From IMG/VR virus record IMGVR_UViG_3300032116_000449, positions 1 through 42,240 of that record: DNA of 42,240 bases. The stretch is one strand, 5' to 3'. Under the pieces are notes generated by a model, which was not told where the DNA came from, made no database searches, and was given only the letters and a program-made list of their open reading frames with translations. The DNA is from a virus. Made by a program: the position numbers and the translations under genes. Shown here in pieces: positions 1 to 42,240 of this stretch. Position 1 is the stretch's first letter. Each line of letters starts with the position of its first letter.

Positions 1-25
1 GCGTGATACGCATGGCGCGAAGCAT
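1..25 (-). CDS. 5' end of the secreted hydrolase-like gene (partial, window edge)
   Basis: The first 25 bases read, on the minus strand, as the start of the gene that is complete at 40803-41642 (Met-Leu-Arg-Ala-Met-Arg-Ile-Thr). They match 41618-41642 with a single substitution. The endolysin at 40-465 is therefore followed by the same gene as the endolysin copy at the other end of the window, which is the main sign that the two ends join. Confidence 0.8.
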
Positions 26-39
26 AACACAAAAGGCGC

Positions 40-465
40 TCACCGCTTACCGCTTTCCATCATGACGGCCAGCCGCTCCGCTCTGGCCCCCACCTGGGAC
101 GCCCACAGGGACTCGCGCATCCCCTGCGCCGCCGCCGCGTAATCCCCGCGCCGTATCGCCGCAAGCGTGCGGACAAACCCGCGCAGCCGGGGCCAGCCGA
201 GGTTGAAACACATATTCGCCAGCACTTGCCGCCGCACCGGGTCCAGCCGGTCCCACCACGGGATGCCACGGTTCAGGTCGTCGATGGCAATGTCGATATC
301 GTTCTGGAGCAGGTAGCGGATCTCGTCTGTAGACAAGCCGCGATCCGTCAGGTTGCGCCCGACGCCGATGGTCAGCTTGCCTACCGTGTCCGTATACGGG
401 AACGGGCGCACGCCCTCATCGCGCTCCAGATCGGCCACGAGGTGGGCGCGGTCTGCGGCGGTCAT
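40..465 (-). CDS. GH24 (T4-lysozyme type) endolysin, copy 1
   Basis: A 141-residue muralytic lysozyme that would cut the glycan strands of peptidoglycan at lysis. The GH24 signature is clear: Glu17 in the DEG motif, Asp26 after the conserved Tyr24, and Thr32 in KLTIGVG match the Glu-Asp-Thr catalytic triad of this family. There is no signal peptide, so release depends on the holin encoded just upstream, whose stop overlaps this start (ATGA at 462-465). The longer frame opening at 630 has no family support in its first 55 residues, so the start at 465 is preferred. A diverged second copy lies at 41606-42124. Confidence 0.92.
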   Translation of the reverse strand: MTAADRAHLVADLERDEGVRPFPYTDTVGKLTIGVGRNLTDRGLSTDEIRYLLQNDIDIAIDDLNRGIPWWDRLDPVRRQVLANMCFNLGWPRLRGFVRTLAAIRRGDYAAAAQGMRESLWASQVGARAERLAVMMESGKR

Positions 466-722
466 CGACTGTCCAGCTTCCTGTCGATCTTGTCGAGCCG
501 CCGCATGATCTCGTCGAAGTGATTGCTTTCGCGTTCGACGGCCACGCCAAGTTCCCGCTCCGTGGTTGTTCTCGCTGTGAAATAGCCCACGAGCGCGGCC
601 AAGCCAGCAGACACCACGGGTATCAACCAACCAGTCACCTCGGCCTCCATCAACGCTCCTGCGGCCGTGGCTCCTGCGACGGCGGAAGTAATGCCCGTAT
701 CGATTGCGCGGTCGAATGTCAC
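462..722 (-). CDS. Holin-like small membrane protein
   Basis: An 86-residue protein with one convincing membrane span (about residues 30-50) and a charged, probably coiled-coil C-terminus (about 51-86, rich in Glu, Arg and Lys). It starts with GTG at 722, overlapping the stop of the preceding virion gene (GTGA), and its own stop overlaps the endolysin start. Size, topology and direct coupling to a signal-less lysozyme fit a holin that permeabilises the inner membrane. An antiholin or another lysis accessory is possible. The last 39 codons recur identically at 42121-42240. Confidence 0.7.
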   Translation of the reverse strand: MTFDRAIDTGITSAVAGATAAGALMEAEVTGWLIPVVSAGLAALVGYFTARTTTERELGVAVERESNHFDEIMRRLDKIDRKLDSR

Positions 723-2080
723 GGTTCGCTTTCGTTCGTCATCAGCGCCATGAGCGCTGCTCGAACGGCCTCCCCGGTCGGCGCGGCCCCGCGCTGCATC
801 TTGGGGCCGTATTTATAGGCGGCATGGCCGACCTTCATCTGGTTGTTCCGCATGAACTGCGAGAGCAGGCCGAGCAGCGGCACCTTGCCCTGCGCCAATG
901 ACGGAGCCGCGCCAACGATGCCCGGCAGGCTCATAGCGTCACGGTTGCCCGTGCGGACAGCCATGTCCTCCAGCACCTTCGCCGCGTCGAGCGCCTGCCC
1001 CTGCCGCTGCAACAGCGGCGCGGCTTCCGGCACGGCCTGTTTCACGCTGTCCCGCAACGCCCGCTCCGTGGCCTTCCCAGCGGCCACCGACGCGCCCGAG
1101 GCGTCCTTGTCAAAGAAGCTCTTGGCGCGGGCGATCTTGAGCCCTTCGGCGGGCGTCACGTCCGTGCGGAGCGCACGCGGCTGACCGGACCGGAACGACG
1201 CCGAGGGGCCGGTCGTGCCAGTAGCCCGAAGCGGCGGCTTGCCCAGGTTGCGTGCTTCGTTCAGAATGCGGACAAGCGCCGTCTCCAGTGACGGGTCCGC
1301 CACGGCGGTTTCGCCCGTGCGCGCCGACAGCGGCGAATCCTCGATCAGCTCGCGGCCGAAATTCTGGATCGCCGTGCGGTCACGGCCCGGCGTGATCTGG
1401 TTCTCGACGCGCTTCGTGAGCGCGCCCAGGTAGCGCGGGATGCGCGTGGCAATGTCGAGCTTCTTGTCGCCCGCACTGTTGACGACGCCCTGCACTTCCT
1501 TGTCGAGCCCGCTAACAAGCGCCTGCGCGTCGTCGCTCGTCTTGAGCCCTTCCTTAAGAATCGTGTTGGCAATACGATTGCCCACCGCGCTCGGTGTGGT
1601 GCCCTCGATGCCCGCACGACGCCGCAGGAGCGCCACGGACGGCTTCACGGCGGCACTGACCATCGGCACGGCCTTGGACTTCACAAAGCCGCCCAGGGCG
1701 CTCATGCCCTTGCTGACCGCCGCCGGCACCACGGCGTTGACCGCGCCAGTCACCGCCGAGTCGCCCACGGATTCACCCGTGGCGCGAGAGCCGACATACG
1801 CGCCAAGGCCCGCACCCGCAGGCCCACCGAAGAAGCCGCCGCCGAGCGCCAGCGCGCCCGGAAGAGCCTTGTCCCGAGCCGCATCCATCTCGGCGTCGAA
1901 CTTCAGGCCAGACTCGATGCGATCATCCGGCACGCCCTGCGCCTTCATGCGCGAGCGGATGCCCTGCTCGCGTTCGTTCCCGCCCGCCATCCTCCGCACC
2001 GAGGAACTGATGACGTCCTGCGGCGTGTCGTCCGGGAACTCTAGGACGCCGAGCCCTTCCACTTCGACTTCAATGGGCAT
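719..2080 (-). CDS. Putative ejection/internal virion protein with Gly-rich hydrophobic segment
   Basis: 453 residues. The N-terminus (about 1-35) is a small acidic module with the pattern LEFPDDTPQDVI, which I recognise from large internal or tail proteins of short-tailed phages. Next comes a Gly/Ala-rich hydrophobic stretch (about 70-105) that could cross a membrane, then a long helical Ala/Arg/Leu-rich body. Its place as last virion gene before the lysis cassette and after two other helical proteins suggests it is carried in the capsid and ejected with the DNA. No enzymatic motif is seen. The ejection role is inference from position and composition. Confidence 0.6.
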   Translation of the reverse strand: MPIEVEVEGLGVLEFPDDTPQDVISSSVRRMAGGNEREQGIRSRMKAQGVPDDRIESGLKFDAEMDAARDKALPGALALGGGFFGGPAGAGLGAYVGSRATGESVGDSAVTGAVNAVVPAAVSKGMSALGGFVKSKAVPMVSAAVKPSVALLRRRAGIEGTTPSAVGNRIANTILKEGLKTSDDAQALVSGLDKEVQGVVNSAGDKKLDIATRIPRYLGALTKRVENQITPGRDRTAIQNFGRELIEDSPLSARTGETAVADPSLETALVRILNEARNLGKPPLRATGTTGPSASFRSGQPRALRTDVTPAEGLKIARAKSFFDKDASGASVAAGKATERALRDSVKQAVPEAAPLLQRQGQALDAAKVLEDMAVRTGNRDAMSLPGIVGAAPSLAQGKVPLLGLLSQFMRNNQMKVGHAAYKYGPKMQRGAAPTGEAVRAALMALMTNESEP

Positions 2081-2083
2081 CGT

Positions 2084-3154
2084 CTACTCCCCGATGGGGT
2101 TGCCGTTGCGGTCCATCCTGATCCGTCGCGTGGGCGTTGCGCCCGCAGGCGGCGCAGGCGCACTCTCGCCGGGACCGTCCACGTCCCGCGTCACCAGCGC
2201 CGGGTCGATGCCGTATTCCCGCGCAATCGCCTCGATCTGCGTTTTCGACTCGGCGGCGGCACGCGCCTGATTCGCCGCGAACGTCGTCGCCAGTTGCACG
2301 AACTTCTCCAGTTCGGGGACGGGCACGGACGCGCCGCCCTTCTGCAACTGCTCGGCCGCGCCCTGAATGCGCGACAGCAACGCCTGCCCGGCCGACGACC
2401 GGGCGTATTCCGATTCGCGCACCACGCTCACCGGGTCGAGGATCTTCTGGAACGTCACGAGCACCGCCTGCGAGCCCGCCGCCATGTCCCCACGCTTCGC
2501 CGCGTCGATGCCCGCCTGCATCTGCCGCAACTGCATCCCGACCTCACGCGCCGCCCGCGACTCCAGATCGAACGACTTGCGGAGCGACTGCGTGGCCCCG
2601 AACTTCTGCCCCGGCGTCATGCTCGGCGGCTCAGGGGCCGACCGATACCGTGCCGCCGCGCCCGCCTGCGCGTCCGCGACCGCCCGCGCATGATCCACGG
2701 ACTGCTTGTTCTTGGCCGCGATCTCGCCCTCGTCCATGAAGTCTTCGTCGGTGACGTTCTTCACGCCGATCTTCTGCGCGTTGAACAGCTTCCGCACACG
2801 CGCCGGCACGGTCTGGTCCGCGTTGAACGCCTCTTCGGCGGCACGCGATTCTTCCTCGTTGTTGATGCGCGTCAGGTTGACACGCTGACGCTCCTGCTGG
2901 GCGCGCATGTCCGCGATGCCCGACTGCTGCATCTCCTCGTTCGCCTGCGTGTCGCGGAAGTCCATTTCGCGCCCACGGATCTTCACCATGTCGCCGTGCT
3001 GCTGCGCGTCCTGCGCGATCCGCGCCTGCTGGATAGCTTCCTGCGCCTGCTGCGCCCGCACCTGTTCCTGGAACTTCTGCTGCGCGAGCCGCTGCACGAT
3101 GATGTCGTCGAGCGCATCCGTTGCGCCCGCGCCGATGAGTCCACTGATGCCCAT
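2084..3154 (-). CDS. Putative ejection protein, Gln/Ala-rich coiled coil
   Basis: 356 residues. A short Gly-rich hydrophobic N-terminus (about 1-18) is followed by a long Gln/Ala/Arg-rich helical region (about 20-110) and a further helical region, ending in a Pro-rich tail. The composition resembles internal virion proteins that form a trans-envelope channel during podovirus infection. It is packed tightly between two similar genes, with a 3-bp gap to 2080 and a 9-bp gap to 3164. No catalytic motif is visible, so the role is inferred from context. Confidence 0.6.
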   Translation of the reverse strand: MGISGLIGAGATDALDDIIVQRLAQQKFQEQVRAQQAQEAIQQARIAQDAQQHGDMVKIRGREMDFRDTQANEEMQQSGIADMRAQQERQRVNLTRINNEEESRAAEEAFNADQTVPARVRKLFNAQKIGVKNVTDEDFMDEGEIAAKNKQSVDHARAVADAQAGAAARYRSAPEPPSMTPGQKFGATQSLRKSFDLESRAAREVGMQLRQMQAGIDAAKRGDMAAGSQAVLVTFQKILDPVSVVRESEYARSSAGQALLSRIQGAAEQLQKGGASVPVPELEKFVQLATTFAANQARAAAESKTQIEAIAREYGIDPALVTRDVDGPGESAPAPPAGATPTRRIRMDRNGNPIGE

Positions 3155-3163
3155 GTCAGGCTC

Positions 3164-3793
3164 CTAGACGCCGAATCCGGCGCGGGAGACGCCGTTCATT
3201 TCCGGCATCCCGCCGCCACCGCCCATGCCCGCCATCGAGCCGCCCGCGCTGCCGAGTAGCCCGATCAGGCTCAGAATCGACTCGCCGCGCCCCGGCTTCT
3301 TGTAGCCGCCCATCTGGGGCGCGGCCACGGTGCCATCCCGCACGAAGTCCGTCGCCGCCGGGACATCGCTCTTCGTGAGCAGGGCCATAAGCGCCTGCCG
3401 CTGCATCTCCGCGCCGCCCTGCCGCGCCCCCGCGTTCAGCAGCGCCGAGGGGTCAATCCCGCCCGACACCTGCCCCATGCGGATACCGGACGGCGGCGTG
3501 ATCTTCGCGCTCTGCATGTTCTGGATGAGTGAGCCGAGGAGGGCCTGCCTCATCCGCACGTTCGGGGCCTGCATCCCGAGCTGCGCCCGGTTCAGCGTGG
3601 CCTGTTCCTGCTGGCCGAGCAGGTTGTTGCGAGCGTTCTGCTGAATGCCGAACTGCGAGAGGGCCTGCTGATTCTGCGTCTGGGCGAAGTTGTTCTGATT
3701 CGCCCGTTCCGCCGCCGCACCCTTGCCCGCGCCGCCCGCGATCTTGCCGATCAGTCCAGCGCCCGCCGCGATTGCCAACAGTGGAAGTGCCAT
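3164..3793 (-). CDS. Small virion/ejection-type protein
   Basis: 209 residues. The N-terminus (about 1-22) is hydrophobic and Gly/Ala-rich and could insert in a membrane. A Gln/Asn-rich helical middle and a Gly/Met-rich C-terminus follow. Similar small proteins with a hydrophobic start sit next to the ejection proteins of short-tailed phages. It lies in the middle of the late operon with about 10-bp gaps on each side and is surely co-transcribed with its neighbours. The function is inferred only from position and composition. Confidence 0.6.
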   Translation of the reverse strand: MALPLLAIAAGAGLIGKIAGGAGKGAAAERANQNNFAQTQNQQALSQFGIQQNARNNLLGQQEQATLNRAQLGMQAPNVRMRQALLGSLIQNMQSAKITPPSGIRMGQVSGGIDPSALLNAGARQGGAEMQRQALMALLTKSDVPAATDFVRDGTVAAPQMGGYKKPGRGESILSLIGLLGSAGGSMAGMGGGGGMPEMNGVSRAGFGV

Positions 3794-3803
3794 TGTTCGT
3801 CTC

Positions 3804-4937
3804 CTACAGCCCGGCCAGGATCGACTGAAGCGCCTGGTTGTTCATCTGGTTCTGAAGCGCCGTGTAGTTGAAGCCGAGCTGGTCGCGGCCGAGCCCCAAC
3901 TGGTTCGTGGCGTGCTTGTCGCCCAGCATGGCGTTGAGGTAGCCGAGGCCCAACTGCCCGCGTCCCAACTGCCCTTGCAGGTTCGTCGCGCCGTACTGCT
4001 GCGACATCCCGAGGCCCTGCATCAGCCGGTCGATCTGGCCCTGCCGCTCGTTCCGCATCAGTTCCGCCTCGAACCCGGTCGAGCGCGTGGCCGCATCGTT
4101 CTCGATGCCCGCGAGGTTCGCATCGAACCCCCCCGTGCCGAGCGTGCCGCGTGCCGCGTTGCGCTCCGCCGCCGCGAGCCGCTGCCGCCCCGTCGCCTGA
4201 CTGTTCGCCCGGTCGAACGCGGCGCGTTCCGCCGCGAGCGCCGGGTTGTTCTGGTCGAGCGACACCGGCACCTCGCCCTTAATCAGCTTCATGAGCTGTT
4301 CGCGCTGCTGCGCCTCAAGGCTCTGGGGCGTCGTCGGCGCGGGGCCACCGGGAGCCGCAGGCGTGCCCGGCGCACCGAGGCCGGGATTCTGGAGGTTGCC
4401 GGAATACTGCCCGACCGCGCCGAGCGCCTTCTGCAACGTCTCGGGCGTCACCGCGCCGCCCGTGTAGCCCACATACTTCACGAGCGCCTGCTGTTCCTCC
4501 GGGCTCATCGCCCGGCCGAACTTCTGCTGGAACGCGCCCTGCACCTGGGAGAGCGCCGCGTTCGGGTCGCCAGGGGCGGCAGGAGCCGCCGCCGGCTGCA
4601 CCGCCGCCGTCGCCGGAGCCTGACCGACCTGCTGCGGGGGCAGGGGCGTTGTGGCCCGCGTCACGGCATCGCCCGGCTGCGCGGGCATAGGCGAGACAGG
4701 AGGCGGCGTCCCAGCGGGCGGGGCCTGCGCCGCCCCACCGATGGCGTCGAAGCCGCCACCAAACTGCGCGGGGGGCTTCGCGCCGCCGAGCGCGCCGAAA
4801 GGCGAGGCCGGGGCCGGGGCCGGGGACGATGGCGGCTGTGCGCCGCCGATTGCGCCGAACGGGTTCGCGGCCTGTCCCTGCGGGGCCTGCTGCGGCGGGC
4901 GCTTCGTCGGGTCCAGCGCGTTCAGGTCTGGCGTCAT
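3804..4937 (-). CDS. Pro/Gln/Ala-rich virion protein
   Basis: 377 residues from ATG 4937, which overlaps the stop of the upstream gene (TGATG). The N-terminal third is low-complexity, rich in Pro, Ala, Gly and Gln. A small folded-looking module follows (about 130-170, including FGRAMSPEEQQALVKYVG), then a long Gln/Asn/Arg-rich helical C-terminus. The open frame extends to 5156 but that part overlaps the previous gene, so 4937 is used. Its place between tail-tip and ejection genes suggests a virion component. No enzyme motif is seen. Confidence 0.6.
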   Translation of the reverse strand: MTPDLNALDPTKRPPQQAPQGQAANPFGAIGGAQPPSSPAPAPASPFGALGGAKPPAQFGGGFDAIGGAAQAPPAGTPPPVSPMPAQPGDAVTRATTPLPPQQVGQAPATAAVQPAAAPAAPGDPNAALSQVQGAFQQKFGRAMSPEEQQALVKYVGYTGGAVTPETLQKALGAVGQYSGNLQNPGLGAPGTPAAPGGPAPTTPQSLEAQQREQLMKLIKGEVPVSLDQNNPALAAERAAFDRANSQATGRQRLAAAERNAARGTLGTGGFDANLAGIENDAATRSTGFEAELMRNERQGQIDRLMQGLGMSQQYGATNLQGQLGRGQLGLGYLNAMLGDKHATNQLGLGRDQLGFNYTALQNQMNNQALQSILAGL

Positions 4938-5884
4938 CAGATCAGCTCCTCTCCCCGGATCATCTGGATCAACGCCTGCTGTTCGGCCTCCGGTGTGCCG
5001 CCCCCCTGCAAGTCCTCGATGCGCTTGATGATGTCGGTCAGCGGGTCGCTGCCAGCGAGGATGGTCTGGAGGTTCGGCAGGCCCATGCCGCCGCCCATCC
5101 CGCCCATCCCGCCGCCGCCCATGTCGCCACCCTCCCCCTCGGGCATCCACGCCCACGCGGCCCCGCTGTTGTTGCCGAGGTCGAACGCCTGCCCGACGTC
5201 CACGACCCCCACCGGCGAGCCGCTTTCAAAGTCACTCAGCACGCCGCCGAAGTCGATCTTGTCGCCCACGCCGCCTTCGACGAGGCGGGCATTCGGGAAC
5301 GCCCGTTTGAAGTCGGGGTCGTTCACGGCCTGCCGCAGTCCTTCCGGCGTGTTCGGATACCGCTGTGCGATGCGGCCGAACGTATTCTTGACGCTGTTCG
5401 CGGCCTTGTCGTCATAGCCCGCGCCCGACGTGTTGAAGCCGCTCATCGTGCCCGGCCCGCCGCCGTAGGTCAGCGACTTGCGCCACTCCCGATCCGCGCC
5501 GCCGGCCGAGGGGGTGCCCATGTCGGCCCCGCCCGTCACGCCGCTGTTCGGCCCGCCGAGCGGATTGCCGCCGCCCATGCCGATCGACATCAGCCCGTTG
5601 AACGCGCCCTGCCGCTGCTGCTGCGACAGGTGCGCGTGACGCGGGTCACTCATGAAGTCGTTCTGCACGTCGCCCATCGGCCGCGCACCCGGCGGGCGAA
5701 TCGCGCCGCCCTGACCGAACGACGGATTACTCACGCCGCCGGGGCCATACCCGCTGGCCGGGTCCGCGTCTCGCGGATCGACACTGCCGGGCCGATACGG
5801 CGTCGGCTGCGTCCGCATCCCCGGATTCCACTGGCGTACCGGCTGCTGTTCGTCGTCCTGCTCGTTATAGCGTTCGTATGACAT
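4937..5884 (-). CDS. Virion protein with a compact central domain and Gly/Met-rich tail
   Basis: 315 residues. The N-terminal half is disordered (Pro, Gly, Gln). A compact domain at about 170-235 (pattern FGRIAQRYPNTPEGL followed by GDKIDFGG and PVGVVDV) is of a kind I associate with phage tail-tip or structural proteins, but I cannot name a family. A Gly/Met-rich stretch (about 255-275) and a helical C-terminus follow. It sits in the tail/ejection part of the late operon, 6 bp after the preceding gene. Structural role is likely, precise role unknown. Confidence 0.6.
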   Translation of the reverse strand: MSYERYNEQDDEQQPVRQWNPGMRTQPTPYRPGSVDPRDADPASGYGPGGVSNPSFGQGGAIRPPGARPMGDVQNDFMSDPRHAHLSQQQRQGAFNGLMSIGMGGGNPLGGPNSGVTGGADMGTPSAGGADREWRKSLTYGGGPGTMSGFNTSGAGYDDKAANSVKNTFGRIAQRYPNTPEGLRQAVNDPDFKRAFPNARLVEGGVGDKIDFGGVLSDFESGSPVGVVDVGQAFDLGNNSGAAWAWMPEGEGGDMGGGGMGGMGGGMGLPNLQTILAGSDPLTDIIKRIEDLQGGGTPEAEQQALIQMIRGEELI

Positions 5885-5890
5885 GGCGTC

Positions 5891-6406
5891 CTACTGCGTG
5901 ATGGGGAACGTAATCGTGCCTTCGGTCCAGGTGTTATCGGACGTGGTGAGCGTCCAGTTCGACGCCGAGTTGTATTTGTAGAGATTGATCTGCGTCAGCT
6001 CCGCGTTGAGCCGCGCCAGTCCAATCCCTTCCGTGCCCGCATCGTCGTAGTAGTGGACGCCGGGGCTGCGCTTCGTGGGGCGGATACCATCCGGGAGCCG
6101 GATATTGAGCTGCGTGCTGCCGCCGCCCACGTCGCTGCGCTCGATGCGCCACTGCACCTCGCACGTATCCCCCACGATGCGATAGGCCAGCAACTTTTGG
6201 TCGTCGCTGGTGACGCCCCACGTCATCGTGCCGCCGCCTGTGTAGCGTGTGGCGTCGTGCGCCACATCGACCCACGAGAACTTGTGCGTGCCGTCTGGGC
6301 GATGATCCACGCCCCAGCCGAGCGAGATGGCTTTGCCCATGTCGCTGATCGTCTGCGCCACTTCCCGCAGCGACAGGAACGACCGCAGCCCCGTGGGAAT
6401 CCTCAC
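5891..6406 (-). CDS. Small tail-region structural protein
   Basis: 171 residues starting at a GTG (6406) that overlaps the stop of the nozzle-like gene (GTGA). The N-terminal about 35 residues are helical and the rest is beta-rich with many Thr, Gly and Trp, as in tail or fibre-base proteins. There is no signal peptide or catalytic motif. The tight coupling to the 639-residue gene upstream suggests that both products belong to the same tail assembly. Confidence 0.6.
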   Translation of the reverse strand: MRIPTGLRSFLSLREVAQTISDMGKAISLGWGVDHRPDGTHKFSWVDVAHDATRYTGGGTMTWGVTSDDQKLLAYRIVGDTCEVQWRIERSDVGGGSTQLNIRLPDGIRPTKRSPGVHYYDDAGTEGIGLARLNAELTQINLYKYNSASNWTLTTSDNTWTEGTITFPITQ

Positions 6407-8322
6407 AGCGCCTCCGCGTCGGTGTAGGGCACGATCACCATGTCACACGGCTCAGTGAACGCCGCCGACGTGGACGTGATCCACACCGCCAGCGCATACG
6501 CATCGGCCCACGACAGCCCTTCGCACTTGGCCGCATGTCGCCCGGCCTCCCCGCCGATAATGCCAGGCGCGGGGGCCGTGTCCGTCAGGATGTCCGTGCC
6601 GCCGTAGTTCCGCACGAACGTCAGCGTGATCGCCGCGTTCTTGTGCTTCCAGACGATCGGCTCGTCGATACGGGCGTGCTTGATGCCGCCGCCGAACGTC
6701 CGCGTGGGCGAGTAGGCCCGCGCTGTATACGTCTGCGACAGATCCTCCCCGAGCGACGGATTCGGCGTGGCGAGCAGATCCCCGCCATCCAGTGCCGTGC
6801 CCGCCAGGAGGAGCTTGGTGTTGTAGACCGCCATCGACCGGACCCGCAGCGTGTTGAAGCTGCCCGAGCCCTCGGCGTAGATGTTCGTGGACCAGCCGCC
6901 GCTCAACATGCCGTTGCGCGTGACCATGAAGTCGATCCGTAACACGCGGGTTTCGTTCTTCGCGGACGTGGACCAGTGAATCTCACGCGCCAGCGGGTCA
7001 TACCCCGCCGCGTAGGTGCTGGCCGCAATCGTCTCGAACGTCGAGCCGGGGATCACCCAATCCTCGCCCAGCCACTGCAAGCCAGACGCCGGGCTGTAGC
7101 GATACGGCCCGGAGTCCGACATGAAGTACACGCCCGTGGACGACGCGGTGGAATCGACCGAGACGATGCCGTCGTTGGACGCCGCCCCGACGCCCGACGC
7201 CACACGTTCGGGCCGGAAGGGCGTGTCGGTCTGCCCCGTCTCCACCAGCCGCCAGAGGCTCGTCTTCGTGAACACGTAGACCGAGCCATCGACCGTCGAA
7301 GCGAGCCCCGTGATCTCCGAGCCGTCCTCGTTGTTGATGTCGAGGTAGTAGCGCGAGGCCGACGTTTGCGTGATGGACTCGTCGTCCCCCGCGTCCGTCA
7401 CGCCCAGCGGGCGCGTGAACCACACCCGGCGGGGCGATGGCGTGGTCTGTCCCGACGAGGCGCTGGTTTCCCACGCCCCGGCCAGAATCAGGCGCTCGCC
7501 GTTCGTCGCCAGGAACTTACACGACGGCGGCGGCACATACAGGCCCGCCTCGGGCGCAATGACGCCGCCGCTATAGGCGACGGGATCGGTGTTGTCGTCG
7601 TAAGTCGTCGTGGCGACCGCAATCAGACCACTGATGTTGTAGTAGGTCGTGCCGTTGCTGCTGCCGTAGACACACCAATGGGTCGCGCCGTCCACGGTCG
7701 TCGGCTTCGTCACCCGTGCCGCCGTGCCCGCGCCGCTCGGCGTGAACGACACGACAGGCCCCAGCTCCGACGTGGCCGACGTCACGCCCGTGGTGCCGTT
7801 GTAGATGCGGAACTGGATCTTGTAGTAGCGGAGCGTGGCCGCATACGCGCCCGCGCCCGTGTTGGCGACCGTCGCCGCCGCCGGGGCCACGAGGCCCACG
7901 CGCCGCACGCTCGTGCCGTCCCAGACGTGCAAGCGGTTCTGGTCGCTGTTGTACGCCATGAACACTTTGCCGTTGTGGCAGGCAAAGGACGGCTGACCAT
8001 CGGCCGTCGTGTCCGAGAGCGTGACGCTGGTGTTCGACCGGAACGCGGACAGCGTGCCACTGCCCGTCACCGCCCAGATCGCTTCGGTGCCGTTGATGCG
8101 CTCCGTGAAGACGTAGCGGATCGACGCCGTGGGACCGCCAGACGTGCTCACCGCCTCCAGCCCCGGACGCGGCTGCAACACGCGAGAATCGCTCAGACGC
8201 ACGTTAGTGGCATACGACGTGTAGCCGTCCGGGATGCCCGTTTCGGCCGTCGTGCCATAGCTCTCCCCGGCCGTCTCTATGGCCCCGAGATTGCGATCCA
8301 ACTTCCAGAGTCCCGACAGCAT
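6403..8322 (-). CDS. Tail nozzle-like beta-rich protein
   Basis: 639 residues, almost entirely beta with repeated Trp/Gly/Tyr-containing blades (for example around 70-130, 270-300 and 330-420) and a fibronectin-like segment (about 160-250). It is the largest tail gene. The N-terminus (GYTSYATNVRLSDSRVLQPRPG) resembles the opening of proteins that form the tail nozzle or tubular protein B of short-tailed phages, where a beta-propeller body is usual. Its place after the connector-type gene and before the ejection genes fits. The nozzle call rests on fold impression and order. Confidence 0.65.
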   Translation of the reverse strand: MLSGLWKLDRNLGAIETAGESYGTTAETGIPDGYTSYATNVRLSDSRVLQPRPGLEAVSTSGGPTASIRYVFTERINGTEAIWAVTGSGTLSAFRSNTSVTLSDTTADGQPSFACHNGKVFMAYNSDQNRLHVWDGTSVRRVGLVAPAAATVANTGAGAYAATLRYYKIQFRIYNGTTGVTSATSELGPVVSFTPSGAGTAARVTKPTTVDGATHWCVYGSSNGTTYYNISGLIAVATTTYDDNTDPVAYSGGVIAPEAGLYVPPPSCKFLATNGERLILAGAWETSASSGQTTPSPRRVWFTRPLGVTDAGDDESITQTSASRYYLDINNEDGSEITGLASTVDGSVYVFTKTSLWRLVETGQTDTPFRPERVASGVGAASNDGIVSVDSTASSTGVYFMSDSGPYRYSPASGLQWLGEDWVIPGSTFETIAASTYAAGYDPLAREIHWSTSAKNETRVLRIDFMVTRNGMLSGGWSTNIYAEGSGSFNTLRVRSMAVYNTKLLLAGTALDGGDLLATPNPSLGEDLSQTYTARAYSPTRTFGGGIKHARIDEPIVWKHKNAAITLTFVRNYGGTDILTDTAPAPGIIGGEAGRHAAKCEGLSWADAYALAVWITSTSAAFTEPCDMVIVPYTDAEAL

Positions 8323-8324
8323 GA

Positions 8325-9629
8325 CTAGGCGTAAAAGATGTTCACGATGACGTCATTCGCGGCAGGTGCGCCCGTGTCCGCGTCAGCGACACCCGTGGTC
8401 GCCGCGACCGAAATCGCCGTCGAGAACGCAATGCCGTGCGTGGACGAGAACACGCCCGAGATGTCGTCCGAGGTGTTACCGGGCAGCGCGAGCGTGATCA
8501 CGGGCGTCGTCGTGCCCACGGTCACGTTCGCCGCCGTCGCGTTGTAGAACTTGAGCCAGCGGGTCGAGGTCGCCGTGTTCGTGAACCACACGCCGTAGAC
8601 CTGGCCCGCCGTGGCCTTGACTTCCTCTTCCGACTCGTCGAGGTCCAGCGACCGGAAGATCGACAGCCCGCCCTTGGTGTGGGGCTGCGGCGTCACGATT
8701 TGCTTGCGGTCGAGCGTCATGCGCGCCGCGCCCGCGTCCCCCTCGTCCACGCTGTCCGTGGCGGTTTCGTCGGCCTCGAAGCCCGCCATCATCACCGATG
8801 ACGTTGCCGGGGTGAACGCGGCATCGTCCACCAGCACCGGGTTATCAATGACCTGCAACGCCGTGAGCGCCGCGCCGTCCACCTGGACGGCGAAGGTGCC
8901 CGCGTTCGTCACCGCGTGTGACCCGACCGTGACCGTGCCCGTGACAGGGATACCCGTTGAGGCGATGAACCGGAGCTTCGCGCTGATGGAGCCCGTGGCG
9001 CTCGCCGCGTCCGCGTTGGCCCCGAACGGGTCGGCCGGGACTGTCAAGACGTCCACGTCGCCAATGTTGTTGGTGCCCGCCGCCAGCGCCGGCAGCGACA
9101 GCACGTCCACATCTCCGATGTTGTTCGTGCCGGCGGCGAGATTGGCCGTGACCGTCCCCGTCACCGTGACGTCGTTGTTCGCCCCAAGATTGACCAGCAG
9201 GCCGTCCGCCGCCGTGCCCTGCAACGGCACCGCTGCGTTCGCCGCGCCCTCCATCAGCGCCACCGTGCCCGTCAGCGTGGCGTCGGTATCGCCTTCCGTA
9301 TACTGCGTGCCGCCACCGACCGCTACCTCATTCCCAGAGGCATCGCGCAGGTTGACGTGCAGCGCCCGGTTCAGCGTCGAGCGGACAATCGCCAGCGTGC
9401 CTTCCGCCGCCGCGTCTGGCGTCGTCTCGTCAACCGCGCCCATCACGGGCGTGCCCGTGGAACTGGTCGGCGTGAACGTTGCTTCGTCCGTGGACGACGT
9501 GCCGCCCGAGCCGCCGAACGACACGGGCGTGCCGTTGGCATCGACGACGTGGACGTCCTGCGGAATCTTGCCGCTACTGCCCGCCGTGAACGACGAGCCC
9601 GCGAGATTGGCGATATTCGAGACGCCCAT
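8325..9629 (-). CDS. Structural protein with internal repeats (head fibre or tail spike base type)
   Basis: 434 residues, Thr/Ala/Val/Gly-rich and beta-prone throughout. An 18-residue unit containing AAGTNNIGDVDVL occurs twice in tandem (DNA 9049-9086 and 9103-9140, 54 bp apart). Thr-rich segments such as FTPTSSTGTPVMG and FTPATSSVMMAGF also echo one another. Such a repetitive beta protein between connector and nozzle genes suggests an elongated virion appendage. Stop and start are tightly packed with both neighbours. No enzymatic motif was found and the exact virion role is open. Confidence 0.6.
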   Translation of the reverse strand: MGVSNIANLAGSSFTAGSSGKIPQDVHVVDANGTPVSFGGSGGTSSTDEATFTPTSSTGTPVMGAVDETTPDAAAEGTLAIVRSTLNRALHVNLRDASGNEVAVGGGTQYTEGDTDATLTGTVALMEGAANAAVPLQGTAADGLLVNLGANNDVTVTGTVTANLAAGTNNIGDVDVLSLPALAAGTNNIGDVDVLTVPADPFGANADAASATGSISAKLRFIASTGIPVTGTVTVGSHAVTNAGTFAVQVDGAALTALQVIDNPVLVDDAAFTPATSSVMMAGFEADETATDSVDEGDAGAARMTLDRKQIVTPQPHTKGGLSIFRSLDLDESEEEVKATAGQVYGVWFTNTATSTRWLKFYNATAANVTVGTTTPVITLALPGNTSDDISGVFSSTHGIAFSTAISVAATTGVADADTGAPAANDVIVNIFYA

Positions 9630-9931
9630 TACCGCACGCTCCGAAACTCATGGCACCCGTCCGACCGGAGGCCGACATAGACGAACGTCTCCGCCCGGCC
9701 CTTGCCGTGGGGACGCTGAATCCGCGACTCGTTGCGCGTGAGCGTACGGCGCGAGACGTCTTCGCCCGCCGCGTTCACGAGCACCGCCGTGCCTCCCGCC
9801 GGGGCCACGCCCTGCGGCACCGGCTCTGAAGGCATGTCCTCCACGGGCACGGGACGATTCCAGAAAATGCTGAGCGCGCACCCGACGACGAAGCCGAGCA
9901 CGAAGCCGAGAGGGAACCAGATGCCCACCAT
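9629..9931 (-). CDS. Small membrane-anchored protein in the virion operon
   Basis: 100 residues. The N-terminus (about 2-24, FPLGFVLGFVVGCAL) is a single membrane span with a short external end. The rest is hydrophilic with a Pro/Val-rich linker and a small basic C-terminal module. It starts at ATG 9931, sharing bases with the stop of the connector-like gene (TAATG), and its stop overlaps the next start, so it is translationally coupled on both sides. It is unusual in being a membrane protein between structural genes. The function is unknown. Confidence 0.55.
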   Translation of the reverse strand: MVGIWFPLGFVLGFVVGCALSIFWNRPVPVEDMPSEPVPQGVAPAGGTAVLVNAAGEDVSRRTLTRNESRIQRPHGKGRAETFVYVGLRSDGCHEFRSVR

Positions 9932-10887
9932 TACCACCGCCCCGCCGGGAACGCCGCGCCCAGGTTCGAGCCGCCCGCGTAGACGCGCCCCGGCCGGAAC
10001 GACGCCCGCGCATGAATCCAATACAGCAACGCCTGCCGCGCCTTGTCCCACTCGCGCTCGAAGATCGTGTAGCGGGGATCGTCCGTCTTCAGGCACTCGT
10101 CCATGCACGCGCCGTAGACCAGCATCCGGTGGAAGTCCAGCGGCAGCAGCGGCTCGTCCGCGTTCTGACTCATGTCCCGCACTTCACGGGCATAGTCCAG
10201 CGTGAGCGTCTGCGCGTCCGTGGGCGTCGGCCAGAGGTGGATCGTCCAGTAGTGCGGCATCGTCGCGCCGATGGCGATGCGCGCCAGTTCCGTGCCCGTG
10301 CCCGAGTCCTCGTGCAGCGTCACCGTGCCCACCGCCGCCGTGGCGAGGTAGACGTTATCGACCTGAATCCACGTCGCCAGCGAGCCGATCTGCACTGCCG
10401 TCGTGCCCGTGAGCGTCACATTGGCGATCTGCTGATAGCCGCCCGTGATGACGCCTTCGATGCGGAGCACCTGGGTATCACTCGCGCTCGTGCTCTTGGC
10501 CCAGAGCTGCGAGGCATCGGCGGGCTGCTTCGCCACGCGGGTCATCCCCTGCACGCAGAAGACTTCCGGGTCGCCGGTCTGCACCGAGGGGTCGGGCACC
10601 GCCGTGCGATACCAGTCCATCGACTGCTCGGACAGCCGCCGCTCGTCGCCCGCCTGCCACATCCGGTGGACGCGGGCGACCGCCTGCGGCAGCGCGTAGC
10701 GCGACTGGCTGGCGACCGTATCGAACGACGTCACATCGTCCCGGAACTGCTGGCAGTCCGGGAGGGTCAGCAGTTCCCGGTGGCGCTGGTTGATGAACGC
10801 CGTCAGCCGCGTGGAGGTCGCGGTATCGAGCGACGACGCCTTATTGAGCCGTCGAGCGACGTCCGCGAGAATCTCAGAAAGCGTCAT
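9931..10887 (-). CDS. Head-tail connector/adaptor-like protein
   Basis: 318 residues. The N-terminus is helical (about 1-45, opening MTLSEILADVARRLN), a middle part is beta-rich (about 120-205), and a helical C-terminal region contains LPLDFHRMLVYGACMDECL (about 245-265). A helical protein with a beta insertion that opens LSEILADVARRL and lies between capsid and tail genes is typical of gatekeeper or adaptor proteins joining portal to tail. The last 14 bases of the upstream YkgJ-like gene overlap it. The family assignment is inference. Confidence 0.6.
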   Translation of the reverse strand: MTLSEILADVARRLNKASSLDTATSTRLTAFINQRHRELLTLPDCQQFRDDVTSFDTVASQSRYALPQAVARVHRMWQAGDERRLSEQSMDWYRTAVPDPSVQTGDPEVFCVQGMTRVAKQPADASQLWAKSTSASDTQVLRIEGVITGGYQQIANVTLTGTTAVQIGSLATWIQVDNVYLATAAVGTVTLHEDSGTGTELARIAIGATMPHYWTIHLWPTPTDAQTLTLDYAREVRDMSQNADEPLLPLDFHRMLVYGACMDECLKTDDPRYTIFEREWDKARQALLYWIHARASFRPGRVYAGGSNLGAAFPAGRW

Positions 10888-11272
10888 CAGTCCATCCGTG
10901 TTTCCGTGCCCAGACCTGCGCCTTGCGCTGGATCTGGATCACTTGCCGCCGTGCCTGCCGGTCCCCCATCCGGCGCTCGGCGTTCTGACACCCTAAAGGC
11001 CCACCCGGCACCAACGCCTCGCCCTGGTCCCGGAGACAGGCGAAGCGCCGACAGTTGTAGGGCCGTGCCGCATACACCGTGCAGCGTCGATCCGGCCCGA
11101 GCAGCGGACACGTTGCGTCCGTGTCCGTGCGGACCAGCGACACCTTGTCGCCCGGCCCGATCCTCCAATGCAACTCCGTAGACGTGGCCGCGACGAGCCC
11201 CCGCGCCTCGGCCGGGGTCATCACCACCGGCACCGTGCAACAGTCGCCCGTCTGCGCGCACGTCCACGGCAT
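10874..11272 (-). CDS. YkgJ-type cysteine-cluster protein
   Basis: 132 residues with the cysteine pattern of the YkgJ (UPF0153) family: Cys5, Cys11 and Cys12 at the N-terminus, Cys55, Cys64, then RPYNCRRFAC with Cys74 and Cys79. This family is thought to bind a metal or iron-sulphur cluster; its reaction is not settled. It is unexpected inside a head-tail operon and could act on the virion or host, or be a tolerated extra gene. It starts 3 bp after the stop of the upstream gene and overlaps the connector-like gene by 14 bp. Confidence 0.7.
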   Translation of the reverse strand: MPWTCAQTGDCCTVPVVMTPAEARGLVAATSTELHWRIGPGDKVSLVRTDTDATCPLLGPDRRCTVYAARPYNCRRFACLRDQGEALVPGGPLGCQNAERRMGDRQARRQVIQIQRKAQVWARKHGWTDDAF

Positions 11273-11275
11273 GTC

Positions 11276-11815
11276 CTACGCCGCGTCGAGCGCCGCCAGC
11301 CGTTCCTTGAGCTGCGCCACTTCCTGCGCCAGCGACATCGGATCGACCGAGGCCGCGCCGTCGCGCAGTTCGCGGAGAATCAGCAGCAGCGAGCCCGGCA
11401 GTTCCATGCGCTCGTCCACCGTGCGACTCGGCACCGTGACATAGAGCTGCTGCGCCTGCCCGTTCTGCTTCACTTCCGCCGTCCACGTCCCGTTGCGCGC
11501 CGTGCGCGAGACGGTGATGGCGTTGAACGCGTCGATCTCAGCCGGGGTCAGTTCGTCCCCGCGCACCCGCGAGCCGCAGAAGAACGTTTCCCGCGACAGT
11601 TCCGCCTTGGGCCGCTTGCGCTGCCCTTCCGGGTGCGTGAACACGCTGACTTCGTTGTAGTCCGGGTTCTCACGGGGAGCCGACCGCTCCGCGAGCAGCT
11701 TGAGGGCATCCGTGCCCGGCGACTGCGCCTGTAGCGCCGCGAGCTGTGCGGCCTGCGCCGCCAGCATCTCCCGCATCTCGGCAATCACCGCCGATTCCGT
11801 CGATTCCTTCGCCAT
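11276..11815 (-). CDS. Helical protein of the head operon
   Basis: 179 residues from ATG 11815, preceded by an AGGAG ribosome site 7 bases away, which decides this start over the longer open frame. The N-terminus (about 8-40) is a predicted helix rich in Ala, Glu and Met. A small mixed domain follows (about 60-130) and the C-terminus (about 140-175) is again helical and coiled-coil-like. It contains no catalytic motif. It lies between the capsid/decoration genes and the YkgJ-like gene. A virion or assembly role is likely but unproven. Confidence 0.55.
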   Translation of the reverse strand: MAKESTESAVIAEMREMLAAQAAQLAALQAQSPGTDALKLLAERSAPRENPDYNEVSVFTHPEGQRKRPKAELSRETFFCGSRVRGDELTPAEIDAFNAITVSRTARNGTWTAEVKQNGQAQQLYVTVPSRTVDERMELPGSLLLILRELRDGAASVDPMSLAQEVAQLKERLAALDAA

Positions 11816-11871
11816 GTCGCTCCTGAAAGCGAGAGCGGAGGCGCGGCCCATCCGCGCCCCCGTCTCAGGTG

Positions 11872-12594
11872 TTATTCGAGGTGCAGGAATACGGCCTGGT
11901 TCTTGCCGTCCACGCCCGTCACCATCATCTTGCCGACGACGTGCGTGGCCGTGGCCGCGCCGTCGATGACCACCGCGCCCGCCGCCGTGGCCGGCACGAC
12001 AACCGCGAGGCCGACACCGGGCGTGCCAGCGACCAGCACCGGGGCCACGCCCCGCGTCTGAATCCAGCAGAATTCGGACGCCGCCGCCGGCACCACCGCG
12101 CAACCGACCACCGCACCCGTCAGGGTCGTGACCGGCGACTGGATGACGCCGTTGTAGGGATTCGCCTGGAGGCTCACCCGCGAGGAGGTCGTCAGCGCCA
12201 CCTTGAGCGGTTCCGCCAGCGTCAGCGTCATCACGCCCGCGCTCAGGACCGCCGCGTGGCTGGAGATCAGATACGCGTAGCCGTTGCCGGGCGTCGTGTC
12301 AATGATGGCGTAGCCACCCGCGTACTGGTTTTCCGTCGCCGCCGTCGCGCCGAGGGTCACCGAAATGGTGGTCGCGCCAAGTGCCGCCGCCGAAGGCGTC
12401 AGCTGCTGGTGGTTCGTGATCTGCGCCGGGGCCTGGAGCATGTTGCCCGCGACCAGCGCAGAGCCGCCCGCTTTCGCGTAGCGGAAGACACGGCCATCCG
12501 CCGTCTCAGCACGCTCGCCCAGGCGATGCGTCTGAGTCGTGGACGACTCGTAGAGGTCGAGGCCGAAGGACTGAAGTCCACCCGTGAATGACAT
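11872..12594 (-). CDS. Putative capsid decoration/cement protein
   Basis: 240 residues, beta-rich and very high in Ala, Val, Gly and Thr, with few charges. It directly follows the major capsid gene, the usual place for a head decoration or cement protein that stabilises the shell. It opens MSFTGGLQSFGLDLYESS and contains several Thr/Val beta segments (about 75-130). No enzyme motif or signal peptide is present. The decoration role is inferred from its order and composition. Confidence 0.6.
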   Translation of the reverse strand: MSFTGGLQSFGLDLYESSTTQTHRLGERAETADGRVFRYAKAGGSALVAGNMLQAPAQITNHQQLTPSAAALGATTISVTLGATAATENQYAGGYAIIDTTPGNGYAYLISSHAAVLSAGVMTLTLAEPLKVALTTSSRVSLQANPYNGVIQSPVTTLTGAVVGCAVVPAAASEFCWIQTRGVAPVLVAGTPGVGLAVVVPATAAGAVVIDGAATATHVVGKMMVTGVDGKNQAVFLHLE

Positions 12595-12612
12595 GGTTGT
12601 CGTGACTCCTTG

Positions 12613-13596
12613 TTAGGTGATGGCCGTCACGACGCCCAGACGCCGCGAGTTGCCGGTGCCCATGTTCGCCATGGTGAAGAGCTTGTAGACGATGGAGAGC
12701 TGGTTGCTCGGCTCCACCGGGTCCTTCATCTTCATCCACGCACCCTTGAGGTAGGCCATCTTCAGGAACTTCGGGTTCACGAAGTAGGCCGAATCCGAGG
12801 GCGAGCAGTCCTCGTCGTAGAACACGTTCGCGCCCTTGAACTTGAGCGCGTCGTTCGAGAAGCCGCCGTTGACGCCCCGGCTCTTCGTCGAGTCGCTGTT
12901 GAAGCGTTCGTTGGTCGTGAGCGTCTGTTCGTAGCCCTCGAACACCGTGCGCGACGTCAGGATCGCGGTCGGCGCGTGCTCCGTGCCGCCGTTCGAGCAC
13001 TGGTTGTAGACCGAGCGCCACGAGCTGCGCACGTTGTCGAACGCCGTGCTCGTCTTCGTGCCCGTCGCCTGCTTCGAGCGCCAGAACGCGTAGGTGGCGC
13101 GGTTGATCTGGCCCACCGTGCCCGTGGTCGGGTCGGTCGGGATGATCTTCCGCAGGCCTTCGATGTTCTTGCCGCCGTTGCCGGTGCCGTCCCCGAACGC
13201 CGCCCGGTTCAGATCCGCGATGTGCGAGTCCTTCGCGTTGTTCAGCTTCTCCTCGACGTAGTCGAACTTCCCGGCGCTCGCCTGGGTCCGCAGCTTTTCG
13301 AGGTCGCTGAACACGACCGTGCCCGCGTGGGTCTTCCACTCGTAGCGGGCGCAGTCGAACACGTTGATACGCGTGGTATCAAGCGTCTCCATCTCGTCGT
13401 ACGACTTGAACGTGCTGTTCTCCGCGAACTCCACGGGGAACTCGATCAGTCGTCCGCCGTCGGCTTCTTCCTTGAAGCCCTTTTCTCCGAGGGCGTAGAA
13501 CAGCGCCCGCGACGTGAAGATGTTGTCATTCGGCGTCGAGCCGATGACCTTCTCCCACGCGCTGGCGATGAGCTGGCCCTGATTCACGTCAGGCAT
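12613..13596 (-). CDS. Major capsid protein
   Basis: 327 residues, directly downstream of the scaffold-like gene and upstream of the decoration-like gene, the usual head order. The sequence has an extended N-terminus, a long helix around 105-130 (KFDYVEEKLNNAKDSHIADL) like the spine helix of HK97-fold capsids, and a mixed domain with a clear C-terminal strand region. The mid-part (about 135-180) includes GKNIEGLRKIIPT, as in several podovirus capsid proteins. There is no cleavage prodomain. The call rests on size, order and fold impression. Confidence 0.8.
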   Translation of the reverse strand: MPDVNQGQLIASAWEKVIGSTPNDNIFTSRALFYALGEKGFKEEADGGRLIEFPVEFAENSTFKSYDEMETLDTTRINVFDCARYEWKTHAGTVVFSDLEKLRTQASAGKFDYVEEKLNNAKDSHIADLNRAAFGDGTGNGGKNIEGLRKIIPTDPTTGTVGQINRATYAFWRSKQATGTKTSTAFDNVRSSWRSVYNQCSNGGTEHAPTAILTSRTVFEGYEQTLTTNERFNSDSTKSRGVNGGFSNDALKFKGANVFYDEDCSPSDSAYFVNPKFLKMAYLKGAWMKMKDPVEPSNQLSIVYKLFTMANMGTGNSRRLGVVTAIT

Positions 13597-13610
13597 GATT
13601 CACTCCGTCC

Positions 13611-14570
13611 TTACCCCGCCATCTGCTGCCGCATCGCTTCCGCGAACGTCTTCGGTGCGGGCAACCCCTGCGCGGGGGTGCGGCTGGGATTCGTGGTCCC
13701 CGCTGCCGCCTTCTGCTGCATCTGCGCCACCACCAACGACCGCTCGGTGGCCGAGAGCTTCGGGAGCACATGCTGGGTCAGCACGTCGGCGTAGGCATCC
13801 GCCACGCTGTAGCCGTGCTGCTCCATGAGCCCCGCGATCTCTTTGCGGTATTCCGTGAAGTGCGGACGCTTCGACCACTGCGCGTAGGTCGACTGCGCCC
13901 ACTGCTGCGCGTTGGCGGCAATCTCCGCCCGGATCTGGGCGGCCTGCTGCTTCGCAGCGAACTGCTGCAACGGCTGGATCTGCTGCGCCATCTGCGCCTG
14001 CGCCCGGCGATCCCGCCAGTCGAGGAGCTTCTGCGCCTGCTGCGCGCTGTAGACGAGCGTGCCGTCCCCGGCCTGCAAGTCCGGTTCGGGCATGGCCTCG
14101 GCTTGCGCCTGCGCCTGTCCCCGTCCCGCCCCCAGCCATCGCGCCGCCGCCGACTTGATCGACTGCGCGTGGGCCGGATCGCTCTGCGCGGCACTTTCGA
14201 TTTCCCGGAGCAGGGTGCCAATCGGATCACGCGTGAAGTCCTGGTAGAACTGCGTAATGACCGGCGCGGCCTGTTCAGGAATCGCCTCGGCCCACTTGTA
14301 GCGGCCGAGCGTGCTTTCCAGCGTCTTCGCTTTCTCGTTCACCTCACGGAACCGCACATACGGCACCGCCTGCCCTTCGAGGGGGTCGGGGGTCGTCTGT
14401 GTGGCACCGGACGTCTCGGCCGGGGTCGTCGCTGACGCGGACGACTCTGCGGAAGGCGCGCTTGCGCCCGCCGGCTCTGACGATGCGGCTGACGGCGACT
14501 CAGCCGAAGCGCTGCCGCCGGAATCACCCGACGCCATCGCACTCATCACGCCCGAAAAGTCATCACTCAT
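13611..14570 (-). CDS. Scaffold protein
   Basis: 319 residues. The first 70 residues are Ser/Ala/Glu/Thr-rich and disordered, and the rest is almost all helix with very high Gln, Ala and Arg (for example about 170-235). A helical, acidic-then-Gln-rich protein ending 14 bases before the capsid start is the expected scaffold that guides procapsid assembly and is then released. The C-terminus is basic enough to contact the shell. The family assignment rests on composition and position. Confidence 0.75.
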   Translation of the reverse strand: MSDDFSGVMSAMASGDSGGSASAESPSAASSEPAGASAPSAESSASATTPAETSGATQTTPDPLEGQAVPYVRFREVNEKAKTLESTLGRYKWAEAIPEQAAPVITQFYQDFTRDPIGTLLREIESAAQSDPAHAQSIKSAAARWLGAGRGQAQAQAEAMPEPDLQAGDGTLVYSAQQAQKLLDWRDRRAQAQMAQQIQPLQQFAAKQQAAQIRAEIAANAQQWAQSTYAQWSKRPHFTEYRKEIAGLMEQHGYSVADAYADVLTQHVLPKLSATERSLVVAQMQQKAAAGTTNPSRTPAQGLPAPKTFAEAMRQQMAG

Positions 14571-14648
14571 GCTGTCCTACGCCCCTGTCACACCGGGACG
14601 CCCCGCGACCGGCGCTTACACGCGCACGCGTGCCGCGCATATTTCGAC

Positions 14649-14918
14649 TCACGCCGTGTAGCCCTGGTGGAACCTGAGCTTGCACCGGCACTTAACGAGG
14701 ATCTGACCGCTCGTGACATACGCTTCGCAGCCGTCAGACAAGCCGCCCTCCCAGCAGTCGTTGCAGTAGAGGGCTTCCTTCAGGCCGTATTTCACGAGAA
14801 TCTTTCGGTATTCCCGAAAGGCCCGCGCTTCGTCGGCCGTGAACACCAGCGTGGGCACAATCGCCGGTGCCCCATCGGGACCGAGAATCGTGCCAACGGT
14901 TTTTTCGATTTCCGCCAT
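14649..14918 (-). CDS. Small Cys-rich protein near the portal
   Basis: 89 residues. A short beta N-terminus is followed by a helix (about 28-47) and a Cys cluster, CNDC (about 52-55) then Cys64 and CRC (about 77-79), that could hold one zinc ion. It ends 78 bases before the scaffold start and begins 3 bases after the stop of the next Cys-rich gene. Two such proteins in a row between portal and scaffold suggest a shared role in head assembly or host takeover, but nothing shows which. Confidence 0.55.
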   Translation of the reverse strand: MAEIEKTVGTILGPDGAPAIVPTLVFTADEARAFREYRKILVKYGLKEALYCNDCWEGGLSDGCEAYVTSGQILVKCRCKLRFHQGYTA

Positions 14919-14921
14919 GAC

Positions 14922-15197
14922 CTACACCCACCTCGACGTGTGGCGCGACTTGTCCGAGCCCTGCTCGCCAATGTGCCGCACCGACTCCACGAGCCCCCGC
15001 TTCTCCATCTCGAACCGCTTCTCGGACTTGCTGTAGACCTTCACCGGCGTCGGTCCCATGTTTTCGATCCACAGCCCGCCAGGAATCGAGTCCTGAAACA
15101 CCTTGAACGACGGCCGACCGTGGGAGTGCCTGCCACCACACAACGGCCAGTCACCGACCTGCAACTCCGCGCCGCACTTCTCGCAGCGATCGCTCAC
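14922..15197 (-). CDS. Small zinc-ribbon-like protein
   Basis: 91 residues. It opens MSDRCEKCGAE, with a CxxC knuckle at residues 5-8 and a further Cys20 and His residues (about 23-25) that could complete a zinc site. A short beta region and a basic C-terminus (SDKSRHTSR) follow. It starts inside the end of the portal gene (ATGA overlap at 15194-15197), so it is translationally coupled to it. The function is unknown. Confidence 0.6.
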   Translation of the reverse strand: MSDRCEKCGAELQVGDWPLCGGRHSHGRPSFKVFQDSIPGGLWIENMGPTPVKVYSKSEKRFEMEKRGLVESVRHIGEQGSDKSRHTSRWV

Positions 15198-17215
15198 TGC
15201 ACCGCTCCCGCCATGCCCGCGCCGGGCAGCATCTCGGTCTGGTTGGCCTGATGCTTGTTCAGGGGTTCCGCTTCGGGCTGCATCCCGCCGTGCTCGGTGT
15301 TCTGCGCCTGCTCGGCCTGCGCCTGTGCCTGTGCCACAAGCTGCATCTGCGCGGCGACCATCTGCGCCTGCTGGAGCGCCTGCGGGCTGATCTGGATGCC
15401 GCCCTTGGCGAGCACTTCGAGCACGATGGCGAACTGCGGCGAGGCGGGGTTCAGATCCTCGCCCTTGAACGCAAACGACGGCGTGGTCGGCGGCGGCGAG
15501 GGCGGCTGCGGCTGCTTCACGAACTGCGCCGGGTCCGCGCCGATCTTCCGCGCCGTGCGACTGAGCAAATACTGCTCGTTCACCAGCGGGTCTTTGCGGA
15601 AGAACTGATACTCGTCAATCGCCTGCTTCTTGTCCCACGCCGCATCGAGCTGCAACGTCGAATCCGGCTTCGCGTTGTAGGCGAAGCGGCCCTGAATCGC
15701 CGTCTTGTCCCACGACTGGAGCGCCCGCGCCCCGTCAGGGCCGACGACTTCGACGTAATCCGGTTCGTCAGCAAAGAGCTGAATCAGCGCGCCGAGCTTC
15801 TGCACGCCCGCCACGAACCAGCGCGCCACCATGACCTGTTCGCGCTTCATGCGCGTCTGGGTGGCCGACTGCTGGATGCTCGCTTCCGTGGCCGTCTGCT
15901 TGCCCTTGGCCGAGACGCCCTGCTGGTTCGAGCCCATCGCCCAGACTTCCTGAATGTCTCGGTCGATGTAGTCGTTGAACGTGAAGTTCTCGCGGGGGAA
16001 GCTGGCGCGGCGAATCTCGCCCATCGCCGCCTGTGCCGTCCCGAAGCCCGGAATCGGCACGAAGTCCTGAATGTCCCCCGAGGCGATCTTCTGCACCTGA
16101 TCGACGGAATACTGCGCGGGGTCGTAGCCGACAATCGGCGCGGTGCGCTTGCGCTGCGTCACCATGTCCGTGCGGCCCTTGCCCAGCTCGCTCACGAGCC
16201 CCCGCGACATGCCGACATCCGACACCGGCACCGCCTGATCGCTCACATACCGCAGCGTCAGGATGTGGATCGGGTTCCCGCGCATCCCGCCGACCAGCCG
16301 CCCGTTCTGGACGGTCTGATACGGCGACGGCCGGGCCACCGCAGGGGCGTCCATGCCATCCAGCCAGACGATCTGGCCGTAGAGGTCGCCGTTCACGACG
16401 TCCTCGTGATAGCGGCTCATCTGATACCAGATTTCGTAGCCGCTGACCTTCTCGCCCCCGGACGCTTCGATCTGGAGGTCACCCTTGATCCGCAGATCCT
16501 CGTCGCTCTTGGCGGGCTTGAGCTGGTCTTTCTCGACGCCATACGTGCGAGCGGCGAGCGCGAGGTCGGTTTCAAACCGGAACCCGAGCCACGGGGCCTT
16601 GTCGAAGTCCGCGCCGTGGAAGTCCACCGGCACGAGCAGCGACTTGATCGGAATCCGCTCCCAGAAGTAGCGTTCGCGAACGATGTTCGGGACCGGCACC
16701 TGGGTCATGGCCGGCTGGCCCGTGATCGGGTCCACGATCGGCTGACCCATCGGGTCCATCACCGGCTGATCGACCATCGATTCGCCGTCCTGCTCGACTT
16801 CGTAGCCGATCTTCGACGCGCCGATGCCCGCCGGGCACAGCACATCGAACAGCACTTCGTCCATCAGCGCCCCGGCGTTGATGTCATCGGGGCCGAGCTT
16901 GGCGTTGAGGACCGCTTGGAACAGCGGAATCGCCGCTTCCACGCCCGGCTGCTTGGCCGTCAGCGTGACTTCGGGCACCTGGAAGAACAGCAGCGCCTTT
17001 TTCTGTTCGACGTTGCTGTAGTCCTTCGGGACGACGACCGTATCGGCCAGCGGCTCGCCGTCGAGCGTCTGCCCGAGATACGCCTTCGTGTTGTTGTCCC
17101 ACTCGCGCTTCTGGGCGAGGTTCGCCCACCACGCTTTCGAGCGGTCGGCTTCCTTCTTCCAGAACTCGAACGAGCCCGGCCCGTCTTTCGGGAGGGCGAA
17201 GGGGGTATCGGCCAC
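15194..17215 (-). CDS. Portal protein
   Basis: 673 residues, the large protein between terminase and scaffold. The N-terminal half holds the expected mix of helices and a beta wing. The central part contains helical segments with DIQDFVPIPGFGTAQAA (about 380-400) and a long helix with QQGVSAKGKQTATEASIQQ (about 425-445), a pattern typical of portal proteins of short-tailed phages. The C-terminal 100 residues are a Gln/Ala-rich barrel-like helix (about 600-650). It would form the dodecameric ring through which DNA is packaged and ejected. The start is a GTG at 17215. Confidence 0.85.
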   Translation of the reverse strand: MADTPFALPKDGPGSFEFWKKEADRSKAWWANLAQKREWDNNTKAYLGQTLDGEPLADTVVVPKDYSNVEQKKALLFFQVPEVTLTAKQPGVEAAIPLFQAVLNAKLGPDDINAGALMDEVLFDVLCPAGIGASKIGYEVEQDGESMVDQPVMDPMGQPIVDPITGQPAMTQVPVPNIVRERYFWERIPIKSLLVPVDFHGADFDKAPWLGFRFETDLALAARTYGVEKDQLKPAKSDEDLRIKGDLQIEASGGEKVSGYEIWYQMSRYHEDVVNGDLYGQIVWLDGMDAPAVARPSPYQTVQNGRLVGGMRGNPIHILTLRYVSDQAVPVSDVGMSRGLVSELGKGRTDMVTQRKRTAPIVGYDPAQYSVDQVQKIASGDIQDFVPIPGFGTAQAAMGEIRRASFPRENFTFNDYIDRDIQEVWAMGSNQQGVSAKGKQTATEASIQQSATQTRMKREQVMVARWFVAGVQKLGALIQLFADEPDYVEVVGPDGARALQSWDKTAIQGRFAYNAKPDSTLQLDAAWDKKQAIDEYQFFRKDPLVNEQYLLSRTARKIGADPAQFVKQPQPPSPPPTTPSFAFKGEDLNPASPQFAIVLEVLAKGGIQISPQALQQAQMVAAQMQLVAQAQAQAEQAQNTEHGGMQPEAEPLNKHQANQTEMLPGAGMAGAVQ

Positions 17216-17261
17216 GCGCCGTCATCGTGACAGCGTGTCAAGCGGCCGTCACGGTAACGGG

Positions 17262-17450
17262 TTACGACAACACGACGTGGCTGGGCGGGGTGGGCGGAGT
17301 GTTATCCCAATACGGCGCACGGCGCGGCACGCTGTAGAACGCAAATGGTGGGTGCTGCTCAACCTTCAGCACCGGCTCGCCGTCGTGCCCGCGCACGGTC
17401 GCGTCTGGGTCGCACGCCTGCAACCGCTCGATTAGCTCTCTGACTGTCAC
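17262..17450 (-). CDS. Small conserved-type phage protein, MTVRELIERL family
   Basis: 62 residues from a GTG at 17450. It opens MTVRELIERLQACDPDATV, a pattern I recognise in many small phage proteins of unknown role, with a helix then a short beta part containing RGHDGEPVLKV. It lies alone in the gap between the small HTH gene and the portal gene. No catalytic residues are evident. Confidence 0.6.
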   Translation of the reverse strand: MTVRELIERLQACDPDATVRGHDGEPVLKVEQHPPFAFYSVPRRAPYWDNTPPTPPSHVVLS

Positions 17451-17462
17451 CGTGCCCCCATT

Positions 17463-17651
17463 CTATAAGCGTTCAGCCCGGATCGTCAGCTTGAGCACCG
17501 TGGCGACGGCGTAGAGGTTGTCGAAGGCCACGGGCTTGCCCCGGAGCATGTTCCAGAGCGTCTTCGGGGCCACGCCCGCCCGGAACGCGATTTCTTCCTG
17601 CGTCAGCCCGGATTCGAGATACGCCGCCCGCAACGACTCGCGCACCGTCAT
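17463..17651 (-). CDS. Small helix-turn-helix protein
   Basis: 62 residues that are essentially one XRE-type helix-turn-helix: LTQEEIAFRAGVAPKTLWNML spans about residues 16-36, followed by the short helix seen in Cro-like domains. It could bind DNA as a regulator of the late region or act in packaging. It starts inside the end of the terminase gene (ATGA overlap at 17648-17651). Such stand-alone HTH proteins next to TerL are uncommon. Confidence 0.7.
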   Translation of the reverse strand: MTVRESLRAAYLESGLTQEEIAFRAGVAPKTLWNMLRGKPVAFDNLYAVATVLKLTIRAERL

Positions 17652-19255
17652 GCCATCCTCCGCACCGCCTGCGCGCCCAACCGGCGCTTCCGCCCCGCCG
17701 CCGCTCGCGCTTCCGCCACCAAGGCCCCGACCGTCCCCGGCTTCGGGGCGGGCTTCTCATTCGAGAACACCGTCGGCGCGGGGCGGCTCATCAGGCCGTA
17801 GCGGAGCGCATCCGCGCCGTGGTCGTCGCCCTCGGTGTCCACGTCATCCGGCTTGTGCTCGTCGCTCACCAAGGCCGGGAGCGTCCGCACGAGGTATCCA
17901 CACGCCGGGCTGATGACGAGCCACGGCTTCCCGTCCGGGGCCGGTTTCAGCCAGTGCCGGACCCGCTGCCAGCCGATTTCCCGGTCGTGGTTCGCCGGCT
18001 TCAGGGGCACGCCGTTCCGGGCGAACGTCTCGGCCATCGACTCCCCGATGTGGCCCGTCTTGTTGAACATCGCCGGGTCGGCGGCGGTATACCGGATCTG
18101 ACAGCCGAGCATCGCCGTCTGCCGGCGGATCTCGGACGCTACGTCCGCCGCAATCGTCTGCCGGAACACGTATTCGTGGGCGACGTATAACCGCCCATCC
18201 GGCAAACAGGCCACCCAATAACAGACGCCGGGCGCGTTGTAGCCCCAGTCCAGGCAGCGGAACCACTGCACCTCGGGATCGACCGTGCCCAAGTCTTGCA
18301 CATGCAAGTCGCGCCGGAACTCCCCGAAGAACTGCCCCGCGATGACGTCGAAGTCGCCGTCGAGCATCTGCCGGGCACGCTCCGGGCCGTAGCCCTGCAA
18401 GCGCCGGGCATACTTCGACCACGTGCCGTCCGGGTCCATGTAGTACGGGTTGTCCCAGAGCTTCGACGAGATGAACGCCCACTCCTCCGGGACATACCCC
18501 TCGTGCTCTTCCGGTCCGACCGCCCGGTCAATGAAGAACCGCTTGAGCCAGAGCGTCTGCGCGCCGCCAGGATTCGACAGGCACCGGAACATGCACAGGT
18601 CGCTCAAGGTGGACCGAAGACGCGACTGGACGCCCATCGCCTGCTTCTGCGTGAACGTCGCCGCCTCATCCAGATACACCGCTTCGTAGGCCGACGAGAG
18701 ATACTGCTCCTCGTCCCCTTCGTTCTCGCAGTGCCCAAAGCGCAGCCAGGCGTCATCCTGCCCCTTGCGCTCGACGATCACCTTCCGCTCGTCCTTGAGA
18801 TACCGGACAGGAATCCCCGCTTCCCGCATCCGCCCGACTTCCCGCTGGGCGTCATTGATGTGGTTATCCGTCAGCTCGGTAAACTTCCGGCGCAGGAGCA
18901 GCAGCTTCGACCCCGGCAACGTCAGCAGCCGCATGTAGGCGTCATGCCGGGCCGTATACGACTTGGCCCCGCCCGCCGCGCCGCCAAAGAACAGATTGGG
19001 CGTCGGGTTCAGGTGGAACTGCACCGCCCGAGGCGTCGGCGTGTAGAAGACCACCTTCTCGGCGCTCTTCCCCTTGCCCTTCGTCACCGCCAGCGTCAAC
19101 GCCCGCCGCTGGTTCAGATACTCAATGATCTGCGGGTCCGTCCAGCCCTTCCCCCGCAGCCACGCCGCCCACCAGCCCTCCGACCACGTCGCCGCCGGGG
19201 GCCACGCCGTCTTGCCGGGCGGGAGTGGCACGCGGCGCTCATCCGTCACAGGCAT
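17648..19255 (-). CDS. terL: Terminase large subunit
   Basis: 535 residues, the packaging motor and headful/cleavage nuclease. The ATPase shows a Walker A GGAAGGAKS at 91-99 and a Walker B VYLDEA at 193-198. The C-terminal nuclease has the acidic residues in LDWGYN (Asp336), AADPAM (Asp393) and DDHGADALRYG (about 477-487), as expected for the RNase H-like fold. Its length is usual for the family. The stop overlaps the small HTH gene. It is separated from the small subunit by two small genes, which is unusual since the pair are commonly adjacent. Confidence 0.95.
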   Translation of the reverse strand: MPVTDERRVPLPPGKTAWPPAATWSEGWWAAWLRGKGWTDPQIIEYLNQRRALTLAVTKGKGKSAEKVVFYTPTPRAVQFHLNPTPNLFFGGAAGGAKSYTARHDAYMRLLTLPGSKLLLLRRKFTELTDNHINDAQREVGRMREAGIPVRYLKDERKVIVERKGQDDAWLRFGHCENEGDEEQYLSSAYEAVYLDEAATFTQKQAMGVQSRLRSTLSDLCMFRCLSNPGGAQTLWLKRFFIDRAVGPEEHEGYVPEEWAFISSKLWDNPYYMDPDGTWSKYARRLQGYGPERARQMLDGDFDVIAGQFFGEFRRDLHVQDLGTVDPEVQWFRCLDWGYNAPGVCYWVACLPDGRLYVAHEYVFRQTIAADVASEIRRQTAMLGCQIRYTAADPAMFNKTGHIGESMAETFARNGVPLKPANHDREIGWQRVRHWLKPAPDGKPWLVISPACGYLVRTLPALVSDEHKPDDVDTEGDDHGADALRYGLMSRPAPTVFSNEKPAPKPGTVGALVAEARAAAGRKRRLGAQAVRRMA

Positions 19256-19276
19256 ACGCTCACAGGCGCGACACGC

Positions 19277-19474
19277 TTACCGCGAGGCATGAAAAGGGCT
19301 CCCCGAGTCCCACGTCACACGCCCACACGGCTCACGCCACATCGGCGGCGGATCACCAGCGTACGCCTGCATTTTCACGGGAGCCCACCGGCCACACTTG
19401 GGACAGACCGTCCGATCCCGCTCATTCAGCGGCACTCGCAAACACCACCCGCACGCCTGCACCGTGACGCGCAT
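19277..19474 (-). CDS. Small zinc-ribbon protein
   Basis: 65 residues. A CGWC knuckle (about 8-11) and a CPKC knuckle (about 24-27) are spaced like a zinc ribbon. The remainder is Pro/Trp-rich. ATG 19474 shares bases with the stop of the upstream gene (TGATG), so that start is chosen over the GTG one codon earlier. It lies between terminase subunits. DNA or RNA binding is plausible but not shown. Confidence 0.55.
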   Translation of the reverse strand: MRVTVQACGWCLRVPLNERDRTVCPKCGRWAPVKMQAYAGDPPPMWREPCGRVTWDSGSPFHASR

Positions 19475-19677
19475 CACTCCCCCAGCCGCTCACGGCCCGA
19501 CCGCACCGCGTCCCCAGCCGTAAACGTCACCACCCACGACGGCACCACCGGCGCACCACGCCCCCACTCCTCGGGAGACAACCGCCGCAACTCCACCGGA
19601 CGCGGCGGCAACCACACCGGCTCCAGACTCCGCGTGAACTGCGCCCGCGCCCGCGCCAACGGATCGTTTTCGCTCAT
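19474..19677 (-). CDS. Small protein between the terminase subunits
   Basis: 67 residues from ATG 19677, opening MSENDPLARARAQFTRSLEP. It is Pro/Arg-rich and contains LRRLSPEEWG. No domain is recognised. The GC-rich codon use matches the late genes and it is coupled to the next gene through overlapping stop and start. The function is unknown. Confidence 0.5.
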   Translation of the reverse strand: MSENDPLARARAQFTRSLEPVWLPPRPVELRRLSPEEWGRGAPVVPSWVVTFTAGDAVRSGRERLGE

Positions 19678-19820
19678 AGAAAATCCCCCGGCCACACTAG
19701 CACAGGCTACCGGCTAGGGTCCCCCGGCTGTCCCGTCGCCGACCCCCGCCCTGCCGCATGCCCTCTACGCTTGGGCTGTCATGCGCGTAGTGTCTGATAA
19801 TGTGCGCTATGTCAACTGCG
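19678..19820. other. Intergenic between TerS and downstream late genes, with an imperfect inverted repeat
   Basis: A 143-bp gap. Read on the plus strand, TGTCATGCGC (about 19778-19787) and GCGCTATGTCA (about 19803-19813) form an imperfect inverted repeat with one mismatch and one gap. On the minus strand a TTGACA lies at the TerS-proximal end without a good -10 at the right spacing. It could be a regulatory or packaging site near TerS. Nothing firmer can be said. Confidence 0.25.
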
Positions 19821-20423
19821 CTACTCGTCAAGCTCAGGCACGCTAACCACTGCGCCTTCAATCACTTGCGAGGATTGCGCCACGCCTGGTAATGCAATGC
19901 CGATGTTTATCGTCACGCCAGACGCGCCACTTTCGCCCTGTGCGGGCTGTTCAGACCAGTAGCCCCGGAAGCGCCGTCCCATGAGGGACGCAGCGGCTTT
20001 CCAGTCCTTCTCTCCGGCGCTTTGGACGGCCTGTAGGCGTCCATCTAGCCACGCAGCGGTGGCGGCCTTAGCCTGCGTGTAGAAACGCGCATAGACCGAA
20101 TCCTGCCCGGCCTCGTGGTGGCTCTGCCCCGTGGTCATCCAGCGTTCGACGGTATCGACGTGGACGCCGGCGAGGTCTGCGGCGTGGGTGACGTAGTGAC
20201 CGCGGCCGAGCGCTTCAATCACGAGCTGGGCTTTCTCGGGATAGGCGTCGAGTGTGCTCGGTCGGCCTGGACCTGGAGGACCGGCAGGCGTGAACCGCGC
20301 TGGGGTGGTAGTGGCGGTACGTGTCGTGACGGACAGGCTCGGCGTGTCGGTCGAGGTAGACCCAGTGTCCGTGTCGGGTTTTGGTGCTGGTGACAGCTGC
20401 GCCGCAGTCGGGGCAGCGGTCAT
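19821..20423 (-). CDS. terS: Putative terminase small subunit
   Basis: 200 residues from ATG 20423. A Thr/Pro/Ala-rich disordered N-terminus (about 1-65) precedes a helix-turn-helix (about 70-105, with HYVTHAADLAGVHVDTVERWM) like the DNA-recognition domain of small terminases. A helical middle (about 110-160, including WKAAASLMGRRFRGYW) is suited to oligomerisation. It is the first gene of the packaging/structure operon and lies 143 bp before the next gene. It would bind the packaging site and feed DNA to TerL. Confidence 0.7.
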   Translation of the reverse strand: MTAAPTAAQLSPAPKPDTDTGSTSTDTPSLSVTTRTATTTPARFTPAGPPGPGRPSTLDAYPEKAQLVIEALGRGHYVTHAADLAGVHVDTVERWMTTGQSHHEAGQDSVYARFYTQAKAATAAWLDGRLQAVQSAGEKDWKAAASLMGRRFRGYWSEQPAQGESGASGVTINIGIALPGVAQSSQVIEGAVVSVPELDE

Positions 20424-20518
20424 CGGTGGTGTGGTAGAGCGTGCGGATCGTCGGGGCAATGCGTGGGACGTCCTATCGGAAGCGTTGACTACCGTATGAG
20501 GTATAGCTTAGCACACTG

Positions 20519-20537
20519 TGTCAAGCATCTGTCAAGC
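20519..20537 (-). promoter_or_regulatory. Tandem TTGACA-type direct repeats upstream of TerS
   Basis: TGTCAAGC occurs at 20519-20526 and again at 20530-20537, 11 bp apart, i.e. one helical turn. Read on the minus strand this is two TTGACA boxes facing the late operon. Neither has a convincing -10 at 16-18 bp (a TATACC lies only 13 bp from the nearer box). They may be activator or repressor sites for late expression. Confidence 0.35.
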
Positions 20538-20590
20538 GTAGGGCGACTGCACACGGATGCAATTATTTTTGAGGGTATGCGTTTTAGGGA

Positions 20591-20619
20591 TTGACATACA
20601 TGCTTAGTGCGCTTACGAT
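20591..20619 (+). promoter_or_regulatory. Sigma70-like promoter of the plus-strand island
   Basis: TTGACA at 20591-20596 is followed after 17 bp by TACGAT at 20614-20619. The -35 is a perfect consensus. It lies about 60 bp upstream of the first plus-strand gene and the leader carries an AGCAGG ribosome site. It stands alone, directed against the surrounding late genes. Confidence 0.7.
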
Positions 20620-20679
20620 GTCCTCACGGTCGATGGAGACCGCGTTCACGCCGGGCGGAAACGCCAGAGAGCAGGACAC

Positions 20680-21009
20680 ATGGATACGCAGATTCTTTCC
20701 GACATCGACGCCCGTAACCGCGCCACGTCTGCGGCTGAAATCGTGACGTGGGCATCCGCGCCCGCCCGCTATGCGGGGTACGTGACGTTCGATCAGTCCA
20801 AGGCGGGCCGGCCATTCGTGGGGGAAGCCATCCGCCTCACGACGTGGATGGGCGACCTCCTCGGGACCGGCACCGTGACCGGCGTCTTTCGCAACAATCT
20901 CACCGGTTCTCGCACGGTAGCCATCCGCGTGCGCGCTACGAACGGCCAGACGTATACCGGGCGCTTCGGGGACGAATGGTCGCAGCTGTGCCGGGTCCGC
21001 CGCGCCTAG
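20680..21009 (+). CDS. Unknown plus-strand island protein 1
   Basis: 109 residues, first gene after the promoter at 20591-20619, with an AGCAGGA ribosome site before ATG 20680. The N-terminus is helical and a beta part follows (about 45-100, including GTGTVTGVFRNNL and NGQTYTGRFGDEW). No family is recognised. Strand, own promoter and unusual position in the late region suggest an extra (moron-type) gene, possibly expressed outside the lytic program. Confidence 0.55.
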   Translation: MDTQILSDIDARNRATSAAEIVTWASAPARYAGYVTFDQSKAGRPFVGEAIRLTTWMGDLLGTGTVTGVFRNNLTGSRTVAIRVRATNGQTYTGRFGDEWSQLCRVRRA

Positions 21010-21104
21010 ACGTTGCGTCGGCAGTCGGGATGCGTCTCGACTGCCGAGCGGAGCGCCTACCGCCTCCCACCACGCCGGCCCCTTTGGGGCAGAGAGCAGG
21101 AATC

Positions 21105-21575
21105 ATGACGAAGAAAGAAGCCATCCGCCAGACGCACCAGGAACACACGCTGATGTCGCTGGGGTTTACCCGTGACGAGGCCGAATCCCTCCGCCGCATT
21201 TCGATCCGCCTCCGCTCATGGTTTGAGCGCGAGTGTGGGACCGATGGCGGCTGTATCGAACGCGACGAGGCAACGGACAGGCCCTACTGGATCAACAGCA
21301 TAACCGGCCGGCGCTTCCCGATCCGCGACATGGAAACAGGGGCGCGCAAGCGTCTGGCGTTCATCATCAACGCTCGGAACGCCCGCGAGAGCTACCGCGA
21401 CATCGCCACGAAGCCGGCCGGGCAGACCATTGCCGAGTATATCGGCGCTCGCAACCTGTCCGCCTACATCCAGACCGATCCGCGTGGCTGCGCGCTCTAC
21501 GTCCTGCGCCCTGGCGACGTGCCCGAAGGCGCGGACCCGTCGGCCTACTACTCACGCGGGATTGCCGTTTACTAG
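21105..21575 (+). CDS. Unknown plus-strand island protein 2
   Basis: 156 residues from ATG 21105, which has the same AGAGAGCAGGA leader as the first island gene. The N-terminus (about 1-50) is helical with many Arg and Glu and a Cys at 44 and 50. A mixed domain follows, with RPYWINSITGRRFPIRD and later YVLRPGDVPEGAD. I do not recognise the family. It lies 95 bp after gene 1 and is read from the same promoter. Confidence 0.55.
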   Translation: MTKKEAIRQTHQEHTLMSLGFTRDEAESLRRISIRLRSWFERECGTDGGCIERDEATDRPYWINSITGRRFPIRDMETGARKRLAFIINARNARESYRDIATKPAGQTIAEYIGARNLSAYIQTDPRGCALYVLRPGDVPEGADPSAYYSRGIAVY

Positions 21576-21589
21576 GCCGGAGGCGAATC

Positions 21590-21742
21590 ATGGATCTGAA
21601 AATCTGCCGTCTCTACCTCTCCCGTATCTACCCTGGCAGCGGTGACACGCGCTGGCACGCGTCCTTCTGCCGCGACTACGGCATCGGCCAAGTCTCTTTG
21701 CACGCGGGGATTGTGCGAATCGAAGTGTACTGGAACCTGTAG
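21590..21742 (+). CDS. Small plus-strand island protein 3
   Basis: 50 residues from ATG 21590, with a GGAGG ribosome site 7 bases upstream and 14 bases after the previous stop. The product (MDLKICRLYLSRIYPG onward) is beta-prone and aromatic. It is the last gene before a strong terminator. No family is known to me. Confidence 0.55.
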   Translation: MDLKICRLYLSRIYPGSGDTRWHASFCRDYGIGQVSLHAGIVRIEVYWNL

Positions 21743-21761
21743 CACGTCCTAGCGCGCATCG

Positions 21762-21799
21762 GCCGGATCGCCCCCCCCCCCGAGAGGAGGCGATCCGGC
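21762..21799 (+). terminator. Terminator of the plus-strand island
   Basis: GCCGGATCGCC at 21762-21772 pairs perfectly with GGCGATCCGGC at 21789-21799, an 11-bp stem. The loop is C-rich, with an 11-C run at 21771-21781. A short T-containing stretch (TCGTCGTTTGTCC) follows. It lies 20 bp after the last island gene and would close that transcript. Confidence 0.75.
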
Positions 21800-21806
21800 T
21801 CGTCGT

Positions 21807-21835
21807 TTGTCCTCTCGTGAGGGTACCGCTATATC
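21807..21835 (+). promoter_or_regulatory. Putative promoter of the ribbon-helix-helix gene
   Basis: TTGTCC at 21807-21812 and TATATC at 21830-21835 are separated by 17 bp, each matching 4 of 6 consensus bases. It begins right after the island terminator and about 85 bp before the next plus-strand gene. Confidence 0.5.
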
Positions 21836-21918
21836 CTAGCGTTCGCTCGTCGTGAAGACGTGCGCGCCGATCCTGGCGCGTTGGCGGGGCCTCGTCTGCC
21901 CCGATAGAGGAGCAGTGT

Positions 21919-22158
21919 ATGCCGTCGCTTATGCTTCGGGCGTTGTCGCCCGAATTGGTGGAACGTGTCCGCGCCTTTGCGCGTGGGCGTGGGCTGTCGC
22001 TCGTGGCGGGAGCCGTGGAGCTGCTAGAGGCTGGCCTAGAGCGCCGCCAGAGCCAATCGGCCGGCGGACAGGCGTTGCGGGATCAGACCCCGCCAGAGGT
22101 CCGCCAGGCGCGTGCGAGGGCGGCGGCGCGGGCACGCTGGGACGTCGCGCCAGATTGA
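21919..22158 (+). CDS. Small ribbon-helix-helix-like regulator
   Basis: 79 residues. The opening MPSLMLRALSPELVERVRAF has the strand-then-helix pattern of CopG/Arc-type DNA-binding proteins, followed by a second helix (about 28-43) and an Arg/Ala-rich tail. It has its own promoter and ends at a two-way terminator, so it is a separate unit. It may regulate itself or the neighbouring genes. An antitoxin role without a visible partner is also possible. The fold call is from pattern only. Confidence 0.6.
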   Translation: MPSLMLRALSPELVERVRAFARGRGLSLVAGAVELLEAGLERRQSQSAGGQALRDQTPPEVRQARARAAARARWDVAPD

Positions 22159-22167
22159 AAAATCGCC

Positions 22168-22196
22168 CGGCCAAAAATCGGACCAAAAATTGGCCG
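22168..22196. terminator. Bidirectional terminator between convergent genes
   Basis: CGGCCAA at 22168-22174 pairs with TTGGCCG at 22190-22196. On the minus strand the hairpin is followed by GGGCGATTTTTC, a usable T-run for the early operon; on the plus strand TTTCCC follows. It sits in the 54-bp gap between the convergent genes ending at 22158 and 22213. Confidence 0.65.
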
Positions 22197-22212
22197 TTTC
22201 CCTCCCCCTGCC

Positions 22213-22551
22213 TCAAAGTTTGGCGAGCTCGGCGGCGAGGGCGTCTCGCTCCCGCAGGGCGGCGGTGAGTTGGGCCACGATCGGGCTTTCCGCGCACGTC
22301 AGCGAGTGCTCCTTGAGCGCGTCCAGCGCCTGCGGAGGCGTCATGCCGTTCAGGTCGATCTTCACGAGGCAGAAGTGGCAGAACGTAACGCGCTTAGCCC
22401 GCAGGGCCGCGTCTCGCTCGGCGTGGGCGGCGGTGAGGGCGGCGGCGGCGTCCTCGTAGCGCACGAACGGCCCGTCAGGGCGCTCGGCGATTCTGGCGCA
22501 CAGGTCGCCGTCTACCGGCTCGATGTTCCAGCGTGTCAGCGTCTCGGTCAT
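22213..22551 (-). CDS. Small helical protein with a Cys/His pair
   Basis: 112 residues, the last gene of the early minus-strand block. It has a mixed N-terminus, then helices rich in Ala, Glu and Arg, with CHFC (about 58-61) and a later His/Cys (HSLTC about 82-86) that could bind zinc. The C-terminus is coiled-coil-like (LRERDALAAELAKL). The function is unknown. Confidence 0.55.
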   Translation of the reverse strand: MTETLTRWNIEPVDGDLCARIAERPDGPFVRYEDAAAALTAAHAERDAALRAKRVTFCHFCLVKIDLNGMTPPQALDALKEHSLTCAESPIVAQLTAALRERDALAAELAKL

Positions 22552-22567
22552 GGTCTACCCCCGCGCC

Positions 22568-22762
22568 TCACCACGACCGCAACACCACTTGGTGTCCGCA
22601 TCGTGGGCAGTTGATCCACTCGCACCCATCAGCCCCGCCCGTGTAGTCGGTGCCGTCTCGGCGCTGCATGTCTACCGGCGCGTATTCGAGACGGGCGGCA
22701 CAGTGGCGGCACGTCGCCTGCTTCACCGCTTCGGGCGCCTCTCCGACGACCTTGACCGCCAT
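22568..22762 (-). CDS. Small zinc-ribbon protein
   Basis: 64 residues from ATG 22762, supported by a GGAAGGAG ribosome site. CRHC (about 18-21) and CPRC (about 52-55) make a typical two-knuckle zinc ribbon, and the second knuckle is followed by GHQVV. It directly follows the mosaic gene. It may bind nucleic acid; no family is identified. Confidence 0.65.
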   Translation of the reverse strand: MAVKVVGEAPEAVKQATCRHCAARLEYAPVDMQRRDGTDYTGGADGCEWINCPRCGHQVVLRSW

Positions 22763-22766
22763 GTCC

Positions 22767-24038
22767 CTACGCTCCTTCCCGTCGCCGCCAGATGAGGGGC
22801 TGGCCGTTGCGCTCGACAGCAGCAGCCCACTCAGGCATCGGGCCGCTGGCGGTGGTGCCTCTCGCGTCTGGAGCCTCGGGCGGCACGTTGTGCAACAGCA
22901 GCAGGCGCCCATCGACGGCCGTGACCGTCCATCGGTTGCCGAGCTTGCTGATGACCACGTCCCCGACCTGCACCGCCGGCATCGGCTCCCCCACCTGGAC
23001 GGCGGGCGGGGCGGCGGACTTTCCGAGCGCGCACTTCCACCGTTCGCCCAGACCGTCCGGGCCTCGACATGTGCCGAGACAGGTGCAATCGCGGCGGGCA
23101 TCAGCGGGCGGCGCGGCGAGACGCTTGGCCTGCTCCTGATGCGCAGGGCACATGACGGGCGGCATGTCGTAGCCCTTGCAGTGCTTGATGCACTCCCATG
23201 CAACCGCCGCGATGGCCTGAACGTCCGTCTCCTCGGCGGGCGGCGCGGCGGGCGCGCACAAGTGCCAACCCTCGGCATCGCAGTCAGCCCGTGGCGCGTG
23301 CTGCATTTCGCGCAACGCCTCGGCGGGCGGCGCGGCGGGTGGGGCGGGCGTCCCACGAAGCACCGACGACGTGACGCCGTGTCGCTCGCAGATGTCCAGA
23401 ATCCGGCTAAGCGCCTGTTCTTTGCGCTCGATCATCCGCTCTGGCGTCTGAGGCGTGGCCTGATGCCCGAAGGCCAGTCCACGACGTGCCGACATCGCAA
23501 TGTCGTCGAGCGCCACCAGCGCGGGCGGTGCCCCGGCGTCTGCGGGGGGCGCGGCCTTCAGCCGCTCAATCTCCTCGCGCTGCCGGTTGATGACGTCGAG
23601 CGCCTTGGCGTACTCGCGGTCGAGCGCCGTCGTGGCGCGTGGTCCGTCGAGCGTGTCTGCGGGGGGCGCGGCCACGCAATCCACCACCACGGGACCACAC
23701 GCGGCAGACCCCTCCTCGTCGGCATCGTGCAGCCAGTCCTTCCCGCCACCCGTGTAGAGGCGCACGGAATCGAACGACTGCCCACAGGACGCACACCGCA
23801 AGCGATAGCGCGTGAGCCCGTCCGGGGCGTCTGCGGGGGGCGCGGCGCGCAGGGCGGCGATGACTTCGCGGATCGCTACATCGTCACGGTGCGCCTGTGG
23901 ACTACGCTCGCACGTCGCGCAGTCTTCATCAGCAGCGCCGCTCTTGTAGCCGCTGCGCCGCACGTACTCCCCGCAGGTGTTGGGGCGCGCATCGTCCAGC
24001 TTCTCGATCATCGCGTCTCTCGTCATCGGGTCAGCCAC
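22767..24038 (-). CDS. Mosaic modular protein with repeated AAPPAD/E linkers
   Basis: 423 residues made of short unrelated-looking modules joined by the same hexapeptide. The linker AAPPAD, AAPPAE or AAPPAV occurs seven times. Modules include a Cys-rich helical start, a zinc-ribbon segment (CASCGQSF, with further Cys), a short coiled coil (REEIERLK), a Cys/His module (CIKHCKGYDMPPVMCPAH), a CTCLGTC module and a beta C-terminal domain (VQVGDVVISKLGNRWTVT). Most modules carry Cys/His sets able to bind metal. It resembles, in general style, the Ea22/Ead-like mosaic proteins of other phages. The function is unknown; each module may have come from a different small gene. Confidence 0.7.
   Translation of the reverse strand: MADPMTRDAMIEKLDDARPNTCGEYVRRSGYKSGAADEDCATCERSPQAHRDDVAIREVIAALRAAPPADAPDGLTRYRLRCASCGQSFDSVRLYTGGGKDWLHDADEEGSAACGPVVVDCVAAPPADTLDGPRATTALDREYAKALDVINRQREEIERLKAAPPADAGAPPALVALDDIAMSARRGLAFGHQATPQTPERMIERKEQALSRILDICERHGVTSSVLRGTPAPPAAPPAEALREMQHAPRADCDAEGWHLCAPAAPPAEETDVQAIAAVAWECIKHCKGYDMPPVMCPAHQEQAKRLAAPPADARRDCTCLGTCRGPDGLGERWKCALGKSAAPPAVQVGEPMPAVQVGDVVISKLGNRWTVTAVDGRLLLLHNVPPEAPDARGTTASGPMPEWAAAVERNGQPLIWRRREGA
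22998..23846 (-). repeat. Seven in-frame copies of an 18-bp GC-rich linker
   Basis: Copies lie at 22998-23015, 23100-23117, 23232-23249, 23319-23336, 23538-23555, 23655-23672 and 23829-23846. Plus-strand GTCTGCGGGGGGCGCGGC is identical at 23538, 23655 and 23829; CTCGGCGGGCGGCGCGGC is identical at 23232 and 23319. The other two are variants. All spacings (102, 132, 87, 219, 117 and 174 bp) are multiples of three, so each copy encodes the same peptide. Confidence 0.9.
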
Positions 24039-24495
24039 GATCTGTCTCCTTGGGCGCGTCAGGCAGGGGCATCCAGTGGGTCAGTCTGGGCGCGTCTCCG
24101 CTGCGCCATCCGTCGCCCGCGTAGCGGTAGCATTCATGCGTAGGCGACCAATAGACAGCGCATGTCTCGTTGTTCCACGTCAGACCGACGAAGGCCGTGC
24201 CAGTCTTCGTCGCCGTCTCTATCGGTTGCCACGTCCCGCACGTCCGGCGCAGGGCGTCCGCCCCGGCGAGGCAGGCGCGGAGGGCGTCCAGAGCCACGAC
24301 AAGAGCCGCGTGATCGTGCCGGTTGGACGCGAGAGCCTGAGCGAACACCGCCGCCGTCTCGGCCGCGTCCTCCTCTGACCGATTGCCCTCACGCCGCATC
24401 CAGTGGGAATCCGTGCGGAATTGGGCATCCAGCAGCGGCAGCATGCGCCGTTCAATTCTTTCTGCGGCTTTCCGCAGCGTCTCGTGGTCGCTCAT
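24031..24495 (-). CDS. DUF551-like phage protein
   Basis: 154 residues from ATG 24495. The C-terminal half carries TWQPIETATKTGTAF (about 89-103) and ends RLTHWMPLPDAP (about 138-149), the opening and closing pattern of DUF551 domains common in phage early regions. The N-terminal half is helical. Its start overlaps the previous stop (ATGA) and its end overlaps the mosaic gene by 8 bp. DUF551 proteins often sit with mosaic Ea22-type genes, as here. The role is unknown. Confidence 0.65.
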   Translation of the reverse strand: MSDHETLRKAAERIERRMLPLLDAQFRTDSHWMRREGNRSEEDAAETAAVFAQALASNRHDHAALVVALDALRACLAGADALRRTCGTWQPIETATKTGTAFVGLTWNNETCAVYWSPTHECYRYAGDGWRSGDAPRLTHWMPLPDAPKETDRG

Positions 24496-24746
24496 GCGTC
24501 CTCCCCACAGCGGGCGAGCAGGGCGGCAAACTGGCCGACGAGGCACGTCGCCGTGTGGGGCAGCGCGCCGCAGTTCGAGCAGCCCCCGTTCTGTAAGTAG
24601 CTCGGGATACCCTCGCGGGCAATCTTGAGGGCTTCGCGGCCCGCGTCGAGTGTGAGCGCATCTGCCGGATCGAAGCGCTCGAGCTCCTTGGACATCTCCC
24701 GCAGCCGTCGCTCGACGGGCGTCTCCCCTGGTGTCGTCTCGCTCAT
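24492..24746 (-). CDS. Small Cys-containing early protein
   Basis: 84 residues from ATG 24746 (MSETTPGETPVERRL). The N-terminal two thirds are helical and charged. A cluster with CSNC (about 56-59) and two later Cys could bind zinc. It is coupled on both sides through ATGA overlaps. Function unknown. Confidence 0.55.
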   Translation of the reverse strand: MSETTPGETPVERRLREMSKELERFDPADALTLDAGREALKIAREGIPSYLQNGGCSNCGALPHTATCLVGQFAALLARCGEDA

Positions 24747-24952
24747 CGCGTCCCACCATTGCCACACGAGGGCGGACCGACAGGCGTGTCCACGGGTTGA
24801 CGAGGATTGCGCTCGTTTCGGATCGCGATCTCGATGCGCTCGACCGTGACCATGAGCCGACGCGAGATGTAGCGCATCTGCCGCACTAGATCGTCTACAT
24901 CGTTGCTGTTGAATCCGCGCTCTTCGTCGTCCGACGTGATGTCAACGTCCAT
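24743..24952 (-). CDS. Small acidic/basic helical protein
   Basis: 69 residues. An acidic N-terminus (MDVDITSDDEERG) is followed by an amphipathic helix (about 18-45) with many Arg, Ile and Met, then a Pro/Gly tail. It overlaps the end of the preceding gene by 11 bp and the next by 4 bp. No family is recognised. Confidence 0.5.
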   Translation of the reverse strand: MDVDITSDDEERGFNSNDVDDLVRQMRYISRRLMVTVERIEIAIRNERNPRQPVDTPVGPPSCGNGGTR

Positions 24953-25298
24953 GGTTCACCTCACCCATTCGGCGCTCAACCTCGCGGCGCGCCTGACTGC
25001 GGCTCATGGCTAGAGCGCGGGCCACGGCGGCAATCTCGTGCGGCTTGGCCGGGCCGCGGAACACCACGTCACGACCGAGCGCGTGATCGCAAGCAATGAC
25101 GAGGGCCGCATCATCCACCGCAACGGCATCAGCGCGCAGGGTATCGATACGCGAGTCGGCTTCAGCCTTAGCCGCGTCGTAACCCTGCAACCATCCGGCA
25201 CGATTCGATGTGCCGTTGGGCGCGAGACGCGCAGCCCCGGCACACGCGGCTTGATGACCTTCAGCGAACGCACGCGGCGCAATTGGGATGTTGATCAT
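24942..25298 (-). CDS. First gene of the second early block, unknown
   Basis: 118 residues opening MINIPIAPRAFAEGHQAAC. It is helical and rich in Ala, Arg and Asp, with no recognised domain. Its start codon lies only 6 bases after a near-consensus -10 box, so the message probably begins at or next to the ATG and has no leader. It heads the minus-strand block down to 22213. Confidence 0.6.
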   Translation of the reverse strand: MINIPIAPRAFAEGHQAACAGAARLAPNGTSNRAGWLQGYDAAKAEADSRIDTLRADAVAVDDAALVIACDHALGRDVVFRGPAKPHEIAAVARALAMSRSQARREVERRMGEVNHGR

Positions 25299-25304
25299 AA
25301 AAGG

Positions 25305-25333
25305 ATTCTACCCAACGCTCTTTAGCTTGTCAA
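25305..25333 (-). promoter_or_regulatory. Strong sigma70-like promoter, minus strand, leaderless
   Basis: On the minus strand TTGACA (25333-25328) and TAGAAT (25310-25305) are separated by exactly 17 bp. The next gene starts at 25298, 6 bases after the -10. No ribosome site fits between them. Confidence 0.75.
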
Positions 25334-25349
25334 CATAAAAACGTTGGGT
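25310..25349. promoter_or_regulatory. Operator-like inverted repeat between divergent promoters
   Basis: ACCCAACG at 25310-25317 and CGTTGGGT at 25342-25349 are perfect inverted arms with centres 32 bp apart, about three helical turns. Each arm lies next to one of the two divergent -10 boxes. This suits one dimeric or looping regulator acting on both promoters. Confidence 0.6.
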
Positions 25350-25351
25350 CG

Positions 25352-25360
25352 TGCTAAAAT
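25352..25360 (+). promoter_or_regulatory. Extended -10 promoter, plus strand, leaderless
   Basis: TGCTAAAAT is an extended -10 box (TGn followed by TAAAAT at 25355-25360). No good -35 is present at 16-18 bp. The plus-strand gene starts at 25367, six bases after the box, mirroring the minus-strand side. Confidence 0.55.
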
Positions 25361-25366
25361 CTTTCC

Positions 25367-25567
25367 ATGCCGACCGCCCGCCAGAAAGCCGCCGCCGCGA
25401 TGGGCCGCGCCAAGACGCCCGCGAAGATCGCCGCCGCCCGCGAAAACGCTAAGAAGGCTGTAGCCGCCCGCATGGCCCAGACGCCCGAACAGCGACAGGC
25501 GCAGGCGCGCAAGGCGGGATTGGCCGCTGCCGCCCTACGACGCGCACAGAAGGACGCGCAGGGCTAG
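25367..25567 (+). CDS. Small Ala/Lys/Arg-rich basic protein
   Basis: 66 residues with almost only Ala, Lys, Arg, Gln and Glu in the body (for example KTPAKIAAARENAKKAVAAR). It looks like a long basic helix and might bind nucleic acid. It faces away from the early block behind a shared operator, so it may regulate that pair. Its last 119 bases overlap the 3' end of a convergent gene (25449-25724). Ala-rich frames arise easily in GC-rich DNA, but promoter and start support it. Confidence 0.55.
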   Translation: MPTARQKAAAAMGRAKTPAKIAAARENAKKAVAARMAQTPEQRQAQARKAGLAAAALRRAQKDAQG

Positions 25568-25724
25568 GCGGCGTATCGGTGCCGTTAGACATCCACTGCT
25601 CCCACTGAGTGCCGCACCGGGGGCAGACATGCACCTGCCGACCGTCAACAGTCGTCCCGACGTGCGCGTAGGCGTGGCCGTGTAAAAGGCACGGGTTCCA
25701 GAAGGTGACGTCGAACATGCTCAT
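25449..25724 (-). CDS. Small zinc-ribbon-type protein, end overlapping a convergent gene
   Basis: 91 residues. The N-terminal part (about 1-45) looks folded, with Cys12, His15, His17 and a CPRCGTQW knuckle (about 34-37). The C-terminal half is Pro/Arg-rich and lies antisense to the gene at 25367-25567. It is coupled to the upstream gene by an ATGA overlap. The true functional part may be only the N-terminal half. Confidence 0.5.
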   Translation of the reverse strand: MSMFDVTFWNPCLLHGHAYAHVGTTVDGRQVHVCPRCGTQWEQWMSNGTDTPPSPARPSVRVVGRQRPIPPCAPAPVAVRASGPCGRLQPS

Positions 25725-25933
25725 GCCCGTCCTCCCGCACGTGTCACCGCCGCATCCGCCGCCGCCCTGGTGGCGATGTCGCGCCAGAAACGGCCGTGCT
25801 GTGCGCGCTCTCGCGCTTCCCGCATGCGCTTGGCGAGACTGTCGCGCTTCGCCGCTAGCTCGTCATCGATGACGCTCGCGAACGCCGCGCCGACCTCGGC
25901 CAGACTGAGCGTGCTGTCGGGTAGTTTCTTCAT
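25721..25933 (-). CDS. Small helical early protein
   Basis: 70 residues from ATG 25933 (MKKLPDSTLSLAEVG). It is helical and rich in Ala, Arg and Asp with an amphipathic stretch (about 22-50). It overlaps its neighbours by 4 bases on each side. No family is recognised. Confidence 0.5.
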   Translation of the reverse strand: MKKLPDSTLSLAEVGAAFASVIDDELAAKRDSLAKRMREARERAQHGRFWRDIATRAAADAAVTRAGGRA

Positions 25934-26082
25934 GCCGTCACCAGCCTCGTCCGGCGCAGCCGCCGCACATAGCGGCGAAGCTCGTAGGGCCATGAGTCCT
26001 CGTGCCACTTCTGGGCGAGTGCCGCCCGGATGCGTTCACGGCGCAGCAGGGGCGCGGTGAGAGGGGGATACTCGCCGGTCAC
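25930..26082 (-). CDS. Very small basic early protein
   Basis: 50 residues from a GTG at 26082 that overlaps the stop of the membrane-protein gene (GTGA); its stop overlaps the next ATG. The product (MTGEYPPLTAPLLRRERI and on) is basic with many Arg, Leu and Tyr. It fills an otherwise empty gap in a tightly packed operon, which supports it. Confidence 0.5.
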   Translation of the reverse strand: MTGEYPPLTAPLLRRERIRAALAQKWHEDSWPYELRRYVRRLRRTRLVTA

Positions 26083-26483
26083 TGGAGCCACCGCCCAAGC
26101 TGCTCGACAACGACCACGCGCGGGGCGACGATGACCTTGACCGCGTGCAGTGCATTAACGAACGCGGCAAACACCAAGCCCGCCACCATAATCGCAACAA
26201 GCGCCGAGGCGATGTTGTAGTCCAGCGTGTCAAGCCTGACCGACCAGTCCTTACTCGCCGCGCACTCCGCGTGCTTGGCGCGCAGCATTCGCAGTCCAAG
26301 CGCGCACGGAACAACAGCCAGCAGAGCCAGCACCATCCACGCCGCCGACTCCGCCAGTTGCCAGCTCAACCACTCCTGCACCAATAGTGGAGCCTGTTCC
26401 GCCGACCACTGCCCGGCCGCTTTGGTGGCGGAAATCGCCTGCTGCACGAACTCGTTCAGCGCGTTTTTCGTTGCTTCGTCCAT
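26079..26483 (-). CDS. Two-span membrane protein
   Basis: 134 residues. A helical N-terminus (about 1-42) precedes a first membrane span (about 45-65, WMVLALLAVVPCALGL), a charged loop, and a second span (about 88-112, IASALVAIMVAGLVFAAFV). It could serve as superinfection exclusion, lysis timing or membrane targeting, but no family is recognised. Confidence 0.6.
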   Translation of the reverse strand: MDEATKNALNEFVQQAISATKAAGQWSAEQAPLLVQEWLSWQLAESAAWMVLALLAVVPCALGLRMLRAKHAECAASKDWSVRLDTLDYNIASALVAIMVAGLVFAAFVNALHAVKVIVAPRVVVVEQLGRWLQ

Positions 26484-26493
26484 CGCTCCCCCT

Positions 26494-26805
26494 TTACCGC
26501 ACTTCCACCACGTCCACGCCGTACTCGGCCGCGACGTGCTTCTTCTTCCATCGATACATGGGCGTCAGCACGCCCTTCACGTCTTCCACGACCGTCTCGC
26601 CGTCCTTTGTCACATAGCGGAAGTCGGCGCGATACTCGCCCAGCTTCCAGCCGTTGACGTGCAGCCGGTAGCGCGGTTGCAGCTCCAGCCAGCGAATCTC
26701 CCCGGCACGCTGGAGGAGCAGCAGTTCCTGGTAGCGTCGGGCTTCGGCTTTCGAGGCGAAGCGGATGCCGTCGATGACCGTGGGCACCGCGTGGTATTTG
26801 CTCAC
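26494..26805 (-). CDS. DUF1064-like PD-(D/E)xK nuclease
   Basis: 103 residues from a GTG at 26805. It opens MSKYHAVPTVIDGIRFASKAEARRY, the start typical of DUF1064 phage proteins, and has Glu21 after SKA, Asp61 in YRADF and EDVK (74-77), which together make a PD-(D/E)xK active site. Members are thought to act as structure-specific or Holliday-junction nucleases in phage recombination and packaging. It is coupled to the upstream gene through GTGA. The substrate is inferred. Confidence 0.75.
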   Translation of the reverse strand: MSKYHAVPTVIDGIRFASKAEARRYQELLLLQRAGEIRWLELQPRYRLHVNGWKLGEYRADFRYVTKDGETVVEDVKGVLTPMYRWKKKHVAAEYGVDVVEVR

Positions 26806-27065
26806 GCCAGCCTCACGCTCTGCCCGAGATCCGCCCGGCGCGTGCCCGGCGTGGCGTGCTGCGCGTCGGCTTCCCCCAGCGCCTCGGCTATGCCCTTGCG
26901 CCGCCCGGAGACGTAACCCCGCATAAACGCTTTCTGTTCGAGCTGCATCACGACGGCCAGCAGATCGCGCTTCGTCTTGCACGCCAGCACGGCTTCGCGA
27001 CCCTTCACGAGTCGCGTGTCGCCGCTGGACTTGCCGCCTTTCCGGCCGGCCTCTCGCGTGTCCAT
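26802..27065 (-). CDS. Small basic early protein
   Basis: 87 residues, opening MDTREAGRKGGKSSGD. The N-terminus is Lys/Arg/Gly-rich, a helical segment follows (about 25-65), and the tail is disordered. It immediately precedes and is coupled to the DUF1064-like nuclease. No family is recognised; nucleic-acid binding is a guess from charge. Confidence 0.5.
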   Translation of the reverse strand: MDTREAGRKGGKSSGDTRLVKGREAVLACKTKRDLLAVVMQLEQKAFMRGYVSGRRKGIAEALGEADAQHATPGTRRADLGQSVRLA

Positions 27066-27311
27066 CTAGTCCTCCCCCCGCTCGAACCACGACGGCACCG
27101 CCTGCGGGCCGATGCGAGCCCAACTACTCGGTAACACCCGCGCTGGCCGTGGCGCGTCTTCCGTGCTCGGCCGGATGTGCAGCGTCGTATCCGCGCACGC
27201 GAGACACCACGTCATGCCGGTGATGTCGCCCTGGTAGATCGTCTCCCCCGCTGGCGGCACCTTCCTACAGGCGTTGCATGGGCGACGGCCGAGGCTGGCG
27301 ATGAAGGGCAT
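27066..27311 (-). CDS. Small two-knuckle Cys protein
   Basis: 81 residues. CNAC (about 12-15) and CLAC (about 36-39) are spaced like a treble-clef or ribbon zinc site, with KVPPAGETIYQGD between. The C-terminal half is Pro/Arg-rich. Stops and starts abut on both sides. Function unknown. Confidence 0.55.
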   Translation of the reverse strand: MPFIASLGRRPCNACRKVPPAGETIYQGDITGMTWCLACADTTLHIRPSTEDAPRPARVLPSSWARIGPQAVPSWFERGED

Positions 27312-27518
27312 CTAGTACCAACTCCAGCGGTCGCCCATGCGGCGCGGATATGACGTGTCGTCATGGTCCCGGCGCAGCAGTTGCCGCATCTTGCCGCGCA
27401 GCTTCCGCGCCCACAGACGCTTAATCCACGGCTGCGGTCCGTCCGCTTGAAACCCTCTCGGTCTACGCCGTAACCACGGGAACTTCGCCAACATCGCCCA
27501 GTGCGCCCGGTTGCCCAT
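27312..27518 (-). CDS. Small Arg/Trp-rich protein
   Basis: 68 residues from ATG 27518, sharing bases with the upstream stop (TAATG). It is strongly basic and aromatic (MGNRAHWAMLAKFPWLRRRP). It follows the replication-like gene directly and might bind DNA. No domain is recognised. Confidence 0.5.
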   Translation of the reverse strand: MGNRAHWAMLAKFPWLRRRPRGFQADGPQPWIKRLWARKLRGKMRQLLRRDHDDTSYPRRMGDRWSWY

Positions 27519-27868
27519 TAGCTCGCCGCTCGCTTCCGCGCTTCCCACTCCTCCGCCCGCCGCTCCCGTTCCGCGATGCGCGCCTTCTCCTCCGCCCGCA
27601 GCGCCGCCCGGTGCGCGTCCTCCTGCGCCGCCGCCACCGCCACCGGGTTCTCGTCCTCCCAGCGGCACTCCAGCAGCCACTTGTTCGGATCGGGCAGATA
27701 CTGCGGCCCGCCGTAGAACGTCCGCTGCCACGCGATCGTGTCGAGCATCCGCGCCAGCAACTGCCCGTCCCCGTTGTGGTGCTGCACCGCCCAGCGGAAC
27801 GCATCCGCCGCCGCTTGCCGCTTCACCCGCTTCGGCCAGGCGCTCCAGAACCGCTCGAAGTCCGTCAC
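27518..27868 (-). CDS. Replication-associated protein, stand-alone C-terminal-type domain
   Basis: 116 residues. It opens MTDFERFWSAWPKRVKRQAA and continues with YLPDPNKWLLECRWEDE (about 57-73), the pattern I know from the C-terminal domain of phage replication initiation and helicase-loader proteins. Here it is alone, with no N-terminal initiator domain. The last 45 residues are a charged Glu/Arg helix. It is next to the non-coding repeat region at 28048-28546, which fits a role in starting replication. The role is inferred. Confidence 0.55.
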   Translation of the reverse strand: MTDFERFWSAWPKRVKRQAAADAFRWAVQHHNGDGQLLARMLDTIAWQRTFYGGPQYLPDPNKWLLECRWEDENPVAVAAAQEDAHRAALRAEEKARIAERERRAEEWEARKRAAS

Positions 27869-28047
27869 GACTTGAACACCGCCAGCAGCGCCGCCACCGC
27901 GCCAATCGCCTTGGCGTCTGCACGATCAGCCGCCTCAGACCAGAAATTCTGATTGCTGTGCCGGATCTCGGCCGTGCGCGCTTTCCGCTGCGCTCGCATC
28001 GCGTTGAACGCGTTGGCAATGGCGTCGGCTTTCGTCTCGTCTGTCAT
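27865..28047 (-). CDS. Small helical protein at the operon start
   Basis: 60 residues from ATG 28047, chosen for its AAAGGAG ribosome site. It is an Ala/Arg/Asp-rich helix (MTDETKADAIANAFNAM). It is the first gene left of the non-coding region and is coupled to the replication-like gene by an ATGA overlap. Function unknown. Confidence 0.5.
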   Translation of the reverse strand: MTDETKADAIANAFNAMRAQRKARTAEIRHSNQNFWSEAADRADAKAIGAVAALLAVFKS

Positions 28048-28155
28048 CGGGTTTCTCCTTTCCGATCTCTCAATTCCATCTTCAAAACAACAAGACACAC
28101 GTTCCCCGCGCTCCCTCCCTCGCCTCCTTCTCTCCCTCCCTCAAGGGCAGTATTA

Positions 28156-28173
28156 GGAAGATCAAGATCTTCC
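28156..28173. repeat. GGAAGATC-AA-GATCTTCC palindrome with two GATC sites
   Basis: GGAAGATC at 28156-28163 and GATCTTCC at 28166-28173 are perfect inverted arms with a 2-base centre. Each arm ends or starts in GATC, the usual target of Dam-family adenine methylases; a Dam-type gene lies about 370 bp away. Confidence 0.75.
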
Positions 28174-28510
28174 GTTCCTGCTTCAGCCGCTTGCGCGTCT
28201 GCCCTCTCGGTCGGTCGGTCAGTCGTCTCGGTCAGTCACTACGATCACGAGCCTGCGTATGCTGATTCCACGAGGGATCGTCTCGTGGCCCGCCGCCTGC
28301 GCCTCAGGCCCCCACATACGCCGACCCGGCGACACGTTCAACCGGCTGACCCGGCCTTCATGTCGCGGTGTGGAGACTTACAAACTGTCGATTGCCCCGG
28401 CCTCCACGGCGGGCTCCACGGGTTGGTAGAACGCTCGCCAGGGTGTGTGGAGGACACCTTTTCGACCGGCCGGGTCTAGGCGAGCGCGAGAGTGAATATT
28501 AGTAAAGCAT

Positions 28511-28525
28511 AAGCGCCCCGCGCTT
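28511..28525 (-). terminator. Possible terminator hairpin after the methylase gene
   Basis: AAGCGC (28511-28516) and GCGCTT (28520-28525) form a 6-bp stem with a 3-base loop, 22 bp after the stop of the methylase gene on the minus strand, followed by ATGCTTTACTAATATT. The T-run is broken, so it is weak. The partly overlapping palindrome CGCTTGCAAGCG (28521-28532) could form instead. Confidence 0.35.
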
Positions 28526-28546
28526 GCAAGCGTAATCGTGAAACGA

Positions 28547-29020
28547 CTACGGCCGGAACACGATCACCATCGACGGGAACGGCGCACCAGCCGCCGCGCC
28601 GCCGAACTTCAGCCGCCCCTTGACGAAGCGGACCTCGATACTTAGGCGGGGCCGGTGAGTCTGGGCGTCCCAGACGTGCTCATGGAACCAGCGGGTATCC
28701 GTGCGACTCGGCACCAGCATGACCGTCAGCACGCCCCGTACGCGCTCCTGTGCGGCCTTGGCGACGAACTCCCGGCACTTGCTGTAAGGCGGGTTGCACC
28801 AGTGCGGCCCGCCAAACCAGTTACCGGCTAATGCGTCTCCGTAGCATGGCCTCGACGACAGCCCGCCCCTGTCCAGCCCGTAGTAGGCGGCGCACTTGTT
28901 CGTTTCCCGTGTCGCCGCCGCGTCAATCTGGAACCCGAATTCCGCGTGCAGCGCGTCGTAGAACTCCTGCGGCGTGCTCCACTCGTCCGACGCTTTCGAA
29001 AACATCAAGGTGCTGTTCAT
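28547..29020 (-). CDS. Phage-type DNA N6-adenine methyltransferase (Dam family)
   Basis: 157 residues. The opening contains DEWSTPQEFYDALHAEFGF (about 12-30) and IDAAAT, and the catalytic motif is WCNPPYS (74-80, with NPPY), the pattern of the short phage Dam-like methylases. They transfer a methyl group from S-adenosylmethionine to adenine, often in GATC, protecting phage DNA or marking origins. Length is usual for the short family. A region with a paired-GATC palindrome lies just downstream. The target site is inferred. Confidence 0.85.
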   Translation of the reverse strand: MNSTLMFSKASDEWSTPQEFYDALHAEFGFQIDAAATRETNKCAAYYGLDRGGLSSRPCYGDALAGNWFGGPHWCNPPYSKCREFVAKAAQERVRGVLTVMLVPSRTDTRWFHEHVWDAQTHRPRLSIEVRFVKGRLKFGGAAAGAPFPSMVIVFRP

Positions 29021-29295
29021 GGTTGGGTCTCTCTCGTGCCGCGCCTGAACGACGGAGGACGGGGCCAGCGCCTACCGGCGGGGTCTGCGGTCCATCCGGA
29101 AACCGCACACGCGCCACCGGGATCTCAGCGATGACAGGCCCCTTGCACGGACCTACTCGCCGCCCTCCGTCGATCAGAAACTGCCGGGGTTCCGCCACGC
29201 GCCCCGGCCCCGCGCTCTACTCCACGCCGCAACACACGGCGCTTCTGGCGACCCGCCCGCGCCCCCTCTCTCAGAGATGCGCGGGGAGGGGTTAG
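29021..29295 (-). other. 275-bp gap with a strong hairpin; possible small frame
   Basis: A perfect 7-bp stem, CCCGCGC (29256-29262) with GCGCGGG (29279-29285), lies 10 bp after the stop of the HNH gene. It has no T-run, so it may stabilise or attenuate rather than terminate. A GTG frame beginning at 29198 (MAEPRQFLIDGG) runs into the methylase gene by about 98 bp and is doubtful as a gene. Confidence 0.4.
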
Positions 29296-29688
29296 TTAGA
29301 ACGGCTCGGACCAGCCGAACGAAAACCACGGCCGGTGTAACGAAATCCGCATCTGAAACTCCACGCGCCCGTCCCCGCCGTCAGGGCCGACCAACATCCG
29401 CAGATAGCCTGCGTGCTGTAGCCCGTGATGCCGAGCACACCCGGTCACGTAGTCGCTGCGCTGCCAGCTCCTGAGCCCCGTGGGGTCGCCGCCGAGACCC
29501 TTGTGGTGGACGTGCATGGCGTGGAGCGCCTGCGTGCGGTCACATCCAGGCATCCGGCACTTCCGCCCATCGCGCATCTTCGCGGCGTCCTTTGCCGCCT
29601 TCTCGCGGGTGTCCGCTAGCCGACGCCGGGCACGCCGCATCCGCTGGGCGTCGCCCTTCCGGGGCTTGGGGAGCATGTGCGCGGGCAT
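29296..29688 (-). CDS. HNH endonuclease
   Basis: 130 residues. A basic helical N-terminus (about 1-40) precedes the zinc-binding HNH core: CRMPGC (44-49), then HVHHKGLGGD (about 59-68) and YVTGCARHHGLQH (about 80-92). This treble-clef pattern is that of small phage HNH nucleases that nick or cut DNA, often near packaging or replication genes. It is coupled by TAATG to the tiny gene before it. Whether it is a homing enzyme or part of the phage program cannot be told. Confidence 0.8.
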   Translation of the reverse strand: MPAHMLPKPRKGDAQRMRRARRRLADTREKAAKDAAKMRDGRKCRMPGCDRTQALHAMHVHHKGLGGDPTGLRSWQRSDYVTGCARHHGLQHAGYLRMLVGPDGGDGRVEFQMRISLHRPWFSFGWSEPF

Positions 29689-29786
29689 TAGTCGCGCCCC
29701 TTGATCGCGTTGGCTATGTTCGTCAAGCCGTTGTTAATAAACACGCCCAGTAAGACACATCCCACGATGAACGCCAGCCCGCTCAC
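29688..29786 (-). CDS. 32-residue membrane microprotein
   Basis: A GTG at 29786 overlapping the upstream stop (GTGA) starts a 32-residue product, MSGLAFIVGCVLLGVFINNG and on, with one membrane span (about 3-20). The stop overlaps the HNH start. The tight fit supports it as real. Function unknown. Confidence 0.5.
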   Translation of the reverse strand: MSGLAFIVGCVLLGVFINNGLTNIANAIKGRD

Positions 29787-30064
29787 GCGCCCTCCTTCGG
29801 GGTGTAGCCCGTGCAGCCGAACCAGTCCGGCCTCGTGATCGCCATCGGACGCCCCTGCTGGTAGCTTGGGTGGTTCCGGTCCTCGGGCAAGCACAAGCCG
29901 TCAACCAGCCACCGGCACGTCCCGCAGGTGCCGAGCGCGGCCCGCAGGGCGTCGGCCACGGTCCCGGCCTGCTCGTAGCCGTAGCTCGGCACCACATCGG
30001 CCGGATCGTCCTCACGCGCAGACGCCAACACGATCTCCAACGTCGCCCGCTGTGCTGCCGTCAT
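29783..30064 (-). CDS. Small Cys-containing early protein
   Basis: 93 residues. The N-terminal half is helical (MTAAQRATLEIVLAS), followed by CGTC (about 47-50), Cys58 and a C-terminal Cys (about 84) around PDWFGCTGYTP. Four Cys could hold zinc or a cluster. The start overlaps the NinB-like gene stop. Confidence 0.55.
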   Translation of the reverse strand: MTAAQRATLEIVLASAREDDPADVVPSYGYEQAGTVADALRAALGTCGTCRWLVDGLCLPEDRNHPSYQQGRPMAITRPDWFGCTGYTPKEGA

Positions 30065-30372
30065 GCCGCCTCCTCATGTTCGTTCGGGGCCGGGATATAC
30101 AGCCCCAGAAACGTGTGCGACCAGTGCCGCACGCTGTCCACGTATTCCCAGAAGTCCTCGGAGCCGGTGCGCGTGGACCGCACGATCACCAGCCCCGTGC
30201 TTAGGTCTTCCCGGCTCCTGAATTTCGATTTCATCGCGTCGTGGATCTCGTCCACCGTGTAGCCTAGGTGCCGCGCAATGAGCTTGTAGACCACGCCGAA
30301 CAGGTAGCGGTTGGCCTGCGACGAGCGGCCCTTCGGCTCGAACTCAGAGCCGCAGTGGGGGCAGACGATCAC
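30061..30372 (-). CDS. Zinc-ribbon plus phage recombination-associated-type domain
   Basis: 103 residues. The first ten carry a CPHCGSE knuckle. The rest, with QANRYLFGVVYKLIARHLGYT (about 19-39), then EIHDAMKSKF, and an end containing LGLYIPAPNE, matches a widespread phage family that sits beside single-strand annealing and NinB-type genes. The role in those phages is not settled; recombination mediation is a guess. It lies a few genes downstream of the SSB and exonuclease. Confidence 0.6.
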   Translation of the reverse strand: MIVCPHCGSEFEPKGRSSQANRYLFGVVYKLIARHLGYTVDEIHDAMKSKFRSREDLSTGLVIVRSTRTGSEDFWEYVDSVRHWSHTFLGLYIPAPNEHEEAA

Positions 30373-30602
30373 GGCTTGGCCTTCGTTCGCAGGATGAGGC
30401 TACGGTCGCCATCGTCGCCGTAGCCGGACTGCCGCTTCCATCGCGTCCATCCGCCCACGCAGTTGTAAAACTGGCCGCGATAGATTTCCGTCTCGACGGC
30501 CCCGCGCTCCTCGAACGACTTGATGGCGTCCTCTTCCCACTGGTTCTCGGGGGTCAGCACAAGCTGCACCACGCCGTCCTTGATGTAGACCGCCGTTGTC
30601 AT
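30369..30602 (-). CDS. Small early protein with beta/Trp-rich core
   Basis: 77 residues from ATG 30602. The pattern MTTAVYIKDGVVQLVLTPEN followed by WEEDAIKSFE and FYNCVGGWTRWKR suggests a compact alpha-beta domain. It overlaps genes on both sides by 4 bases. I recognise no family. Confidence 0.55.
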   Translation of the reverse strand: MTTAVYIKDGVVQLVLTPENQWEEDAIKSFEERGAVETEIYRGQFYNCVGGWTRWKRQSGYGDDGDRSLILRTKAKP

Positions 30603-30844
30603 CGCCCCGCCTCCCGCATCTGCCGCCGATACGCCTCGCCGCCCTGCCAGTCGTCGCCGCCGTGCCACGCGGACAGCTCACGCTCAAACGCGGCGAAGTT
30701 GCGTTCGGCCTGGTAGGCGTCCCAGCAAACCATGCACCACGCCTCGCCCTCGTCATCCACGAACGCCACGGGCTCGCCGCAGAGATCGCACGCGTCGATG
30801 TGGCACAGGCCACACGTCGGGCTGTCGCACTCGTCGCCGGTCAT
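30599..30844 (-). CDS. Cys-rich zinc-binding-type protein
   Basis: 81 residues from ATG 30844. Cys pairs occur in close order: Cys6, Cys11, Cys14, CDLC (about 19-22) and CMVC (about 37-40), enough for one or two zinc ions. The C-terminal half is acidic and aromatic. Translationally coupled on both sides. Function unknown. Confidence 0.6.
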   Translation of the reverse strand: MTGDECDSPTCGLCHIDACDLCGEPVAFVDDEGEAWCMVCWDAYQAERNFAAFERELSAWHGGDDWQGGEAYRRQMREAGR

Positions 30845-31092
30845 GGCTGCGCCATCCTGTTGCAGCGAGCGCACCCTAGCCCCTCCATGCGCCACGCCTC
30901 GCAGTCGTGACGCTCTGGCTTGGCCGACAAGCCCTCGTGCGCCACGCTGAACCCCGCCGCCCGCAACGCCTGCTCGAACAGGTTGAGCATGTCGGGCACC
31001 GTCGCCGTTTCGGCAAACGTGAACGACACCTCGGCGCGCTGCGAGAATCCGTCGTCCTGCGACTCCTCGAACGTCACGGTGGCCTTGGTCAT
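30841..31092 (-). CDS. Small early protein with C-terminal CxxC
   Basis: 83 residues. It opens MTKATVTFEESQDDGFSQRA and continues with a helix (about 33-48), ending in a Cys cluster (Cys64, then CARC about 74-77). It lies directly after the exonuclease, overlapping its stop. No family is recognised. Confidence 0.5.
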   Translation of the reverse strand: MTKATVTFEESQDDGFSQRAEVSFTFAETATVPDMLNLFEQALRAAGFSVAHEGLSAKPERHDCEAWRMEGLGCARCNRMAQP

Positions 31093-31742
31093 GCCGCCAC
31101 CGGCCTCGGCCTGAGCACGCCCAACCGCTCCGCAAGCTGACGGGTCAGGCGCACGTCACTGGCGCAGTGAGCCGTCACGGCGTCCCAGTTGGCATCCGCT
31201 ACGAGCTGCGCGATCTCCTTGCCACTGAACGCGTCGTCCGTGTTCAAGCCAAAGCGCCGCGCATACCACCCCAACGAGCGCGCCGGAATAGCCCCGTTGA
31301 ACGTCAGGATCTGCATCAGGTCCGGGTGCGGGCTGCGATACTTGTCCACGTTCAGGACCGGAGCCGTCACGCCCAGCATCCGCGAGCGCGCCATCAGCAC
31401 GAGAAGGTCAAAACTTCTGCCGTTGAACGTCACGAGGTGCGTCACGCTGCCCCGGCTGTCCACCACGCGTTCCCAGAACTCGCGGAGCACCGTCGCCTCG
31501 CGGGCCTCGCTGTTGCAGATGGCGACGTGTTCGATCTCGTCGGTTTCCTCGCACCAGCCCAGCGCCACGATGCGCGCCGTCCACGGGTAGAGCGCCGCCT
31601 TGTCGAGCTGCGCCTTCTGAGCCTCTGCGATGTAGGCCGCGATCTTGGCCTCGTCCTTGTAGTTGGCTGGGGCGGACACGGGCTCCACGAGGGAGCCCGC
31701 GCCGTCAATCGCCACCGTCTCCAGATCGATGACCATCGCCAT
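31089..31742 (-). CDS. DEDD-type 3'-5' exonuclease
   Basis: 217 residues of RNase H-like fold. Exo I is VIDLET with Asp6 and Glu8; Exo II is TFNGRSFDL with Asp112; Exo III is HCASDVRLT with Asp196. The four acidic residues match the DEDD two-metal exonucleases, closest to stand-alone enzymes related to the B-family polymerase proofreading domain. The usual Tyr of the DEDDy form appears as His192. It would trim 3' ends during replication or recombination. It is the next gene after the single-strand-binding protein, which fits. Confidence 0.85.
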   Translation of the reverse strand: MAMVIDLETVAIDGAGSLVEPVSAPANYKDEAKIAAYIAEAQKAQLDKAALYPWTARIVALGWCEETDEIEHVAICNSEAREATVLREFWERVVDSRGSVTHLVTFNGRSFDLLVLMARSRMLGVTAPVLNVDKYRSPHPDLMQILTFNGAIPARSLGWYARRFGLNTDDAFSGKEIAQLVADANWDAVTAHCASDVRLTRQLAERLGVLRPRPVAA

Positions 31743-31744
31743 GA

Positions 31745-32284
31745 CTAGAAGGGGATCGAGTCTTCCGTGATCGTCTCGACGTAGGCGCGCTCGGGCGGCA
31801 CCTCGTCGTGGTTGCTGTCGCTCTGGTCATCGCGCTCGCACACGCGGATGTAGTCCGGCGAGGGGGTCATCTTCGACATCCCCTTGAGCAGCGGCATCAC
31901 GCTCATCACGTTGGCGTAGGTCTTGTCGCCCTTCGTGTTGTGCTGCACGCTGATGAGGCAGTTCGCGCCGATGACCGTCTCGACGTCGAAGCGCCGCTCC
32001 TCGTCGGGCGTGAACGGACGCCCGCGCCACGATTCCAGGTCGTGCCGCAGGCTGGCTTTCTCGTTCAGGCTCAGCGTGTACCGCTTGAACACCAGGAACG
32101 GTTTGCCGTCGTCCCGCGTCTCCGCGATCTGCCACGCAATGTCGATCTTGGCCTGCGTGGTGCCGGGCTTGAACGGGTTGGGCTGCTGGCCCTTGTCGAT
32201 GACATCGACGCAGACCGCCTGATGGGTGCCGGCCGGAGCCGGGGTGAAACTGGTGCCGCTGCCGGCACTCGCATAAATCGGCAT
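31745..32284 (-). CDS. Single-strand DNA-binding protein (DUF669-like)
   Basis: 179 residues from ATG 32284, preceded by an AAGGGGG site. The body is beta-rich in the manner of phage SSB/DUF669 proteins (AGTHQAVCVDVIDKG near 18-32, and TLSLNEKASLRHDLESW near 77-93). The C-terminal acidic stretch ends EDSIPF, like the SSB tail tip that docks host repair proteins. It pairs with the exonuclease directly downstream in a recombination or replication set. The tail is direct evidence; the family is a fold impression. Confidence 0.75.
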   Translation of the reverse strand: MPIYASAGSGTSFTPAPAGTHQAVCVDVIDKGQQPNPFKPGTTQAKIDIAWQIAETRDDGKPFLVFKRYTLSLNEKASLRHDLESWRGRPFTPDEERRFDVETVIGANCLISVQHNTKGDKTYANVMSVMPLLKGMSKMTPSPDYIRVCERDDQSDSNHDEVPPERAYVETITEDSIPF

Positions 32285-32289
32285 GATCT

Positions 32290-32505
32290 CTACGCCCCCT
32301 TCTGGAATCTCGCGGACATGGCCGCGCCCATCTGCTCGTCGTCCTCTGGCGTGCTGCGCTGCCAGAACTCGTGTTCCTCGTCGTCCCGCGCCTCGTCGAA
32401 GCACGGGCCGCAGCTCTCCGCCCGCTGGCCGTGGCGCGAGCACCACTCGGCGGGCTCCACCTCCCCTTCGCGTGGGTCGTAGCTGAGCACCCAGCGGTCA
32501 CTCAT
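32290..32505 (-). CDS. Small acidic early protein with Cys/His
   Basis: 71 residues. It contains CSRHGQRAESCGPC (about 22-35), a short Cys/His cluster possibly holding zinc, then an acidic helix and a small tail. It lies directly upstream of the SSB gene and overlaps the next upstream gene by 8 bp. Function unknown. Confidence 0.55.
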   Translation of the reverse strand: MSDRWVLSYDPREGEVEPAEWCSRHGQRAESCGPCFDEARDDEEHEFWQRSTPEDDEQMGAAMSARFQKGA

Positions 32506-32680
32506 GGCTGCTCCCCTTCACGGCCGACAGCGCCAGCCGTGCGATGTTCTCGATCTGGGCCAGCCGTTCCTGCGACAAGCTGGCCCACGCTTCCCCGTTC
32601 AGGTCGGCCAGATGAAACACGAGGCCAGTGATGTCGCTCTCGGCGCGCTCCACGCGCATCGGTAGGACTTTCGCGCTCAT
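32498..32680 (-). CDS. Small helical early protein
   Basis: 60 residues from ATG 32680 (MSAKVLPMRVERAESDITGL). It is mainly helical, with LSQERLAQIENIARLAL near the C-terminus. It overlaps the membrane-protein gene (ATGA). No family is recognised. Confidence 0.5.
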   Translation of the reverse strand: MSAKVLPMRVERAESDITGLVFHLADLNGEAWASLSQERLAQIENIARLALSAVKGSSHE

Positions 32681-32835
32681 CGCTTCGCCTCGTGCAGCTT
32701 GATCGCGGTGACGATGACGTTCGCCGCCAAACCAGCCGCCGAGTACCAGAACAGCGCCGTTGCCGCGTGTTCCGGCCGGCACACGCTCAACCAGAGGAAG
32801 CCCGCAGTGATTACCATCCCGAACATGGGCGTCAT
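32677..32835 (-). CDS. 52-residue two-span membrane protein
   Basis: Product MTPMFGMVITAGFLWLSVC and on, with a first hydrophobic span (about 5-18) and a second (about 26-43) and a basic C-terminus. Its start overlaps the preceding stop by 4 bases. It is one of five membrane microproteins in this early operon. Confidence 0.55.
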   Translation of the reverse strand: MTPMFGMVITAGFLWLSVCRPEHAATALFWYSAAGLAANVIVTAIKLHEAKR

Positions 32836-33050
32836 CCGATCACCTGTGCCCGTCCCGTCGAGAACCCGCGCCGCCGCGCCGGGGTGCCGACCATGTAGTC
32901 CACCGTCTGCAAGCCGCCCAGCAGCTTGTTGATCTCCGCTTCCCGCTCCAGCCACTCGGGCGCTTTGGCCGCGACGGCGCGCATGAACGCGTCCCGGTCA
33001 CGCTGCACCAGCGGCTCGGCCCACCACGTCGTGCCGTAGAGACTCGCCAT
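32832..33050 (-). CDS. Small early protein, unknown
   Basis: 72 residues, opening MASLYGTTWWAEPLVQRDRD, with a helical middle and a Gly/Arg tail. It lies between two tiny membrane-protein genes and is coupled to the next by overlap. Function unknown. Confidence 0.5.
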   Translation of the reverse strand: MASLYGTTWWAEPLVQRDRDAFMRAVAAKAPEWLEREAEINKLLGGLQTVDYMVGTPARRRGFSTGRAQVIG

Positions 33051-33051
33051 G

Positions 33052-33189
33052 TCACTCCCCCCGCAGCGCCCGCATCTGCGCGTTGCGCTTCATCTGCGCG
33101 TCCCACTCGGCGTCGAACGCACGGAAGCCGAGTTCCACGAACACCGCTGCAATCAGCAGCACGAACAGCCACGCGAACACGCTACGCAT
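33052..33189 (-). CDS. 45-residue membrane microprotein
   Basis: ATG 33189 shares bases with the stop of the preceding gene (TGATG). The product (MRSVFAWLFVLLIAAVFVEL and on) has one span (about 4-20) and a charged C-terminus with two Met/Arg helical turns. Function unknown. Confidence 0.55.
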   Translation of the reverse strand: MRSVFAWLFVLLIAAVFVELGFRAFDAEWDAQMKRNAQMRALRGE

Positions 33190-33338
33190 CACCACACCGC
33201 CTTGATGGCGACCACGACGAGATCGGTAATCACGTTCCACGCCGTGAGCGCGACGAGAAACCCGAGAAACCCCTCCCCTGACCAGTCGTGGCCGAAGACG
33301 CGCCAGAAGTGCATCCACCCATCACCGAACGTCCGCAT
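33189..33338 (-). CDS. 49-residue membrane-associated microprotein
   Basis: Product MRTFGDGWMHFWRVFGHDW and on, with a hydrophobic span around 23-48. It begins at ATG 33338, coupled to the upstream microprotein by TGATG, and ends inside the next start. Its exact fit into the chain of overlapping genes supports it. Confidence 0.6.
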   Translation of the reverse strand: MRTFGDGWMHFWRVFGHDWSGEGFLGFLVALTAWNVITDLVVVAIKAVW

Positions 33339-33472
33339 CACTGCCCCCCGACTCTGGCGACCAGCACCGCCACCGCCACCACCGCGCCCAGCACAAGCGC
33401 CAGCGCCATCAGCCCCACCGCCACTACCACCGCGCCGCCGTCGTTCTCGTCGTCCGGCTTCCGTTCAGTCAT
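33338..33472 (-). CDS. 44-residue single-span microprotein
   Basis: Product MTERKPDDENDGGAVVVAVG and on: a charged N-terminus and one long Val/Ala/Leu span (about 14-38). Its start overlaps the stop of the HNH gene (ATGA) and its stop overlaps the next ATG. The charged front and single span recall type I holin or lysis-regulator topologies, but no function is shown. Confidence 0.6.
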   Translation of the reverse strand: MTERKPDDENDGGAVVVAVGLMALALVLGAVVAVAVLVARVGGQ

Positions 33473-34092
33473 GACGCCCTCCCCTCTCGCCACACCGCCC
33501 GCTCCTCCGCCCGCAACCGAACCTGCCGCGTGGCCGCGCTGGTTCTGGCCAAGGACAACTCACGCTTAATGGCGCGCTCCGCCTCGCGGCATACGGCACA
33601 AACAGCAGAACGGCTAGAAATGGGCGCGGGGCGACTACCGCAGGTCAAGCACAGACGGCGCGGAGGACCACCACGCCAGCGGCCCTTTGCTACTGCGTCG
33701 CGCAGGTTGTCGCGCTGCGTGCCAAGCGACAGGTGCGCCGGGTTGACGCAGGCGGGCGTGTCGCACGCGTGCATCACGACGTAGCGCGGCAGGCCAGCGG
33801 GGATGTCGCTACCCGTGGCGAGCACATACGCCACGCGATGCGCAAACTCTGTGTGCTGGCGACCGTCGTGATGACGGCCGAGATTGAACATGCCGTAGCC
33901 CTGGCGGAACGTTGCGCCAGTCCAGAGCCAGCATTGCCCTTCTTTGCGCTCGTATTTCGCGTGGAACCGTGCTACAGTCCTCGGCGAAATATCACGCCTC
34001 GTCAATCCGCGGAACGCCCTAGCACGAGGGCGGCTATTATCACTTACCGCGTAGATGACATCAGATTTATTATCGGACCTTGTGTTTGTCAC
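33469..34092 (-). CDS. HNH endonuclease
   Basis: 207 residues from a GTG at 34092, overlapping the stop of the Cro-like gene (GTGA). The HNH core is clear: CWLWTGAT (about 54-61), AHRVAYVLATG (about 84-94), then VMHACDTPACVNPAHLSLGT (about 106-125). A second Cys set (CLTCGS about 148-153, CAVC about 165-168) adds a zinc site. The C-terminus is a basic helix. It is the second early gene, a place where homing-type HNH nucleases often settle, but it could serve the phage itself. Confidence 0.8.
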   Translation of the reverse strand: MTNTRSDNKSDVIYAVSDNSRPRARAFRGLTRRDISPRTVARFHAKYERKEGQCWLWTGATFRQGYGMFNLGRHHDGRQHTEFAHRVAYVLATGSDIPAGLPRYVVMHACDTPACVNPAHLSLGTQRDNLRDAVAKGRWRGGPPRRLCLTCGSRPAPISSRSAVCAVCREAERAIKRELSLARTSAATRQVRLRAEERAVWREGRAS

Positions 34093-34355
34093 GAGCGATC
34101 ACCCGTCTCGTTTCGAGACACCCGTGAATCGTATCGCGTGACGTCAACTTTCGGCCACGCGACAAGGTTTTCCACAGGCACGCCCGTGACTTTGCTCAGG
34201 GCAAGCGCCTTAATCAGCGAGCACTGACGCGATCCACGCAGAATCATCGACAGGTGCGCTTGCCCCAGCCCGGCCATACGGGCGAGCTGCCCTTGATTGA
34301 CGCCGTTGCGGTCCATCCAGTCTTGCAGGCTCGTGGGAGCCGGTCGCTTACGCAT
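34089..34355 (-). CDS. Cro-like helix-turn-helix regulator, leaderless
   Basis: 88 residues. The XRE fold is visible with NQGQLARMAGLGQAHLSMILRG (about 20-41) as the recognition motif. It is the first gene of the leftward early operon, opposite the plus-strand repressor, as Cro is to CI. A near-consensus promoter ends 7 bases before its start, and a perfect palindrome covers start codon and -10 (34355-34371), so it probably controls itself. It may also repress or activate the divergent genes. Confidence 0.75.
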   Translation of the reverse strand: MRKRPAPTSLQDWMDRNGVNQGQLARMAGLGQAHLSMILRGSRQCSLIKALALSKVTGVPVENLVAWPKVDVTRYDSRVSRNETGDRS

Positions 34356-34371
34356 GAAATGAAGTATTTCA
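34355..34371. promoter_or_regulatory. Palindromic operator over the Cro-like gene start
   Basis: TGAAAT (34355-34360) and ATTTCA (34366-34371) are perfect inverted arms around a 5-base centre. The site covers the start codon and the -10 box of the Cro-like gene. Confidence 0.65.
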
Positions 34372-34392
34372 CGCGCTGCGAATTCACGTCAA
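34363..34392 (-). promoter_or_regulatory. Promoter of the leftward early operon
   Basis: Minus-strand TTGACG (34392-34387) and AATACT (34368-34363) are separated by 18 bp. The gene starts at 34355, seven bases after the -10, so the message is likely leaderless. Confidence 0.55.
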
Positions 34393-34440
34393 GCAAAATT
34401 TAGTGGACGCGGCCCGTCACTGTTGGCGAGGCTTACAGGC

Positions 34441-34965
34441 GTGAAACGCACACTCGCGGAACGAGCGGCGGAATCGATCAAGGCGTTATGGGAGCGGCGA
34501 GCATTCACCCAGGTGGCGCTTGCCAAGCGCACGGGGCTGTGGCAGTCCGTGGTGAATCGCATCATTCACGGCCAACAGCCCGTCACCCTCGACGTCATCG
34601 AAGCCGTGGGCGAGTTGTGCGGGATCGACCCTGCTGAACTGCTGGCCGATGCAGGGTCTGGCGTGAAGGTCTTGAATCCGGCCGAAGCGGAACTGCTGCG
34701 CTACGTCAGGGCGTGGCCCGTTTCGACCCGCGAAGCGTTGATCGTGTTCCTCCGGTTTTTCGCGAACGAGCCGCCCGTGGACGCGCAGTTGCGGCGGGCG
34801 CTGGAATACCTGCGGGAGATGGGGAAAGGCGAGCGCGACCGCGCCGTCGCTTACCTGCTGCTGTTGCACGAAGGAGGTCTAAGCCCAGACGTGCGTATAG
34901 CACTCGGACTGCCGGCGACAGACGACGAGCGACAGAAGCGATCACGGACAACGGCGAAGCCATAA
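34441..34965 (+). CDS. CI-like helix-turn-helix repressor
   Basis: 174 residues from the GTG at 34441; a TTG at 34423 would add six residues. The HTH is at about 20-50 (FTQVALAKRTGLWQSVVNRI with a following turn), and the C-terminal half is helical with LLRYVRAWPVSTREALIVFL. There is no S24 protease domain, so control by RecA-type self-cleavage is not expected. It diverges from the Cro-like gene across an 85-bp control region and could keep the early operon silent. The repressor role is inferred from order. Confidence 0.65.
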   Translation: MKRTLAERAAESIKALWERRAFTQVALAKRTGLWQSVVNRIIHGQQPVTLDVIEAVGELCGIDPAELLADAGSGVKVLNPAEAELLRYVRAWPVSTREALIVFLRFFANEPPVDAQLRRALEYLREMGKGERDRAVAYLLLLHEGGLSPDVRIALGLPATDDERQKRSRTTAKP

Positions 34966-35059
34966 GTGGGGGGGGCCTCCAGACGCCGCCAGTTGTCTCA
35001 CGGCCGTGCTGTGAACACAAGCGTAAACCGCCTTAAAAAAGGCCAATTTGGGTCCGTCT

Positions 35060-35395
35060 ATGAGTGGCAAGCTCGGCAATAAAATACGCGCCAAGATACG
35101 CATTTTGCGCCGCACGCAGGGCGTGTCCCAACAAGACATCGCGGCACACATGGGCTGGCTACAGCCCACCGTGTCCAAGTATTTGCTGGGCAAACACAAC
35201 ACCGACATCGACTCGCTCGACCGACTGGCGCGGCTGTTCGGCACGAGCCTTGTCGAGATTCTGTCGGACGCCACGCCGAACCGCGACGAAGAGTTTGAAT
35301 CGCTCTACGCGTCGTATCGGCGGATCGACGCAACGGGCCGACGCGCTTTCCGCGACCTGGTGCAGCGGCTTTCGGACCTTCATCCACGGGACTAA
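35060..35395 (+). CDS. Second XRE-type HTH protein
   Basis: 111 residues from ATG 35060 (an upstream TTG at 35048 is possible). The HTH spans about 20-45, VSQQDIAAHMGWLQPTVSKYL, followed by LFGTSLVEIL and a helical C-terminus. It lies 94 bp after the first repressor gene and 10 bp before the small exported protein gene, with which it forms an operon. It may modulate the repressor/Cro switch. Confidence 0.7.
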   Translation: MSGKLGNKIRAKIRILRRTQGVSQQDIAAHMGWLQPTVSKYLLGKHNTDIDSLDRLARLFGTSLVEILSDATPNRDEEFESLYASYRRIDATGRRAFRDLVQRLSDLHPRD

Positions 35396-35405
35396 GGAGC
35401 ACATC

Positions 35406-35594
35406 ATGGACAAGACGACCAAGCGGCTGCTGGCGGCGATTGCACTCGGACTCTGGGCGAACGTGGCGTCAACCTGGATGACTGCGCCCGTGTCGGCACA
35501 GAGCCGCAGCTACGACGATATGCTGTTGCAGAAAATCGCCAACCGCATCAGCGACCTCGCGGACGGGATGTGTCTGAACAAGAAGCTGTGCTAG
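35406..35594 (+). CDS. Small exported or membrane-anchored protein
   Basis: 62 residues from ATG 35406, with an AAGGAG ribosome site. The N-terminus is a signal-like segment (about 5-31, LLAAIALGLWANVASTWMTA ending near VSAQ), which may be cleaved after AQ or serve as an anchor. The rest is a short helix with two Cys near the end. Expressed with two repressors, it could be a lysogeny-time surface or exclusion factor. That is inference. The stop codon shares bases with the convergent gene. Confidence 0.6.
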   Translation: MDKTTKRLLAAIALGLWANVASTWMTAPVSAQSRSYDDMLLQKIANRISDLADGMCLNKKLC

Positions 35595-36103
35595 GGGTTC
35601 CGCCGCCGCAGTTCCACGTCTGTGAGAAAGTGCGGGTGCCGCGCCGCCATGCACTTCTCGTTCGCATCGCAGAGGTGCGGGTGCGTGAAGATCGCGCCGC
35701 ACTTACAGGGCGTCAGGTTGCTGCGCCGCTCGTCGTAGGTGGGACGAGGTATCGTGGCCATGGGAGTTATCGTGGCCGCGTTAACGGGCTGTTCATTAGT
35801 AATGAACGCGGCTGGCGCGTGGTAGCTCGCCCAGAGCGCGGCATACATCGCCAAGTCCGTGCGCGTGTCCTGAATACTCTCGTGGTTCGGAGTTTTCTGC
35901 GCCCTCGTCAGTTCGCGCAGGCGCGCCAGCTTCACGCCGATGAGGGACGCGAACACGGCATCGACGCCCGAGAACCCCGCCGCGACCTGGGCGGCTTCCT
36001 CAAAGTTGCTGTAGGGGTTGGCGTCAGACGCGTAGTCCGCGTTTTTCTTGTCATGAAGCGCATTCATCTGCGCCGTCAAGGTGGCAAACTTCGGGTTTCT
36101 CAT
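35591..36103 (-). CDS. Nmad1/DUF1599-like protein
   Basis: 170 residues from ATG 36103. The pattern KKNADYASDANPYSNFEEAA (about 18-37), SLIGVKLARLREL (about 52-64) and DTRTDLAMYAALW (about 79-91) matches Nmad1/DUF1599 proteins, an all-helical family linked to nucleotide pyrophosphatases and phage base modification. The C-terminal third adds a Cys/His set (CKCGAIFTHPHLCD). It is the last gene of the late operon. Its stop overlaps the stop of the plus-strand gene in a shared CTAG. Confidence 0.65.
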   Translation of the reverse strand: MRNPKFATLTAQMNALHDKKNADYASDANPYSNFEEAAQVAAGFSGVDAVFASLIGVKLARLRELTRAQKTPNHESIQDTRTDLAMYAALWASYHAPAAFITNEQPVNAATITPMATIPRPTYDERRSNLTPCKCGAIFTHPHLCDANEKCMAARHPHFLTDVELRRRNP

Positions 36104-36111
36104 GCTACAGT
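36103..36111 (+). promoter_or_regulatory. Extended -10 element before the tRNA gene
   Basis: TGCTACAGT at 36103-36111 is an extended -10 box ending 10 bases before the first tRNA base. No good -35 is seen at 16-18 bp. It probably gives the tRNA its own plus-strand transcript. Confidence 0.4.
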
Positions 36112-36121
36112 CCGATCCCGC

Positions 36122-36197
36122 GCCGCAGTAGCTCAGTTGGTAGAGCACCTGATTCGTAATCAGGGGGTCGCCGGTTCAAGTCCGGCCTGCGGCTCCA
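36122..36197 (+). tRNA. tRNA-Thr (anticodon CGT)
   Basis: A complete 76-base cloverleaf. The acceptor arms are GCCGCAG and CTGCGGC, the D stem GCTC/GAGC, the anticodon stem CCTGA/TCAGG around the loop TTCGTAA (anticodon CGT at 36155-36157), and the T stem GCCGG/CCGGC with TTCAAGT. CCA is encoded at 36195-36197. It reads ACG codons, frequent in GC-rich genes. It is on the plus strand in a 99-bp gap between two late minus-strand genes. Confidence 0.97.
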
Positions 36198-36202
36198 CCG
36201 CC

Positions 36203-36550
36203 CTACTCGATTTCCACCTTGACCGGTCGTCGCCGCTTCGCCACGCGCCGATACGCCCGGTACCACAGCCGCCGCTCCTCGTCGCTCATGGCTGTCACCA
36301 GCCGCCGCGCCGTGTCGCTCACGCGCTTCTCGCCCCAGCGCGGATACCGGCGGTGCAACAACTCGTGCAGCAGCGTGTCCACGACGTTTGGGGCGGGGTC
36401 CACGTAGACCGCGCCGCTGGCGGGTTCGTAGAGCCCTTCCACGAGTTCGCCGTCGCTGTGAATCTCGGCCTGATACACCTTGCCGTTGGCAAACTCGGTA
36501 CGCAGTTCCGCCATCAGGGCGTTGAACGTCTCGGCCTTGATGGTCCTCAC
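36203..36550 (-). CDS. HExxH metallopeptidase-like protein
   Basis: 115 residues. LLHELLHRR has the zinc motif HELLH at 62-66, with Glu74 in PRWGE as a likely third ligand. Around it lie a short beta part before (GLYEPASGAVYVD) and a basic helical C-terminus. It resembles the minimal SprT/zincin-like domains of phages. It could act on host or phage proteins, or be a DNA-associated zincin. It overlaps the phosphoesterase gene by 4 bases. Confidence 0.65.
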   Translation of the reverse strand: MRTIKAETFNALMAELRTEFANGKVYQAEIHSDGELVEGLYEPASGAVYVDPAPNVVDTLLHELLHRRYPRWGEKRVSDTARRLVTAMSDEERRLWYRAYRRVAKRRRPVKVEIE

Positions 36551-37596
36551 ACGCCCCTCGTGCTCTTGCGCTTCCTTAGGTGCGTCAGGAACTCCGCCCC
36601 GGTCTCCACGTCGTGGAAGATCGTCACGAGCCGCGTCGAGTCATCCGCCGCGTCTGGCTGGATCACCGCAATCGGGCACGGGCTGATCGACTGGTTCGGC
36701 AGGCCCTTCTCGTCCGCGTAGCGGTCGTAGGTCTTGTAGCTCGACACCCGCAGGCAGTGGCTCAGCAGCCCCGAGGAGGGGTCACGGACGATCTGATAGC
36801 CGCCCTGGTGCGTGTGCCCGGCGACGAGCAGATGGTCGCGCCAGCCGCCCTGCGCGGCCTTCGCCACGCCGTGCGCCGTGTTCCACTGCGACCGCCCAGA
36901 GAAGTCGTGGCGAGCGTTCAGGCGAATCACGCGGCCCTTCGGCGTCGTCAACCCCAGCCGCATCCCGTTGGCCTCATAGGACACGCGGGCCTGCTTCGCC
37001 ATCCACTTGATCGGGTCGCCGTCGCCCGACCACAGATCGTGGTTGCCGCCAATCAGGAACAGCCACGGCACGGCCCGGATGAACCACTCCACGAGCACCC
37101 ACGATTCCGCCGCGCTCGTGGACTGCTGGCCATAGAGCCGCGCCAGCCGCCCGATCCAGTTGTTCGAGTAGTCGCCCACGTTCCCGGCGAGCATCCCTTC
37201 CGTCTTGTTGATCAGGCGGATGTGCTCTTCGATGAGCGCGATGTCTGTCCCGTTGTCGTCGAGGTGCGGGTCGCCGCCGAGCGCCAGCCCGAACGGGCCG
37301 TCAATCTTGACCCTCACCGGCACCAGTGTGCGGGCTTCCTTCGCCGCCGCCTTGCGGGCGAACTGCTGCCGCCGCCGCTCCAGAAGTTCCGCCGCCGTGG
37401 GCAGCTCGGACGGCAGCTCGTCTACCTCAAAGTCACGCGGCTCGTCGATCTTCATGAGCCGCGCTTTCCTCACGCGGCTGTCGAACGTGTTGCGGGGGAT
37501 GCCGAGGGCTGCTGCCGCGTCTGTGATGGTGCCGTAGACCGCCAGGGCGTCGAGGGCTTCTCGGCCCTGCGCCTCCGTCATTGCGCTATTCGCCAT
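36547..37596 (-). CDS. HTH-metallophosphoesterase fusion
   Basis: 349 residues. An N-terminal HTH (about 13-45, TITDAAAALGIPRNTFDSRV) precedes a linker and a calcineurin-like phosphoesterase. All metal motifs are present: GDPHLDD (108-114), GDYSNN (141-146), GGNHDLW (183-189), RHDFSG (229-234) and GHTHQGG (260-266). The enzyme could act on nucleic acid or a nucleotide, with the HTH targeting DNA. Phages often carry this fusion near the end of the late operon; its role is not clear. Its 5' end overlaps the small lipoprotein gene by 11 bp. Confidence 0.85.
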   Translation of the reverse strand: MANSAMTEAQGREALDALAVYGTITDAAAALGIPRNTFDSRVRKARLMKIDEPRDFEVDELPSELPTAAELLERRRQQFARKAAAKEARTLVPVRVKIDGPFGLALGGDPHLDDNGTDIALIEEHIRLINKTEGMLAGNVGDYSNNWIGRLARLYGQQSTSAAESWVLVEWFIRAVPWLFLIGGNHDLWSGDGDPIKWMAKQARVSYEANGMRLGLTTPKGRVIRLNARHDFSGRSQWNTAHGVAKAAQGGWRDHLLVAGHTHQGGYQIVRDPSSGLLSHCLRVSSYKTYDRYADEKGLPNQSISPCPIAVIQPDAADDSTRLVTIFHDVETGAEFLTHLRKRKSTRGV

Positions 37597-37738
37597 AATG
37601 GATTCGCAACTCTACGTAAAGGCGGCACGGCCCGAGGTATTCGGGATGTGCCTGACTACACAGCGGCTGGTCGTGCGGCGGCTCGTGGTGCGGGCAGGAC
37701 GCCGACGCGAGCACGAGCGCCAGCGCCAGCATCCGCAT
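37586..37738 (-). CDS. Small lipoprotein (lipobox LASASC)
   Basis: 50 residues, MRMLALALVLASASCPHHEP and on. A short signal segment ends in a lipobox-like SASC (Cys15), so it would be lipid-modified and anchored in the envelope. The rest is Pro/His/Cys-rich. It begins 4 bases after the upstream stop and overlaps the phosphoesterase start. Size and lipobox recall outer-membrane spanin subunits (Rz1 type), although it lies away from the holin and endolysin. Confidence 0.6.
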   Translation of the reverse strand: MRMLALALVLASASCPHHEPPHDQPLCSQAHPEYLGPCRLYVELRIHYGE

Positions 37739-37742
37739 CGCA

Positions 37743-38477
37743 TCACCGCACGCCGAGCAGTAACATCCGGTGCGGACTCCCCGACGCGAAATAGCGCGCC
37801 GGTTCCAGATCCGCCGATGACAGCCCCGTGATCACGCCGGTATTCCCCGCCGCCGAGTCGGGCACGTTCGTCGTGCCGTTCGCGCCCGGCAACCACCAGA
37901 CCGAAGGGCTGTTCTGATAGGTGCCGTTCCAGATCGCGTTCACGTCGCTGTCCGACAGCCGCGACGGGAACAGCGCATGGAACCCGATCCGCCCGCGCAC
38001 CCAGCGCGTCGTCGTCACCTTCGAGTTGCCCACCGTGACAGACCCCGCCGTCGTGCCGGCCGACCCGCTGCCGACCGTCTGCGTCGTGTAGGCCGAGGGC
38101 GCGGCGGGCTGCGTGGACTCATCGCCCAACCAGATCGACTGGTCCGCGTTCGCCCCCGCCGTGTCCCACCGGCAGACGAGGCACAGCCACTTGTTCAGGC
38201 CATACACGGTGTAGTTGGCGGCGTTCGCTTGTAGGAGAATCGATGTCGCGCCGCCGCCGCGCTCGCGCTCTGCGAGGAAGTAGTCACCGACCTGATCCGC
38301 ACGCCACGCCATCTCTAGGTAGCCCGTGCCGAGCCCGTCGCCGTCGTAGCTGTAGATGGTCTGGCGCGTGGTGTCCGACGACGACTGAAACCACGTCACC
38401 GTGGTCCCGGCCGTGGGCACGGAGAGGTTCGACGTGCTTTCGAACTTGTCGCCGTCCGCGTCGTAGAGCAGGCTCAT
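37743..38477 (-). CDS. LamG-like (concanavalin-type) beta protein
   Basis: 244 residues, beta-rich with the spacing of a jelly-roll lectin: SNLSVPTAGTTVTWFQSS (about 16-33), LCLVCRWDTAGANADQSIW (about 97-115) and RWVRGRIGFHALFP (about 158-171). Such domains in phages are usually tail or fibre parts that bind sugars on the host surface. It follows a second lectin-like gene directly. There is no signal peptide. The receptor-binding role is inferred from the fold impression. Confidence 0.6.
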   Translation of the reverse strand: MSLLYDADGDKFESTSNLSVPTAGTTVTWFQSSSDTTRQTIYSYDGDGLGTGYLEMAWRADQVGDYFLAERERGGGATSILLQANAANYTVYGLNKWLCLVCRWDTAGANADQSIWLGDESTQPAAPSAYTTQTVGSGSAGTTAGSVTVGNSKVTTTRWVRGRIGFHALFPSRLSDSDVNAIWNGTYQNSPSVWWLPGANGTTNVPDSAAGNTGVITGLSSADLEPARYFASGSPHRMLLLGVR

Positions 38478-39611
38478 TTACCGCGTCACCGTCGCCGTGC
38501 AGCCCCGCGAGTCCGTAATCACAAGGCGTGTGGGGTTGTGCTCGAATGTGGCGCTCTGGAGCGTCACCACGACGCCCGCCACGCTGAACGTGAATCGCCC
38601 GGAGCGCGTGCCTTCGGCGGAGCCCGGCCACGCCACGCCCGTCACCACGAGCGGCGCCACCACGCACTGGTCTGGCGGCGGAGGCGGAGGGGGAGGTGGA
38701 GGCGGCGGAGGCGGGGGCGTCACCACGCCGCCCTGCGTCATCGTGCCGTCACGCATCGAGCCCGAGCCGCCCGTGCCCGCGTCGGTGAAGATTTCGATCT
38801 CGTCCCAGTAGACGTGATTGAGCGCGTCGTGCTCCCAGCCGGGATTGTTCGACCACTGGCTCATGAACGTCGCCATGCTGCTGATGGCGAACGCGCCCGA
38901 CCACTCCCGCAGGAGCGTGTCATTCAGCCACAGCCGCACCAGCGTGGGTGACGTGTAGATGCGGAGGCGCGTCCAGCCGTCGCGGCACTGCGCCGCCGCC
39001 ACGCCGCCCCAATACGACGCGTGGTTGCTCACGCCCATCCAGATCGTGGCCGGGCTGTTCTCGAACTGGCACGAGACGATGATCTCGTTGGCCGAGCCGT
39101 AGCCCACGCGCATCAGCTTGGACCCCGCCCTGGCGTCCACGTTGGCATCCACGCGGAACCACGCAGAGATGAGGCGTTCCGACGTCATCGGCACCGACGC
39201 AAGCTCTAGCTCCCGTGTTTTGGCCGAGTCCTGCCAGCCGAGCGTGCCGTCCCACCCGCATTCGAGCGCCGAGCCGTTGCGATGCGGCACGCCGTCGCGG
39301 CTGGTCGTGGTCACGCGGCAGTCGGTCGTGGCCCCGCTGCTGCCGTCGCCGGGCTCGTAGAACACGCGGCCCTGCGCATAGCCCATCGCGGGCCACAGCG
39401 CGAGCACCAGCGCAGCGAATTGCAGTGCCGCCCGAGAGCTTCCGCTGCCCGCCGCTGAATTGCGACGGGGAACGGTCCCAGCCTCTGGTGACGGCACCGC
39501 AAACGAATGCGAGCAGCAGTTGCAGAACCACTGCTCGCCCTTGACGCGCTCGACGTGGCGCGCTGAATCACATTTTGGGCAGTCGATGAACGCGCTAGTT
39601 GGGTCGAACAT
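38478..39611 (-). CDS. Zinc ribbon + signal/anchor + lectin-like domain + polyproline fusion
   Basis: 377 residues from ATG 39611. Residues 11-33 are a zinc ribbon (Cys11, Cys14, Cys30, Cys33). About 61-80 is a hydrophobic segment ending GYAQ, like a signal peptide or anchor. About 85-275 is a beta-rich lectin-like domain (with FRVDANVDARAGSKLMRVGY). A run of 15 Pro (DNA 38673-38717) joins it to a small C-terminal beta domain. The combination of a cytoplasmic-type ribbon with an export segment is odd. A surface-binding role is likely for the body. Confidence 0.65.
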   Translation of the reverse strand: MFDPTSAFIDCPKCDSARHVERVKGEQWFCNCCSHSFAVPSPEAGTVPRRNSAAGSGSSRAALQFAALVLALWPAMGYAQGRVFYEPGDGSSGATTDCRVTTTSRDGVPHRNGSALECGWDGTLGWQDSAKTRELELASVPMTSERLISAWFRVDANVDARAGSKLMRVGYGSANEIIVSCQFENSPATIWMGVSNHASYWGGVAAAQCRDGWTRLRIYTSPTLVRLWLNDTLLREWSGAFAISSMATFMSQWSNNPGWEHDALNHVYWDEIEIFTDAGTGGSGSMRDGTMTQGGVVTPPPPPPPPPPPPPPPDQCVVAPLVVTGVAWPGSAEGTRSGRFTFSVAGVVVTLQSATFEHNPTRLVITDSRGCTATVTR

Positions 39612-39732
39612 CGGCCGCTTTCTCCTTGCGCTTCTTGACCGTTTCCAGACTCTGCTCCGCAATCTTCTCGAACAGCCACGGCACGACCTTCGCCGCGATC
39701 TTGCGCCACGGGATCTTGATGCGGAGCTTCAC
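39595..39732 (-). CDS. Small basic amphipathic protein
   Basis: 45 residues from a GTG at 39732 with an AAAGGAG site. The product (MKLRIKIPWRKIAAKVVPWL and on) is strongly basic and amphipathic, able to lie on a membrane or bind nucleic acid. It overlaps both neighbours slightly. Function unknown. Confidence 0.55.
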   Translation of the reverse strand: MKLRIKIPWRKIAAKVVPWLFEKIAEQSLETVKKRKEKAADVRPN

Positions 39733-39902
39733 GGCCGCTCCTTTGTGGGCACGTAGGCCGCACGAATCAGCAGCCCAGACGCCGCCGCCGCCTTCAGCAC
39801 GAGCTTGACGTTGAGCAAGTCCGACCACTGCTGCACCTCGGACTCAAAGCCGCCGATGATGCCGAGCAGACCAGCCAGCAAGAGCCAGTGTTCGCCGCGC
39901 AT
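39729..39902 (-). CDS. 57-residue hydrophobic protein
   Basis: ATG 39902 (sharing bases with the upstream stop, TAATG) starts MRGEHWLLLAGLLGIIGGFE and on. One membrane span (about 5-19) and a second hydrophobic helix (about 35-48) are visible. Its stop overlaps the next GTG. Holin-like size, but it is away from the endolysin; function unknown. Confidence 0.55.
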   Translation of the reverse strand: MRGEHWLLLAGLLGIIGGFESEVQQWSDLLNVKLVLKAAAASGLLIRAAYVPTKERP

Positions 39903-40093
39903 TAGTTGGCCTTGCCCTTTCGCGTGTCCGGCCCCGCGTCCACGACTTCGACCAGCTCGCCCAGCACTTCGAGCGGCTGCATCGGGTAGTCCATCGCCGC
40001 CGCCCGCGCCTCGTCGAGCGAATCAGCCGTCAGCGTCGGCCCCGCCCACTGCGTGCCGTCGATGTGCGTGTATTCCGTGAGAAAGTTCGGCAT
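39902..40093 (-). CDS. Small late protein, unknown
   Basis: 63 residues opening MPNFLTEYTHIDGTQWAGPT, with a helix (about 25-36, SLDEARAAAMDY) and a charged C-terminus. It is coupled to both neighbours. No family is recognised. Confidence 0.5.
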   Translation of the reverse strand: MPNFLTEYTHIDGTQWAGPTLTADSLDEARAAAMDYPMQPLEVLGELVEVVDAGPDTRKGKAN

Positions 40094-40803
40094 TACTTCG
40101 GCTCCAGCCGCACGCGACGGCCAAAGAAGCTCCCCTCGTAGGGCGGGAACGTGGGCGCGCTCGACGCGGGCAGGTTGGCGATCTGCTTCTTGATGTCGCT
40201 GGCGCGGATCGCCGCCTGCGTGGACTCATGCGCGGCCGTGGACGCCTCTGAGTGCGCCGCATCGACTGACGCACGCACAACCGCCAGTTCGGCCTTGATC
40301 TCACTGATCGCTGTCAGCAGCGCATCGAGCCGCTTCGTGATGGCCGAGAGATCCGGGGCCGGGGGCGTCGGAGGGGGCGCGGGAAGGGGGGTTCCGCCGC
40401 CGCCACTGCTCGAATCGCCCACCGGCACCGGCTTGACCCACGCCGCGTGCGGGCGCGGGGTCGCTGGTCCTGCGGGTCCCCACTGCGGAGTGGGATTGGG
40501 TCCACCTGCGCCGCCGATCACATCGAGCACCGTCACGGGCACATTGCCGCGTGTCGGGTCCACGTCACCGAGGGCCGAAAAGCCGTCGAAACAGATCGCG
40601 TCGTCCGAGATGTCGTCTGGATTGCCGCGCTTGCCCACAAGGCCGAACCGCGGATCGACCGTCGAGTGCAGCACCCACGCCAGACGACGAATGAAGGCTT
40701 CCGTCTCGGGACCGCCGCCGCTCGGACGGTGCGCGCTCCACCACTCCTGCGGGAACTTCGCCGCCAAGTCCTCGACGATGTGCTTACAATTCGGGATCGA
40801 CAT
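40093..40803 (-). CDS. Late protein with N-terminal globular part and Pro-rich linker
   Basis: 236 residues from ATG 40803 (TGATG with the previous stop). The N-terminal part (about 1-95) looks globular, with FPQEWWSAHR and VLHSTVDPRFGLVGKRG. A Pro/Gly-rich linker (about 95-150) follows, then a coiled-coil helix (about 155-205), a common layout for virion-associated or cell-wall-acting phage proteins. No catalytic motif is clear. The function is unknown. Confidence 0.55.
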   Translation of the reverse strand: MSIPNCKHIVEDLAAKFPQEWWSAHRPSGGGPETEAFIRRLAWVLHSTVDPRFGLVGKRGNPDDISDDAICFDGFSALGDVDPTRGNVPVTVLDVIGGAGGPNPTPQWGPAGPATPRPHAAWVKPVPVGDSSSGGGGTPLPAPPPTPPAPDLSAITKRLDALLTAISEIKAELAVVRASVDAAHSEASTAAHESTQAAIRASDIKKQIANLPASSAPTFPPYEGSFFGRRVRLEPK

Positions 40804-41642
40804 CACTTCACCCCAATCGACCGCTCCACGGCGGCGCGCAGCGGCAGGTTCTCCAGCCCGGTCATCCCTAGCACTGGCCGGTCTTTCCAGGTGAACGCCA
40901 TCATCGCGGCGTAGCGCGGACGCGCCAGCACCTGCGCATACGCCGCGATCATTGATTCCGTCAGCGGCGCGTAGCCTTCCTGCGCGAAATACTGCGGAAT
41001 CAGGATGAGCGGGTGCGTCGTGGACTGCTCGCTATACGCCAGCGGGCCGAGCACGAACGACTGGAAGTCGCCACCCTTCGGCGCATACGGGTCGAGCGCC
41101 ACATAGTCGGTATGCGCCGGGACGGGGCGGAAGCCCGCGCCGGGCGGTCCCGCAATCGTCGTGATCCAGATCACCGGCAGGCCGAGCACCGCCTTGGCGG
41201 CGGCGTGCTGCTTGCCGAGCCAGTCATGGATGATGGCGGTCCCGTCGAGGTTGTTCGGCACCAGCCCGTAGTGCGAGAAGGCCCCGTGCAGCCACTGCTC
41301 ATACCACTCCTCGCCCACGTTGAACGCGATCACGTAGGGGAGCAGGCCGGTCGCCGCCAGTCGCGCCTTGACACGCTCGGCGTGCGGGCCGATGGGCGTG
41401 GCAGGATGCTCGTGGTGGCCCATGCTGAGCACCCACAGGAAGCCCCGCGCCCGGCTCATCGCCGCTGCCTCACGGAAGCGGTCATCGGACACCGTATCCG
41501 TGATGGTGCCGAAGGACGCCCACGCGGGCGGATTGGTGCCGGGATCGAACAGCCCGACAGGCTTCTGCGCCTCGGCCACCCCAGCCAGAAGAAGGAGACT
41601 AACGCTTACCCCCGCAAGCGTGATACGCATGGCGCGAAGCAT
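40803..41642 (-). CDS. Secreted glycoside-hydrolase-like protein
   Basis: 279 residues from 41642, or 275 from the more typical signal start at 41630. The N-terminus is a signal peptide (LAGVSVSLLLLAGVAEAQ). The rest looks like a TIM-barrel hydrolase, with FLWVLSMGHHEHP (about 68-80), FNVGEEWYEQWLHG (about 106-119, with acidic residues) and YVALDPYAPKGGDF (about 180-193). A carbohydrate-active role in the envelope or outside the cell is likely but the substrate is unknown. The endolysin copy at 41606-42124 overlaps its start. Confidence 0.65.
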   Translation of the reverse strand: MLRAMRITLAGVSVSLLLLAGVAEAQKPVGLFDPGTNPPAWASFGTITDTVSDDRFREAAAMSRARGFLWVLSMGHHEHPATPIGPHAERVKARLAATGLLPYVIAFNVGEEWYEQWLHGAFSHYGLVPNNLDGTAIIHDWLGKQHAAAKAVLGLPVIWITTIAGPPGAGFRPVPAHTDYVALDPYAPKGGDFQSFVLGPLAYSEQSTTHPLILIPQYFAQEGYAPLTESMIAAYAQVLARPRYAAMMAFTWKDRPVLGMTGLENLPLRAAVERSIGVK

Positions 41643-42124
41643 AGCACAAAAGGCGCTAACCGCTTACCGCTTTCCATCATGACGGCCAGCCGCTCCGCTC
41701 TGGCCCCCACCTGGGACGCCCACAGGGACTCGCGCATCCCCTGCGCCGCCGCCGCGTAATCCCCGCGCCGTATCGCCGCAAGCGTGCGGACAAACCCGCG
41801 CAGCCGGGGCCAGCCGAGGTTGAAACACATATTCGCCAGCACGTGCCGCCGCACCGGGTCCAGCCGGTCCCACCACGGGATGCCCCGGTTCATATCGTCA
41901 ATGGCAATGTCGATGTCGTTCTGGAGCAGATACCGGATTTCGTCTGGCGACAGGCCGCGATCTTCGATGTTGCGCCCAATGCCGGCGGTCAGCTTGCCTT
42001 TCCATTTCGGCGTGCAGGCACACTCGCGCAGCGGCTTCCCGCAGCAGTCCCAATACGGGAACGGGCGTACGCCCTCGTCGCGCTCCAGGTCGGCCACGAG
42101 GTGCGCTCGGTCGGCGGCGGTCAT
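41606..42124 (-). CDS. GH24 endolysin, copy 2 (Cys-rich insert, stop lost)
   Basis: 172 residues. It has the same catalytic residues as copy 1 (Glu17, Asp26, Thr46), but 14 residues with four Cys (Cys27, Cys28, Cys35, Cys37) are inserted between Asp26 and Thr46. The codon that ends copy 1 is changed by a single base (c to a at 41658), so the frame runs on for 17 residues into the start of the secreted-protein gene. Outside this, 42-225 of copy 1 and its partner are identical. It looks like an allelic form of the lysis enzyme. Confidence 0.85.
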   Translation of the reverse strand: MTAADRAHLVADLERDEGVRPFPYWDCCGKPLRECACTPKWKGKLTAGIGRNIEDRGLSPDEIRYLLQNDIDIAIDDMNRGIPWWDRLDPVRRHVLANMCFNLGWPRLRGFVRTLAAIRRGDYAAAAQGMRESLWASQVGARAERLAVMMESGKRLAPFVLCFAPCVSRLRG

Positions 42125-42240
42125 CGACTGTCCAGCTTCCTGTCGATCTTGTCGAGCCGCCGCATGATCTCGTCGAAGTGATTGCTTTCGCGTTCGACGG
42201 CCACGCCAAGTTCCCGCTCCGTGGTTGTTCTCGCTGTGAA
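42121..42240 (-). CDS. Holin-like gene, 3' part only (window edge)
   Basis: The last 39 codons and stop of the holin-like gene, identical to 462-581. The gene is cut by the window end. It precedes endolysin copy 2 exactly as the full gene precedes copy 1. Confidence 0.85.
   Translation of the reverse strand, partial: FTARTTTERELGVAVERESNHFDEIMRRLDKIDRKLDSR

Follow-up and report, generated by a model that had tools for sequence, protein, structure and literature searches.

We found that one gene of a virus contains seven in-frame linkers of 18 bp, near-identical in DNA and encoding AAPPA(D/E/V). Our data support the view that the conservation of these linkers extends to their DNA and is not confined to the peptide, and that they are located at module borders. 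The gene lies in a 42,240-base IMG/VR virus record with a G+C content of 67%, the whole of which we call the window. On balance we consider it probable that this mosaic gene is an early or accessory gene assembled in frame from small modules, and that its linkers are sites of module gain, loss and exchange by recombination. The gene, its neighbours, its modules (M0 to M7) and its linkers are as follows.

24031..24480, minus strand: upstream neighbour gene, 149 aa, with C-terminal DUF551 (Pfam PF04448, 22.4 bits, cut-off 22)
22767..24038, minus strand: mosaic gene, 423 aa, GTG start, TAG stop, a single open frame
23847..24038, minus strand: M0, helical, with a CGEY..DCATCERS..H Cys/His motif (sequence; no relative found)
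23829..23846, minus strand: linker 1, AAPPAD, GCCGCGCCCCCCGCAGAC
23673..23828, minus strand: M1, CASC...C...C, strands in the model (sequence and low-confidence model)
23655..23672, minus strand: linker 2, AAPPAD, GCCGCGCCCCCCGCAGAC, identical to linker 1
23556..23654, minus strand: M2, a single long helix of coiled-coil type, DREYAKALDVINRQREEIERLK (sequence and low-confidence model)
23538..23555, minus strand: linker 3, AAPPAD, GCCGCGCCCCCCGCAGAC, identical to linker 1
23337..23537, minus strand: M3, two helices (low-confidence model)
23319..23336, minus strand: linker 4, AAPPAE, GCCGCGCCGCCCGCCGAG
23250..23318, minus strand: M4, short Cys pair CDAEGWHLC (sequence)
23232..23249, minus strand: linker 5, AAPPAE, GCCGCGCCGCCCGCCGAG, identical to linker 4 within a 22-bp exact tract
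23118..23231, minus strand: M5, helical piece with Cys/His, WECIKHCK...CPAHQ (sequence and low-confidence model)
23100..23117, minus strand: linker 6, AAPPAD, GCCGCGCCGCCCGCTGAT, ending ..GCTGAT
23016..23099, minus strand: M6, portable knuckle CTCxGxCRGxxGLxxxWxCAL (in seven other viral contigs)
22998..23015, minus strand: linker 7, AAPPAV, GCCGCCCCGCCCGCCGTC
22770..22997, minus strand: M7, C-terminal beta-type domain (low-confidence model)
22568..22762, minus strand: downstream neighbour gene, a 64-aa zinc ribbon (phrog_2834, E 4.7e-15)

The reading frame of the mosaic gene has the best codon fit among the six frames. The sequence AAGGAG, a strong Shine-Dalgarno, is present at 24046-24051, 7 nt 5' of the GTG, and the stop of the upstream gene overlaps the start. 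Together with the homology of M6 in the same frame, these features indicate that the frame is real. Codon usage in the gene is weaker than in the structural genes, and a long antisense ORF overlaps it. The gene belongs to a series of small accessory genes that lies upstream of terL and on the same strand. Farther along lie a DUF1064/Holliday junction resolvase-type gene, an HNH endonuclease, a PolB-type exonuclease, a methyltransferase and a repressor. None of the genes scanned was recognisable as an annealase. A tRNA-Thr(cgt) is found at 36122-36197 on the plus strand.

The original prediction described seven near-identical units, three of them and a further pair identical to the base, and this was confirmed. 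Linkers 1-3 match each other exactly over 18 bp, linkers 4-5 do so over 22 bp, and linkers 6 and 7 deviate by a few bases; similarity is greatest between neighbours (1-3, then 4-5, then 6 and 7). Leaving aside the duplicated contig ends, these tracts of 18-22 bp are the window's only exact same-strand repeats of at least 18 bp. The prediction also pointed to spacings in multiples of three, which is true but adds no separate evidence since it is automatic for a peptide repeated in one ORF. The starts of successive copies are separated by 87-219 bp, the sequence in between is unrelated, and the gene is not a tandem repeat or VNTR made of head-to-tail copies of one unit. A degenerate linker pattern matched 11 times in the window, where 1.7 matches are expected; 7 of the 11 lie inside the mosaic gene.

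We then asked how alike the linker codons are given the peptide. Identical codons were found in 72 of 105 comparisons, whereas the codon usage of the gene itself predicts 32.9 (P=5e-5). Four identical 15-mer pairs occur among the linkers. The codon usage of the gene predicts 0.07 such pairs (P=1e-5), and when a set of window genes supplies the codon usage, the prediction is 0.34 (P=0.002). The linkers are therefore short DNA conserved at the junctions of unrelated modules, like boundary sequences.

The module types named in the original prediction held up in part. The Cys knuckle M6 is established by homology, but the coiled coil and the beta domain appear only in a single-sequence fold of low confidence (pLDDT 44). 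M3 opens with GAPPAL, which resembles a decayed linker (APPAL at 23517-23531), and closes with PAPP beside linker 4. The similarity of M1 to the neighbouring zinc ribbon was not significant (P=0.07). No match of the protein to Pfam Ead_Ea22 was found at E up to 1, and DUF551 is absent from the mosaic gene and present in the overlapping upstream gene.

M6 was found in seven other phage contigs, each time in an otherwise unrelated protein and without AAPPA linkers. It is placed at the C-terminus in L010, L011 and L099, at or near the N-terminus in L102 and L108, and internally in L012 and L106. The conserved stretch runs from just past linker 6 to just short of linker 7, that is, M6 is cut in other phages where the linkers cut it in the mosaic gene. 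The mosaic gene thus contains a fragment common to otherwise unrelated proteins, as in phage domain mosaics. Among 698 sampled bacterial genomes M6 was absent save for one weak match. Scanning genomes for the M6 pattern returned, at most, a single plausible partial relative, which is a fragment at a contig end in a betaproteobacterial MAG (L017); the other six matches were apparently due to chance.

Searches of cultured phages, plasmids and IMG/VR with the whole mosaic protein returned nothing. The exact pattern of the linker plus two bases was found in 0 IMG/VR contigs, and these searches returned no homologue with AAPPA linkers and other modules. We sought the same locus in related phages through relatives of TerL and of the exonuclease; the closest contigs (L002, L003 and L020) do not span it. 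Most of 30 contigs with linker pairs encode ordinary Ala-Pro-rich proteins, the exception being L119.

A search of all fetched contigs for dispersed short exact repeats revealed further cases of the linker-joined layout; because repeats were what the search looked for, these cases establish the recurrence of the layout but not its frequency. Three unrelated phage contigs (L007, L108 and L119) have mosaic genes or gene clusters with their own, different, DNA-identical linkers. In L108, itself a carrier of M6, CTCGTCAGCGGCACGCCC (LVSGTP) is common to three adjacent genes and stands between unrelated pieces, with 18 of 18 codons identical against 4.8 expected. In L119 four copies of GCNCTCGACGCC(G/A)CCCCGCCCGCCGTG (ALDA(A/T)PPAV) occur in adjacent reading frames together with repeated gene ends (47/50 codons identical, 18.4 expected). 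L119 joints occur between genes as well as inside them. The same contig carries three copies of CCCGCCTCGGAGACACCCGATGACTGAC at positions 3317, 3634 and 4397, and at the first two of these, small genes terminate with ARLGDTR and a stop codon, after which comes a start that reads MTD.

The third contig, L007, is a TerL relative (36% identity) and encodes a mosaic gene of 616 aa at the corresponding place upstream of terL. Its linkers are identical or nearly so in DNA and are of three kinds: APVLPP-type, four copies (28/30 codons identical, 10.2 expected); EAPHDAA, two copies (7/7, 3.0 expected); and AARAATS, two copies (7/7, 2.2 expected). Across all four phages the linker codon tests gave P from 5e-5 to 0.002. 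Two modules of L007 could be traced elsewhere. Rhodobacter phage RcBaka gp69 (96 aa, residues 8-95, E 1.8e-11) corresponds to L007 residues 453-540, with linkers at 447 and 542. The DUF551 of the window's upstream neighbour corresponds to L007 residues 197-259 (38% identical), with linkers at 188 and 252; DUF551 is thus a linker-bounded module in L007 and part of a separate gene in the window. From terL on, L007 and its sibling L008 are 75-84% identical in DNA, and upstream, where the L007 mosaic gene sits, nothing in common was detectable.

Further repeats were also observed. In L036, at 15256-15965, adjacent genes have identical joint segments of 27-42 bp (MDDLKPCPFCG, AWNARTTPPGYALV and AAIKALTE) and unrelated interiors. 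Several of the contigs L061-L085 repeat two segments in short succession: GGAGGCCAAGCCATGAGCG, which is start-like, and a coiled-coil one that encodes EIERLRA. Genes from the DUF551 region of six cultured phages have Ala-Pro spacers in some cases and no comparable in-gene linker repeats.

Genes of DUF551/Ea22 type in E. coli offered a well-sampled test. An Ead gene from a Salmonella phage had only three matches in E. coli and was set aside. The DUF551 gene of an E. coli phage had matches in 2690 of 5426 E. coli genomes, with only one place covering at least 80% of the query. Many of the matches are short near-identical segments with recurring ends, at 85-122, 233-278 and 419-458, which encode ARIALASLEAEP, VTPDGWISCSERMP and THWMPLPEPPQE, respectively. 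Nine of the E. coli genes were compared in detail and have different modules between such joints. Two joints are conserved in DNA: 180/215 codons were identical at joint A (70.3 expected) and 138/142 at joint D (63.4 expected). For joint B, DNA conservation was not significant (P=0.084).

Tracts common to two E. coli genes run between these joints. The pair L185 and L186 has 479 bp at 100% identity, from PAPVVPEE to WISCSERMP, joint to joint, with no matching sequence outside. The pair L179 and L184 matches at 99% over 1-125, ending at ALASLEAEP. All 22 of the 22 listed long-tract ends lie inside joints, a descriptive count in that the joints were defined on the same genes and the pairs are not independent. 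With the joints fixed beforehand, eight further E. coli genes gave 4 of 9 tract ends inside joints against 1.7 expected (P=0.048). The remaining five ends fall on joint D or no more than about 15 bp from it, and in most of these cases the joint has one residue changed.

The recurrence in L007, L108 and L119 and the joint-to-joint tracts of E. coli support by analogy the idea that the linker is kept as a recombination joint. This part of the original prediction is sustained by DNA-level conservation, by the position at module borders, by the layout in three more contigs and by exchange at conserved joints in E. coli, but no exchange partner for the mosaic gene was found in IMG/VR. We propose that small independent modules, several of them Cys-containing, together with coiled-coil and helical pieces, would be joined in frame. 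The linkers would act as short DNA joints: recombination between short identical sequences would take place there and would add, remove or exchange modules. Every such joint would encode a flexible Ala-Pro spacer, so that recombination inside it keeps the frame and holds two folded pieces apart. Recombination at the linkers may well have built this particular mosaic gene. By its likeness to Ea22, the protein could be a host-interaction (host takeover) or a lysis/lysogeny accessory factor. Tracts of 18-22 bp are short for RecA-type recombination. This length counts against the proposed joints, as do the lack of a recognised annealase, the closer likeness of neighbouring linkers, the failure to find a second phage with the AAPPAD linkers, the DUF551-region genes of six cultured phages that have no comparable linker repeats, and the second set of E. 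coli genes, in which only 4 of 9 tract ends lay inside the fixed joints.

The observation that neighbouring linkers are most alike would also be expected if tandem duplication, slippage or gene conversion had copied the linker, alone or together with a module, inside the gene, with the modules then diverging or being replaced and the linker left as a by-product rather than an exchange joint. Identical linker DNA would equally result from duplication or gene conversion, the doubled linkers PAPPAAPPAE and AAPPADAGAPPA resemble slippage, and no carrier of the linker was found outside. We nevertheless regard such local copying as rather unlikely. The flanks of the linkers are unrelated, and modules of different types would have had to diverge completely while the linker stayed identical. 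Moreover, the E. coli and L007 modules have outside homologues that are bounded by joints.

Selection might instead act on the protein only, with Ala-Pro favoured for flexibility and the DNA identity reflecting codon preference. Ala-Pro spacers without DNA repeats do exist in mosaic phage proteins such as EBPR podovirus 2 gp46 and Klebsiella phage ZC2 gp06. This explanation is weakened by the codon test, in that identity exceeded codon usage in four of the four phages tested, and by the recurrence of the L108 and L119 linkers across adjacent genes; we give it little credence. The repetition of identical DNA in one region also raised the idea that the 18-mer is a small mobile or regulatory element, such as a protein-binding site or an insertion element, read in frame by chance. 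This is very improbable because all seven copies lie at module borders of one gene, the other matches in the window are few, imperfect and near the chance number, and unrelated sequences play the same role in other phages. Coincidence or a misread frame in GC-rich DNA, which the antisense ORF might suggest, has a negligible chance of being correct given the codon fit, the ribosome-binding site and the overlap with the upstream gene, and the M6 homology in effect refutes it. The use of short DNA joints in building such genes, with an encoded spacer that separates the modules, is the simplest account. The linker looks like a real module-joining device since other phages have linkers of their own and the swapped pieces in E. 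coli are bounded by such linkers. More broadly, and only tentatively, we propose that a short DNA linker particular to each lineage, and reused both within and between adjacent early genes, serves many phages as a frame-safe module joint.

Ead/Ea22 and EaA/DUF551 are early proteins of lambdoid phages, and ea22 genes are mosaic (PMC10834534). Like the mosaic gene, they are early accessory genes of swapped portable domains, with a coiled coil and a variable C-terminal domain, and DUF551 adjoins the mosaic gene in the window and is fused in L007. The mosaic protein differs from them in its lack of an Ead_Ea22 or DUF551 match, its approximately eight small modules and its single linker used seven times. 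Short conserved boundary sequences have been discussed as recombination sites between phage modules (PMC3029335). The linkers resemble these as short conserved DNA where unrelated modules meet. Boundary sequences, however, are classically between genes and common to several phages, whereas the linker is intragenic, repeated and apparently private to one phage. A study of domain mosaicism in phage proteins considered fragments of at least 50 aa, was agnostic on mechanism and does not use the word "linker" in its main text (PMC10684548). Non-homologous proteins likewise share M6, which is shorter than the 50 aa of that study. The intragenic, phage-specific, many-times-reused linker adds a new form to the phage mosaicism and boundary sequences already known.

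It is an old question whether phage mosaicism arises from short conserved boundaries or from random illegitimate recombination. Genes with their own repeated joints, together with E. coli prophage genes that have matches in about half of 5,426 genomes and whose tract ends fall at such joints, make this question directly countable. The joints also delimit many uncharacterised small phage domains, for example the M6 knuckle.

The ends of the window contig, 1-581 and 41618-42240, overlap; each carries an allele of a lysozyme gene, and the two alleles are identical in their flanks but diverged in the centre. Either the genome is circular and the sample contained both alleles, or the segment is duplicated. 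One of the two lysozyme alleles carries a Cys-rich insertion (WDCCGKPLRECACTPKWKG).
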